NCBI RefSeq assembly: GCF_020623625.1
Contig: NC_060200.1
Span: 814,001 to 878,000, forward strand
DNA length: 64,000 nucleotides
Origin: Saccharomycodes ludwigii
Lineage: Eukaryota; Ascomycota; Saccharomycetes; Saccharomycodales; Saccharomycodaceae
Direction of reading: 5' to 3'
The position numbers and the translations under genes are program-made. Of this stretch, positions 1-64,000 are shown piece after piece. Each line of letters opens with the position of its first letter. The stretch's first letter is position 1. The notes under the pieces are model-generated. The model worked only from the letters and a program-made list of their open reading frames with translations, had not been told where the DNA came from and ran no database searches.

Positions 1-1415
1 TGTAGTTTCTTGAAATCGTACCATTGGGTTTTGCCGTCTTCAGAAACGGTGACAAATGCAGGTAAAGCAACGGAAGCCAAATTACAAACAGCTGTCTCTT
101 CCGGGTTCGAATACTCAACAATCTCACAACACAAGTTAGAAGATTTAATAACACCCAAATTCTTTTGATTAGATTTCTTATTGCAAGCATCTTTGTAGAC
201 AACAAATGGGGTCCCGGTTTCTGTTTGAGCTTCTAAAATAGCATACCACAACTTCTGAGCCTTAATAGTTTTTCTGCCACGGCCTTCGGCAACGTATTTT
301 TCATACAACGCTTCAAATTCATCGCCATAAACATCACTTAACCCTGGTGCTTCACTTGGAGAAAACAATGTCCAATCGCCATTGGCCTTAACACGTTTCA
401 TGAATAAGTCCGGAACCCACAAAGCAGGGAATAAATCTCTAGCACGAATTTCCTCCTTACCATGATTTTTTCTGATGTCAATGAAATCAAAGATATCACT
501 GTGCCATGGTTCCAAATACAAGGCAAAGGCACCCGGTCTCTTATTACCACCCTGATCAACGTAACGAGCAGTATTGTTGAAAACACGGGCCATAGGAATA
601 ATACCATTAGAAGTACCGTTGGTACCAGCAATGTAGGAGCCGGTGGAACGGATGTTATGGATGTGTAAACCAATACCACCTGCGGACTTAGAAATCAAGG
701 CACATTCTTTTAGAGTATCGTAAATACCTTCGATGGAGTCATCTTTCATGGCAACCAAGAAACAAGATGACATTTGTGGACGTGGTGTACCAGCATTGAA
801 TAAAGTTGGAGAAGCGTGAATAAAATACCTCTGTGACATTAAATTATAAGTTTCTAAAACTTTTGGGATATTGTCACCGTGAATACCAACCGAAACTCTC
901 ATTAGTAAATGTTGGGGACGTTCGACAACCTTGCCGTTTAATTTCAACAAATAGGAACGCTCTAAAGTTTTGAAGCCAAAATAGTTAAACGAAAAATCTC
1001 TATCGTACACAATGGCGGAATTTAGTTCATTCTCATGTTTCTGAACAATATTATAGACTTCTTCGCTAATCATTGGTGAAGGAATATCATTTTTAGGGTT
1101 TATATAGTGGTATAAATCAGACACAACTTTGGAAAATTGTTTAGTTGTTTGTTTGTGCAAATTGGAGATTGCAATCCTGGCAGCCAAAACAGCATAATCT
1201 GGGTGAATGGTGGTCATATAAGCACATGTTTCTGCAGCTAAGTTATCTAACTCAATTGTGGTGACACCTTCATAAACACCGGAGATGATACGTTGGGTGA
1301 TTTTAACTGGGTCAATATGCTTAGGATCTAGTCCATAACATAGACGAGCAATACGAGAAGTAATTTTATCAAATTGTACTGGCTCCTTACGGCCGTCTCT
1401 TTTGCAAACGTACAT
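1..1415 (-). CDS. RNR1: Ribonucleotide reductase large subunit (3' end outside window)
   Basis: Reduces ribonucleoside diphosphates to deoxy forms for DNA synthesis, in complex with the small subunit, in the cytosol. About 471 N-terminal residues are visible and the gene runs off the left edge. It starts [17 protein letters not shown], the ATP-cone that binds the allosteric effectors. The class I core follows, with [16 protein letters not shown] carrying the first redox-active Cys and [20 protein letters not shown] in the active-site barrel, then [10 protein letters not shown]. The start is the only ATG beginning the conserved N-terminus. S. cerevisiae has two ohnologues, RNR1 beside ARG5,6 and RNR3 beside FIS1; a single gene here next to FIS1 fits an unduplicated locus. 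Two MluI cell-cycle boxes lie about 450-520 bp upstream. Confidence 0.97.
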
Positions 1416-1868
1416 GGTATATAAATTTAGGTGTGTGTTTGATTGTTTTCAGATACCTTTAGTGATTTCTGATTTGATTCTTTTTAAGTCTCACAAATGA
1501 ACAAAAAGATTCTTGGAAGGTTCAATATGTTGCAGTATCGAAAAGTGAGTGATATATGAAATTCAGTTATTGTGGAAAAAAATTTTTCCTAGAAGAACCT
1601 TAAAAATCGAATTGATAAAAATTTTGTTTAATTTACTTGTCCTTTATATATATTCAATATTTGGATTAATAATAATAATTTTAAAGTGGAAAAAAAAAAA
1701 ATAGAAAAAAAAAAGAAAAAAAAATTTGTGCTAAAACATATGAGAAGCTACGCCTTTTTTTTAAAAAAAAAAAAAAATTAAATTAAATTAAAACTTCGAG
1801 AGAGTATATCAAGTATTGCATATGGTGTTTTCAGAATTTATACTTCTACAATGGTTTCTATGTAAAAC

Positions 1869-1874
1869 ACGCGT
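1869..1874. promoter_or_regulatory. MCB element (ACGCGT) upstream of RNR1
   Basis: Perfect ACGCGT about 454 bp upstream of the RNR1 ATG. MBF (Mbp1-Swi6) binds this box and drives G1/S transcription of DNA-synthesis genes in budding yeasts; RNR1 is a classic target. The hexamer is rare in such AT-rich DNA. Function is inferred from the motif and position. Confidence 0.65.
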
Positions 1875-1935
1875 AAATCCAATGTGTCTTTTTTTTTTTT
1901 CTTCTAAAAACTTTAAAAAAAAAAAAAAAAAAAAA

Positions 1936-1941
1936 ACGCGT
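1936..1941. promoter_or_regulatory. Second MCB element (ACGCGT) upstream of RNR1
   Basis: Second perfect ACGCGT, 67 bp from the first, flanked by poly(A) runs that probably keep nucleosomes away. The pair in the RNR1 promoter argues for MBF control. Confidence 0.65.
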
Positions 1942-2882
1942 AAATATTTTGCACGTAAACTTTTTTTAAAAAAAATCTACACATAAAAAAATTTACAAGA
2001 ATCAGGATTAATTTATATCTTTATATTTTGCTTCACAGAAACGTCCGCAAATGCTTTCCGGATAATAAGGACTAAGTTTCTATAAACCTAATAAAGTTGT
2101 TACCGCATTATTTAGTACAGGTGAGCTTTGTTCATCGTTCAAAATACCTCGTTAAGAACACACAATTATACCCCTCCCATTTAAAATAAAATAATAAATT
2201 AAAAAATTAAAATAAAAGAGATGCTTAATAATAACTATTTGCGTGATTTTACTTTGTATCGTGTTAGTAACCTTAAGGCTTGTCATCCGCTTTTTATCTT
2301 ACCAGGAGTGCAATGGAATTTCAAATTAAATTAAGATAATTGTTTAAATAACCAGTAAAAGAAGAAAAGAAAAAAAGAAAAAAAGAAAAAAAAAGTAATA
2401 AATATATAGACAAGTTTGAAAAAATCCTAATTTTACACCATTCTTTTCACTAAGATATAACAATTTTTTTTTGACTTTCTCGTGTTAAGTTTTATAACTT
2501 AGCATGCATCAATCGCATCTAACACATAAGTTACACAACTAGAAATGATTTTTTTAAAGATCTGCTTAATGCAATGTTAAGGTGAAGATGGAGCGGCTGT
2601 ACTAGTAATATAAAATCTTAGTTTATTGCTTAAGGCTTTGGCGTTATATTTTCTTTACAAACTCTTTCTCAGTCTTTTAGTACTAGTATCATAACAAAAG
2701 TAAGTTACTTATATTCATTTGTTTAGAGGTTAAAACTATAATGAATTCAAAAAAAGCAAAACATATAAAAGAATGAAGGAGAATATGTACATTATATTTC
2801 ATAGATAATAATATATACAACTGAAAAAGTACAGGATTTTAGTTTGTTTTTTTTTTTTTTTTTTTTTTTTTTCGTTTATATT

Positions 2883-3359
2883 TTATCTTTTTTTAGAACC
2901 TCTCATGTAGACATTTATCCCATATGCAGCAGCTCCAATAACAACAGAAACAAGTGCTAATCCTTTCAAACTTTGTGACGCAATTTTTGATTCAACCATT
3001 TTTTTTAAGGCAAATACCTGAGTATTATGGGATGATTCACGTTCTGCTAAGGCATCGATATATCTTTTTGCCATCGTATATTCACCCATTTTATAGCATC
3101 CAATGGTTAAGTAGTATAGACATTCACGTCTCCTTTTGGGTGCTTCCTTATAAACATCAGATAATAGTTTTACACCCAACCGCTGGTTATCAACGTCGTT
3201 TGATTTTATTAGCCCCCAAGCATAATTAAACCTTGATTGAATAGATGCTATATCGCCACCTTCAGAAAGTACTTGTTGACGCAATATTTCTAATTGGGCA
3301 GGGGGTAATTCTCCATACGCATCTTCTAATGTTGGTAAATAAGCCAGTCTTTCACTCAT
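2883..3359 (-). CDS. FIS1: Mitochondrial fission protein Fis1
   Basis: Tail-anchored adaptor on the outer membrane of mitochondria and peroxisomes that recruits Mdv1/Caf4 and the dynamin Dnm1 for fission. The 158 residues match the family length (155 in S. cerevisiae). The soluble part is a two-TPR bundle (SRFNYAWGLIKS, RRRECLYYLTIGCYKMGEY). A single membrane segment at about residues 131-150 (LALVSVVIGAAAYGINVYM) is followed by a basic tail (RGSKKR), the usual tail-anchor signal. It is transcribed divergently from EFM4, the same neighbour as on S. cerevisiae chromosome IX. Confidence 0.96.
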   Translation of the reverse strand: MSERLAYLPTLEDAYGELPPAQLEILRQQVLSEGGDIASIQSRFNYAWGLIKSNDVDNQRLGVKLLSDVYKEAPKRRRECLYYLTIGCYKMGEYTMAKRYIDALAERESSHNTQVFALKKMVESKIASQSLKGLALVSVVIGAAAYGINVYMRGSKKR

Positions 3360-3650
3360 GTAGTGTTTTAATTTATCTGTTTGTTTGTTTTGGTTATTAT
3401 GTTTATGTGCTCTTTAGTAAAGGGTGAAAAGTGAAAAGTGAAACGGTAAACGAAAAAATGAGTGATGTTTTTTTTTTTGTAAACATAAAGCGTATAAATG
3501 TATTAAAAAAGGCTGCGATTAAAAGGATAAAAAAAAAAAAAGACCTTTAAAGGGGGAAGGAGTCTCTCTCCATAACATGTGTACAATATTTCTCTTCATA
3601 ATACGAATGTTACAAAACCAAGTTCTTCGGACAAATTGAATATCTTTTTT

Positions 3651-3682
<32 letters not shown>

Positions 3683-3812
3683 CGCTACAATTTTTAGAAG
3701 TTACTATTAAAAAGTTTTTCGATGTAAAATTTTAGACATTTTAATAACAACATAACGCATTGAAATGAAATGTCTCATATATACATATAACAGCATATAA
3801 CTGTACTTAATA
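3360..3812. other. Divergent promoter region FIS1/EFM4
   Basis: 453 bp shared upstream region of two divergent genes. It has a pure T run ending at about 3680 and shorter A runs near 3530. No specific factor site is recognised. Confidence 0.55.
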
Positions 3813-4517
3813 ATGGAAGACACAACAAAGTTGAATACCTCTAAACTAGGTACTAAAAAATACTGGGAAGATTTTTATAGTTTGGAAAAAACAAATTTTG
3901 AATCAAATCCAGAAGATACCGGAGAATGCTGGTTTAGTGATAACGATGCAGAGGAAAAAATGATCGATTTTTTGATGCAAAATTTGGGAACACATTCAAT
4001 CACTGAAAAATCAACTATTATTGATTTGGGTACAGGCAATGGTCATTTACTTTTTAGCCTATACGAAGAAGGTTTTACCAAAGCTAAGCTGCATGGAGTT
4101 GATTATTCTCATGAAAGCATCAAATTTTCAAACAAAATTTTAAGTGAAAAATACCCGGAAGCTTTGGATAATATTTCTTTTTCTCAAGTTGATATATTCG
4201 ACTCTGAGTGGAAACCACCAAGATTTGATATTGTATTGGATAAAGGCACTTTAGATGCAATTGCTCTAAGTGGGCTGAAATTAGCCAGTGGTAAAACTGT
4301 TGTTGATGCTTATCCATCGGTAATTGACAAATTGTTGAAAGATAATGGTGTTTTTTTAATTACTTCATGTAATTTCACTCAGAAAGAATTGATTAAAATT
4401 GCAGAATCATGTGAAAACTTAAAACTGTGGAAAACTGTTAGTTATCCAATATTTGAATTTGGAGGTGTTAAAGGTACAACCATTTGTACGGTTGCCTTTA
4501 TCAAACAAAAAATATAA
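3813..4517 (+). CDS. EFM4: eEF1A lysine methyltransferase, Efm4 type
   Basis: SAM-dependent methyltransferase of the Efm4/See1 family, which in S. cerevisiae methylates Lys316 of translation elongation factor eEF1A. The 234 residues hold a seven-beta-strand fold. Motif I is IIDLGTGNGHLLF (about residues 69-81), the acidic SAM-ribose position follows in HGVDYSHESI, and FDIVLDKGTLDAIALS covers the catalytic region after strand 4. Near the N-terminus GTKKYWEDFYSLEKTNFE is the family's typical opening. The start is the first ATG in the open frame. It sits divergent from FIS1 and convergent with YRB2, as on S. cerevisiae chromosome IX. Confidence 0.93.
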   Translation: MEDTTKLNTSKLGTKKYWEDFYSLEKTNFESNPEDTGECWFSDNDAEEKMIDFLMQNLGTHSITEKSTIIDLGTGNGHLLFSLYEEGFTKAKLHGVDYSHESIKFSNKILSEKYPEALDNISFSQVDIFDSEWKPPRFDIVLDKGTLDAIALSGLKLASGKTVVDAYPSVIDKLLKDNGVFLITSCNFTQKELIKIAESCENLKLWKTVSYPIFEFGGVKGTTICTVAFIKQKI

Positions 4518-4746
4518 ACGTGCCCAAGCTGTTTTCTTTATTGTTTTGCCGCGATAAAAACGAAGTTTTTTTTTAAAAAAAAAAAAAATTTACAGAAAAG
4601 ACGTTGCTATTCGGTTTTATAAAAATTATATATATAATGGTTGTAAATACAGGTCAATCAAAGAAAAAGAGGGGGAGGGAGAAGCGATCGATAATAGAAT
4701 AATGTTAATTTTAAATATTATTAAAGTTAATTTTTTACCGTTCTTT

Positions 4747-6171
4747 TCATTTCCTTTCTTGACTTTCCTTTTCTTTTTCCTTTTCTTCTTTTTCTTCTTC
4801 TTCTTCTTCTTGTTTTCTCTCTCCCTCCCCTTCTTCTTCCAGCTTTTTTGTATTTTTTTCGTGTCTATCTTCTTCCGTTTTAATTGCAGTTTCTATACAG
4901 ACAAACAATTCATCGCTAATCTCCTTTTTACCCGATTTTATAGCAAATTGAACTGGAATTTTGTTCTCATTAACTGCAATAATTCGAATAAATTTTTCTC
5001 CCTGTATGGACCCAGGGAACCCCTTGTTAACTTTAAAACCAGGCACTAAAGGTAAATTCAAAATAACTTTCAATAACCCACGACTCCTCATAATAATACG
5101 AAATTTTCCAGTAATTCTATCTTTGTTGACATGAATTACACCAACACCCCTTTCCTTCCAACCTGTCTTAACATCAATTAATTCGTATAATTTAGCATTG
5201 GATTGTAAAATACATTCTTCACTCTCTTCGCCTGACTTTATATTTTGTGCCACGAAGTTACCAGATTCTTTATCACCTTCTTTAACAGCGGTAGCACTAG
5301 TGGAACATTCGCAAGTTGATTTACCATTGCATTCTTTACCGGTATCAGATTTGGACATGGTAATATCGGTAAAAGGTTTCGCTGGCACAGCTGTAAACTT
5401 AGTTTTGTCGTTTTTATTATTATCATTGTTATTAGCAGTGGTGGTACTACTATTATCAGTGGCAACAGTACTAGTATTATTAAATAAAGCAAATCCAGAA
5501 CTAAATTGCGATCCGGAACCAAATGTAAATTTGTTGTCACTTTTTAATGATGAAACGCTATTGCTGTCTTTAAAGTCTATTGAGGATACTGGTTTCAATG
5601 CACCAAACCCAGAACCAAAAGAAGTCGATGAAGCAAAAGGTTTTATAATACCATCAGTAGCAACCTTTTTATCTTCTTTTCTCTCGGTATTTGGGGATCC
5701 ATCTGTACTCGAACTAATGGCATTACCATTAACAATAGTGGTATCTGATTTTGGCATAATACCAAAGCCTTTAGAAAAAGCAGAAGTTTGACCAAACGTG
5801 AATTTAGGTTTTTCTACGTGAGTTCCGTTTTTTTCTTCAGCATGTTTTGCATCATTACTTTTAATATCGTTTTTTACTTTCTTGCTTTGTGGCATATCCT
5901 TTGAAGATGATGCAGCAGCGCTTAAACTATCTTTTTCAGTACCATTGAAAGTTTTTGTCATTAATTCTTTTCCCTTGTCATCTTCGTTTTCTTTTTCCTC
6001 TTCTTCAGTTCTAGTTCTTTTTTTTGATGGAAGAACAACGATGTCCTTATCTTTTTCTCCTTTTTTGTTGTTGTTTAATGAGTTTTCTTTGGCTGCTGCT
6101 GCTGCTGCTACTGCTGCCGCTGCTACAGAAGTGGATGATGATAAATTTCTTTGTTGGTTTTTCCCGGACAT
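4747..6171 (-). CDS. YRB2: Ran-binding nuclear export cofactor Yrb2
   Basis: Nuclear Ran-GTP-binding cofactor of the exportin Crm1. Of 474 residues, the N-terminus is low complexity with a poly-Ala run and a basic KKRTRTEEEE stretch that could be a nuclear localisation signal. Three FG-type segments follow (FTFGQTSAFSKGFG, TSFGSGFGAL, FTFGSGSQFSSGFALF). The Ran-binding domain spans about residues 322-435 (LYELIDVKTGWKERGVGVIHV, FRIIMRSRGLLKVILN). The final 45 residues are a Glu/Lys-rich tail. It is longer than the S. cerevisiae protein (327 aa as I recall) mostly through low-complexity DNA. Convergent with EFM4 and followed by ARC15, as on chromosome IX. Confidence 0.93.
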   Translation of the reverse strand: MSGKNQQRNLSSSTSVAAAAVAAAAAAKENSLNNNKKGEKDKDIVVLPSKKRTRTEEEEKENEDDKGKELMTKTFNGTEKDSLSAAASSSKDMPQSKKVKNDIKSNDAKHAEEKNGTHVEKPKFTFGQTSAFSKGFGIMPKSDTTIVNGNAISSSTDGSPNTERKEDKKVATDGIIKPFASSTSFGSGFGALKPVSSIDFKDSNSVSSLKSDNKFTFGSGSQFSSGFALFNNTSTVATDNSSTTTANNNDNNKNDKTKFTAVPAKPFTDITMSKSDTGKECNGKSTCECSTSATAVKEGDKESGNFVAQNIKSGEESEECILQSNAKLYELIDVKTGWKERGVGVIHVNKDRITGKFRIIMRSRGLLKVILNLPLVPGFKVNKGFPGSIQGEKFIRIIAVNENKIPVQFAIKSGKKEISDELFVCIETAIKTEEDRHEKNTKKLEEEGEGERKQEEEEEEKEEKEKEKESQERK

Positions 6172-6402
6172 TTTCCTTAAAAACTCTTATTGTGTTACAG
6201 CCTAGTATATTTGCAGTTCCTGTTAATTTGCGAGTTCAAAAAAAAAAAAATTCCTTTTTTTCTTTCTTCTTTGTAAGTTTTAGTGAATCGAAGTTAAATC
6301 GTTGTAGCGTTTGGTCAGTTAGATTATTAGAAATAACAAACATTATTTTTTTATTTTATATATGTATATAGGCGAGAATTTAAAAGGGAAAAAAAAATTA
6401 TG

Positions 6403-6439
<37 letters not shown>

Positions 6440-6541
6440 GAGTATATCATACTATTGGAAACCAAAAATTATAAATTCGCATATATATATATATATATAT
6501 ATATAAGCATACTTTAATGGTTGTTTGATTTTCTCTAACAG
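6172..6541. other. Intergenic region YRB2-ARC15
   Basis: 370 bp holding the YRB2 promoter and ARC15 3' flank. It contains a long A run around 6403-6436 and an (AT)n microsatellite around 6480-6505. Nothing else is recognised. Confidence 0.55.
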
Positions 6542-7015
6542 TTAAACACTCTTCCTATCTGTTAAAAATCTAATAATGGATCCTGTCCCATTCTTTTCAA
6601 TAACTTTATCTAACCAACTCAACAAAACAGCTCCTTGCTTGGCACCCTCCGGTTTACTCATCCCCTTGTATAAATATTTAGTTAAAACATCTGCTTCATC
6701 ATTACTCAATTGCTTTACAATATTAGCAATATCAGTTGGTCTTGCTTGACATAGTACATCTAATACAGCCAATAAGTATTGTTGTTTGGTGGCTTCGGAG
6801 TCTGTTAGATAAACCGGACTACCTGTGATAAGTCTAACAGCAGATAAGGTATCACCGCTCGAGCCAAAAGAACGTAATTGACTTATTTGTTGCTGAACTT
6901 GTTGGATAGTATAAGTTGGCAATGTGGTTAATAAAGGTTGTTGTAAATCAGCAGCCGTCAACCTAGCATTTTCTGGGTCCAATGCATCTATATCAATTCT
7001 TCTCCAGTCCTCCAT
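6542..7015 (-). CDS. ARC15: Arp2/3 complex subunit 5 (p16/ARPC5)
   Basis: Small subunit of the Arp2/3 complex, which nucleates branched actin at cortical patches during endocytosis. The 157 residues match the family (154 in S. cerevisiae). The N-terminus MEDWRRIDIDALDPENARLT is the family's signature, and the C-terminal helical part (LTKYLYKGMSKPEGAKQGAVLLSWLDKV) is strongly conserved in ARPC5. The start follows from the conserved N-terminus. It follows YRB2 on the same strand as in S. cerevisiae. Confidence 0.96.
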   Translation of the reverse strand: MEDWRRIDIDALDPENARLTAADLQQPLLTTLPTYTIQQVQQQISQLRSFGSSGDTLSAVRLITGSPVYLTDSEATKQQYLLAVLDVLCQARPTDIANIVKQLSNDEADVLTKYLYKGMSKPEGAKQGAVLLSWLDKVIEKNGTGSIIRFLTDRKSV

Positions 7016-7560
7016 TTTATATTTAATGTTTTCTTTGTTGTTTTTAAATAACTTTGTTGATAATATGGCTTCGCTGTTGAAACCTAATTAATTTTGCAAA
7101 GAAAGAGTGTATGTGTGTACCTAACTATTAAAAGTTCATCCGGTTTTAAGGATAATTTTTCTGCCCATAAAATTTTTTACTGGAGATATTTTCAATTTTC
7201 ATTCCTTCTAAAAAAAAAAAATAAAAAAAAAAAAAAAAAAAAAAAAAAAGGGGCAGAAAGAGAAAAACGAGCGAAAAAAATGATAGATATATTTTCAATA
7301 CCGGGTAACGTTCATTTTGAACGAAATCTTTAAAAAGAAATTTATTATTTTTTAAAAAAAAAGCTTAATCTAAGTATATAAAAATTTGTTGTCATAAACA
7401 AACTCGAATACAATGGTTAAAATATAAACGGGTTGAGATTCATGAACTTTAGTGTACAAAATTTAAACAGTAATAGACAGTTTTCAATTAATATCCACTA
7501 CATATATATATATATATGTATATGTATGAAAGTTAAAAAAAAAGTTATTTTCCTAAATAT
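7016..7560. other. Intergenic region ARC15-ARG5,6
   Basis: 545 bp with the ARC15 promoter and ARG5,6 3' flank. A long A run interrupted by one T lies around 7211-7249, with an AT microsatellite near 7503-7520. No gene is seen. Confidence 0.5.
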
Positions 7561-10962
<3,402 letters not shown>

Positions 10963-11993
10963 TCACTTACCATCATTTTTGGCTTTATTGAAATTTTTAT
11001 TTGAACGGACTTTCTTATTATTATTGATATTTTGGGTGGTGCTGCTGTTACTATGTTTATGCTTAAGAATATTACCAAGACCTTTGTTACCGTTTGAATT
11101 CAACTCTTTCTCGCTTATTTGTTTTGTTTCCAAATACCTCTTCATATATCCCCTCCCACCAAGGCCGCCACCTAATCTTCTAGGTCTGAAGTACTTTACT
11201 GTTCTCCCTCGTTCGACATCTACAATAATCGGTCTTCCATCTATTATCATTCCGGCATGTGTTCCAATACTTTTATAGCAATTTTTCGCAGATTGTTGTT
11301 CTCCAAAGGTAATAAAACCATATCCTTTACTTTTGTTCGTTTTTATATCTCGAACAATTCGTAATTTTTCAATGGCTCCAAACTTTATAAAAATTTTATG
11401 CAACTCCACTTCATCGACTGAGTACGGTAACCTCCCTACAAATATTGTCTTATACGGGTCTGTTCCTTTAGTAAATTGATCCTTATGAGGATTCCAATTC
11501 TCTAATTCTTTCTGTATTTGTCTTAAATGGGTACTAAAAGCTGGAGCATGATGCTCGTTCTTATCTATGTTGGCGTTTAACGTGGAAGTTACCGTGTTTT
11601 TGACGGGAAAATCTTGTAAATATTGTTTTATCAGGGAAGTGTTATCACCCTTTTTATAATTGTTGGTACTAGTATTTATAATGGCTGAAACACCATCTAT
11701 ATATGGGTCAGTTTTTCTTTCATTAAGTGGATAATCGATGGGTTCAACGTAGCGTAAATTTGGGCTTGGTTTAATAATTGTCTCTAAACGTTTTGTATAT
11801 TTTGATGATGACTGTTTAATAAAAAGTAATATGTTAACACATAATATTTGTTAGTAAGCTGGTATCTTGATAATCTAATCAGTTAAATCCATAATGGATC
11901 CAACATACCTTGTAAAACCTTGAAGTTTGTTGTCTACAAGAAAAAAGAAAAATAAATTTCTGTTTTATGTTTATATTCAATAGCACATACCAT
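10963..11993 (-). CDS. SNP1: U1 snRNP 70K protein, spliced
   Basis: U1-70K homologue that binds stem-loop I of U1 snRNA in 5' splice-site recognition. Best model: exon 1 is only ATG (11993-11991), exon 2 is 11811-10963, giving 283 residues (300 in S. cerevisiae). The join reads M-SSSKYTKRLETIIKPSPNL, aligning with the yeast start MNYNLSKY. The U1-70K N-terminal region follows (YIDGVSAII, LENWNPHKD), then an RRM (TIFVGRLPYS as RNP2; SKGYGFITF as RNP1) and the family signature VERGRTVKYFRPRRLGGGLGGRGY. The tail is Asn/Lys-rich. No in-frame ATG exists in exon 2 before the RRM, so the spliced ATG is needed. It falls between ARG5,6 and NOT4. Confidence 0.9.
11812..11990 (-). other. SNP1 intron with internal decoy splice sites
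   Basis: 179-nt intron directly after the start codon: GTATGT at 11990, branch site TACTAAC near 11851, and acceptor TTAAACAG ending at 11812. Only this join puts ATG in frame with the conserved protein. Inside it lie a second acceptor-like CTTGTAG ending at 11934 and a second donor GTATGT at 11908, framing 25 nt. Confidence 0.85.
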
Positions 11994-12274
11994 TTCTATT
12001 AAAGTTGCTTCCTATAATCTATTTATGAAAAAAAGCAAAAAATTGCTTTCAGTTCTTTTAAAATAGTTTTTTTTTTTATTTTTAGTAAAATTCAGGTAAT
12101 CAAAATGTTGGTATAAAAAATTAGATTCGCTCTATGAAGCTAGTAATAGTATAATTTTTCGGTTAATTTTCTATTCAACTAGTTATTCAAATAGTAGGAC
12201 AGTATATGTATATATATATGTGTGTATGTGTGTATGATAATTCTTCAGAAAAGTTGGTTTTTTTTAAAACATAT

Positions 12275-12305
<31 letters not shown>

Positions 12306-12534
12306 GAAAAAAAAATAAAATTTTATATTACGCTTAGATATACATTTACTAAAAAATATTAAAAAAAAGATGCATTCAAGTTTATCTCGAAAATAGTGGA
12401 AAAAGAATTGTTTCATTTAAAGAGTTGTATATTTGTTACAAGGAAACATATATAGAAATTAAGTAATTAAATAAAATATACAGAGAGATTAATAAAAATA
12501 TTATTAATGATGTTATCAACTTGTTTTATTTTTA
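11994..12534. other. Intergenic region SNP1-NOT4
   Basis: 541 bp: SNP1 promoter at the left, NOT4 3' flank at the right. It has a long A run around 12280-12304. Nothing else is recognised. Confidence 0.5.
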
Positions 12535-12868
12535 TTAGTTGGGAGCAATCATTTTCTTACCATTAATTAATTGATTTAATAAGTCTGAGGAAACATTGTG
12601 TGCTGTATGTTGAGGCTGTTGGGATTGTTGTTGGATCATTGGACTACCATGTCCCATTAAAATATTATTCACTTGGGGAGTAAAAAAACCTGGTGGTGGA
12701 ATTCCTTGTTGTTGTTGTTGTAATTGGGCGCTAATCATATCTGGGGTCATATGTAATTGAGGTGGAAGTTGATTAGCATTAATTTGTTGGTGGTGCTGGT
12801 GCTGCTGGTGTTGTTGCTGTTGTTGGTGTTGCTGTTGCTGTTGTTGCTGTTGCTGTTGCTGTTGCTGT

Positions 12869-12964
<96 letters not shown>

Positions 12965-14889
12965 AAAACTGAAGCAAATAATTGGGTTGGAATTTGAACA
13001 TTATTTAAAATATTTAGAAGAGAAACAGTATCATTAGTGTAATCAACAGGTTGTACAGCCAATTTCTTGATTAATTTTGATCGTAATATGCCTTGAGAAT
13101 TTTTAGAAACTTTAACCTTTTCAAATGAAAATAAGCAATGCGTATTTTCAATATTTTCTTTGTCTGTTCCTTCCAATAAGGATGTTTTCAAATGAATTTT
13201 TGTATCCTTGAAATTAGATAGAAAATATAAAGTTTCATCCAAAAATTTCAAAGCGGTACCACAAGGATCATATTCATTAGCATTTTCATAAAAGCTTTTG
13301 GAAAAACTATTATCAAAAATATTGCGAATGTCGTTTTTATCACTACCTTTAGTATTGGCATTACTGGAATTTGTATCTTTGGATGAATGAGAATTGATGT
13401 TACCTTCGATAACATTACTATTATTATTATTATTATTATTATTATTACTAATATTGCTGTTATCATTAACAGTACTAGTATTAGTAGCATTATTGTTGCC
13501 TTTCTTAATTGAGGCAATTTTTGAAGAGGAACCAGAAGTAGGAGTGCTAGTTTGGCTTAAAGCTTCGCCTAACGTTGGGAACGCAACAGATTTCAAGGTG
13601 GCACTTGACGTACTTGCTAACGGAGTCCCTGATCGTGTTAGCCATGGATTACCAGTTGAGCCTGAGGAATTTAAAGCAGGATTGAAATTGTTGACGGTAG
13701 TAGCGGCAGAAGTTGGAGTAGTAACATCATTATTAGTATTAACATTAGAGGTAGCCACTGTAGCGGAAGATAAAATTGGTGTTGATTTAACATGCCATGG
13801 ATTTGAAGTTGATGGAACAGGCGCAGCTGGCGTTAAGGTAGGCGTTGCATGTGCAGATGATACGGTAGAACTAGTATTATTGTTAGTGCTGGCATGCAAA
13901 ATATCAGAGTTTGGGCCTGACGATGAGTAGCTACCGCCAGCAGAGTTACCGCCACTATTAACAGAAGTACCAGACATAGTTGCGATACCACTATTAGATG
14001 CTTTCAATGGTTGAATAGGCTTTGGCAAAGCGCTGTGATGAGACGTACTAGTATAAGCTCCTCTAAGGGAAAACTGACCTGAGATACCACCACTTATACC
14101 GCTACTGTTACCACTTCCATTCCCAGCACCATTATTGTTATTGCCATGGGCTTTATTAAACAAATCAGCCTCTTCACCGGGCTCATGTAAAAACATACAA
14201 TTTGGATTAGGACAAGCCTGGCCTCTTAAATAAGAGGAGCAATATTTAGTAGTACCATAAGCGGCTTTAACCAATCTACCATCCATATAAGTTCCATCCA
14301 CTGCGCTGATGCATTTAGCAGCATCTTCTTTTCTGAAAAAAGTAACATATACACCATACCCTGCGTGATAACTATGATCGCTTTGTGATTGTTGTTTTTT
14401 GTTAACTACAATCTTCGTAATTTTTCCATATTGACCGAAATATTTATCAGACTTTAATAAAGAGGAAACTTCTTCATATGGTACTGGTGGATTTAAACCA
14501 ACAACGTAAACCAAGTTTTTTTGAATAACCCTCATGTTAGCCAAATGTTTCCTTGTAGCGTGTTCACTTTCCTTACGTTCTTTTTCTCTTTGCTTACGTT
14601 CCCTCTCCTTTTTAGCCTGTTTGGCCTGTTCCATTTTCAACTCTTCTGGAGATAGTTGAACGTATTCAACGGATTCATCGTCATATTTACGTCTACAACC
14701 GGGACAACGACCATTTAGCTCTGGATTTGTACGAATATTATTATAACAAAATTGACATATTTGGTAACCACACGGGCAAGGCTTGAAATGTTTATCACTT
14801 AAATCTAACGGCTCAATGCATAATGGGCAGTATTCATCCTCATCTTCAGATAAAAAAGGTTCAATAAAATGCGAAGTAGACATGTGCAT
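12535..14889 (-). CDS. MOT2: CCR4-NOT E3 ubiquitin ligase subunit Not4
   Basis: RING E3 ligase of the Ccr4-Not complex, active in co-translational quality control, mRNA decay and proteasome assembly. It has 784 residues. The C4C4 RING spans residues 21-65 (Cys 21, 24, 38, 40, 45, 48, 62, 65). A basic coiled coil (about 80-115), an RRM (NLVYVVGLNPPVPYEEV to MDGRLVKAAYGTTKYC) and a CCCH zinc finger (SSYLRGQACPNPNCMFLH) follow. A long Ser/Thr/Asn-rich region includes NPWHVKS and NPWLTRS. Near the C-terminus is a Gln run of roughly 45 from mixed CAG/CAA, then the conserved end SSDLLNQLINGKKMI. The start could be Met1 or Met3, both just downstream of a 26-base sense poly(A) tract. Confidence 0.97.
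12797..12963 (-). repeat. CAG/CAA trinucleotide tract encoding poly-Gln in NOT4
   Basis: Imperfect trinucleotide repeat inside NOT4 coding for a long Gln run with interspersed His. Mixing of CAG with CAA usually slows expansion. The opposite strand also stays open as a poly-Leu frame, which is a shadow. Confidence 0.9.
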
Positions 14890-14892
14890 ATA

Positions 14893-14926
<34 letters not shown>

Positions 14927-15772
14927 TTTTTTTTAATGTGATACGAAAATTTATGCCTTTGGTTTGTTTATTTATAAGCAAATGGTCACTTGCCTATAGA
15001 TTAATGTAAAAATTATATATTTCTTGACAACCAACTATTTGTCTTTTTTTTTTTTTTTTTTTTTTTTTTCCTAAAGTGGGTTTATTGTAAACCTAAAAAA
15101 TAACAAATCTAAGAACCTCAATATACTCGAAATTAGAATTATAAAAGTTAACGGTAAAATAGCTAAAAAAAAAAAGAAAAGGAAAAAAAAAAAAAAATTT
15201 TAACAAGGTGGCAAAAATAATTGTCTAAAAGTTGATATATCATTTTCCACGAAATAACAATTTTTTTTTTTTTTTAATGATATCATTATCAAAGGTATTA
15301 TTTACTTTTATATAATTAAAAATGATTTTATTACAGTATATAATTCATATACACAATAATTAAACTTAGAATTAAAATATAAACAAAATTGATTATTAAA
15401 ACCAAATTCAACTTGAAAAAGGTCAAGGTTTTATTTTATTTTATTTTTTGTAAGGGAAAATAATCGATATTTATACGTCTATTTTCTCAGCAAGTTTTAA
15501 CCTAAATATATCTTTATCGATTTAACTAAAAAGGAATACTTTGCTAACAAATGAATACAAAAATTTAGCTACTGAATTCACACTTTCTTACTTATAAATA
15601 GTCTAAATACAAAAAGTTAGTAATACACACCCACTAGATAAATTATTTAACATTATATATATTTTGACCACTCAAGTATTTTTAAAAAAAAAAAAACCCC
15701 CCGACTACATCGATGGACAGCTAAATAAATTAATAAATAAATAAATATAAACGGGGAAAAAAAAAGAACCTT
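14890..15772. other. Intergenic region NOT4-RGI1
   Basis: 883 bp: NOT4 promoter at the left, RGI1 3' flank at the right. A 26-base T run at 14909-14934 becomes sense poly(A) in the NOT4 leader. A second T run lies around 15045-15069, and a PACE motif at 15206-15214. No gene is seen. Confidence 0.55.
15206..15214 (+). promoter_or_regulatory. PACE motif (Rpn4 site) upstream of NOT4
   Basis: Exact GGTGGCAAA, the proteasome-associated control element bound by Rpn4, 317 bp upstream of the NOT4 ATG. The other neighbour, RGI1, has its 3' end here, so NOT4 is the likely target. Confidence 0.5.
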
Positions 15773-16258
15773 TTACAAGCTCTTTATTGGCAGAGTCATA
15801 TAATCAACATCTACTATAGCACTATCACCGTAACAAGTGGCGCTGATATGTATCTCAAATGGTTTACCATGATACTCGGTCTTATCATTGAACTTCCATG
15901 TAATCTGGTCTGGCAGTTTGTGTTCAGATTTGTCTTTAAATTTTAAATCAGGTATACCAGCACTCGTCTTAATATCCTTTAATAGATGTTTTTCAATGTG
16001 TTGATGTAAATGACGCACAAACTTTTTAGAATGCGAATTCTCTGTTTCTTTAATCTTTTCTGGGTCATCATGGGCTTCATGTAATACAAATGGGGGATAG
16101 TATTTCACGCGACAATGGACAGAATCAAATTCTTCATCTTCAGTTTCATTCTTAATGTACGTTTCGAATTGAGCTAAATCGTCAAACACCTTTATCTTTT
16201 CACCTGATTTAGTTATTACGGTTTCAACATTTGGTTCCTTCTTATTATGTTTACCCAT
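15773..16258 (-). CDS. RGI1: Respiratory growth induced protein Rgi1/Rgi2
   Basis: Small fungal protein needed for normal energy metabolism during respiratory growth; its biochemical role is unknown. The 161 residues match the S. cerevisiae pair Rgi1/Rgi2 in length and along the whole sequence. Conserved stretches are KVFDDLAQFETYIKNETEDEEFD, CRVKYYPPFVLHEAHDDPEKI, HSKKFVRHLHQHIEKHLLKDI and TWKFNDKTEYHGKPFEI. The start is the only ATG before the conserved N-terminus. It lies beside NOT4 as RGI1 (YER067W) does in S. cerevisiae. Several STRE motifs lie in its upstream region. Confidence 0.95.
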   Translation of the reverse strand: MGKHNKKEPNVETVITKSGEKIKVFDDLAQFETYIKNETEDEEFDSVHCRVKYYPPFVLHEAHDDPEKIKETENSHSKKFVRHLHQHIEKHLLKDIKTSAGIPDLKFKDKSEHKLPDQITWKFNDKTEYHGKPFEIHISATCYGDSAIVDVDYMTLPIKSL

Positions 16259-16519
16259 TGCTTATTATTTTTAAAAAGTCTTTCCAATTTATAATTCCTT
16301 TTCTTTGCTCTGTATTATTTCTAAAATTTTTTTCTTTTTTTTATTTTTAAAATGTGAAATATGTGTTACTAGTTTGTATATAGATATATATGTGTATATA
16401 TATATACATATACATGCCACAATAAGAAAGGGGATAACATAAGTATGGAAATAAAAGGTGAAAAAAATATAAAAATTTACGAGCTTCTTATATATGTTTT
16501 GAACTTTATGGCAAAGTAT

Positions 16520-16567
<48 letters not shown>

Positions 16568-17341
16568 ATGGGGCAGTACCTATTGATATCCATTTTTACT
16601 AAATTCATTAATTATAATACAACGAAAAAAACGAGGGAAAGTGGAGAAAAAAGTTACTAAGTTCCCCTTCTTTGTTATTCTCGAATATTCCCCCCCCCCA
16701 TACACACCTTTCTTAAATTTGCCAAGTGTTTAAACAAAAATCTGGCGATTTATATTACATCTTAAGGAGTAGTGAATTACACTTCTAACAGAAATTAAAA
16801 TGAAAAATAAAAAAATAGAATGAACTACGAGGTAAATTATTATAGACTGATTTTTTTTCCCTTTAAAACACTGTACATAAATATATTCCTTTAAACAAAT
16901 AATAAACAAGGGGCTGATATAATTATAATTGATGGTTTAACAAAAAAAAAAAAAAAAGTGCGGAGAAGGAAACACCTGCTTTTATTCTGTAACAGCCTTT
17001 AAATACAATTTATTGATTACCTCGTAATTTGCTAATAAGTCAATTAATAACAGTAGCAATCAAAAGAAAAAGGAAAATTATACTTTGGTAACGTGGTAGA
17101 TATTATGATTTTCTTTTAGTGTATTTTTAAATATTAATTATAAAACAGTTAGACGCTCCATAAAAAAAAAAAAATAATCTATAACTTAGTGTTGAATAGG
17201 CACGCTCCCCTGTAAACGATTTATCATCGCTTATATAATCTATATGATGTAAGGTATTTTTAGATAGTTAGTTACCAAAAGTGAACCCCAGAATTACTAC
17301 TAATAAGGATGAGTTACATTCAAAACAAAACGGACATCTAT
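16259..17341. other. RGI1 promoter region
   Basis: About 1.1 kb between RGI1 and tRNA-Ser. It holds an (AAAT)n microsatellite at about 16518-16568, a C run near 16690, and four STRE-type pentamers. No other gene is seen. Confidence 0.5.
16429..17211. promoter_or_regulatory. Cluster of four STRE motifs (AGGGG/CCCCT) upstream of RGI1
   Basis: AGGGG at 16429-16433 and 16909-16913, and CCCCT at 16664-16668 and 17207-17211, lie 171 to 953 bp upstream of RGI1. Msn2/4 bind these stress-response elements; S. cerevisiae RGI1 is stress- and diauxie-induced. The pentamers are short, so some may be chance. Confidence 0.4.
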
Positions 17342-17423
17342 GGCACTATGGCCGAGTGGTTAAGGCGACAGACTTGAAATCTGTTGGGCTCTGCCCGCGC
17401 TGGTTCAAATCCTGCTGGTGTCG
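17342..17423 (+). tRNA. tS(UGA): tRNA-Ser (anticodon UGA)
   Basis: 82-nt type II tRNA with a long variable arm, essentially the S. cerevisiae tRNA-Ser(UGA) sequence. The acceptor arm GGCACTA pairs with TGGTGTC (two G-U pairs), followed by discriminator G. The D arm is GCCGAGTGGTTAAGGC (A box). The anticodon loop CTTGAAA carries TGA at 17375-17377. The long variable arm GGGCTCTGCCC and the B box GGTTCAAATCC are clear. No intron. It decodes UCA. Confidence 0.98.
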
Positions 17424-17766
17424 ATGTTACTATAAAGTTTTAGCCTGCTTACCAGTGTACTGGTGGTGGGATTTTTTTATGCATGATTTTCATAATCCGT
17501 CAGCCGTTTTTTCTTTTTGTTTTAGCTGTGTGAAAGTCATCATTAACGGAGAATTGTACCAACAATTCAAAAAGAGACGCGGTTTCCGACATTTACAATT
17601 TGTTGAAAGAAATAGAAACATTAAAATGGGTATCAATTTGCCATTTATCATTAATTTTTAAAAAAATTTAATGCTAGAAATATTTTTGAAAACCTTTTAT
17701 TTCCTCCCTTCCCCTTTTAAGGTGATGTATTAAAAAGCTTTCCTTTTTTTTTTTGTTGTTTACACT

Positions 17767-17810
<44 letters not shown>

Positions 17811-17986
17811 CCGGTTGAATGGAAGTAAAATTTAATTACATGTAGACATTTTATATCTAATTATTACTGCTCTCCCTTCTTTATCTTTCCATTAATCCAT
17901 TTTTACTTAGTGTAGCCTTATTATGTAGCTAATTAAAATTACAAAAATTTACCAGGTAATTCCAGCTCAAAGCTACTTTGCAACAA

Positions 17987-18019
<33 letters not shown>

Positions 18020-18665
18020 ATGCGTTACTACATTAGTGTTTTTTGTTTTTGTTTTTCCATTCATAAACCATCTCCTTTCTAGGTCTTTAATAGCTTACTT
18101 TTTATTGGTAAATTCAAGTGGCGAAACCACACCATCAATAATACTTATAGTAAAATATGGCTAAAAGGAAGTTTTATGGCCTTAACCATTAAAAAAAAAA
18201 AAATTAAAAAAAAAAATAACCGCCAATACATTGGAAACAATAAAAAAAAAAAAAAAAAATAATGTCAAAGGTAAGTTGAATGATGTTAAATATGCCTGGT
18301 AAAATTTAAATTTACTACTAACGTCCTCCATTAATGCAAAACTCAACACATCTTATTATTATTCATTACAAAGGGTATGAATGTGGTTTTTGTTCTTTGT
18401 ATCAACTAATTTGTGATTATTTTATTGGAAAAATGACTGGATGACTGGAAATAATAAAAAAAGAAAAAGTATATAAATGAAGAACCAAAATACAAAATTG
18501 TAATTTAATTTTAATATATATCATAAAATATAAGAAGAAAAAAGAATTTAATATATATATATATATATACAAAGAAAAAAATAAAAATATAAAAAATAAC
18601 AACTACAGAATACTAAAGTAGAATTAAAAATAAAAACTAAAAAAAAAACAACAAACAAAAAAAAC
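17424..18665. other. Region tRNA-Ser to ICL1 (ICL1 promoter)
   Basis: 1.24 kb. After the tRNA comes a unique stretch with an open frame at about 17500-17660 that I cannot identify, then a (CA)n(TA)n microsatellite at 17768-17810, a CSRE-like site at 17811-17822, and several long A runs. Near 18270 there are donor- and branch-like splice signals ahead of ICL1 (see findings). Confidence 0.5.
17811..17822 (-). promoter_or_regulatory. Carbon source-responsive element (CSRE) upstream of ICL1
   Basis: The minus strand reads CCATTCAACCGG, matching the CSRE consensus CCRTYSRNCCGB at every position. Cat8 and Sip4 bind this element to derepress ICL1 and gluconeogenic genes without glucose. It lies about 845 bp upstream of the ICL1 ATG and might also serve RGI1. 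Confidence 0.55.
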
Positions 18666-20306
18666 ATGTCTTCATTTAAAGAAATTCAAGCTCGTATCGA
18701 CGAACAGACAAAAGAAATTGAAAAATGGTGGTCTGAACCGCGTTGGGCTAAAACCAAAAGAATTTACTCTGCCAGAGATATTGCAGTTAGAAGAGGTACT
18801 TTGCCATTAGCTGCTCCAGTCCAAACTCATATGTCTGATAAATTATATGATGTATTGGATCAACATCATAAAAACGGGACAGTTTCATTCACTTATGGTT
18901 GTTTAGATCCGGTCCAGGTTACTCAAATGGCGAAATTTTTAGACACTATCTATGTATCTGGATGGCAATGTTCCTCGACTGCCTCCACTTCTAATGAACC
19001 TGGTCCAGATTTAGCCGATTATCCAATGGACACTGTTCCAAATAAGGTTGATCATTTATTTAAAGCGCAAGTTTTTCATGACAAGAAGCAATTGGAGGAT
19101 TTATCGAAAGCTACTAGTGAAGCAGCATTCAAGGAAAAGTTAAACGGGAATGACAAGCCAGTTGATTATTTGAGACCTATTGTTGCTGATGCTGATGCTG
19201 GTCATGGTGGATTAACCGCTGTTTACAAGTTAACTTCCATGTTTATTTTGAGGAACGCTGCTGGTATTCACATTGAAGATCAGTCTTCTTCACATAAAAA
19301 GTGTGGCCATATGGCTGGCCGTGTTATTGTTCCCGTTTCTGACCACATTTCCAGATTAACTACCATTAGGATGTGCGCAGATGTTATGGGTAGTAACTTG
19401 ATTTTGGTTGCCAGAACTGATTCTGAAGCCGGAACTTTATTGAGTTCTACTATTGATCCAAGAGATCACTACTTTATTGTTGGTGCCACCAATCCTGAAG
19501 TTAAAACTGATTTGAACGAAATATTAAATACAGCTATTGCCAAGGGTGCCTCTTCCCAAGAACTGTCTGAAATTGAGAATAATTGGGTTGCCAAGGCTGA
19601 CTTGAAATTATTTCATGAGTTATTTGAAGAAGAAGCTAAAAAATTGGATAATGCTGAAGAGTTAATTGCTGCATTTAAGGAGAAAGTTGGTCCATACGGC
19701 GGCATTCACATTAAGGAACAAAGGAGATTGGCCAAAGAGTTGTTAGGTAAAGATTTGTACTTTGACTGGGATTTGCCAAGGGGTAAAGAAGGGCTTTACC
19801 GTTACAGGGGTGGTACTGAATGTGCTATTATGAGAGCTCGCGCTTTTGCCCCATATGCCGATTTAGTATGGATGGAATCCAATTATCCAGATTATGAGCA
19901 AGCCAAGCAATTTGCTGAAGGTGTCAAGAAGGAATATCCAGACCAATGGTTATCATATAATTTGTCACCATCGTTTAACTGGAATGAGTACATGAGTGTT
20001 TCTGAACAAGGTGACTTTATTAAGAAATTGGGTGATTTAGGTTACATTTGGCAATTTATTACATTAGCTGGTGTACATACCAACGCTTTAATTTCTTATA
20101 AATTTGCTCGTGATTTCTCCAAATATGGTATGAAGGCCTATGCACAAGATATCCAACAGCAAGAAATTAAAGAAGGGGTTGATGTTGTTAAACATCAGAA
20201 CTGGTCGGGTGCCAATTACATTGATGGTTTATTAAAATTAGGACAGGGTGGTGTTACTTCTACTGCTGCTATGGGAAAGGGTGTTACCGAATCCCAGTTC
20301 AAATAG
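18666..20306 (+). CDS. ICL1: Isocitrate lyase
   Basis: Cleaves isocitrate to succinate and glyoxylate, the committed step of the glyoxylate cycle for growth on ethanol or acetate. 546 residues (557 in S. cerevisiae). The family signature KKCGHM holds catalytic Cys213. Other conserved blocks are [24 protein letters not shown]-like substrate-site residues, DADAGHGG (metal site), [26 protein letters not shown] and NLSPSFNW. The C-terminus TESQFK is no PTS1 signal, consistent with a cytosolic enzyme. The chosen ATG gives the family-like [22 protein letters not shown]; an upstream ATG could join it in frame by splicing. It is followed by a VHR gene, as YER065C/YER064C in S. cerevisiae. Confidence 0.97.
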
Positions 20307-20390
20307 AACAGATTTTTCTTTTTGTTTAAGTGGAAAGAGCTTATTTTTATAACTTTTGTATTGACCTTTTTATTGTACATGTTCATTATG

Positions 20391-20422
<32 letters not shown>

Positions 20423-21559
20423 TACTTTTTCCCTATTTCCCCCCCTTTTTACATTTATCTGGAGAATTTATTTCAACCGTTTTAAACCGAGATCAAGTAT
20501 ATTTATTCAAGGTTGCTGTTATTGATCTCGGTTAAATAAATAAATAAATATTTTTTTTCGCTTCTTTTTTTAGAAAGGCGAAAAAAGGAAAGTCAGAAGA
20601 CTCAATTATTATTATTATTATTATACTGGCTCTGCTGGTTATTGTAAACGTTTTTAGAGTTATTTTTTTTTTTTAATACAAGACTCAACGAAACAAGTAA
20701 AAATAAATAAATAAACAAACGAACAAATAAATTATTAAAAGTGTAAAGAAAATAGAGATAGAGATAATTATGACCATTCTTTCAACTTTTTCTTAAAACT
20801 AACTTTGTAAAAGGAAAATAAGAAAAAAAAAAGTGTCAAGATATTCAGTATTTTGTATGAATTATGATTAGTTAAATATTCTATGTATAATAAAGAATAC
20901 CTTGTGCTAAACATCAATCATCATTTTATAAAGGAATTATAGATGACTACAATCTAATGAGCTTAATAATTAAATCGAAATGAGTTAAAAAAAAAAAAAA
21001 AAATTCATCAATGATTTAAGTAAATAAATATTTTTTTTTTTTTTTTTTTTCGAGATTCTTTATTGCCGTGTTGAATTGCAGTTTTTTTAGTAGTAGAAAA
21101 TAAAATAAAAAAAAAGAGCCAAGTTTGTAATAATTAATGACCCACATTTTGAATCGTATTTTATTTATTTATTCTTTTTTTTCCCTTCAAGATTAATTCC
21201 GTACAATGAATAAATAATAGCAAAAAAATATATATATATATATTATTATTATGTTTCTTTTTTCTCGGATGACTAAATTGCACACATACAAAACAAAAAA
21301 AAAAATAATTTAATAATTAAGTCAACAAGCGTATATAAATATACATATATATTTCTTTTTTTTCTTTTTTCTTTCCCTTTCCCTCCTTTATTCCCCTCCA
21401 CTCTTTCCAGTCAATTTTACCATCACCATCTTATTACTCATATCTCAATTATATTAAATATATATTTTTCAATCTTAAAAATGCATTAAAAAAAACCTGC
21501 AACAAAATCTAAGAAAACCATCACAAACTCTTTTTCGCTTTCTCATCTTAGTCTAATTA

Positions 21560-21583
<24 letters not shown>
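20307..21583. other. Intergenic region ICL1-VHR
   Basis: 1.28 kb with the ICL1 3' flank (inverted repeat at 20485-20533) and the promoter of the VHR-type gene. Several A/T runs (for example 21030-21050) and a (TA)n run directly before the next ATG. No gene is seen. Confidence 0.55.
20485..20533. repeat. 12-bp perfect inverted repeat downstream of ICL1
   Basis: AACCGAGATCAA at 20485-20496 is exactly complementary to TTGATCTCGGTT at 20522-20533, with 25 nt between. It starts 179 bp past the ICL1 stop. Its GC content is above the surroundings. It may form a hairpin in the 3' UTR or in DNA. Confidence 0.8.
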
Positions 21584-21590
<7 letters not shown>

Positions 21591-24064
21591 ATATGCCTGC
21601 TAAAGATACTAAAATACACAAACCTACAGGCAATGGTACAACCCATAAAATTAGAGAATTATTGAATTTTACTGATAGTAAAAAATGGAAGAAATTCAGT
21701 TCAAGAAGATTAGAATTAATCGATAAGTTTAAGTTGAGTGAGAAAAAGGCTAGTGAACAAGATCAAAATATTAAAAGGATAGCCAGTATATTACGAACTG
21801 AGTTCAATTACCCTGTCAATTCTCAAGTAGAATTTGAAAAATTAGTTACTGCCGCTGTTCAAAGTGTTAGAAGAAATAGAAAAAGATCAGTTAAGACAAA
21901 AAAGAGTAAGGGTAAGATAACTGACAACATAACTACTGGCACTAATAATAATAATTCCTCATTCGGATCCTCTGGGGAAGATGATTTGGATAGTCATACT
22001 AATACCAGTAATGTGGACAGTAGAGTTACTTCACCAATTTTATCCACCGTTAGTTGTAGTGTGAATACCAGCAAGAACAATGATAGCAAGAACAATGCAA
22101 ATACCATTGAAACTACCAAAATCAATACCATTTCACCTATTCCAAATAATTCAGAGGTTTATCATCCCAAGCCATTAAGGTTTGCAATAACTGGAACTAA
22201 TAGCAACGATGCCAGCACTATGAATAATAATAATATTTCTTCATCTACTACTATTAATAATAGTAATGCAAGTAATAATCATAGCCAAGGGCCAACTAAT
22301 AATACTAATGTACATCAGAAATACGAAGAATTAATGAAGTTAATCATTTCTGATATAGTTTATAATAGAATTCCATTGAAAGAACAAGAGAGGAGAGAAA
22401 ATTATAGAATTAATTTCAATACCAACCATACCGGGTCTCATAATAATCCCATATCCACTAATAACAGTCACAATTTTTATCATAACAGCTCAATAAACAG
22501 TAAGCTGAATAATAACATCCATAGTTCTGTCCCTACTAGTACTACTAGCAATACTATTACCAACAATGATGATATGCCAAACTTGGAGTTTTTTGCATTA
22601 TCTTCTCAAAATTATCATCTACTACCACTGATTAAACAACAACAAAAACAAATTAAAAAGGCACACTCTAGTACATCCGGTAATAATTCTTGTAGTTCCA
22701 ATGGTCCCACCAGCATTATGAATTTAAACAATCACGACGGAATTCCGATTTTCCTAAGAGAAAAGTTGATATTACATGTTAATAGATCTAGAACTTGCCT
22801 AGATATATGCACCAAGCAAGGCGGATTGTTGGATCTTTATGGCAATTTAATTAAATTAGGTCAATCATCAATATGTTCTTCGATTTCTTTTGTGTTGGAA
22901 AGGTTTTTTTCAGATTTACAAATATCTTCCATTGACTACTTATATGATAAAGTTAGCAACGACGAAAATTTATCCACCATTGCATCCAAAATATTCGGTC
23001 CTGCAACAAATCATAATTTTTTTCAATTACCTTCAGATTATCAAGTTAAGTTGTTTCAATTGATTTTCGGTGCTATTATTAAAGATTTTGGATTCGATCC
23101 TTGTATATATCCATTGAGCGAAGTTTTCAATGATTATATTTTAAGACACTATCCATTAGTTTCACATCGTACTTCTGCTACTTTTACCAGTAATACCAGT
23201 AATAACAAAACTGCTGTTACGAACAGCATGAAAGCATCCACCATTTTGCATTCTGTTTCTATTAAGCCATCGATTGCCAATCAGGATGTTAATAAAAAAG
23301 TCTTGTTGAAATTCAAAAATAAACAACAAGAGTTTACTTTCCATCTGTTGAGCAATGGTCCACCGACTATCAATGAAATTTTGGAAAATTCTACTCAATT
23401 ATTCAATATTGTCTCTTTAAGTAAAAATCTATGTCTATACCATGAAACACCTGCTACCAACACCTCTGACATAAAATCAGAGATTATTAAAGATGATATG
23501 GAGTTGGCTTCTATATTCAACCAATTTACTTCTTCAAAAATTATTTTGGAAATTAAAGAATTGCACCCTCCGGCAAAAACCACCCTTAACCTCAGCACTA
23601 ATGCTGGTGGTACAGGTAATGTTGACGGCTTGGCTATTTTAAGCAGGGCAGCCTCGTCTCACCAATTGGCCTCTGTGACCAATACCAATAACAATGATTT
23701 ATATCCTATCCCTTCTCCTAATATCCCGCCAACGGCTTCTACAAACAATAATACGAAATTAAATCCCCCATCAAGAACGGTTTCTCCCATTTCAGTGCTT
23801 GATGATATTATATATAGAATGAATACTCCAATATCGGTAACAACAAGTAATTCATCTTCACATAGCATTTCTTCCAGTTGTGCCAACGGCAATCATGATA
23901 CTGATAGTGGCAATAACAGTGGTTCTGACACTTTACATGGTGACATTAATCATGTTGTAAAAGGCACTAATGCTAAGATCACTTTACCGCCTGGTATTAA
24001 GAGAAATACCAGCTTATTTGCCAACAATAATTTACCTAAACCTTCATATCAACCGCTACTATAA
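21584..24064 (+). CDS. VHR1: Vhr1-family transcription factor
   Basis: Relative of Vhr1/Vhr2; Vhr1 activates biotin transport and synthesis genes (VHT1, BIO5) when biotin is low. Of 826 residues, about 13-105 form the conserved N-terminal DNA-binding domain: THKIRELLNFTDSKKWKKFS, SSRRLELIDKFKLSEKKASE, DQNIKRIASILRTEFNYPV and VTAAVQSVRRNRKRS. The remainder is Asn/Ser/Thr-rich with a conserved-looking middle part (about 390-530, LHVNRSRTCLDICTKQGGLL). The start may be Met1 or Met4. S. cerevisiae has two ohnologues, VHR2 beside ICL1 and VHR1 beside YIL055C; this single gene sits between both neighbours. Confidence 0.93.
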
Positions 24065-24422
24065 TTTATTATATTTGTATACAGTATATGTGTGCATTTT
24101 AATGGAGCTTTATTTTATAGCAATAAAATATATAGAAATATAAATATCTACATACTAGGAAAGTGAGTTAAAAACGTATATATTGTAATAAATGTCAAGT
24201 GTCTCATTTTTTTTGTTTGCAAGTTTCCTTCTAATTAAGCTGCAATTTTTTAGTTAATATTATAATTCGACAGTGGTTTTGTAAAAAAAAAAAAAAAAAA
24301 AAAAATTTAAATTAAATTAAATTAAATTAAATGACTTAGTCAATGTCTTTGTTCTTACTTTTGTTTATTTGCCTACCTAATTATTTATGTATCTAATTAT
24401 TTATTTTACTTTTATTTTTATC

Positions 24423-24453
<31 letters not shown>

Positions 24454-24591
24454 CCCTTTGACATTTTCTTAACAGGAGTTGATTTTACCACTAGTGAAAT
24501 ACACCTTCTCCAAGCTTAATGTTTTGATATTGTTCAGCCAGCTCATTAACTTTATTCTCTTTGTCACCATGTCTGTTATTTCAACGGTAGC
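24065..24591. other. Convergent intergenic region VHR/YIL055C-like
   Basis: 527 bp between two 3' ends. It has an A run near 24283-24305 followed by (AATTA)n-type repeats to about 24331, and a T run near 24428-24453. No gene is seen. Confidence 0.5.
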
Positions 24592-27500
24592 TTATCTAAC
24601 CTTCTCATTATCAGCATAACGGCTCCCACTTACATCATGTAATTCGACGGGCATTAATTGTTCATAAAGTAAATGACAACCAGGTAATATAAAATCAAAT
24701 TTTGACAAGTTTTTTTTGCATACGTCCATCATTTCCTCGTTAATAAATCCTAATATGGCCTTATATATGATTTCATTCTCAACCAAGGCACTATTATTGC
24801 CACTACTACCACCACTACTACTACTACTACTACTACCACTCGAAATGGAATCCCTAGAACCATTAGAAGAGATAATGGTACAACTCTCTTCTTTACCGTC
24901 TAAATCCTCCCCATCACCAAAAATATCACAAACTGCATCATCTGGCCCCCTAACTTCTTGATACACGCCAACGTAGAAATCATTTTTGAAATTAGAAAAT
25001 TTCAACGCAGAATTTTTATCGTTGCTTGTGCGAGTGTTATCAATAACATTGGCTTTGTTATTCATTTTATGATCTTCATCATGAAAACGGTGGTGTTGCA
25101 GATTTTGACGCTCTTTTATTTTAGCTTCATAATAATCCCTTAAAACTTGGGTTTTAATAAAATCCTTCAAGTTAGTCCATCTAATCCTGACATTCCTGGG
25201 AAAATTGGTTAATTTTAATTGATAATACATTTTTCGCTCGCTCATCTGCTTTCTAAAAGATGCTTCTGAAAACTCTTGGAGCAAACCATATAAAGGCGTA
25301 AATTCTGTATAGGTATTATTATTATTGTTATTAGTATTGTTTATAATATTACTATTTTTACCAGTGCCATTATCACCATTAAAATTGCCAAAAATAAGTG
25401 GGTGTTGTTGTTGTTGGGATGGTACAGATAAACCAAACATTGAGTTGTAATTCAACGCAGCAATAGCAGCAGCTGAAGAATATGAATAGGAAGATTCAGA
25501 AGATTCGGAAGAAGGTAGTGGCACGGGTGGGGATGTGAGATCAGTCAGAGGTGAAAATGGAACAGTTGCTACTGGATAATTGACAAACGTAGAATTCGTG
25601 GCTGATTCCATTCCATTAGTAGGTCTAATGGTTATACCATTCTTGTCAGTCTCGCCATCACTCTTTTTTCTCTTATTTTTATGTTTAGCCACAATCTTGT
25701 TGTTCTTGATATTAGTACTATTAGGAAACATTGATAGGTCATTTGCACCATTGCCATTGCTATTAGAATTACTCGAAATTGAAGAAACCTGTAATGCTGA
25801 TGGTTGATGCTGCTGTTGCGGCGATATAGGTGCAAGAAAAGGTGGGGGAGGAAGAGAAGGTGGAATAAACGATGGCCCATTTGGTCCGAAATAGATATAA
25901 TTAGGCTGGTGCATTGAGGAAGCATTACCATTACTACCAACATTAGTATGTGGTAAAAAACCTGGCAGAACGAGGCCAGAAGAATCACGAATCAAAGGTG
26001 GTGGCAGCGCTCCAGTTCCTATCTCTTCACCTCTCCCGAAAGGCACAAAATACATTTGTTGTTGTTGAATAGGTGATATAATAGGTTTAAAGTAATTTGA
26101 ATTGGGGGAACTATTAGTATCTTTTTCATCATAATTAGGTGCGGTATTGCTAAAACTCTTTTGGTCTTCCATGTGATTGTCATTATTAGTAGTAATAAAA
26201 TATGGTTGTGATAAATCTTGATACGGTATCATTTGGGGCATAAAATGGGGGATATATTGAGTGGGAAGTACAGTTGCTGTGGCAGGTTCATGTAGTGTGT
26301 TAGGTATTGGCGTCAAATTATCATTACCACCATTATTATCCTTACTTCTAATCTTATTATTATTATTATTATTAAATATAGTCAAATTAGTGTCATAATG
26401 AGCTATTGGATAAGCTAATAATGTGTTAGAACCCCATTTGGCACCATTTAATTTGAGTATTATAGTGGGTACAACTTTTTCTGATTGAAATAAAACTGTA
26501 CATGAAAGTGATTTTTTTGGATTAGGTTGTTGACTCTCAGGTAGGATAGTTACTTGCAAAATTTGAGTATGATGAATCACACCCCCAATAAAATATTTAA
26601 TGTCTTTCCAAGTTTTTCCCATTGGGATATAATCTATTCTAATCATCTTAGTAATGGGTTGTTGAGGTTGGTGTGAATTGGGGAAAGTAAGAGATGGCAC
26701 CAAGGGATATGGTATGGAAGGTATAGGTGGATAAAGTAGTGGTTGATTAATTGGATTATTACTATTACTGTTACTATCATTATTAATATTATTATTATTA
26801 TTATTACTTTTAATATTATTATTACTATTACTATTATTATTATTATTACTATTACTATTATTATTATTACTATTATTGTTATTACTATTATTACTATTAT
26901 TATTACTATTATTATTATTACTATTAGTATTATGATTGTTGTTGTCGGGCAAATTATTATTATTACAAATATTTATAGTCTGTGACGAGATTTCACTACA
27001 ACTTCTGCTGTTGCTCCTAATGCTGCTGCTGCTGCTACTATTATTTGGTAATACATCACTTCCTCCTAAAGAATAATAACAAGGATTATACAACGGCGCA
27101 GTAACATTATCACCATTATTATTATTAGAAACACTATAAGGCGTATTTATTGGAGAGAAGGACTGATTATTATACACTGTAGACGATAGTGTCGGTGTAT
27201 ACATGCCATTGCCATATTCCATAGGAGAACCGGAATCTTTACTTGGAACATAACATACATAGTATAAATTATTATTATTTGCAGTATTGTTAGCGGTATT
27301 ATAGTGATTAGTTGTACTATTTTCTAATATAGCACCACGCTCTTTTTCATTTGTGGCGTAATTTTCAGCTAAAGTGACAATATTAGCATTAGCATTGTCC
27401 AATCTATCATTTAAGACTTTTTTCTTATTTTTATTTTTTTTCTTTTGTTTAATATTTTTTTGAGTAAAAGTATTGTTATTCTGTTTTCGGTTTTGCTCCA

Positions 27501-27615
27501 CTACATATGACGGTAACTGTATAATATTATCACCGTTATCATTATCATTACTAATGGTATTGATATTTCCAGGTGGCATCATATAAAGGGGCATCATTGG
27601 AGGATAATAACTCAT
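24592..27615 (-). CDS. YIL055C-family protein with RRM-like segments
   Basis: Uncharacterised 1007-residue protein. Position and orientation (convergent with VHR1) match S. cerevisiae YIL055C, whose function is unknown. Most of it is low complexity (Asn, Ser, Pro, Gln), including a long Asn/Ser region at about 210-290. Two structured-looking parts stand out. Residues about 320-405 (RIDYIPMGKTWKDIKYFIGG, QILQVTILP, VLFQSEKVVPTIILKLNGAKW) read like an RRM with beta-alpha-beta order. Residues about 796-1000 (YYQLKLTNFPRNVRIRWTNL, KDFIKTQVL, NEIIYKAILGFINEEMM) may be a second RRM-like unit. An RNA-binding role is inference. The start is the first ATG, MSYYPPMMPLYMMPP. Confidence 0.85.
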   Translation of the reverse strand: MSYYPPMMPLYMMPPGNINTISNDNDNGDNIIQLPSYVVEQNRKQNNNTFTQKNIKQKKKNKNKKKVLNDRLDNANANIVTLAENYATNEKERGAILENSTTNHYNTANNTANNNNLYYVCYVPSKDSGSPMEYGNGMYTPTLSSTVYNNQSFSPINTPYSVSNNNNGDNVTAPLYNPCYYSLGGSDVLPNNSSSSSSIRSNSRSCSEISSQTINICNNNNLPDNNNHNTNSNNNNSNNNSNNSNNNNSNNNNSNSNNNNNSNSNNNIKSNNNNNNINNDSNSNSNNPINQPLLYPPIPSIPYPLVPSLTFPNSHQPQQPITKMIRIDYIPMGKTWKDIKYFIGGVIHHTQILQVTILPESQQPNPKKSLSCTVLFQSEKVVPTIILKLNGAKWGSNTLLAYPIAHYDTNLTIFNNNNNNKIRSKDNNGGNDNLTPIPNTLHEPATATVLPTQYIPHFMPQMIPYQDLSQPYFITTNNDNHMEDQKSFSNTAPNYDEKDTNSSPNSNYFKPIISPIQQQQMYFVPFGRGEEIGTGALPPPLIRDSSGLVLPGFLPHTNVGSNGNASSMHQPNYIYFGPNGPSFIPPSLPPPPFLAPISPQQQHQPSALQVSSISSNSNSNGNGANDLSMFPNSTNIKNNKIVAKHKNKRKKSDGETDKNGITIRPTNGMESATNSTFVNYPVATVPFSPLTDLTSPPVPLPSSESSESSYSYSSAAAIAALNYNSMFGLSVPSQQQQHPLIFGNFNGDNGTGKNSNIINNTNNNNNNTYTEFTPLYGLLQEFSEASFRKQMSERKMYYQLKLTNFPRNVRIRWTNLKDFIKTQVLRDYYEAKIKERQNLQHHRFHDEDHKMNNKANVIDNTRTSNDKNSALKFSNFKNDFYVGVYQEVRGPDDAVCDIFGDGEDLDGKEESCTIISSNGSRDSISSGSSSSSSSGGSSGNNSALVENEIIYKAILGFINEEMMDVCKKNLSKFDFILPGCHLLYEQLMPVELHDVSGSRYADNEKVR
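26755..26950 (-). repeat. AAT/AGT trinucleotide tract encoding Asn/Ser
   Basis: Degenerate ATT/ACT (minus strand AAT/AGT) repeat about 200 bp long inside the YIL055C-family gene, coding for Asn with scattered Ser. Such tracts are length-variable and can be prion-like. Confidence 0.85.
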
Positions 27616-27732
27616 GACGATATTAATTATGTTTGTTTTTTATTCTTTTTTATTTTTATTTTATTTTTAGTTTATTTTCAAAATTGGGAATACAAATGTA
27701 TTTATTTGCTTTTATAGATGTTATTTCAGAAA

Positions 27733-27769
<37 letters not shown>

Positions 27770-28641
27770 TTATTTTATTTAATTTATTTCTTGCTTGCTT
27801 TGGTGTATTTTTCACTAATGATTATTTATGTGGAAATTTGAAATTTGTATAAGGTAACAAAAAATGAGTATAACTTGATTTAGACAAAGTGAATTAGAAA
27901 GAAAGAATAAATATTAAGTTTGTGCAAGAATAAAAAGGTGTTAAATTTGATGAGCATCGGTATAAAAGTTTTAGAAGGAAGGGGGGTATTTTAAGGGGTG
28001 CTATTTTTATCAAGGCAATAACAACTAACAAACGAACGATTGAAATATCCGCCGCCACCCTTCAAATTAACATTCTACTGCATTTCTTGACCATTTGCTT
28101 GAACTGTCCATCTTTTTCTTACCAACTAAGAAATAAAAATTGTTCCAGAACTTTGTCATTATTGTAATTCTCAACTAAATGGATGCAAATTGCATAGTTT
28201 ACAAATAATAACAATATTTCTTTTTAAGGGAGGCGGGAAGGCGAGGCAAGAAACCGGTGGCACATTTTTTTTTTAAAATTGTAGCTACGAAATAAAAAGA
28301 AAACATACCGAAGAGCAATACTTGGTGGTGGTAGTGAGGGTGGTGTACGGACAATGTCACCTACCGTGATCTCCTTTCCTTTCTATACCCCCTCCCCCTT
28401 CTTTTATTAATTTGGAAAACTAACACAAATCACGAATTAAGTGAATGCATACTAATAACTTCCAGCACGTAAGTATGGAGCTTCTAACGATAAAGTAAGA
28501 AATAATTTAATTGAATTTTTTTAATCGAGTCGCTACTACATATCGTAGTGACAATATTGCTTAAATCGTGATTACATAAACACACATATATATATATATG
28601 TATATATAGATATAAATCATACTTGATAAACAAATGCCACT
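27616..28641. other. Intergenic region YIL055C-like to THO1
   Basis: 1.03 kb with the YIL055C-like promoter and THO1 3' flank. A T run of about 31 lies at 27737-27767. A GC-richer patch (28225-28390) includes GGTGGCAC, which is not a full PACE. No gene is recognised. Confidence 0.5.
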
Positions 28642-29475
28642 CTAATAACGTCTCCTACTGTTACTGTTATAAGATCTTCTGTTTCTATCACCATCATTGC
28701 CATATCCACCATCAAATCTATTGTTGTTGTACCCACCTCTTCTTCTTCCGTAATTATTACTGTTGATGCCACGGCTTGGTCCATTCCTGAATGACTTATT
28801 ACTACCATTGAGATGACTTTTTCTCTTATTTTTGTGTAATGAAAGTTCATCATTTATACCTTTAATACCATTATTTTTTTTACCGTAACCCAATTCTGCA
28901 GCCAAAACACTTAAAGGATCAACCCCATATTTTTCCACCCGTTGAATTTCCTTATTTAAATCTTCGATAGCTTGTTGATTATCACCATTACTACCAAATT
29001 TGGTCAATCTATGTAGTTTTTGTTTTAATAATTCAATACCCTTTTCCTTTAGTTCTTCTGGACTTAATTCTTTACGTATTACTGTTTCACTAGAAGCCAT
29101 ACTGAAATTAGTATCAGGAGTAGGAGCGATATGCTTTTGGTTTTCTTTTTCAACATCAGCGGCAGTAACGTTTGCTTCTTGCAACCTGCTAATTAAATCA
29201 GCTTTAAATCCATCAGTAGATAATTTTCTTTGTTTCAAGGAGTGCTTTAAAGACGCAACAGATAAATTTTGTAATTGAACTGAAGCAACAGGCGCATTAG
29301 TGGCAGTGGTAGGTTCAATAACCGTTTCATCAGCAGTACTTGCAGAAGCTCCCTCTGTGGAAGGTACTTGTTTTTGCTCAGTTGTCGTTTTTTCTTCTAC
29401 TACTACTGGTTGTTGTTCAGTAGTAACAGCAGGTGTTACAGTTCCTTCAGCTTCAATTTCTCTTTCTTTATCCAT
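28642..29475 (-). CDS. THO1: SAP-domain nuclear RNA-binding protein Tho1
   Basis: Nuclear protein of the Tho1/CIP29 family that joins nascent transcripts and helps mRNP assembly and export. 277 residues (218 in S. cerevisiae). After a Thr/Glu-rich N-terminal extension, the SAP motif lies at about 70-105 (SVASLKHSLKQRKLSTDGFK, ADLISRLQEANV). The Tho1 C-terminal helical block follows (SPEELKEKGIELLKQKLHRL, EIQRVEKYGVDPLSVLAAEL). The tail is Arg/Gly/Asn-rich (RRRGGYNNNRFDGGYG), an RGG-like RNA-binding end. In S. cerevisiae the SAP motif starts almost at residue 3, so the 65-residue extension is a difference. Confidence 0.93.
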   Translation of the reverse strand: MDKEREIEAEGTVTPAVTTEQQPVVVEEKTTTEQKQVPSTEGASASTADETVIEPTTATNAPVASVQLQNLSVASLKHSLKQRKLSTDGFKADLISRLQEANVTAADVEKENQKHIAPTPDTNFSMASSETVIRKELSPEELKEKGIELLKQKLHRLTKFGSNGDNQQAIEDLNKEIQRVEKYGVDPLSVLAAELGYGKKNNGIKGINDELSLHKNKRKSHLNGSNKSFRNGPSRGINSNNYGRRRGGYNNNRFDGGYGNDGDRNRRSYNSNSRRRY

Positions 29476-32120
29476 TGTTATTTGCCAAAGATATAATTAA
29501 ATTAATACAAACCAAGGGGCTTCCTTTATTTTTCTTTTTCTTTTTCTTTTTCTTTTTCTTTTTCTTTTTTTTTTTATATTTATTATAATATTAATGCTGA
29601 TAATAATAATAATAATAATAATAATAATTATATTTTTTTTTGTTTTACTTTAATTTGACCAAATAAATTGAATTGACTTACAAGGGCATAACAAATTTTT
29701 TTTTTTAATTATTCCCATATATTTTTTTCTCTCGACAGTAATTATTTAAATAATGGCCCATATAAATCCAAGAACATGTTACCCGAACAGTAAAATTTAG
29801 CACTGTTAGTGCAGTAATAAACTTAAGTAAAAACTTGCATATTGAAAGCCTGGCAAAAAAAAAAACACGTTTGAGGAATAAACAATATTGAATAGTAACT
29901 ACTTAAATATAAACAAAACGAGACATATAGTCCAAATGCGGCAAAATTCAATCCATAAGAAATGATAGTGAGAAGAAAAATCTCAATTTGGTAGGGCTTT
30001 CCAATTGTTCCATACTAAAATTTTAAATTTTTTTACTTTTTTTGTGAAATAATTAAAAGTAAAATTTGGACTAACATGTCCACAATACCTTACTTCTAAG
30101 ATGTGATTGCACAAGAAATCAATTTATTGCAAGTAAATAAGCATATATATATATATATTTGACCGATTAGTAAAAAGGCTGTATACACAATCTTAATATA
30201 TTTCTTTAACCTTTCATAGTGTAACATCTTACTTAGCTTTTTCTTGCAGAGAAAAAAAAATTTGATTGAAATTTATTTCCAAGATAGATTAACATTAAAT
30301 GTAAGCTAAAATATATACATATATATTATCCGACACTTGTAGATATACGACAACTGATAACTTTCCAAAAATTAACCTAACGGACAGTTATCAGATAAAT
30401 GCACCAAAAAATATACGTATCGTTTTAACGTCATCGCTTAAAAATCCCTTTTTCACCAAAAAAAATATCGGACACTTCCCATTTCGTCCTCTTCTTTTTG
30501 TTTTCGAATGATGTACCACTATTAAATCATCCGATTTTTTTAGAAGAAGTTCAAATTAATTCTTGTCTCTTTTTTTTTCTGTTAGTTTTACATCCGTAAC
30601 TTTTAGTAAATTAAATTATAAAAAATAATGGGACACAAAAGGGCATGATAAATTACATGATTGAATAGAGCCTCAGTATCGGAGAATCCAAAATAATACA
30701 CAAAAAAATAAAAAAGTTCAAAAAAGAATGAATCAAGAAAATAAAACAAGGACAAAAAAACATGGTATTTTTATTTTTTACTTTTTTTTTTTTTTTTTTT
30801 TGTTATCACTATTGGTAACATTTAATTACCACAAAAACTGTTGACCCAATCTTAGGTACAAGACCTTAATAACAAAAAAAAAAAAAATGTATGCAAGTAA
30901 CGTTTTGTATATACATCTATGATTTTGTGTAACAAGAGCAATAAAAATTAAATTATGACGGAAAAACAATTATCAAAGCTACTGAAAGAAAAGAAAAGAA
31001 AAAAAAAAAAAAAAAAAAAAAGTGAGATGCAATAAAAAAGAAAAGTGGTTAAAAAATAAGCATTGTTTTTAGTCATCTAACCAGTTATAGTAGCAGTACC
31101 AATAACACAACACGAAGCGGTATAATAAAGATGGAACATTAATATCATGTATACGCATTCGTGTTTTTTCTTTTTTGCTTTTTGCTTTTTGCTTTTTGCT
31201 TTTTGCTTTTTGCTTTTTTCTTTTTTGTTATCATGCATAATTTGGACCTTTTTAATAAATATTGCTAGTGGTATCAACGACAACCTCCTCTTCTTCCCTT
31301 TCCACTATAATATCATTTTTTACTTTTTTATTTGGTGTAATAGTTAGATTTAGTCATTATTGCTACTTGAAATTACAAATAGTTTTTCCGAAATAATTTT
31401 TCTTTTCCTCTTTTCTTTTTTTTTTTTTTTTTTTTTTTTTTTTCCTGTATTTATTTATATGACGACATTCCTCTTTTTTTGCGTCTACGCCTACGTTTGT
31501 CCACGTTTCCTCCCTTTTTCTTCCATCTGCGTCCATTTACTAATATTGAACACTAGAGTATTAGAAAGTCCAATTTATTAAGACAAACTTCTTGTTTAAA
31601 TCAAGAAGAAAATATAGGAAGAGTCCCTATATTTTAACCGCCCATCTCACTTAAACACGTTTTTTTTTTTCTTTTTTTTTCTTTCTTAAAACAAAAGAAA
31701 CAAGGAAAGAAAAAATGATGATGATAATTACGATAGCGATAATGATAAGCCTATTATTGTGCTAATAATACATACGTATTAAAAAAAAAAAACAACTTTA
31801 AAACAAGAAGAAGCTAAACTACAACAAAACAAAAAAGAGTTATCGTCTACTACTTTTAAAATATATAGTTATTTTTTTTTTCCTTTTCATTTTTAATTTT
31901 TAATTTCTTTTTTTTTTTAAAAAAAAAAGATATATAAACAGAGAAAGTTTAATGATTTATCTTTCATTTTTATTTTCCATCAATTCAATTTTTCTTTCTT
32001 ATCTTAATTATCATTTTAATATATATTAAAAACTAAAAAACCAAACACCAGAGATCCATTTATTAGATCAATAACTGATTCAAACAAACAAACAACTTAC
32101 AACTCAAAACAACTAGAAAA
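29476..32120. other. Large divergent intergenic region THO1/GPP1
   Basis: 2.65 kb, the longest gene-free stretch here. It holds a (CTTTTT)n array at 29528-29575, an (ATA)n run near 29602-29628, a 9-bp inverted repeat at 30354-30394, two related boxes (CCGACACTT at 30330, CGGACACTT near 30469), and a (GCTTTTT)n array at about 31168-31216. I find no protein gene or tRNA. An unrecognised RNA gene could sit here. Confidence 0.5.
31168..31216. repeat. 7-bp tandem repeat (GCTTTTT)n
   Basis: About six near-perfect copies of GCTTTTT inside the THO1/GPP1 intergenic region. The same tract is AAAAAGC on the other strand. No function is evident. Confidence 0.85.
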
Positions 32121-32870
32121 ATGACCGTCCAAAAAATTTCCTTAAAAGTTAATGCCTGTCTATTTGATGTTGATGGTACAATCATCATTTCCCAACCAGC
32201 CATCGCCGCTTTCTGGAGAGATTTCGGTAAAGATAAACCATACTTCGATGCTGAACATGTTATAAATATTTCTCACGGTTGGAGAACTTATGATGCAATT
32301 GCCAAGTTTGCTCCAGATTACGCTAGCGAAGAATATGTTAACAAATTAGAAGGTGCTATTCCAGAAAAATACGGTGAATATTCCGTCGAGGTTCCAGGTG
32401 CCGTTAAATTGTGTAATTCCTTGAACGAGTTACCAAAGGAAAAGTGGGCTGTTGCCACTTCTGGTACCAGAGATATGGCCCAAAAATGGTTTAAATATTT
32501 GCATATCAAGAGACCTACTAATTTCATTACTGCCAATGATGTTACTCAAGGTAAACCTTACCCAGAACCATACTTGAAGGGTAGAACCGGATTGGGATAT
32601 CCTCCAAACAAGGAACACCCAGAATTATCCAAGGTTGTCGTTTTCGAAGATGCTCCAGCTGGTATCGCTGCCGGAAAAGCTGCCGACTGTAAGATTATTG
32701 GTATTGCCACCACTTTTGACTTGGACTTTTTGAAGGAAAAGGGGTGTGACATTATTGTCAAGAATTTGGAAAGCATTTCCGTCGGTGGATATGACGCCAA
32801 GACTGATGAAGTAGAATTGGTATTCAATGATTACTTATATGTTAAGGATGACATACAACAATGGAAATAG
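32121..32870 (+). CDS. GPP1: DL-glycerol-3-phosphatase
   Basis: Removes phosphate from glycerol-3-phosphate in the last step of glycerol synthesis, serving redox balance and osmotic adaptation in the cytosol. 249 residues (250 in S. cerevisiae Gpp1/Gpp2). It is a HAD-family hydrolase: nucleophile Asp16 and acid/base Asp18 in LFDVDGTI, motif II Thr/Ser in VATSGTRDMA, the conserved Lys in NDVTQGKPYPEPYLKGR, and motif IV in VVVFEDAPAGIAAGKAA. Codons look biased toward preferred ones (GGT, GCC, AAG, TTG), suggesting high expression. A single gene here corresponds to both GPP1 and GPP2. Confidence 0.97.
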   Translation: MTVQKISLKVNACLFDVDGTIIISQPAIAAFWRDFGKDKPYFDAEHVINISHGWRTYDAIAKFAPDYASEEYVNKLEGAIPEKYGEYSVEVPGAVKLCNSLNELPKEKWAVATSGTRDMAQKWFKYLHIKRPTNFITANDVTQGKPYPEPYLKGRTGLGYPPNKEHPELSKVVVFEDAPAGIAAGKAADCKIIGIATTFDLDFLKEKGCDIIVKNLESISVGGYDAKTDEVELVFNDYLYVKDDIQQWK

Positions 32871-33303
32871 ATTACATGTTACCGTGTTTTTTTTTCTATT
32901 AAGCTTATAGGCTTAAAGTCGGAAGATTGATTTGCTTTTTTTTTTTTTTTAATTTTTTTATTTTAGGATTTACCAAAAGAATTTAAAAGTGTATGAAGTT
33001 ATATAAATATACATTTTCACATATTGTATATTAAGATATGATTTATAAGTATTTAATTTAAAGCAATTTTTATAATTATTGTCAAGGTTTGTATTTTTTT
33101 TTTGATGTGTGGATTCCTCTGTAACATTAAAAAGGATGGATGTTTTAAGCTCTTCTGTTTTAGTAGCTCGCTGAGGATTGTGTTGCCGGGTGAAAGTAAT
33201 CTTTATAGGTATATGAAGGAGAAGGAGCAGGAGGGAGTGACCGAAAAAAAATTTTTTTTTTTTTTTTTTTAAAAAATAAGGAGTTGTCATTTAAACCTTT
33301 ATG

Positions 33304-33338
<35 letters not shown>

Positions 33339-33410
33339 TTTTAAACTTTATATATTTAGACATATATCCATTAAATAAAAAATCTTTAAATCCCACAAAT
33401 CAAGCCAAAG
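32871..33410. other. Intergenic region GPP1-CEM1
   Basis: 540 bp. An imperfect 18-bp palindrome (TTAAGC...GCTTAA) lies at 32899-32916, 29 bp past the GPP1 stop. A 32-base A run lies at 33304-33335, upstream of CEM1. No gene is seen. Confidence 0.5.
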
Positions 33411-34808
33411 ATGTCACAAAGAAGAGTCGTTGTGACCGGACTCGGTGCTTTAACACCATTGGGTAAAAATGTCTCAGAGTCATGGACCAACTTAGTTAAT
33501 TCCAGATCGGGATTAACCCCAATAACAAAATTGCCAGATTTTAATGAAAATTATGATATCCCACATCAATTCCCGTCTTCTTTATCTGTCGGCTATATAC
33601 CATCATTTTATGGGCACGAGAGTAACAATGATGCATATCCAGAAAACCTATTTACTTCTCAAGATATGCGTCGTATGAACAAATTCAGTAAATATGCTAT
33701 AATATCGACATACGAAGCGTTAAAAGATGCAAAACTAATTTCACAATATAGAGAACAGCAAGAATCCAATGGAAAGTTTAAATTGAATATTGCAAATATA
33801 GATAACTTTGGTTGTTCCATTGGATCAGGAATAGCCTCAATCTCAGACACAGTAGATGCAGTCAATACATTCAACAGTAAAAAAAAAAAGAAAATATCGC
33901 CACTTTTAATCCCTCTCATTTTGAACAACATGGCTGCATCACATATTGCCATTAAGTTCGGATTAAGGGGCCCATTAACTTCTACATCAACAGCATGTGC
34001 CACAGGTGGAAATTCTATTGGAGATGCCTATCATTTAATCAAACTTAAGAAGAGTGATATTATGGTTTGTGGCGCAGCTGAGGCGTCAATTCACCCAATT
34101 GCACTATCTGGGTTCTACCGTGCCAAAAGTTTAAGTTCTACTGGCATTTCAAGACCCTTCGATTCAAGTAGAGATGGATTTGTCTTGGGTGAAGGTGCTG
34201 GTATTTTGATCTTGGAAGAGTTGGAACATGCTTTGAAGAGAGGATGCACCAAGATATACGGAGAAATTGTTGGGTATGGGATGAGTAGTGATGCTTATCA
34301 TATAACTGCCCCAGATCCGACTGGAAATGGTGCCTTGAGAGCAATGCAGATGGCTACCACAAATGTCAACACCAATATCGATAGCAAAAAACCTATTAAT
34401 TGGCATGTTAATTGCCATTCTACTTCCACCAAGCTGGGCGATTTTTCTGAGATTCAGGCTATAACCCAGTTATTTAGAAATACCACTCAAAATAAACTAA
34501 TAAATTCAGGAAGAATTGGTTGCTCAAGTAATAAGGGTTCTATGGGTCATTTATTGGGTGCCGCTGGTGCCGTGGAAGCCATATTTACATTGAAAAGCTT
34601 GGAACAGGGTATAGTACCACACACCTTAAACTTGAATGAAGTTGACCCAAATATTATGGAAGTTTGTGATAACACCAATAATAATGCCAACTTCAAAATA
34701 GAGTTAATTAAGAAGAAACCGATGCAAATTGATCTAGATTATGCGATAAGTAATAGCTTTGGTTTTGGAGGAGTTAATGCATCATTATGTTTTAAAAAAT
34801 ACACATGA
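33411..34808 (+). CDS. CEM1: Mitochondrial beta-ketoacyl-ACP synthase
   Basis: Condensing enzyme of mitochondrial type II fatty acid synthesis, which supplies octanoyl-ACP for lipoic acid and supports respiration. 465 residues (442 in S. cerevisiae). It is a KAS II fold: the start RRVVVTGLGALTPLG is typical, the nucleophile is Cys196 in TSTACATGGNSIG, catalytic His residues lie in NCHSTSTKLGD and KGSMGHLLGAAGAVEA, and the C-terminus has NSFGFGGVNASL. Family members usually show H-[GA]-T-S-T where this has HSTST. There is almost no presequence before the core, so import must use the first few basic residues (MSQRRVV). Beside GPP as in S. cerevisiae YER061C/YER062C. Confidence 0.95.
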   Translation: MSQRRVVVTGLGALTPLGKNVSESWTNLVNSRSGLTPITKLPDFNENYDIPHQFPSSLSVGYIPSFYGHESNNDAYPENLFTSQDMRRMNKFSKYAIISTYEALKDAKLISQYREQQESNGKFKLNIANIDNFGCSIGSGIASISDTVDAVNTFNSKKKKKISPLLIPLILNNMAASHIAIKFGLRGPLTSTSTACATGGNSIGDAYHLIKLKKSDIMVCGAAEASIHPIALSGFYRAKSLSSTGISRPFDSSRDGFVLGEGAGILILEELEHALKRGCTKIYGEIVGYGMSSDAYHITAPDPTGNGALRAMQMATTNVNTNIDSKKPINWHVNCHSTSTKLGDFSEIQAITQLFRNTTQNKLINSGRIGCSSNKGSMGHLLGAAGAVEAIFTLKSLEQGIVPHTLNLNEVDPNIMEVCDNTNNNANFKIELIKKKPMQIDLDYAISNSFGFGGVNASLCFKKYT

Positions 34809-34854
34809 TCTGTTCATTTATTGTGTTATAAAATAGTGAAGAAAAGAGGGAGTG

Positions 34855-35694
34855 TCATAGCAAACATGGTATTATAGCATATTTAGGTGTTGAAGTTTTC
34901 GAATATTTAATGCCATGCTTATCTTTTCTGTTTTTTAGTTCACTTATATAGTAATATGACTGTTGCTCTTTGGCACTACAACTTAGGTTTATGAACACCC
35001 ACAAAAATGCCAAAAAGTATCCTGGATTGGGAGCATAAAGGAAAATGGTTAAGTAAATCATAACTTCATCAAAATAATGTGCACAACATACCCACTTAAA
35101 TAACCCACTACTTGGAAGTGTATATTTAGTTAACTTGCTTAGATATAAATGGTTTTTATATTGATCCAAATTAAAAAATAAGAAGAATAATGTAAATATT
35201 GCAATTCTTGTATACGTGACAAGACCACCATTAGTAACATTTCTATTGACATATGTAATGAAATTAAAACTTGTGTAAAACCATAGCCCGACGATGTAAT
35301 GTGATATATTCATTAATGAAGTCTTACTCTTTTTGGCAACATAAAGCGATTCATATAATCTTCTTAAACTATGTATCAGGTATAAACATGGGACTACTGG
35401 TATACTGTTAGTGTTTTTGGCAATAATGGATTGTATAATGGTTATGATCGACAATAAACTGGATAATAGATAGAAATGATAAAACCAATATTTATATACT
35501 TTGATTTTTAAAAATGATGGGATTTTGGTATTATTTTCATATTGAAAATTTTTAGGTAACGTCTTACCATATTTTAATAGATTGTGTATTTTCCATTCAG
35601 CTAAAAATATACAAAAATATGCAAAGATAAAACTTAAATAAACAATATATTCAACGGATTGTAGGAAAGATTGCTGTGTTAGTTTAGTAAGCAT
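34855..35694 (-). CDS. DFG10: Polyprenol reductase, Dfg10 type
   Basis: ER-membrane reductase that makes dolichol for N-glycosylation; homologue of human SRD5A3. 279 residues (253 in S. cerevisiae). Several membrane segments are seen: about 14-34 (YIVYLSFIFAYFCIFLAEW), 74-95 and others. The steroid 5-alpha-reductase type C-terminal half begins at VPCLYLIHSLRRLYESLYV, with GLFKWVCCAHYFDEVMIYLT, the family's NADPH-site region, and ends with the aromatic Lys-rich tail. It is convergent with CEM1, only 46 bp apart. In S. cerevisiae DFG10 lies between PCL7 and NEO1, so it has moved locally here or there. Confidence 0.88.
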   Translation of the reverse strand: MLTKLTQQSFLQSVEYIVYLSFIFAYFCIFLAEWKIHNLLKYGKTLPKNFQYENNTKIPSFLKIKVYKYWFYHFYLLSSLLSIITIIQSIIAKNTNSIPVVPCLYLIHSLRRLYESLYVAKKSKTSLMNISHYIVGLWFYTSFNFITYVNRNVTNGGLVTYTRIAIFTLFFLFFNLDQYKNHLYLSKLTKYTLPSSGLFKWVCCAHYFDEVMIYLTIFLYAPNPGYFLAFLWVFINLSCSAKEQQSYYYISELKNRKDKHGIKYSKTSTPKYAIIPCLL

Positions 35695-36213
35695 TTGAAA
35701 CTTTTTTGTCTTTTTTTGTTCTGAACTGCTTATAATTGTTATTTTATTGTTATTGGTACGGGGCGGTAGATACGCTTTTACCCAGTTAGTTGAATATTGG
35801 AAAATTAGGTACTACAAATTGTATAATTGATCTGTAATTTTTACTACTTTGGCTAAGATTATTAAATCCAATATGATATATATAGTCTCAGATTTTTTTT
35901 TTTCTTTTATTGTACGTATTTTTTTCAAATCCTTTTTAAATTCAGATAAAAAAAAAAAAAAAAAAAAAAAAAAGAAAAAAACCCTTTGGAGGATTCCGAT
36001 TCAATAATTATTTCCTTCGGCATTTGCCTTTTTTTTTTTTTTTTTTTTTTTCAGATACACAGCCTTCTTTTTAAATAGAGTTACAACTCTTTAATTGAAA
36101 AGTAATATTTCTTTATTGTACAAACCTTCCTTTACTTATTTTTTTTCTTACAAAAAAAAAAAAAAAAAAAAAAGAAAAAGAAAACCTACGAATACCGCTA
36201 TATTATTTGCCTA
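35695..36213. other. Divergent promoter region DFG10/NHA1
   Basis: 519 bp with three long homopolymer runs (A near 35949-35973, T near 36030-36051, A near 36152-36173). No factor site is recognised. Confidence 0.5.
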
Positions 36214-38046
36214 ATGACAACTTGGAAACAGTTAGAAGTATGTGTAAACATCAAAGCAGGTAAAACCGAAAAGCAGATTTCTTTATTTACAATGCCTTGT
36301 ACTTTTAGCTTTATTAATATATGCAAATATGCTTACTAACTTGTAATATTCAATATTCAAATTTCTTCCTACTTATGCAGCTACACGTCTTTTACCTTTA
36401 AAAAATACATCTGTGTTATGATACAAGTTTTTTTATTGACAAGAAAAAAAAAAAAAAAAAAAAAAGACGATAGTAGCAGTTATATATGGAAACTTCGCAT
36501 ACTATATCAAGCTACTCCTTTGGCCTTTTACTTTATGCATTGAAAACACACTATTTAGCCATCCAAATCACATATTGTTTATGCTTGTGTAGGATTTTTC
36601 AGTATTTTATTTTATTTAACATCAGCCTTTGTTAAGGACAAGTTGTATTTGGGGGAACCTGTTTTTTCTTACATCTATGGGCTAATACTTGGACCACATT
36701 GTTTGGGTTGGATAAACCCATCTACATGGATAAACGAAGATAAAATAACTTTGGAATTCAGTAGGATTGTGTTGTGTATTCAAATTTTGTGCAGCACCTT
36801 GGATTTACCTCCCAAATATCTTTGCAAAAAATGGTTTAGCATAAGTATGTTAATCATCCCTTTAATGACGAGCGGTTGGCTTATTGTAGGTGCATTTATT
36901 TACTTACTGATTCCCGGTTATAATTACCCTGCTGGATTATTAATTGCTGGTTGCGTGACTGCAACTGATCCCATTTTGGCGCAATGTGTTGTTACTGGAA
37001 AATTTGCTGCTAGAGTTCCTGCTAGGTTGAAGGATTTACTAGTTTGTGAAAGCGGTGTGAACGATGGTATGGCGTTCCCCTTTGTATATTTATCCCTGTA
37101 TTTACTTATTTATGCTGGTCAAGCTGGAAAGATTATTAAAGATTGGTTGTGTGTGACTATTTTATATGAAGTGATTTTAGGTTCTTTTATTGGTATCTGT
37201 ATTGGGTATTTTGGAAGATCGTGCCTGAAAATTTGTTTTAAAAACGCTTTCTTGCAAACAGCTGACTATATTTCAATGTGTGGATTTCCCATTATGCTGG
37301 GTGTTTTTTGTGCTGGGATCGGTTCAGTGCTAGGTGTTGACGATTTACTAGTTTCATTTTTTGCGGGGTGCTCTTTTTCATGGGATGGGTGGTATATGAA
37401 GCAGGTGGAAATTGAGCATGGTGTAAAGAGTAATTTGGTACCGGTATTGGATTTAATTATGAATATGCTATATTTCATATATTATGCAACAACAATCCCA
37501 TGGGCAGCTTTTAATGACCACAACCCAATAGATGTTTGGAGATTAATTTTGATTGGAATTGTAGTGATTTTCCTACGTCGTATTCCACTAGTTTTATTAC
37601 TATCTTATGTAATCCCTGATATTAAGAATATAAAAGAGGCCCTATTTGTTGGACATTTTGGTCCGATTGGTGTGAGTGGCATTTTTGCTGCGATCGTATC
37701 CAAATCAGAATTGGAAAAGATCTTGTTTTCCCAGGAAAAGGATTTCCCGATGTCACAATTATTATTATCAAGTGCTAACGTTGATACAGGAAAATATGGA
37801 CATGAACGCAATAAATTGGTCATGGATACCATATGGCCAATTGTTTGTTTTATCATTTTAGTTTCTATGCTTGTCCATGGTGGATCAATACCTGTTATTA
37901 TGTTGTACAAGTATGCATTTTGTACTGAGAAGACTGATGATGCCCTTAGTGAATCTAATGATGCCCTTAGTGAATCTAATGATGCCCTTAGTGAATCTAA
38001 TGTCACATACAGTGTTGTTGATAATAATGGTATTAAAAATTGTTGA
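36214..38046 (+). CDS. NHA1: Plasma-membrane Na+/H+ antiporter, Nha1/Sod2 type, spliced
   Basis: Exports Na+ and K+ in exchange for protons. Exons: 36214-36237 (MTTWKQLE) and 36559-38046, giving 503 residues. The join MTTWKQLE-PSKSHIVYACVG aligns with yeast MAIWEQLEVSKAHVAYACVG. Membrane helices follow the CPA1 pattern, with the ion-site motif CVTATDPILAQCVV, the acidic SGVNDGMAFPF, FGSVLGVDDLLVSFFAG-like GSVLGVDDLL, and FVGHFGPIGVSGIFAA. The S. cerevisiae protein has a hydrophilic tail of over 500 residues; here only about 60 remain after the core, ending in three copies of DALSESN. That resembles S. pombe Sod2. It is absent from this neighbourhood in S. cerevisiae. Confidence 0.88.
36238..36558 (+). 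other. NHA1 intron
   Basis: 321 nt starting GTATGT (36238) and ending CTATTTAG (36558), phase 0. TACTAAC lies at 36334-36340, unusually far (218 nt) from the acceptor; an earlier CAG at 36380 would give a stop after six codons. The acceptor TAG is also an in-frame stop, so the unspliced frame lacks any start. Confidence 0.8.
37939..38001 (+). repeat. Three perfect 21-bp tandem repeats in NHA1
   Basis: Three identical 21-bp units (37939-37959, 37960-37980, 37981-38001) code for DALSESN three times at the NHA1 C-terminus. Their identity at the DNA level indicates recent duplication. Confidence 0.97.
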
Positions 38047-38427
38047 ATTTTTTTTTTTTGTTCATCAATCATTTTATAGACGTATAAAAATATCACGAGT
38101 AAGTGTTGAGAAAGAAAAGTCGGGATAAGGCTACTTAGATTAGAAAACTTGACGAATAATAAATAATATTAATATTAGGAATAAATAAAGGAAAACAAGA
38201 AAAAAACAAAAAAAAAAAAGAAATTCAATAATAAATAATTAATATATATATATATATATGGTAAAAGGAAAAAAAAAAAAAAAAAAAAAAGAAACAGAAT
38301 ACATACACTGAATATAATAATGTCACATCTTTATTATTATTATTTTTTCTTACCAAACTTCTATTTTCATCAGCACCAATAACACTATTATTTCTATTTT
38401 TGCTCTCCCAGTCCCTACACTGTTATC
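38047..38427. other. Convergent intergenic region NHA1/FCY2
   Basis: 381 bp between two 3' ends. It has a T run right after the NHA1 stop, an (AT)n run near 38240-38259 and an A run near 38269-38290. Nothing else is seen. Confidence 0.5.
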
Positions 38428-40029
38428 CTAACGACCTGTATACTTTATTTCTAAAGGTCTAAATATGAGATATATAACCAAAGCCCAACCAAAGCCCATT
38501 TCAAAACCAATATCACCACCATATTCACCAATCAATCTACCAATTTGACCATTCCAATAAGTTTCACTCATTCCAAGGGCAACACCAAACCCACCAGCAA
38601 TCAAGGCAAAAGTACCAGCATAACCAACGGGTAATTTATCCCACCTGTTCCAATCATCAACGTTATAATTGGAAAAACTGTTTTTTCTGAAAATAAGGTG
38701 CTCGGACATGGAAATGGCAATGTAAATACCCAAATAATAGGCGATGGCACTCATAAAAGAGGACATGAAATTTGTAAAGGCATAATAGGCAGCAATGGAA
38801 ATACCGATGGTAATACCGTTCCCGGCAATGGTCCAAAATGGTCTTGGGACTTTAGATAAAGGTTCCCAAAAGGATTGTGCACCCAAGGCAATAGAATACA
38901 TATTTGGAATATTATTGGCAATTGTAGACATGGCCAAAATAACACAGCAAAATTGGCCAAATCCGTGTAGAGAATCTTCGGCCAAGATACCGAAAATCAA
39001 ACCACCATTCCCGTATTCATTGTATAGACTGGTCAACTTTGGAGAGTTAGCGATACAAGCAGCAGCAGCAGCACCCAAAACTAGAGTGAAAATCAATGGA
39101 GTTAACAACCCAACGACTAGGGAACAGAACAACTTTGGCTTGTTGATAGTTCTTGGCATATAGACGGTGTAATCCGCAGCATAGGTAGTCCACCCAGCAG
39201 CAAAACCAAAAATAGAGCCACCAAAACTTAAAACACCACCGGCAGTTGTTGGACCACCGCCCCATGGGCCATTTTCAAAAGTGTCCAATTTCCTTAGTCT
39301 GGCAATAATAACCAAAAAGACCGCAAAATTGGGGATCCAAGACCATTTTTCATAAGTGTGAATAACTTTATAACCAAAAAAGGTGACCATGATAGTACCA
39401 ACACAGATAATCAAGCAACCGGCCCATGGAGGACAAGAGTGCGGTTTGTTAACCATGTATAATAATTGTGCAGAAGCAATAGTATTAACACTACCCCAGC
39501 CTACACAAGCAATACAGTTAACTAAACAAAAAATACGGGCCGTTATGTTACCCAATAAATATCTACTTAAAACCATTTGTCTTAAGCCCAATTCAGCACC
39601 AAAAACAGAAAAATAGGCAACTGGTAGCATACCTAATATACTAAAAAATATAATGGTTAGAACAGAAGCACCAAAATTCAAACCAAAAATAGGAATACCA
39701 ATGACACCCAAGGTGAACGAAGCCAAAACCATATTGGCACTAAACCACATGGATGCTGCACCAATCACAGAATTATCAGTTTTCTCCTCGTCAGTAATTG
39801 GTTCAATACCTTTAGTTTCTGCATTTAACTTTAGAGACCACCTAATGAAAAAGGGTAATTTCTTTTCTTCAGTGTATTCGAAATTATCTTCATCTGGATT
39901 ATTTATTGGTAAGGAATCAGTTTCTTGTTCTTCTTCGTATAATTTATATTCTGGATCCTTCTTTTCCAAGTCGATAAATTCCTGAATATTATTAGTATTA
40001 TGTGGTTCGTAACCTGATGATGAGGTCAT
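38428..40029 (-). CDS. FCY2: Purine-cytosine permease (Fcy2 family)
   Basis: Proton symporter for cytosine, adenine, guanine and hypoxanthine in the plasma membrane (NCS1 family). 533 residues, the same as S. cerevisiae Fcy2, with about 12 membrane segments. Conserved stretches are SLKLNAETKGIEPITDEEK before the first helix, AASMWFSANMVLASF, FGAELGLRQMVLSRYLLGNI, FGFAAGWTTYAADYTVYMP and ANNIPNMYSIALGAQSFW. The end RPLEIKYTGR is family-typical. By position (beside CEM1, before PCL6) it matches FCY21 rather than FCY2, so it may be the single ancestor-like member. Vitamin B6 transporter Tpn1 is a more distant relative and less likely. Confidence 0.93.
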   Translation of the reverse strand: MTSSSGYEPHNTNNIQEFIDLEKKDPEYKLYEEEQETDSLPINNPDEDNFEYTEEKKLPFFIRWSLKLNAETKGIEPITDEEKTDNSVIGAASMWFSANMVLASFTLGVIGIPIFGLNFGASVLTIIFFSILGMLPVAYFSVFGAELGLRQMVLSRYLLGNITARIFCLVNCIACVGWGSVNTIASAQLLYMVNKPHSCPPWAGCLIICVGTIMVTFFGYKVIHTYEKWSWIPNFAVFLVIIARLRKLDTFENGPWGGGPTTAGGVLSFGGSIFGFAAGWTTYAADYTVYMPRTINKPKLFCSLVVGLLTPLIFTLVLGAAAAACIANSPKLTSLYNEYGNGGLIFGILAEDSLHGFGQFCCVILAMSTIANNIPNMYSIALGAQSFWEPLSKVPRPFWTIAGNGITIGISIAAYYAFTNFMSSFMSAIAYYLGIYIAISMSEHLIFRKNSFSNYNVDDWNRWDKLPVGYAGTFALIAGGFGVALGMSETYWNGQIGRLIGEYGGDIGFEMGFGWALVIYLIFRPLEIKYTGR

Positions 40030-41000
40030 CTTTATATTATTATTATTGTCGTTGTTATTTTTTATTTGTTATTAAACTGTCTATTATTCTATCAATTTTT
40101 TTTTTTTCCCCCCCTGGTATTGAAAATAAATGATTTATTGGAATAAAAGAAAGAAGGAAAAAAAAAGAAGGAAAAAAGACCTAACGGCAATAACAATAAT
40201 AACATCACTTGATATAACAAAAGAAGATGTATGTATATATAAGAAGAAAAAGAAGAGGTGAAAATAAGAAAATAATAAAATGATAAAAAAAAAGAAAAGT
40301 TTTTCTCTACGTTTTTATTTTATTTAAATAATAAGGATTCAATTAGTTAATAAGATAAGGGAATATGGTTAAGATGTTAGATACGACATGTTATTATAAT
40401 ATAATGGATAGAAATAAGCGGGTTTCTCACCAGATTTATGACAAACAATTTTTATTTATTTAAAGTAGTCAAAGTAATTTAGTTTATAAAAATAAGAACA
40501 AGAAAGAGATAAGCCATATTTCTAACAAATTCATCTTTTTTATTAACATATTAAAATAAATGTTATTTTCATGTTTGTTATTATTATTATTTAATATCAT
40601 ATATTTTTAATACGGCGTTTTATTAATTTATTTTTTCATTTTTTCCTCTTTTCTTTTTTTCCTTCTTGGTATGCATCTGTATTAAGGTATATTATAAATA
40701 TAAATATAAATATATATTACTACCTTTATTCTTGCTACGAGATAACTCAGACAAAATAATTTGTAAATAATACACAAATAAATTTAAAAAAAAAAAAAAA
40801 AAAAAAAGTTGTGATCCAGAACAAAATATGCAGACTATTTCTTATCAGAAGACAAAAGAACCAAAAAAAAAAATAAAAAAAAAAAAAAAAACGTTAAAAA
40901 AAAAATTAAAATTTCAATAAATGTATATTTTTTTTTTTTTATCGTCAAAAATTGCCTATTTTTACTTGTTGTTGTCACCCCCCTCTTTTCTCTTTATCTC

Positions 41001-41037
41001 GGAACTTCCATGCGGAACTTCCATGCGGAACCTCCAT
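41001..41037. repeat. Three tandem copies of GGAACTTCCATGC
   Basis: Two perfect and one diverged 13-bp units. Each begins with GGAACTTCC, itself an inverted GGAA/TTCC repeat. The patch is much GC-richer than its surroundings. Confidence 0.85.
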
Positions 41038-41082
41038 TTACCCACCCAAATTGTCTCCTTTTCAAGATTTAAAAAAAAAAAG

Positions 41083-41126
41083 AAGAAGTTAAACAAGCAA
41101 TAGCAATTTATTTTGTTTAACTTCTT
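41083..41126. repeat. 14-bp perfect inverted repeat downstream of PCL6/7
   Basis: AAGAAGTTAAACAA (41083-41096) is complementary to TTGTTTAACTTCTT (41113-41126), loop 16 nt. A and T runs outside extend the pairing partly. It lies about 200 bp past the PCL6/7 stop on that gene's strand. Confidence 0.8.
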
Positions 41127-41329
41127 TTTCTTTCCTTCTACGATAAAATTAAAAAAAAAAATTATATACATACAAACACACACACCTATTTTGAATATCC
41201 ACAAAAATAAAAGTGTAATCAAATATTTCCCATAACAACCAAATATACCCTATTTATTCTAACCATAAAGCAACCATTCTCTATTAAACATTCTTGTTGT
41301 AAAGACATATGGACAATCGTTTGTTCCAC

Positions 41330-42474
41330 TTACAATCCTACTACGTTTTTAGTAATAAGACCTGGATCAGTACTCTTACTTGTATTATTTACACCATTTA
41401 TACTAGCACTGTTGTGATTGTTGTTGTTGTTGCCGTCGTTGTTACCATTAGCGCCACCGTTATTACTTTGCTGCCCTTCTTGTCCTTCTTCCAGAGCATT
41501 TTCCTTGGTCCAGAACTTAAACAATAAGTCAGCGTATTTCTGTAAATCTTCAACGGTAATAATTAATTCAAAATTACACAATATTAGGAACTGTAGCTCT
41601 AAATTATTCAATTCTTGACAAGATAATCCACCAACCCTTGCATATCTGGAGTTTGCATAGTAAAAATCACTGAAAAACTTGGTAGACACTGTAACACCCG
41701 CTATAATTAACCTATGTATGTTATAACTGTCCATAACAAACTTCTGTCTATTTGTTATTGTACCATTGCCATTGCCACTGTCTATGTCACCGGTGTCATT
41801 TGTAGTACCTCCAATATTATTGTTATATCTTTTCGCTATTCTATCAAAATATACCAATAAGGACAAAAATACATCATTTGTAGTGGGACAAAACTTAAAA
41901 ATTCTTTTTAAATAATTTTCCAAACTTATACCTGGTATTGTTTTCCCCTTAAAACTCATCAAACTTTTATTGTACTTTCCAGAAGCTTTGGTATCATTAT
42001 TATCTCTAACATTACCTTCAACGTCACCTTGGTGTAACCTATCATTGGATCTTACTATTTTCGTTAACAAACACGATAACATATCCAATAATTTATCCGT
42101 TGGAAAAGTAGCAATATCAATTAGAGGATTGGTAATAATAGGCCTTTTTATTGGTTGTGCGATATGTATCGGATTTTCCTTCATCAATTGTTTAATGTAC
42201 CTGTCCAAAGCCTCGTTGGTGCTACACTTATCAGTTTCGCTACAATTGCTATACAACATATCTATTGGCGGGTTTTGTAACATTGCTGCCGAATTGTATA
42301 ATGTATGGTTATTATTTGTATCTCTTTCAAATTTTACATTAGTATTATAACGTTTGGATGTTGTACTATCATTAGTACTAATCCTACTAATAATATTGCT
42401 ATTATTATAACGTTTAGATGTTAATGTGGTTGCTGTACTGTCATTAGTGCTAATTCTACTGATATTATTATTAC

Positions 42475-42527
<53 letters not shown>

Positions 42528-43591
42528 CTATTCTGAGTATTGTATTGGCTAGACGTCGAGGAGCTTGGCGAATACTGAACAATTTCTACGCCATTAGTGT
42601 TATTCAGCTGTGGAATATGAATGTTATTTACAATGTTATTTATAATATTATTAGACACATTATTACTATTATTACACTTGGGTGCATTATCTTCGTTAAT
42701 AATGTTGGCGCACTTTTCGTTTTTTTTTTTATCAACATTTTCATTAGTATCTTCCAAGGCTGCGCTTATGCTTGCTTTCCGATCATTCCCGTTCTTAGAA
42801 TCGACATCGTTGTCAAGCAATATATCTCCATGTGCATATCGGAAATAGTTAGGTGTGTGTTCTGTGGGGCTATAATACATGTCTTCTTTATCATCATTAT
42901 CATTCACGTCTTTAATATGATTATAGTTGGTGCTAGTACTGGCATCATCACTATTATCTTCTATAGCAGATTCAGGGACAGACATGGTAGTATCATATCT
43001 ATACTCATCATCCTCATCCTCATCATCAATTACTTCATTTGTCTGTGTGTCATAATGGCGATGATTGCTAATATCAGCAGCGTTGTTATGTTTTGTAGCA
43101 TCATCATATACCCTAGAATCATCCGCATTATCAGACTCTTTGGTGTTATCTATAATTAAACTGCTGTGGCTTCCTAGGGTAATATAGGAGTTTTTACGAG
43201 TGAGATTAGAACTGGTCGTTTTATATAATTGATTGCTCCTACTTCTGGATTTTTTCAAATATAAGGGTGTGCCGACGTATTCATCATAAAAATTGGCCTC
43301 AGGAATACTATTAATGTTGTTAGCTAATGACCCTTTAGTCAAGGTAGATGTACCACCATCACCAGTATCACCAACAGTTGTATAATATGATGATAAGGAA
43401 GACGTGGATACCCTTTTTAGCTTCCTAAATCCGGTCTTAGCAGCATTATCATCATTTTCAGTGTTAGTAGTGTTCATATTTATTGTACTTGCATCTGTAG
43501 GAAGCGCACTTGTACTAGGTTCGTTTATCATAGTAGTAGCAGCAGTAGAACCATTATTATAATGGTTTGCCACACTAGTGTGATTATTCAT
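41330..43591 (-). CDS. PCL7: Pho85 cyclin, Pcl6/Pcl7 type
   Basis: Cyclin partner of the kinase Pho85 in the Pho80-like subfamily, linked to glycogen and phosphate control. The cyclin box is C-terminal, about residues 487-690 of 753: IATFPTDKLLDMLSCLLTKIV, FKFCPTTNDVFLSLLVYFDRI, NIHRLIIAGVTVSTKFFSDFYY, NSRYARVGGLSCQELNNLEL and QFLILCNFELIIT. Two insertions (Asn/Thr/Gly-rich) split the box. The N-terminal 480 residues are low complexity, with an Asn run and a local duplication of ISRISTNDST. S. cerevisiae Pcl6 and Pcl7 are much shorter (about 420 and 285 aa as I recall). This single gene corresponds to both and lies beside PET117 and MMF1 as expected. Confidence 0.92.
42341..42526 (-). repeat. 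Tandem duplication and poly-Asn tract in PCL6/7
   Basis: Two related units (about 42341-42400 and 42401-42472) each encode an ISRISTNDST...SKRYN segment. Next to them an (ATT)n tract at about 42475-42526 encodes a run of Asn. Differences between the units show the duplication is not fresh. Confidence 0.85.
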
Positions 43592-44582
43592 GGTATAACT
43601 TTTTTTTTTTTTTTATTTACTGCACTGGTTTATTACACAATTTTCTTATATGATTGCACTTCTTAGTTCTCTTTTTGAAAAATCTTCAGATTTTTATCTT
43701 TAAATATACGGATGTATTCAAAAATAGTTAATTTCTTTTCAGGTTTTTATAAGTTGGTAATTTAATCCTATGTATAGCTTGTATAATAATCGTTATTGCT
43801 TTTGCCTTTATTGTTGTTGTTATAACTCAAACAAACAAACAAACAAACAAACAAAAAAAAAAAAAAAAAAAAACAAAAAAAAAAAATTTTTTTAAATATA
43901 CAAACCAAGCAAGTATGATAATAATTAATAAAGATTAAGGGGGAGGCTGTATAGAAAGAAATAAGCAAAGGCAGAAGCATCATCCGCGAAAAAAAGGAAA
44001 AAAGGAAAAAAGGAAAATAAATAAAAAAATAAATGTAAAGACAAAACGTCGATACGGAAAGATCTTCGTTACAAAATCAAATTTAAACATTATAAACAAA
44101 AGGCTTTTTTTTCAACTTCATTCTCAATTAAACCATTGCTAAAGTCTTTATTTTGGATTTTTTCATATAAAATTATCCACTTCTATCCTTTATAGTTCAA
44201 AGTCATACGTGGTCCTTATAATAGTTTTTAATAGGCAATTTTAAGTTCATCTATTTCATGGAAATCATTACAACAAATATCAATATAAATCTTTACCATG
44301 CAAAGAGAAACACAAAGATCCTTGGAAATATAACAAAATATAAACCTTAAACACTTATAAACCTAAATAAATTTGATTCAAACTATTTTTTTAAAAATAT
44401 AACTTTTTTTGTTGTTTCAGTGTATTTATCACAGAATTCTTGACAATAATATTTACAAGATACATCTAATTTTTTTTTTTTTTTTTGTCTTGTCTTGTCT
44501 TGTTTTGTTTTTTCCCCCACAGTTCATGGAAAATATAGACCTCTCCTTCATTTTTACAAATAACATAACTATCTATACCAGC
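43592..44582. other. Intergenic region PCL6/7-PET117
   Basis: About 1 kb: PCL6/7 promoter at the left, PET117 3' flank at the right. It holds a T run at 43600-43614 (sense poly(A) before the PCL ATG), an (AAAC)n array near 43827-43853 followed by A runs, and a (CTTGT)n array near 44488-44508. No gene is seen. Confidence 0.5.
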
Positions 44583-44849
44583 TCAATCTTCATGTTTGTT
44601 ATCACTACTCACTATATCACCATTCAAAGGTTGAACACTTTCATATTTTCTCTTTAATTCTTGTTGCATTTCATGGTCATTTCTGTTTAAATTTCTTTTC
44701 CTTTCTTTTTCTTCCATTCTTTTGGCATCTTTGATCGGACCCCCATGTAAGGTTTGTCTTTCTAGTTCCTGAACATAATGAACACCTATAATTGTACTAA
44801 AACTTATTAGACAAGATAAACCCAATGTTATTTTACTAGCTTTGCTCAT
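44583..44849 (-). CDS. PET117: Cytochrome c oxidase assembly factor Pet117
   Basis: Small inner-membrane mitochondrial protein needed to assemble cytochrome c oxidase, acting with the heme A synthase Cox15. 88 residues (107 in S. cerevisiae). One membrane segment at about 8-26 (TLGLSCLISFSTIIGVHYV) leads into the family signature HYVQELERQTLHGGPIKDAKR. A charged helix follows, ending in MQQELKRKYESVQPLNGDIV, typical of fungal Pet117. The start gives MSKASKITLG, the conserved N-terminus. It lies between PCL6/7 and MMF1 as YER058W does in S. cerevisiae. Confidence 0.95.
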   Translation of the reverse strand: MSKASKITLGLSCLISFSTIIGVHYVQELERQTLHGGPIKDAKRMEEKERKRNLNRNDHEMQQELKRKYESVQPLNGDIVSSDNKHED

Positions 44850-45255
44850 ATCTTTTTAGTAACTCTCAAGTAGATTGTTATATTTTATTACTATTTGTTC
44901 GTTTTGGGAAACAGTAGCGAAACAATTTAGTTACTAACTTGTTAGATACGTGATTTTTTATTTATATGTATATATTTATTTTTCTTTTGTTATGTGCATA
45001 GTCGGGTTACAAAATAACTTTTTTTCAATTCAAGTCTCCCAATTATTCTTCGTTATAAATGTCTTACCTAAAAAAAAAAGAAAAAAAAAAAACAAACAAA
45101 AATGGCCCCATGAATTCTTATGTACGATTTTTCGCCTATATTTGTCTGTAAAGGGCTCTTCATTCTGCTACACACTTTCCATCATATAGTGCAAACTAGG
45201 ACTTAACGTGGTAAGACTAAAACAAATAAACACATTAAAATACAATCGCACAACA
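44850..45255. other. Divergent promoter region PET117/MMF1
   Basis: 406 bp. A TACTAAC at 44932-44938 with a CATAG at 44997-45001 occurs, but no good donor precedes it. No clear factor site is seen. Confidence 0.45.
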
Positions 45256-45687
45256 ATGTTCAGAAATTTTATTAGAAACACCCAAGTTTTAAAAAGATCT
45301 GTTTCCACTTTGAAACCAATTAGAACTCAATTAGCACCACCACCAGCTGCTTCTTATTCCCAAGCTATTAAAGTTAACAACTTAATTTTTGTTTCTGGTC
45401 AAATCCCAATGACCCCAGAAAATAAACCTGTCGAAGGTACTGTTTCTGATAAAGCAGAACAAGTTATTCAAAATGTTAAGAATATTTTGGAAGCTGGTAA
45501 CTCCGGTTTAGAGAATGTTGTCAAAGTTAATATTTTCTTGGCTGATATTAAAGACTTTGGTGAATTTAACGGTGTTTATGCCAAGTACTTTAATACTCAT
45601 AAGCCAGCTAGATCTTGTGTTGCTGTTAAGGATTTACCATTAGGCGTTGCTTTAGAAATGGAAGCCATTGCTGTTGAAAAAGACTGA
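45256..45687 (+). CDS. MMF1: Mitochondrial RidA/YjgF enamine deaminase Mmf1
   Basis: Hydrolyses reactive 2-aminoacrylate-type enamines made by PLP enzymes, protecting isoleucine synthesis and mitochondrial DNA. 143 residues (145 in S. cerevisiae Mmf1). A basic presequence (MFRNFIRNTQVLKRSVSTLK) points to mitochondria, unlike cytosolic Hmf1, which lacks one. The RidA core follows: PAASYSQAIKVNNLIFVSGQ, VIQNVKNILEAGNSGLENVV, FNGVYAKYF, and the substrate-binding Arg in KPARSCVAVKDLPLGV. The open frame extends 16 codons upstream but has no other ATG, so 45256 is the start. One gene stands for MMF1 and HMF1. Confidence 0.96.
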   Translation: MFRNFIRNTQVLKRSVSTLKPIRTQLAPPPAASYSQAIKVNNLIFVSGQIPMTPENKPVEGTVSDKAEQVIQNVKNILEAGNSGLENVVKVNIFLADIKDFGEFNGVYAKYFNTHKPARSCVAVKDLPLGVALEMEAIAVEKD

Positions 45688-46825
45688 GGAAGTCGCTGAT
45701 GAATATAAACTAATTTATATTTTTTACTTTAACGACCATTTTTTTTTTTTTTTTTTTAATTTAAGTTTGTTAGTATAAATATTAAGTTAATATTTAATTT
45801 AATAACTAGTTATAATTTTGTTGTTACGAACACGCCCGATGAAAATAAGTCAGAAATTATGTCATTATTAAGTATGTCTGATCTTTTTTATTTAAGAATT
45901 GATCTTATTATATAAATAACTATAGTTCAATAGTCTTTTTAACAATACCATTAGCAACCTATTTAAGATTTAATAAAACAGTTTTATCCATATAAAAAGG
46001 GGATAATTAAGGTCCAATTAGTTTTCTCTCTCTTTTTAGACGCATAACTCTATTTCAGTTTAAATGGGGGGGGGGGAAGGGAAGTCAAATAAACCCTTAT
46101 ATAGGGTTTATTTTAAATTATAAATTTTACAAAAAAAATACTTTGAGACAATAATGTATGGGTTCTTATTTGTCAAAAATAATTTTTTTGTTTAAAAAAT
46201 GTTTTTCATTGTAATATTTTGAATAATTATTTACCCTAGTTCGTGAACAAGGCTTATATATTGAGTTCTTCCTCATTAGTTTGAATTTTATATTCCTTTT
46301 TCAATAAACTTTCGCTTTAATACATTAGCTATCAAGCTTTTTAATTTTTTTTTATTGAAGCGCATTTTTTTTTTTTTTTTTTTTTTTTTTAGGCTTGCTT
46401 TACGATTAACTTTAATTATTTCCTTTCCTTCAATTTATTCATTCTCCTTCTAAAGTTTTCTGTTAGACGAACTTTTTTTTTCTTACCTTTCCTTTGAACC
46501 TAGACAAAAAAAAAAAAAAAAAAACTTTTTGTTAGATGAAAATAAATATTTACCCAAATAAATCATTATTATTGCTTATTGTCTACGAATTTCTCAACAT
46601 CAAAAAAAAAAAAAAAGAAAAAAGAAAAAGAAAAAGAAAAAGAAAAAAGTTTTTTTTTTTTCCTTTTTTTCTCTTTTCTAATTTATTTACTAATATTATT
46701 CAATGACACTCTTGTAAATACGTTATCTGAAATCTGTCTGTTTAAATTTATATACACACATACTTTTACCTTACAAAAAGTTTAAAAAGGCTAGTTACAG
46801 AAATACACCAGAAACAACGACAACG
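45688..46825. other. Intergenic region MMF1-RPL34
   Basis: 1.14 kb with the MMF1 3' flank and RPL34 promoter. It contains a G run near 46068-46076 followed by a strong hairpin at 46087-46113, T runs near 46366-46390, and a (GAAAAA)n array near 46617-46646. No Rap1 site was recognised. Confidence 0.5.
46087..46113. repeat. 11-bp inverted repeat with 5-nt loop
   Basis: AAATAAACCCT (46087-46097) pairs perfectly with AGGGTTTATTT (46103-46113) around TATAT. It lies 400 bp past MMF1 and 713 bp before RPL34. It could mark the end of an unannotated transcript; no function is shown. Confidence 0.8.
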
Positions 46826-47974
46826 ATGGCTCAACGTGTTACTTACAGAAGAAGAAATCCATGTATGTTATAAATTAATAAAATTATAAAGATAATAAAA
46901 AGAAAAGCATCATGTCATACTTTGTTCAAATTTTTTTTTTAACTTCATAGCTTTATATACGGGTACATATGCGATATTGCATTAAGAAATAATAGCTTCT
47001 GGGGAAACATGATTTGTATTTTTTAAAAAAAAAACATGAGGATAACAATTGCAATAAAGGAAGAAAGCAAAAATATGTGAAGTGTTTTTGAAAGATATAT
47101 TTAAGTGGAAATATTAATATTATTTAATGTATCAGGTCTGTGCACAAACAAGATTCATAAACAATTTCAAACCATGAGAATTAAAACTCTTCAAAGATAT
47201 GTCATAAAGACTAAAGCAACACTTTAATTGATATTCATGGTGAAAAAGTATACTTATTTTTCAATAACATTCTGCATAGTGCTGTATTAAAGATGCAAAA
47301 AAAAAAAAAAGGAAATTGTTATACATTTATAACTTACAACAAAAAAATTGGATTGTAATTATTCACACGACGTTGAACACTTGAATATAATCTGTATTAT
47401 ATCCTTTTTCATCCTTTGGTTCTTCCATATTACTCCCAAAAGCGTTTTTTACACATTTTTGTGTGCATGTGAATATTTAATGAATTTTTGAACAAAAAGG
47501 TGTTTATACTTTCAATACAAAAAACTTTGAATCAAATTTACTAACTTTTTACTTTTTGTTTATGTTATATTTATTTTTATTTGTTTTTCAAATGAAATGA
47601 ATACTTTCTAATTAACAAGATTTTTTTTTAATGTAGACAACACTAAATCCAACCAGATCAAGGTTGTTAAGACCCCAGGTGGTAACTTGCGTGCTCAACA
47701 CGTTAAGAAGTTAGCTACTAGACCAAAGTGTGGTGATTGTGGTATTGCTTTACCAGGTGTTGTTGCTTTGAGACCAAGACAATACGCCAATGTTTCTAAG
47801 ACTAAAAAAACTGTTTCTAGAGCTTACGGTGGTTCCAGATGTGCCAACTGTGTCAAAGAAAGAATTGTCAGAGCTTTCTTAATTGAAGAACAAAAGATTG
47901 TTAAGAAGGTTGTTAAGGAACAAGCCGAAGCTGCCAAGAAGGCTGAAAAGACCAAGGGTAAGAACAAGAAATAA
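46826..47974 (+). CDS. RPL34: 60S ribosomal protein L34 (eL34), spliced
   Basis: Component of the large ribosomal subunit. Exons 46826-46862 (MAQRVTYRRRNP plus one base) and 47637-47974 give 124 residues (121 in S. cerevisiae). The join restores Y-NTKSNQIKVVKTPGG. Hallmarks are QHVKKLATRPKCGDCG with the zinc-type Cys pair, RPRQYANVSKT, VSRAYGGSRCANCVKERIVR with the second Cys pair, and a Lys-rich tail. Codon use in exon 2 is strongly biased (AAG, GGT, GTT, AGA), as in highly expressed yeast genes. S. cerevisiae has RPL34A and RPL34B with an intron at the same place. Confidence 0.98.
46863..47636 (+). other. RPL34 intron (774 nt)
   Basis: Donor GTATGT, branch site TACTAAC at 47539-47545, acceptor ATGTAG ending at 47636; phase 1. 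It is about twice as long as the S. cerevisiae introns in this gene. I looked for a nested box C/D or H/ACA RNA and could not support one. Confidence 0.95.
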
Positions 47975-48095
47975 ACTTAGTTATTAAAACTATTACAATA
48001 TAATATTGTTTTATTTAATTTTATATAAAATATTATATTATTGTGTATAATTTTCTTTTTCTTTGTTATTTTTAAACTACCATGCAATATTGTTT

Positions 48096-48127
<32 letters not shown>

Positions 48128-48531
48128 GCCTTTGCTACTGAAATTATATCATTATTTATCTTTCTAACTTCCTGGAATTAAAAGAATTAAAGCTTATTAG
48201 TTCGTAATTTTTTTTTTTTTTTTATATTATTTATTAGCAGATATTTACGTCATTATTTCTATTAACTTAAAAGTTCGTATAAAATGAGAATCATTTATTT
48301 TTAGAAAAAAGGTCAAGTAACTATTGACGAACCTGTGTTCAATTCAATAGATACTTTGTTCTTATTGGATTGAAAAATAAAGTTTTTTTTTTTTTTTTTT
48401 TTTTTTCCCTTTTCTTTTACCTTATTTTATCTTCTTCTCTTTATGGACACTTCCACATTTAACCCAAACAGTTATACTTTACTTAAAGTGCATTTACAAA
48501 TCAATTTATATCTAAAATAAACCAACTATCG
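47975..48531. other. Intergenic region RPL34-NEO1
   Basis: 557 bp with T runs near 48102-48127, 48209-48223 and 48381-48406. No gene or specific site is recognised. Confidence 0.5.
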
Positions 48532-51500
48532 ATGTCGTTTGCGCCTCCTCCCGGATCAACAAGATTAGCAAACACTCAATTAAGTGGGAAAAATAATATA
48601 AACAGTAGCAATAACAACAACAACAACAACAAAAACAACATCAATAAAAAGATAAAACAATCAAGTCATTATCAATCACATTTTGACGAATCCTTAGAAG
48701 CTGCCTTAGATTCATTAGAATTGGGAGATATTCCAGATTCTGGAAGATCATCGGTGGAAAGTTTCGAATTACATACTCTAAATAACAATAACAACACAAG
48801 CCAATCAAATAAAAATAATAGTACTAATAATACTAGTAGTACGCCCGATTACAGGGAAAACGTAGATTTAAGCACCACTAATACCAACAATAATACTGAT
48901 AATAACATAATAAAATCAAAAAATATCAGTATTCCTAATTTCATCTCTATGTTTTTTTCTAGGGTTTCCGCTAAACAACCGTATAGTAAAATTGAATTAT
49001 CAGAAGGAAATGTAGAAAGAGAAATTCAACCTCATACAACACCGGTATTTGATAGAAACAAGTACCCATCAAATGCTATTTCAAATGCAAAATATAATCC
49101 CATTACTTTTGTTCCAATAATCTTGTACGAGCAATTTAAATTTTTTTTCAACCTATACTTTTTGTTAGTAGCATTGTCTCAAACTATACCAGCTTTAAGA
49201 ATAGGTTACCTTTCGTCATATGTTTTGCCTTTAGCCTTTGTTTTGGCAGTTACGATGAGTAAAGAAGCCTTAGATGATATCCAAAGAAGAAAAAGAGATA
49301 AAGAATCCAATAATGAACTTTATGAAGTAATAAATCAGTCTAAATTAGTTCCTAGTAAAGATTTGAAAGTTGGTGATTTAGTTAAATTGCATAAAGGTAT
49401 TCGAATTCCGGCCGATATGATTTTATTGCAAAGTAGTGAGGCGTCTGGAGAAACTTTTATCAAAACCGATCAATTGGATGGAGAAACTGATTGGAAATTA
49501 CGTGTCTCTTGTCCGGTAACCCAAAAACTGTCAAATGACCAATTGATTAATAATATCACCATTGTTGCAGAAGTGCCACATAAATCCATTCACACCTTTA
49601 CTGGGAAATTAACGTTCAATGAAACCACCTCGCATGCGTTAACTGTTGATAACGCTTTATGGGCAAATACAGTTCTAGCATCCACAGGGACCTGCATTGG
49701 TTGTGTTATTTACACCGGGAGTGATACGAGACAAGCAATGAATACAACAACGCCTAAGGTGAAAACCGGACTACTAGAGTTAGAAATCAATAATCTTTCC
49801 AAAATTTTATGTTTGTCTGTTTTTATATTATCTATTCTTTTGGTGCTATTTGCTGGTTTTGACAATCCAGATTGGTATATTGATGTAATGAGATATTTGA
49901 TTCTATTTTCCAGTATTATACCTGTTTCTTTACGAGTCAACTTGGATTTGGGGAAGTCAGTGTACGCTTATCAAATAGAACATGATACTTCTATTCCAGA
50001 AACAATTGTGAGAACAAGTACTATTCCTGAGGATTTGGGTCGTATTGAATATTTGTTAAGCGACAAAACTGGTACATTAACTCAAAATGATATGGAGTTG
50101 AAAAAACTACATTTAGGTACGATTGCATATACTCAAGAATCATTTGATTTATTGCGGGATAGTGTCAGTTCTGTAACTGAGGGTGTATCTTCTCCTGGGA
50201 ACGTTGCCACTAGCAACATTGATGGCAGTACTATTGGCATGGGTACCAACAAAATTAACTCAAGAAGAAACATTAATCAAAGAGTTTATGATATGTTAAT
50301 AACCTTGGCTTTATGCCATAACGTTACTCCAACATTTGAGGATAACGGGGAATTGAGCTATCAGGCAGCTTCGCCCGATGAGATTGCCATTGTAAAATTT
50401 ACGCAGGAGGTTGGGCTCTCCTTATTTAAAAGAGATCGTGAGTCTATCACCTTATATCAAGAAGCCAGTAAGTCTTATTTGGAATACAAAATTTTGTATG
50501 TTTTCCCGTTTAATTCAGATACCAAGAGGATGGGGATTATAGTCAAGAGTCAATCGCCCGCTCAAGATGACTACTGGTTTTTGGAAAAAGGAGCTGATAC
50601 TGTAATGACGAAGATAGTTGCTAGTAACGATTGGTTAGAAGAAGAGACAGGGAATATGGCGAGAGAGGGGTTGAGAACTTTAGTGATTGGCAGAAAGAAA
50701 TTGTCAGCGTCGAAATATAAAATTTTTTCTTCCGAATACGAAAAGGCATCTTTATCCATGATTAACAGGGATGAGGCCATGAGCAAATGCATCACTAAAT
50801 ATTTGGAACACGATTTAGAACTATTAGGGCTAACTGGTGTTGAAGATAAATTACAAAAAGATGTTAAAACTTCCATTGAATTGTTGAGAAACGCAGGTGT
50901 TAAAATTTGGATGTTGACTGGTGATAAAGTGGAAACAGCCAAATGTGTTTCCATTAGTGCGAAATTAATATCACGTGGTCAATATGTTCACACGATTATT
51001 AAAAAAAGCAAGCCTGAAGAGAGTGCCTTATCATCTTTGGAATACTTGACAGTAAATAAAAACGCTGTTCTTATAATAGACGGTGAGTCTTTGGGTATGT
51101 ACCTGACTTACTATAGGGAGGAATTTTTCAATGCGGTTATCCAATTACCTGCTGTAGTTGCATGTCGTTGTACTCCACAACAAAAGGCAGACGTTGCCAT
51201 GTTTATTAGACAGTTTACTGGCAAAAGGGTTTGTTGTATTGGAGATGGTGGTAACGATGTTAGCATGATCCAATCTGCTGATGTTGGCGTTGGGATTGTG
51301 GGTAAAGAGGGGAAACAGGCATCTTTGGCTGCTGATTTTTCTATTTCCCAGTTTTGCCATTTAACCAAATTACTGTTATGGCATGGTAGAAATTCTTACA
51401 AGAGATCAGCAAAATTGGCACAATTTGTCATGCATAGGGGGCTAATCATTTCAGTTTGTCAAGCCTTGTATTCCATTTGCTCGTCATTTGAGCCTATTGC

Positions 51501-52053
51501 ATTATTTCAAGGTTGGTTAATGGTTGGCTATTCTACATGTTACACCATGGCACCCGTTTTTTCTTTGACCACTGACCATGATATCGATGAATCCTTGGCG
51601 ATTATATATCCTGAGTTATACAAAGAATTGACAGAGGGTAAAAGTTTGTCATATAAAACATTTTTTAGCTGGTGTTTGTTATCTTTATTTCAAGGTATTG
51701 TTATTCAAGGATTTGCTCAAAAATTCACTAGTATCTTGGAAATTGATTTTACAAAGATGGTCGCCTTAAGTTTTACAGTTTTAGTTATGAATGAGTTAAC
51801 AATGGTTGCGTTGGAAATTAAAACTTGGAATAAAACAATGGCCATTGCTGAAATTCTAACGTTTATTTGTTATTTTGTAACAGTTCCCTTTTTAGGTGAA
51901 TATTTTAATTTGGAATATGTTTTAACTGTTCAATTTCTAATACAAATGGCCCTGATTTTAGGCTTATCTATTATCCCAGTTTGGATAGCAAAGGCAATTT
52001 ATAGAAAATTCAATTTGCCAACATATGTAAAAGTGCAACAGTTTTCCACATGA
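48532..52053 (+). CDS. NEO1: P4-type phospholipid flippase Neo1
   Basis: Essential P4-ATPase moving phosphatidylethanolamine and phosphatidylserine to the cytosolic leaflet in Golgi and endosomes; unlike other yeast P4-ATPases it acts without a Cdc50-family subunit. 1173 residues (1151 in S. cerevisiae). An Asn-rich N-terminus precedes membrane helices 1-2 (about 203-245). The actuator motif is TDQLDGETDWKLR, the phosphorylation site is Asp511 in LSDKTGTLTQND, the nucleotide-binding part includes AASPDEIAIVKF, and the hinge is KIWMLTGDKVETA with CIGDGGNDVSMIQSADVGVGI. Six C-terminal helices follow. Beside SYG1 and MET30 as on chromosome IX. Confidence 0.97.
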   Translation: MSFAPPPGSTRLANTQLSGKNNINSSNNNNNNNKNNINKKIKQSSHYQSHFDESLEAALDSLELGDIPDSGRSSVESFELHTLNNNNNTSQSNKNNSTNNTSSTPDYRENVDLSTTNTNNNTDNNIIKSKNISIPNFISMFFSRVSAKQPYSKIELSEGNVEREIQPHTTPVFDRNKYPSNAISNAKYNPITFVPIILYEQFKFFFNLYFLLVALSQTIPALRIGYLSSYVLPLAFVLAVTMSKEALDDIQRRKRDKESNNELYEVINQSKLVPSKDLKVGDLVKLHKGIRIPADMILLQSSEASGETFIKTDQLDGETDWKLRVSCPVTQKLSNDQLINNITIVAEVPHKSIHTFTGKLTFNETTSHALTVDNALWANTVLASTGTCIGCVIYTGSDTRQAMNTTTPKVKTGLLELEINNLSKILCLSVFILSILLVLFAGFDNPDWYIDVMRYLILFSSIIPVSLRVNLDLGKSVYAYQIEHDTSIPETIVRTSTIPEDLGRIEYLLSDKTGTLTQNDMELKKLHLGTIAYTQESFDLLRDSVSSVTEGVSSPGNVATSNIDGSTIGMGTNKINSRRNINQRVYDMLITLALCHNVTPTFEDNGELSYQAASPDEIAIVKFTQEVGLSLFKRDRESITLYQEASKSYLEYKILYVFPFNSDTKRMGIIVKSQSPAQDDYWFLEKGADTVMTKIVASNDWLEEETGNMAREGLRTLVIGRKKLSASKYKIFSSEYEKASLSMINRDEAMSKCITKYLEHDLELLGLTGVEDKLQKDVKTSIELLRNAGVKIWMLTGDKVETAKCVSISAKLISRGQYVHTIIKKSKPEESALSSLEYLTVNKNAVLIIDGESLGMYLTYYREEFFNAVIQLPAVVACRCTPQQKADVAMFIRQFTGKRVCCIGDGGNDVSMIQSADVGVGIVGKEGKQASLAADFSISQFCHLTKLLLWHGRNSYKRSAKLAQFVMHRGLIISVCQALYSICSSFEPIALFQGWLMVGYSTCYTMAPVFSLTTDHDIDESLAIIYPELYKELTEGKSLSYKTFFSWCLLSLFQGIVIQGFAQKFTSILEIDFTKMVALSFTVLVMNELTMVALEIKTWNKTMAIAEILTFICYFVTVPFLGEYFNLEYVLTVQFLIQMALILGLSIIPVWIAKAIYRKFNLPTYVKVQQFST

Positions 52054-52213
52054 TTTTTTTTTCTAGTTTTTCTAATTTTTCTAATTTTAGTATCTCTTAC
52101 AATTACATTTTTTTTTCTTTTTTAAATATATAAATAACTTATCGATGAATATAAAATACATATTTAACCTGATTTAATTTATCTTTAAGGGGGGAGAAGG
52201 AAAAAGGAAAAAG

Positions 52214-52250
<37 letters not shown>

Positions 52251-52293
52251 TTTCTTTACCAAAAGTTATATTCCATAGATTGACCGAAAAGTA

Positions 52294-52408
52294 TTATCTT
52301 ATAGATTCCATTTCACTTTCGCTTATATTGCCATCATTTTCAAGGTCAAGATCAAGGTCATCATCGTCGTTGTCATCATAATCATCATCCTCATCATAAT
52401 CATCATCA

Positions 52409-52467
<59 letters not shown>

Positions 52468-55179
52468 ATCATGATGTAGGTAGTTCTTACTACGTGCAAT
52501 CCTCAGACTAGAAAAACTTGGCCTTTGAAAATCGCTTGTGTGTGCCCAAGGAATACTCTTCGTCACCATTTCAAAGGCAGATAATCTCCTATGAACTTTT
52601 GGAGGTCTCTCAATATCGATTGCAGCTGGATAAAGTGGATACGGAATTTCATCATCGGCGATCGATTCTCTCTCAATAGCTTCCTGGCTTAATTGTTCTT
52701 GAATGCTTTCTTGTTCAGAGGGATCCCAGTCAATGGAACCATCTGACAGCACTTCATCGATTTTAAATGGTAATTCAGTTTCTCCCGTAACCTTGAATAG
52801 ATGAACATTAGCAACATGTTCATTTTCTATACGGAATATAACCCAGACAAATCTTCTAAAAATTTCAGCAAATGCGATAGCCAAACTATTCATTGCATTT
52901 TGCTGGATACCGGAAGGTGATACTGCATAGACAATCCACTGGAACCTAATAAGCACATCTTCGATCATGGCCAAGTAGTAGATCAATTTACCTTTCTTGG
53001 AATATTTACCAGTTTTCCAATTTCTCTTACCAGCCAAATATAAATCATTTCTTAAAAAGAAATTTGAGGAGTTTTGCTGGAAAAGAGACCAGTCCATAAC
53101 TAAATCCCAAATAGAAACGAAAGTGGAGTTGAGTATGGCAAAAGCAAAGAAAAGCGATCTATAGATTGGAACATCTTTGTTTAATCTGTACAGTGTCAAA
53201 CAAATATTATAAATCAAACTAATTGCATACTTAAATCCATTTAATAAATGGGGGAACCAGTCGCCGGAATCGAAGTATCTTCTAAAGCATTGCATCATTC
53301 TCCAATAGCTCGGCAAACAAGTGAAAACCCCCATCGATTTTGAATTTGATGAGCCACAATTTTGTGAATTTCCTGATATTATACAAAAATATAGTGCGAT
53401 ATCGGCCATGGAGTAAGTCAAAGAGGAAACAATATCGCCGAGGAAAAAATCGGCAAATTCCACTGGATAAAAGCCAGAACCTATCAATCTGATGATGGTA
53501 ATCAAGAGCCATGACTTGGAACTGTGTAACATGTCTAAAAAGGGCAAGCCCTTGGGTAATAACAAAAATGAAATTAGAACAAATGGCCAAATATCGGACC
53601 AAGGCTCCAATTTTTTAGTAAGCACCAAACTGATAAAACTGAAAATACAACATGTAATTAGAACACAAGTGGAGAAATATAGTTGTGCAGGGATTTTTGT
53701 GCTTGTAAAATCATTGTGAAACAAGGAAATACCGAATTTTGAAGTGGTCAATGTTTCACCAAAAATAATAAATCTGTAATTAATTTTGCTCTTGAACCAT
53801 ATGAAACAATCAATATTAAACATAACAGCAACTAAGCCAATCATGTACCACCCGCCCCATATAGGCAACAGGATCTTGTGTAGATTGGTATCCATTGCTG
53901 TTGTTGCTCCTAAGTATAAAGCTAGGATAATAATACACAAAGAAATACCCATATTGATACCGCTAATAAACATTTGAGCAGTTGCCGAGTTTGACTTGTG
54001 TACAGTTAATTCATTAATGGAGGATTGGAGAGTCATACTAGCCAAATGACGTGACCTTGTTTTACGGTCTTTTGAATCTTTACTTAGAGTATCAACGTAC
54101 CATACGCTTAGCTGAGATTCCCAGAAGGTGATTGGGTCATCTTTCTTATTGATATTTTGTTCATCTTTATATATTTCGTATTGTGGCAATATTGTAGACA
54201 TAAAATGGGATAATTCTTGCGTATTACAAGTTTTGTCAAATTTTTTGACAATTTTTCTGAAACCCATACAATTTATATTTCTAAAACTTTTCAACAATTC
54301 CAGATATAAATAAAACTCAGAGATTGCATTTGACAGTTGTTTTAATATTTGTTTTTTTGAATAGGAAAAAGTTTCTTGATTTCTTGCATATGGTGTGTGT
54401 GTATCTTTCGAATAAGAGTCTGCATTTTTGGTTCCGTCCTTACCAAAGGACAATTTTTTTTTTAACGAAGGAAACTCATTTAAATTGGGCAAGGAAGGTA
54501 ACAGACCGATTTCATCTAAGGATTTAATTAATTTAGTTACTGCTTTTCGAATTGGTGAAGTGGATGAAGTATTAGATGTTATGCTGTCATAATAAAGAAC
54601 GTCATCAATAGTATTGCCAAGAGGGTCTTGAATGGCGGTGCAATTATTATGTTGATCCGTTTTTTTTTTATTTTTATGCAATTTATTTCGAGTAATATTA
54701 TCGGCGTTGTTATTAAATTTACTGCCTGTATCGTTGTTATTCAATTTATTAGCTTTGCTTTTTTTCAATTTTTTAAATATCTTCACCTGTGTTTTCAAAG
54801 CAGTGAACTTTCTGTGAGCAATATGCTCTAGTTGCCATAAATAAAATTCGTTACATTTAACTAATTCAGTGGATATAACCCAATTATCAATAAAATTTTT
54901 AATGCATATTAATTGTTCATTTGTATAATTTTTACTAGAGATACTATTAGCGGTAGAATCTCCTTGTGTTTGATAATTTTCTCTATTATTTCCTTGATTA
55001 GTACCCGATGACAATAATGCGGATATGTCCGTAAAAGTTGAAGGTGATGATTTGGATAATTGATCGAAATGGTAGTTTTTATTTATTTGTTTTAATTTTT
55101 TCTTACCTAATTTGTAATCCAAATATTTGTCATTCCATTCAGGGATACTAGATTCTTGTAGATGCTCTGCAAATTTCAT
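52294..55179 (-). CDS. SYG1: SPX-EXS family protein Syg1 (XPR1-like phosphate exporter)
   Basis: Plasma-membrane protein of the Syg1/XPR1/PHO1 family; animal and plant members export phosphate and sense inositol pyrophosphates through SPX. 961 residues (902 in S. cerevisiae). The SPX domain starts at residue 1 (MKFAEHLQESSIPEWNDKYL, DYKLGKKKLKQI) and resumes after Asn-rich inserts (FYLWQLEHIAHRKFTALKTQ, GFRKIVKKFDKTCNT). Membrane helices run from about 395, and the EXS domain (about 600-800) includes FADFFLGDIVSSLTYSMADI and FEIFRRFVWVIFRIENEHV-like AEIFRRFVWVIFRIENEH. The tail ends in a run of about 26 Asp. Convergent with NEO1. Confidence 0.95.
52396..52470 (-). repeat. GAC/GAT hexanucleotide tract encoding poly-Asp in SYG1
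   Basis: A CGTCAT-type repeat on the plus strand that codes for a pure Asp run on the minus strand, followed by mixed Asp/Glu/Tyr. The alternating two-codon order suggests expansion in 6-bp steps. Confidence 0.9.
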
Positions 55180-55553
55180 ATCCGGATCAATAACTTTTTT
55201 TTTTTTTTTTTTTTTTTGGTCTGTTTTTTTTTTTTTTGTCTGTTTTTCCTTTTTGTTTCCGTCCTTTTCCTTTTATATTTGGCTGTAGAACCAGTTAACA
55301 GGTAGTAAATTGTGGTTGGTGTTAGACGCTTTTCTTCAAGACTTCTTTGGTTTGAAATTCTTTAATTTTAAGATTGTCAAATTTTGTTTAGTTTTTATAC
55401 AACCAAAGTTGTTATATCAATATTCCTTTTCAGGAAACAAGTTGATGCGTAGAAAAGCATCAACAATGAGCATCAGCTAACTTTCCTTGGCCTTTAATTT
55501 TGAGATTGTTATTTAGTCTCTTTTTCCACGTGGGAATAGATATCTAAATACCA

Positions 55554-55655
55554 GTGTTTTTTTTTTATTTTTTTATTTTTTTTATTTTTTTATTTTTTTT
55601 ATTTTTTTATTTTTTTTATTTTTTTTATTTTTTTTATTTTTTTTTTTTTATTTAT
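55554..55655. repeat. T-rich minisatellite (A plus seven or eight T)
   Basis: About ten units of a single A followed by seven or eight T, in the SYG1/HIS1 promoter region. Such DNA is stiff and excludes nucleosomes; function is inference. Confidence 0.85.
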
Positions 55656-55757
55656 TTATTTTTTTTGTTGGAAAAATTGTCATTCGGACATGTAAAATGG
55701 AACGCCGTTGCGTATTTTATTTATCAAGTTATTTTTTTTTTTTCTAGAAGTAAAATT

Positions 55758-55765
55758 TGAGTCAT
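55758..55765. promoter_or_regulatory. Gcn4-type site upstream of HIS1
   Basis: TGAGTCAT, a match to the Gcn4 core TGASTCA, about 502 bp upstream of the HIS1 ATG. Histidine genes are standard targets of general amino-acid control. The distance is large, so the call is moderate. Confidence 0.45.
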
Positions 55766-56266
55766 GTAAAAATATTTCTTTTGGTTGGATGCGCGAAAAA
55801 AAAAAAAACGATAAAAAGTAATGCCAATAATGAACCGCTGTTTCGTGTGGAGTGATAAACAGACCCATCTAAGAAAATAAGCAAGAGTGAAAAGAAATTT
55901 ACAAATATTTTTATTTTGGAAATGTACTGAATAAATCTCAAGTGAGTGAAAAAACTAAATAAATAAAAAAAAAAATGAGAAAATTTTCCTTTTTCTTTTT
56001 CTTTTTTTTTCTCTTTTTTTATTTATTTATTTATTTAATCTAATATATAAATTGGAAAACGAGAGAACGAGAATTGGAAAAAAAAAAAAAAAAAAAAAAA
56101 AAATAAATAAAAAAGCTTTAGTGCCTTGCTTTATTACATCTTTTAAATCCATATTTGTTGATTTTAATCAGATACAACCATCAATATCCGGGAAAAAAAA
56201 AAAAAAAAAAAAAAAAAAAGAAAAAATAAACAAAACTTTTTTTTTTCGATAAAGTTATAAGACATA

Positions 56267-57437
56267 ATGGATTTAGTTAATCATTTAAATGACAGAGTAT
56301 TATTTGCAGTCCCAAAGAGTATGTTTTATTATTATTATTATTAATTGCCATCAACTATATTAAGATACTTTCATTTTTCAGAATATAGACTATTTTTTTT
56401 TTATATGACTGCGGTGCTATTGAACTTATTTTAAATCCGAAAGATACTAACAAATAATCATGTTTAACCTATGCTGCTAATCGCATTATTACTATTTTTA
56501 CCATGTAAAATAAAAAGTAATGATGTTATGACATGGAGGGGTAAGGGGAAAAACAAACAAACAAAAGTGTGTTCACATTTATAATACAGAGGGCCGTTTA
56601 TATCAAGAAGTTGTTAAGATTTTACATGGATCGGATATCAATTTCCACAAAAACGATAGATTAGATATTGCGTTGTCAACTAATATGCCAGTAGCATTGA
56701 TCTTTCTTCGGGCAGCCGATATTCCAACATTTGTCGGCATGGGTAAGTGTGATTTGGGTATTACCGGTGTTGATGTTGTGCGTGAAAGCCAGGAAGAAAA
56801 TGTTAGTTTAGCGATGGACTTACAGTTCGGTAATTGTAAATTACAAGTTCAGGTTCCGGAAAAGGGTGATATCATTGAACCTAAAGAATTGATCGGTAAA
56901 ACTGTGGTTACTTCCTTTGTTAACTTGTCTAGTGAATATTTTGCCAAATTGGAAGGTACTACTGTGGATAAAATGACCACTAAGATTAAGTATGTTACCG
57001 GGTCTGTTGAAGCTTCTTGTGCCTTAGGGGTTGCTGATGGTATTGTAGATTTAGTGGAAAGTGGTGAAACCATGCGTGCGTGTGGTTTGAAGGCAATTGC
57101 TACAGTTTTAGAAACCAGTGCTTATTTAATTGAAAACAATAAGAGACCAAAGAGTAATCCTGAATTGCTTGAGATTATTAAGAGTAGAATTGAAGGTGTG
57201 ATGACTGCTCAAAAGTATGTCTATTGCAATTATAATGCACCAAAGTGCAAACTGCAGCAGTTACTGGAAATTACTCCTGGTAGACGTGCCCCTACTATCA
57301 GCAGCATTAATGATGATGGTTGGGTTGCTGTAAGCAGTATGATTGAAAGGAAAAACAAGGGACATATCATGGATAAATTGAAGAGCATTGGTGCTGCTGA
57401 TATAATGGTTTTTGAAATATCTAATTGTCGTGTCTGA
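56267..57437 (+). CDS. HIS1: ATP phosphoribosyltransferase, spliced
   Basis: First enzyme of histidine synthesis: joins ATP and PRPP, feedback-inhibited by histidine, cytosolic. Exons 56267-56318 (MDLVNHLNDRVLFAVPK plus one base) and 56590-57437 give 299 residues (297 in S. cerevisiae). The join restores PK-KGRLY, matching the yeast protein. Conserved parts are DIPTFVGMGKCDLGITGVDVV, LQFGNCKLQVQVP, the PRPP-binding VESGETMRACGL region with GSVEASCALGVADGIVDL before it, and the C-terminal regulatory domain from about residue 205 to IMVFEISNCRV. The intron is absent from the S. cerevisiae gene. It sits between SYG1 and MET30, two genes of the sister block. Confidence 0.97.
56319..56589 (+). other. 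HIS1 intron
   Basis: 271 nt with donor GTATGT, branch site TACTAAC at 56455-56461 and acceptor AATACAG ending at 56589; phase 1, splitting a Lys codon (A|AG). Both flanking exons code for conserved protein, so splicing is required. Confidence 0.95.
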
Positions 57438-57938
57438 TCCTTTTGAATATATTGTTAATTATATGATACTTGATTTTTTTTTTTTTTTTTTTTTGATCTT
57501 TATATATATATGTATGTATGTATATAATGTAACAGTCAAGTTGATTTTTGTAACTACTATTAATTCCTATGAATTTTTTTTTTTCTTTCACTAAAGAAGG
57601 AAGAGGGGAAATAGCACGTGATATTACTTTTTTAAATTTTTTTTTTTTTAATATTTTTTTATTAGTATTATTTGGACTGCGAATGATACAGTGAATAATG
57701 GCGTTATAAAAAAGGATGGAATATATTTCTTTTACCACAGTTTTTTTTAACACGGGTTTATTTTTATTTTTGTTTTTGTTTGTTGCAATTGGCGTTAGTT
57801 CCAACAGGAGTGGAAATCCCAGTTTCTGCTCACGGTAAAAAAACAAAATGAAAAAAGAAAAAAAAAAATATATACAGACGTTCGTAACATAACCAAGAGG
57901 GGAATAACTTATTAAAGATTTAGGACTTTAGACAGTAG

Positions 57939-57972
<34 letters not shown>

Positions 57973-58430
57973 TCTTATTATTATTATTATTATTAACCTC
58001 TAAGTAAAAAAAAAATAAAATAAAAAAAAAAAAAAAAAAAAGGAGCATATTACATATTTTTCTACGTTTTGTTTTCATTATAAAGTCAAAAGACAACTTG
58101 TACATTAAAGCTATTTTATTTTACCTCGTTTCATTCCATTTTAATCTATTTCATTTTCACTTTACTCCATCATATTTCTAATTACGCATTTTAAATAGAA
58201 AACCCTTAGGATAGAGAAGTGGCTACTAACCTTTTTTTTATTTTTTTTAATTTGTAAATTATTAGTTTTCTATCCCATCTCAGACATCATTTATATCTAC
58301 ATTTGCATTTTTTATTTTTAACTTAATATCCTTATTGGTACCACTCAACCTTCATTTGTTTTATACTATCTCATTTTCAATCATATTTAAAGATACATTA
58401 AAAAAAAAAAAAAAAAAAAAAAAAGGGAAA
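57438..58430. other. Intergenic region HIS1-MET30
   Basis: Just under 1 kb with the HIS1 3' flank and MET30 promoter/leader. It holds T runs after HIS1, an (AT)n run at about 57937-57964, a candidate leader intron (57965-58265) and a 25-base A run at 58400-58424 just before the MET30 ATG. Confidence 0.5.
57965..58265 (+). other. Candidate 5' leader intron of MET30
   Basis: GTATGT at 57965, TACTAAC at 58224-58230, and TTATTAG ending at 58265, a normal 35-nt spacing from branch to acceptor. There is no in-frame ATG ahead of the donor, so this would be an untranslated-leader intron. No homology supports it. Confidence 0.35.
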
Positions 58431-60488
58431 ATGAATATATCTGATCTAATTCAGCAACAATCACAAAACAGAAAGAATAATTACCAGCATAAAAATGGTA
58501 ATAACAACAAAACTGGTAATCCAATCCCAATTTCTACTGTATTAAAAATGAAAGAAAATAATTCTAGTAATGACATTAATAAGAAACGTACAATAGAAAC
58601 AATAAATACACCTTCCTCTATGGTTACAAAATCACAAATAATTCAGGAAGAAAAAAGAATATGTACAAGGTCTCCGCCACAATATAGTTTTACTAGATAC
58701 TGTTATCGTCACAATCCGGACTACCATAAAAATGTAAAACTGGATGGTACTTCTTCTTCTTCAAGTGATAGCAATACCCCGGAACCCAACTTGCTACAGC
58801 AGATATGTGGGGAAGATGGCGATTTTCAAAAAAAATTAGATTTATATTGCCCCTCCACTAAAGATCAGCAAGATATTCAAAAAATATTGACAATTTTTAA
58901 TAATAGTGGCAATACACCGATGAAAAAAGAACTGATATTGCATGCACTATTGAATTTATGTTGTTCGCCACAGCTAAGTTTTATATCACAACAAGTTACT
59001 TCAATGATTAAAATTGATTTTGTATCCGATTTACCCCAAGAGCTAAGTTTAAAGATTTTGAGTTATCTAGATTGTTCTAGTTTGTGTGAAGCAAGTAAAG
59101 TCAATAAAAAGTGGAATTTGTTAGCCGATGATGATCGGGTCTGGTATCACATGTGCGAACAGCATATCGATAGGAAATGCCCACATTGCGGATGGGGATT
59201 GCCCCTACTACATATGAAGACAAGAAGATTTGTGGATATTGCTGGACCGAAGCCCTTTTGTGAATCTAGTTTAAATTCCACTGCAACTCTGACTTATGAT
59301 AACAACTCTAACATCACATTCAACAACCATAACAGTAAAAATAGCGGCAATAAGAATTTACTGCGGAATAACAAGGCTGCTAACACTGTGGGCAACAATA
59401 ACACGGCATCAATTTTAGCTAGCGGTGGTTCTGTCAGCAGTGGATGCAGTAACAACAATAGTAACGCAGTTATAAGAAAAACTAGGCCCTGGAAAGTTGT
59501 TTACAAAGAAAGATTTAATGTTGAACGGAATTGGAGACGTGGCAACTGTAGAATACAAGAGTTTAAAGGCCATATGGATGGTGTGTTAGATTGCAAATTT
59601 AATTATGCTTGTTTATTTACAGCATCCTACGACTCAACCGTTGCAATGTGGGACATAAACAATGGGAAATTACTGAGAAGATTTACTGGTCATTCAAACG
59701 GGGTTAAGACATTGTTATTTGATGAATCTAAACTAATTACTGGGTCGTTGGATAAGACTATTAGGGTTTGGAATTATCATACTGGTGAGTGCATCTCCAC
59801 TTATAGAGGCCATACAGATTCTGTTTTAAGTATAGATGCTTACAAGAAGATTATAGTTAGTAGTAGTGCAGATACTACAGTCAAAGTCTGGCATGTCGAA
59901 AGCAGAACTTGTTTTACGTTGAGAGGCCATGAGAACTGGGTTAACTGTGTTAAACTACACCCTGCCAGTTTTACATGTTATAGTTGTAGTGATGACATGA
60001 CAATTAGGATGTGGGATATTAGGACTAATACGTGCCTAAAAATCTTTAAAGGACATGTTGGCCAAGTACAAAAGGTCATTCCATTAACGATTATAGACGA
60101 AGAAAACCTAGTGGCTGATGTTCCTTATGACAAAAACTACAAGGATGACGTTAATTTGCCCAATAATAAAACGTTGACGTATCCAACACATTTATTATCA
60201 TGCTCTTTAGATAACACAATTAAATTATGGCACATACAAACTGGTATATGTGTCAGAACCCATTTTGGTCATGCAGAGGGGGTTTGGGATATAGCTTGTG
60301 ATAATTTCAGGATAATAAGTGGGTCTCATGATACAACAGTTAAGGTCTGGGATTTACAAAGTGGGAAGATGATTTACAGTTTTGACAATGCACATGATGC
60401 TCCCGTTACCTGCGTTGCTATTGGTGATTCAGAGTTTGTTAGCGGTGACGAAAGTGGCAAGGTTTGTATGTTTCATTTTGATATATAG
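58431..60488 (+). CDS. MET30: F-box/WD40 substrate receptor Met30
   Basis: Substrate receptor of an SCF ubiquitin ligase that ubiquitinates the activator Met4, controlling sulfur amino-acid genes, cadmium response and the cell cycle. 685 residues (640 in S. cerevisiae). The N-terminal region has SRSPPQYSFTRYCYRHNPD-like RSPPQYSFTRYCYRHNPD, the F-box is at about 199-245 (FVSDLPQELSLKILSYLDCS), then the conserved Cys-rich HIDRKCPHCGWGLPLLHMK. WD40 repeats start at about 377 (EFKGHMDGVLDCKF) and number seven or eight. The frame stays open upstream to the acceptor at 58265, but the first ATG, after the A run, is 58431. Confidence 0.95.
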   Translation: MNISDLIQQQSQNRKNNYQHKNGNNNKTGNPIPISTVLKMKENNSSNDINKKRTIETINTPSSMVTKSQIIQEEKRICTRSPPQYSFTRYCYRHNPDYHKNVKLDGTSSSSSDSNTPEPNLLQQICGEDGDFQKKLDLYCPSTKDQQDIQKILTIFNNSGNTPMKKELILHALLNLCCSPQLSFISQQVTSMIKIDFVSDLPQELSLKILSYLDCSSLCEASKVNKKWNLLADDDRVWYHMCEQHIDRKCPHCGWGLPLLHMKTRRFVDIAGPKPFCESSLNSTATLTYDNNSNITFNNHNSKNSGNKNLLRNNKAANTVGNNNTASILASGGSVSSGCSNNNSNAVIRKTRPWKVVYKERFNVERNWRRGNCRIQEFKGHMDGVLDCKFNYACLFTASYDSTVAMWDINNGKLLRRFTGHSNGVKTLLFDESKLITGSLDKTIRVWNYHTGECISTYRGHTDSVLSIDAYKKIIVSSSADTTVKVWHVESRTCFTLRGHENWVNCVKLHPASFTCYSCSDDMTIRMWDIRTNTCLKIFKGHVGQVQKVIPLTIIDEENLVADVPYDKNYKDDVNLPNNKTLTYPTHLLSCSLDNTIKLWHIQTGICVRTHFGHAEGVWDIACDNFRIISGSHDTTVKVWDLQSGKMIYSFDNAHDAPVTCVAIGDSEFVSGDESGKVCMFHFDI

Positions 60489-61532
60489 GGAGTTAAATTT
60501 TTTTTTTTTTTTTTTTTTTTTCTTCTTCTTTCTTTCTTTTTTTTCCTGGGTTTGTTTTTAATATATAGAGAATGATAATAATATATTTGTTTGTATTTAT
60601 ATTTTTATGTATGCTACTGGTACTTTGTTTATACTTAATGCATAAAAGAGACGTTTTCATGGGTTGCTTGGCGTTTTTTTTTTTTTTTTTTGCGATATCA
60701 GGAATAATGGATTTTAATAGTTGGTAAAATAGCGTAAAGTTCTCCTTTTAAGTGAGTATTGCTTGAAAGGGGGAAATTGGGATTAATAATAATTATAATG
60801 GTGAAATAGAATAATAAAGGTGTGGGGGAAGGGGAATAAGAGTGGGTTATTCTCTTGATGTGTATCGCTTAATAATTTACGGGACTAAAGAATTAACCAT
60901 GATAGTTATTGGCTTTCAATTTTAAAAAGCAATAATCAAAGAAAAAGAACTACGTAAATATGAGCTGTTTTTTTTGGTTTGTTTGTTTGTTTGTTTGTTT
61001 GTTTGTTTGTTTGTTTGTTTGTTTGTTGAATATTAGGCAAAGTAGGAAACATTTTTTTTTTCTTCTTTGAATAATAAAATGGGTGTGTGGGTGGGGGATA
61101 GAATAACTTTAAAATAAATATTATTAATATAAGCAACATTAACCAACAAACAAGCAAATAAACCAACAAATCAACGATATAACCATATTATTATATTGTT
61201 TTGCTGCCTTTTGCTAATTTATCTTTTATTAAAAGGGTATTAAAAGGGGGGGCAGGAAATCGCTCTTACTTTTTTTTTTTATTTTTTTTTTATTTTTTTT
61301 TTTTCTTTCTTTATCCTTTTTTCTTCTTCTTCTTCTTCTTTTTTTATTCCTCTTCTCCACCCCTTCCCCTTCTCTCTTTTTCTCTCAACTTGATCAACGA
61401 TTTGTTATATTTTTATCTTGCTTTGAATACTATTGCTTACACTGATTGTTTTATACATATAAAATCACATAAACTGCATCTAAAAGTATACAAAAAAAAA
61501 AAAAAACTTGGAATGAATTAGTAACAATAATC
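60489..61532. other. Intergenic region MET30-PIG2
   Basis: 1.04 kb with the MET30 3' flank (T run near 60498-60520) and PIG2 promoter. A (TTTG)n array of about 12 units lies at 60978-61026, and T-rich tracts near 61270-61345. No gene is seen. Confidence 0.5.
60978..61026. repeat. Tetranucleotide microsatellite (GTTT)n
   Basis: About 12 uninterrupted GTTT units in the MET30-PIG2 intergenic region. A likely length-variable marker without evident function. Confidence 0.9.
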
Positions 61533-62891
61533 ATGCCATATCAAGCCGCTACTATATTACCAATTAGATCAGTTACTGACAACAAAACTATTAAACCAAT
61601 AAAAGGATGTACAAAGCCCAATTCCTTTGCCTCTGACACCAGCAAAGTAACGTCTGCGCCCAAAAACCACCTTTCGTCTTTAAGTTTTTTACATAAACCC
61701 AAAAGAAATAGACCGATAAGGGATCAAATGTTAGAAGATGAGAAACTATTATCTTTAAACACTGAACTAAACAAGATAATTAAACAGAAAAAAAATGAGG
61801 ATATTGACAAGGGAGAAACGTATTACAAACCTAGCAATGCGAAGTTGGATAATTTCAATATTAAATATTTTGATACAACGTTTCTAGGCGATGATGAAAT
61901 TGGTCCTAAAAATGAAGCTACAGATATTTACACTTCAACTTTTGATGATGATGACAAAGAAAACGCAATAGATGATTTAAATGACTCTATAAAAGATTTC
62001 CGGCCATTTAACAATAGAAGTAAAGATGATACCAATGAAAGATTAAATATTATACGGAAAAAATCAGGGGAAATAGTAAAATCTAATTTGAAAAGATCAA
62101 AATCGTTGCCGATAGGCAGAAGCGTCAGTGCAGGCGACAATTCCATTAGCCAACCAAACCACCATGGAAGAAGCAATAGTGTTCATTTTGAAGAAAGCAG
62201 ACAGGTCAAATACTTTGATGAATTAGAAGCACCATGCAACTTGAAGAATAATACGAATCAAAATACGAGTAGAAGAAAAAGCAAGAAATTTATGAGCACG
62301 GCCGCTGCCAACACAAATAAACCCCAGTTTGGGATAAGTCAAAGTGAGAGCAATAATGAATATGCGACTAATAATAGCACTCCTTCCTTTCTTAAGTTTA
62401 CCGGTTTAGACTGTTCTTTACTAGAAAGTTTGTCTCCCATGAGCGAGATTAACATAGATTTCTGTAAACAATTGATGTGTAATAAGCATGTGTTTCCGTT
62501 AACTTTACAAATAGATATGGAATACACTAGCGGCGGTGCACCATTTTATAAACTTTCTGGGTTTATTGTAGTGCAAAATATGTTTTACGACAAACAGGTG
62601 ATTTTTAGGTACACAATAAATGGATGGCTAACTTGGAAAGACTTACAGTGCAAATGGTTTAAACACTGCGACGATGATGACGTACTTTTAAGTGACTATG
62701 ATATTTTCCAGTTTGAACTACCCGATATAGACAAAATAGTGCAAGACACAAATGTATTACAATTTTGCTTAGAATATAAAAGCTGGAATAAAGGGGGCGT
62801 AGAGCACGTATTTTGGGACAACAATGATTCAAATAACTATACGCTAAAGTTTTCCAGCGGTAAACAAAAAAACATATATTATCCACAATGA
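61533..62891 (+). CDS. PIG2: Glc7 (PP1) glycogen-targeting subunit, Pig2/Gip2 type
   Basis: Regulatory subunit that brings protein phosphatase 1 (Glc7) to glycogen synthase. 452 residues. A CBM21 carbohydrate-binding domain fills about residues 315-452 (KHVFPLTLQIDMEYTSGGAP, YKLSGFIVVQNMFYDKQVIF, YTINGWLTWKDL, LQFCLEYKSWNKGGVEHVFWD). Upstream, RSNSVHFEESRQVKYFDELE has the SVHF form of the PP1-docking RVxF motif and the following VKYF block shared by Gac1/Pig1/Gip2/Pig2. The N-terminal part is polar with Ser/Lys-rich stretches. S. cerevisiae has PIG2 beside MET30 and GIP2 beside PIC2 and HIS1; this one gene touches both contexts. Confidence 0.94.
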   Translation: MPYQAATILPIRSVTDNKTIKPIKGCTKPNSFASDTSKVTSAPKNHLSSLSFLHKPKRNRPIRDQMLEDEKLLSLNTELNKIIKQKKNEDIDKGETYYKPSNAKLDNFNIKYFDTTFLGDDEIGPKNEATDIYTSTFDDDDKENAIDDLNDSIKDFRPFNNRSKDDTNERLNIIRKKSGEIVKSNLKRSKSLPIGRSVSAGDNSISQPNHHGRSNSVHFEESRQVKYFDELEAPCNLKNNTNQNTSRRKSKKFMSTAAANTNKPQFGISQSESNNEYATNNSTPSFLKFTGLDCSLLESLSPMSEINIDFCKQLMCNKHVFPLTLQIDMEYTSGGAPFYKLSGFIVVQNMFYDKQVIFRYTINGWLTWKDLQCKWFKHCDDDDVLLSDYDIFQFELPDIDKIVQDTNVLQFCLEYKSWNKGGVEHVFWDNNDSNNYTLKFSSGKQKNIYYPQ

Positions 62892-63841
62892 GAAACGCTG
62901 AGTTATGAATTGCAAAGAAAAAAGATGATTGTTACTTGAGTTTAGGTTATGGGAATTAATTTTTTTTTTTTTGATTTTTTTTTTTTTTTTTTTTTTTAAT
63001 TTTTTTTTTTTTCCTCTTTCTCCATGTTATGTTAATTTTTTATTTTAATTTAGTAGCCAAATGGCTTTTTTTATGTTTTGCTTTTTATTGTAGAAATCCA
63101 AATAAAATATATACATTTGCATACTTATAATGGTTAATAAGTAAATGGAACAGTGTAAATTATGGGTACAGCTGTTAAGTTATTTTAGTGATATAGTAGT
63201 AGTAATATAATCAAACCAATCATTTTTCGATATGCAAGATACTTTTCTAACTATTTTTTGTTTCTAGCTTTTAAAAAAATTGAGTAAATAAGTGGACAAA
63301 ATAAGTAAGTAAATAAACGAGTAAACAAATCGACCATGTAATTTTTTTAGGCAGTAGTCAATTTAAACCCTCATAGTTAATAAATGGAACAATGAGAAAA
63401 AAAAAAAAAAAAACACGGAAAAAAAAAATACAGCAAAATCAAATAACACTTTTAGATTTCTAAACTAAAAGCTAAGAAAACTTGATTGATTATTACCTCC
63501 TCTCCCCCCCTATTTTAATTACGATATTTATAATACATATACATATATATATATATATATATATCAAATAGGAAAAAAAAAATACAAAATCTATAAACAA
63601 ATATCAAAAGTATATCTTTTACCCTTTTTTGAGACTTTAGAATCTTTAACCTTTTTTAGTTACTAGACTCCTATATCCTTAGTTCTTAAATCCTCACTTT
63701 TACTATAAAACAAACCACTTTTATTTTTTTTTTATTATTGCTTTTACAACCACGTTAACTACTTAAAACATCAAAGAGAAAGAAAAAAAACAAAAAAAAA
63801 CAAAAAACAAACATTGTCATTAATACAACAATTTAATTATC
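62892..63841. other. Intergenic region PIG2-PIC2
   Basis: 950 bp with T-rich tracts near 62960-63012, an A run near 63397-63413, an (AT)n run near 63541-63564 and an A/C-rich leader directly before PIC2. No gene or specific site is seen. Confidence 0.5.
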
Positions 63842-64000
63842 ATGTCCACTTTACCAAAAACCGGGAATACAAAGAAAGTCGAATTATATACACCAGAATA
63901 CTATGCTCTTTGTACATTAGGGGGGCTGCTAGCCTGTGGTCCTACACATTCGTTAGTTTGTCCATTAGATGTAGTTAAATGTCGTTTGCAAGTCGATAGG
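63842..64000 (+). CDS. PIC2: Mitochondrial phosphate/copper carrier Pic2 (5' end only)
   Basis: Inner-membrane mitochondrial carrier; Pic2 imports phosphate and copper into the matrix. Only the first 53 residues are inside the window. They include [22 protein letters not shown]-like [15 protein letters not shown] of helix 1 and the carrier signature [12 protein letters not shown] (PxDxxKxRxQ). The match to S. cerevisiae Pic2 (FYATCTLGGIIACGPTH) and the position after GIP2/PIG2 favour PIC2 over the main phosphate carrier Mir1. The gene continues past the right edge. Confidence 0.92.

What the first reader, a model, noticed from the sequence alone, without database searches (positions are those of the whole stretch)
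11812..11990. SNP1 (U1-70K) intron directly after the ATG with a nested 25-nt frame-breaking exon
The intron donor follows the start codon itself, and only the join ATG|TCA keeps the conserved frame. Inside are a second acceptor-like CTTGTAG (ends 11934) and a second perfect donor GTATGT (11908) that bracket 25 nt. Including those 25 nt shifts the frame and reaches a stop within about 23 codons. A U1 snRNP protein whose own start codon depends on splicing, with a competing donor, is an obvious candidate for autoregulation. U1-70K is known to use unproductive splicing in plants and animals; S. cerevisiae SNP1 has no intron, to my knowledge.
Basis: partly seen in the sequence, partly recalled or inferred. 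Interest (0 to 1): 0.75.

Follow-up and report, generated by a model that had tools for sequence, protein, structure and literature searches.

The report
Yeast SNP1 intron with decoy donor
In a budding yeast, the gene for a core splicing protein (U1-70K) has an intron right after its start codon that carries a second, stronger splice donor whose use would ruin the message; this could let the splicing machinery limit its own production, but no RNA evidence was available.

Summary
The sequence observation is correct. The minus-strand gene is SNP1/U1-70K, and the genome is almost certainly Saccharomycodes ludwigii NBRC 1722. ATG (11993-11991) is followed at once by GTATGT. Only the join 11991|11811 gives the 283-residue protein. 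A second GTATGT at 11908, a pyrimidine-rich TTGTAG ending at 11934 and the frame-breaking 25 nt are all present.

The reading needs changing. A spliced-in 25-nt exon is unlikely: its upstream 57-nt 'intron' has no branch site (best 5 of 7, 21 nt from the donor), whereas 11 comparison introns span 52-150 nt and shorter spacings are not enriched genome-wide. The credible alternative is donor competition. Donor 2 shares the single TACTAAC and acceptor, sits 58 nt from branch A, and pairs with this species' probable U1 by 9 bases against 6-7 for donor 1. Using it leaves a 19-codon dead-end frame. A hairpin overlaps donor 2, though masking is not clearly beyond chance.

The architecture recalls vertebrate SNRNP70 feedback and yeast RPL22B. 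However, a nested GTATGT is not beyond chance across this genome's introns, an intron after ATG is not unusual here, and neither conservation nor RNA use could be tested. Plausible, unproven; moderate interest.

The parts
11991..11993 (-). Start codon of SNP1; the coding part of exon 1 is the ATG alone
   Evidence: the ATG|TCA join gives MSSSKY..., close to the starts of two Hanseniaspora relatives, MSSKEDER and MSLKEDER
11985..11990 (-). Donor 1 (productive), AUG|GUAUGU; pairs with the probable U1 at -1, +1, +2, +3, +5, +6 and at an isolated -3; branch A is intron nucleotide 140
11812..11990 (-). Productive intron, 179 nt
   Evidence: of the five transcript forms translated only this join gives the 283-aa U1-70K protein (PF12220 + RRM)
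11934..11954 (-). Nested acceptor-like TATTTTTCTTTTTTCTTGTAG (16 of 18 pyrimidines before TAG); its TAG is also the stop codon of the 19-codon frame from the ATG
   Evidence: no branch site upstream (best TATAAAC, 5 of 7, 21 nt from donor 1)
11909..11933 (-). 25 nt between nested acceptor and nested donor; inclusion gives 22 codons then a stop
11903..11908 (-). Donor 2 (nested, unproductive), CAAG|GUAUGU; 9 bases pair with the probable U1 (-4 to +6 except +4); branch A is nucleotide 58 of the 97-nt intron to 11812
11882..11904 (-). Hairpin GUUGGAUCCA-UUA-UGGAUUUAAC, 10 pairs, -8.9 kcal/mol, beginning in the last two bases of donor 2
   Evidence: 16 of 40,000 sampled 23-nt pieces of the window fold as well
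11850..11856 (-). Single branch site TACTAAC shared by both donors
11812..11814 (-). Productive acceptor CAG; 39 nt remain after branch A
10963..11811 (-). Exon 2 of SNP1 (282 codons plus TGA)

Best explanation
SNP1 (U1-70K) of this yeast has one intron with one branch site and one acceptor but two competing donors. Donor 1 (11990), directly after ATG, makes the productive mRNA. Donor 2 (11908) pairs better with U1 and lies closer to the branch site, but overlaps a hairpin; its use keeps the 5' part of the intron and yields a dead-end message with a 19-codon frame, presumably removed by nonsense-mediated decay. Shown: the sites, frames, predicted pairing and spacings. Inferred: that donor 2 is used at a measurable level. 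More speculative: that its use rises with U1 snRNP abundance (plentiful U1 captures donor 2 before the hairpin closes, and with both donors bound the one nearer the branch site wins), which would give negative feedback on U1-70K. The TTGTAG at 11934 most likely does not act as an acceptor.
For: Both donors lie at spacings seen in this genome: branch A at 140 and 58, against 52-150 in 11 comparison introns. Donor 2 pairs with the probable U1 5' end (L014) by 9 bases, RNAduplex -10.0 kcal/mol, against 6 (7 with an isolated -3) and -5.0 for donor 1. Each modelled form that keeps donor 1 unspliced or includes the 25 nt loses the protein. Precedent: turning the intronic alternative donor of S. cerevisiae RPL22B into GUAUGU sent 70% of spliced RNA to it when Upf1 was absent (PMC3983031, section 13 read).
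Against: No RNA data. A nested GTATGT is expected by chance in several of about 166 introns. The RPL22B parallel is imperfect: its normal donor is suboptimal, while donor 1 here is a full GTATGT. The hairpin is rare as a 23-mer (16 of 40,000) but masking of donor 2 is not exceptional: its 6-nt opening energy is reached by 110 of 300 flank shuffles and 13 of 37 GTATGT sites of the window, and in that same 241-nt stretch donor 1 is no easier to open (5.1 against 4.2 kcal/mol; in four other stretches it is easier); 9-nt opening is reached by 25 of 400 shuffles. The intron with short flanks folds no better than shuffles (z 0.02). No relative's DNA was available. The sign of any feedback is not fixed by the sequence.
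Confidence: 0.5

Rival explanations
1. Chance: the nested donor and acceptor-like motif are accidental strings in an AT-rich intron, largely unused because donor 1 is transcribed first and a hairpin overlaps donor 2.
For: Expected number of nested GTATGT per such intron about 0.045, so several among about 166 introns; hairpin; 0 extra GTATGT in 11 comparison introns against 0.5 expected gives no sign of selection either way.
Against: AAGGTATGT is found only here in 128 kb of strand; a consensus intronic donor is strongly used in S. cerevisiae RPL22B when introduced, so a perfect but inert one is not the default expectation.
Confidence: 0.38
2. Poison cassette exon: the 25 nt are spliced in between a 57-nt intron and a 97-nt intron, giving a stop after 22 codons.
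For: Good pyrimidine tract and TAG at 11934 (16 of 18 Y, better than the 11 of 18 of the productive acceptor); the frame break is real.
Against: The 57-nt intron has no branch site: best 7-mer TATAAAC, 5 of 7, 21 nt from donor 1. GTATGT-to-TACTAAC gaps of 5-29 are not enriched genome-wide (20 matches, 10 of them one repeated C6 string, against 14 in the control), while gaps of 30-60 are (34 against 9; 22 if 11 copies of a subtelomeric repeat and one near-duplicate are left out). The 20 short-gap matches were not fetched or tested for joins.
Confidence: 0.07
3. The productive message starts elsewhere, for example at an upstream or non-AUG start reading into donor 2.
For: Donor 2 to 11812 is by pairing and spacing the better intron.
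Against: The 11993 ATG is out of frame with that join (85 nt); the ATG|TCA product begins much like two Hanseniaspora relatives. Starts further upstream were not searched systematically.
Confidence: 0.03

Closest known systems
S. cerevisiae RPL22B non-productive alternative 5' splice site (PMC3983031, passages and section 13 read; PMC4838235, abstract and outline seen)
   Same: Two donors, the extra one intronic, giving an unproductive RNA; a stem-loop in the intron
   Different: RPL22B's extra donor is suboptimal GUUUGU, its normal donor is suboptimal too, and its protein binds the stem-loop; here both donors are GUAUGU, the extra one has more U1 pairing, and the host gene encodes a U1 subunit. 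No RNA evidence here
Vertebrate SNRNP70 exon 7a, U1C/U1 snRNP-dependent unproductive splicing (PMC3798272: abstract, section 8, part 1 of 2 of section 9, passages)
   Same: Same gene family; an acceptor-like site followed by extra U1-pairing donor sequence; use of the alternative route ends the frame
   Different: There in intron 7, three regulatory donors, activation of an alternative 3' splice site, shown by mutation and seen in zebrafish and mouse; here directly after ATG, one extra donor, the acceptor-like site lacks a branch site, nothing shown in RNA
Introns directly after ATG in this yeast
   Same: Same position; another gene of this genome (L041, prenyltransferase-alpha repeat) has ATG|GTATGT as well
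   Different: None of the 11 comparison introns carries a second GTATGT
U11 snRNP as activator of alternative splicing (seen only as a title in a reference list; content recalled)
   Same: Recalled: genes of minor-spliceosome snRNP proteins with extra snRNP-binding donors
   Different: Minor spliceosome; recalled as widely conserved; no conservation could be tested here

Membership tests
U1-70K (SNP1) | U1snRNP70_N domain followed by an RRM | tested here: met
   PF12220 43.7 bits (cut-off 23) and RRM_1 59.6 bits (cut-off 20.7); best solved-structure match yeast U1-70K 5zwn_Q, E 7.6e-58
Non-productive alternative 5' splice site (RPL22B type) | Second donor upstream of the same branch site and acceptor at workable spacing | tested here: met
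   GTATGT 11908, branch A at intron nucleotide 58
Non-productive alternative 5' splice site (RPL22B type) | Its use gives a premature stop | tested here: met
   19-codon frame
Non-productive alternative 5' splice site (RPL22B type) | The junction is seen in RNA, more so without NMD | not testable with these tools
   No transcript data held; 0 papers hold Saccharomycodes + intron + RNA-seq + splicing
Poison cassette exon | Acceptor-like and donor motifs bracketing a stretch that breaks the frame | tested here: met
   Motifs and frame
Poison cassette exon | Working upstream intron with branch site | tested here: not met
   No TACTAAC-like site (best 5 of 7) at a spacing seen in this genome
SNRNP70 exon 7a-type U1 feedback | Alternative acceptor activated by a downstream U1-binding donor | tested here: inconclusive
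   Arrangement present (acceptor-like site 25 nt before a strong donor) but no branch site; activation cannot be tested
SNRNP70 exon 7a-type U1 feedback | Conserved in related species | not testable with these tools
   The genome tool holds no relatives of this genome; only proteins of relatives were found; the viral and prokaryote contig collections were not scanned
Nested intron / stwintron | Inner intron interrupts a splice site of the outer one (definition recalled) | tested here: not met
   Outer donor, branch site and acceptor are uninterrupted

The most novel reading that the evidence does not exclude
A self-sensing U1 homeostat in a budding yeast: U1 snRNP reads its own abundance through a strong, hairpin-guarded decoy donor in the intron of its U1-70K gene, an arrangement reached independently of the vertebrate SNRNP70 exon 7a switch.
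Probability: 0.18. Interest if true: 0.72.

Novelty: new member of a known kind. Interest (0 to 1): 0.38.

Why it matters
If donor 2 is used and responds to U1 levels, this would show that unproductive splicing of a U1 subunit gene, known from vertebrates, also arose in an intron-poor yeast, in a system small enough to dissect: one intron, two donors, one branch site. It would make the question of how U1 abundance selects between nearby donors directly testable in a yeast.

Tried and rejected
Nested-exon reading rejected for lack of a branch site. U1-70K binding directly to a stem-loop-I mimic: the intron holds AUCAAG upstream of the branch site, but this species' probable U1 loop is GAUCAAGUAG (L014), so 6 of 10 positions match, and the 6-mer is expected by chance at about 0.06 per intron (hand estimate); not pursued. 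The fold of the intron with short flanks gave no signal. Nested donors elsewhere: L074 and L070 show no supported join and lie in low-complexity, apparently intergenic sequence; L062 lies inside an open coding frame that looks like NAM8 (name from recall). No sign of a third exon: no TACTAAC with at most one mismatch in 11000-10400, despite GGTAAGT at the stop codon. The U1C-like gene (PF06220) has no intron between its ATG and zinc finger; the rest of that gene and the other U1 protein genes were not examined for introns, apart from the open NAM8-like frame. In the rows listed by the paper searches (20 of 47, 20 of 106, 15 of 54 and 15 of 623 papers) I saw no report of an intron in, or autoregulation of, a budding-yeast SNP1; one search found 0 papers.

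Full report
Identity. The window lies in a 12,500,424-base genome of 8 contigs. Contig C3 is 1,848,403 bases long, exactly the N50 given for the Saccharomycodes ludwigii NBRC 1722 assembly (12.5 Mb, 7 chromosomal scaffolds, one gap; PMC8567612, passages seen), so the organism is that yeast with near certainty. The minus-strand gene spliced ATG|TCA encodes 283 residues with PF12220 and an RRM; the best solved relative is yeast U1-70K; the ten best protein relatives after the window's own are 43-49% identical over 73-90% of the length or so (120 of 1,276 hits listed). The database copy of this protein (P0002, 282 aa) starts at SSSKY, that is, without the ATG exon.

The observation. Three outcomes matter (five transcript forms translated): 283 codons if 11990-11812 is removed; 22 codons if the 25 nt are included; 19 codons if donor 2 is used alone or nothing is spliced, ending at the TAG of the acceptor-like site (a fifth form, first intron removed and second kept, gives 17 codons). 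The product of the ATG|TCA join starts MSSSKY; two Hanseniaspora relatives start MSSKEDER and MSLKEDER at nearly the same alignment column, while most of the other aligned relatives have a few more residues before this point. This supports the start and join moderately.

Is the 25-nt exon real? An exon needs a working intron on both sides. The 97-nt downstream intron has TACTAAC with branch A at nucleotide 58. The 57-nt upstream one has no branch site: the best 7-mer matches 5 of 7 and puts A at nucleotide 21. To see what this genome allows, GTATGT...TACTAAC pairs were counted. Gaps 30-60 gave 34 matches against 9 in the reversed-pattern control; 11 of the 34 are one subtelomeric repeat and one is a near-duplicate, leaving 22. 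Gaps 5-29 gave 20 against 14, and 10 of those 20 are one repeated C6 string. Gaps 61-121 gave 52 against 32. Gaps 122-182 gave 29 against 37, so that range is dominated by chance and repeats; 10 of the 29 are the C6 repeat.

Comparison introns. Stretches around the hits were fetched, leaving out 12 of 34, 6 of 52 and 10 of 29 hits (repeats, near-duplicates and one further hit, C3:784436); hits inside the window were read from it. A script sought frame-keeping joins and kept 24, SNP1 among them; several are doubtful, one (L062) lies in an open coding frame and also has two GTATGT. Eleven of the other 23 were picked by eye as credible proteins; ten of these were scanned against Pfam and 9 of 10 matched a family. 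Their branch-A distances run from 52 to 150 nt; the searches behind them required at least 42, so the lower end rests. On this evidence the upstream mini-intron falls outside what is seen, and inclusion of the 25 nt is unlikely.

Donor competition. A probable U1 snRNA was found by its 5' end: among 21 ATACTTACCT sites one, in L014, is followed by a stem with the loop GATCAAGTAG. Rfam at gathering scores found nothing in 20 of the 21 candidates and gives L014 only a sub-threshold U1 score (16.3 bits against 69.5, E 0.11), so the identification is good by eye but not formal. Donor 2, CAAG|GUAUGU, pairs with it at nine of the ten positions from -4 to +6 (not +4); donor 1, AAUG|GUAUGU, at six positions from -1 to +6 plus an isolated -3. 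RNAduplex gives -10.0 against -5.0 kcal/mol; among the 24 donors one (L084, cofilin) is below -10. Donor 2 is also nearer the branch site. By these rules donor 2 should compete well. The experiment closest to this is RPL22B, where making the intronic alternative donor GUAUGU sent 70% of spliced RNA to it when Upf1 was absent (PMC3983031, section 13 read); but there the normal donor is itself suboptimal, which is not so here.

The hairpin. Directly at donor 2 lies a 10-pair hairpin (11904-11882, -8.9 kcal/mol); 16 of 40,000 sampled 23-nt pieces of the window fold as well. It takes in the last two bases of donor 2. Whether it masks donor 2 more than expected is doubtful: opening 6 nt costs 4.2 kcal/mol in a 241-nt stretch, reached by 110 of 300 flank shuffles and by 13 of 37 GTATGT sites of the window; opening 9 nt costs 7.6 in a 121-nt stretch, reached by 25 of 400 shuffles and by 3 of 37 sites, donor 2 itself included. 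Donor 1's own 6-nt opening cost is 5.1 in the 241-nt stretch and 1.3 to 2.9 in four others. The intron with short flanks does not fold better than shuffles (z 0.02). Subtracting opening cost from pairing brings the two donors near balance, which is suggestive but rests on rough energies.

How far beyond chance? Not far. Non-coding GTATGT density predicts about 0.045 extra donors in the donor-branch stretch of one such intron, so several among about 166 intron genes (3.3% of 5,031; hand estimate). The 11 comparison introns have none in 1,413 nt, 0.5 expected. Rarer are the AAG before it (one AAGGTATGT in 128 kb of strand) and the host gene, a U1 subunit, though gene and pattern were noticed together.

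Most likely mechanism. Donor 1 makes the protein; donor 2 diverts some transcripts into a dead-end RNA. The sites and frames are shown; use of donor 2 is inferred; response to U1 abundance is speculation. One consistent scheme for negative feedback: the first-transcribed donor 1 is used when U1 is scarce; when U1 is plentiful donor 2 is captured too and, being nearer the branch site, wins. The opposite sign cannot be excluded, since the stronger site might win when U1 is scarce.

Compared with the known. The vertebrate SNRNP70 gene has an alternative acceptor with a cluster of regulatory U1-binding donors downstream, giving an NMD-sensitive RNA and linking U1C and U1-70K levels (PMC3798272: abstract, section 8, part 1 of 2 of section 9, and passages). 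The arrangement here (acceptor-like site, 25 nt, strong donor) looks like a miniature of it, but it sits at a different place in the gene and lacks the branch site that would make the acceptor work. It would work more like RPL22B. Two yeast or fungal intron surveys (PMC4202332, PMC8476143), a splice-site survey (PMC10581693) and the non-productive-splicing study (PMC3983031) do not contain the term SNP1 in their main text (passages only).

Noticed in passing
L014 101-192 (own genome C3:1748629 on): Probable U1 snRNA gene: ATACTTACCTT 5' end and a stem with loop GATCAAGTAG (S. cerevisiae GAUCAAGAAG, recalled); Rfam U1 score 16.3 bits is below the family cut-off of 69.5.
   Followed up: partly
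window 10971-10965, - strand: GGTAAGT, fully complementary to the U1 5' end, overlaps the SNP1 stop codon (GGT AAG TGA); no branch-site-like 7-mer follows up to 10400. Possibly chance.
   Followed up: partly
own genome, 11 places near contig ends, e.g. C1:13004, C2:22006, C5:14883, C7:14688, C8:13932: A near-identical GTATGT...TACTAAC stretch recurs near contig ends: possibly a subtelomeric gene family with a conserved intron.
   Followed up: no
L062 (C6:1071892-1071968): Two GTATGT and a TACTAAC inside an open coding frame resembling NAM8, another U1 snRNP protein (name from recall); most likely coding coincidence.
   Followed up: partly
own genome: The U1 5'-end string ATACTTACCT is found 21 times against 83 for the reversed control; may reflect avoidance of strong U1 sites or only dinucleotide bias.
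   Followed up: no
C4:897987-898106 (L074): Three GTATGT in a 17-nt tandem repeat before a T-tract and TACTAAC; no supported exon join.
   Followed up: partly
window 11991-11993 against P0002: The database copy of this SNP1 protein lacks the start methionine, as if the 3-nt ATG exon had been missed.
   Followed up: partly
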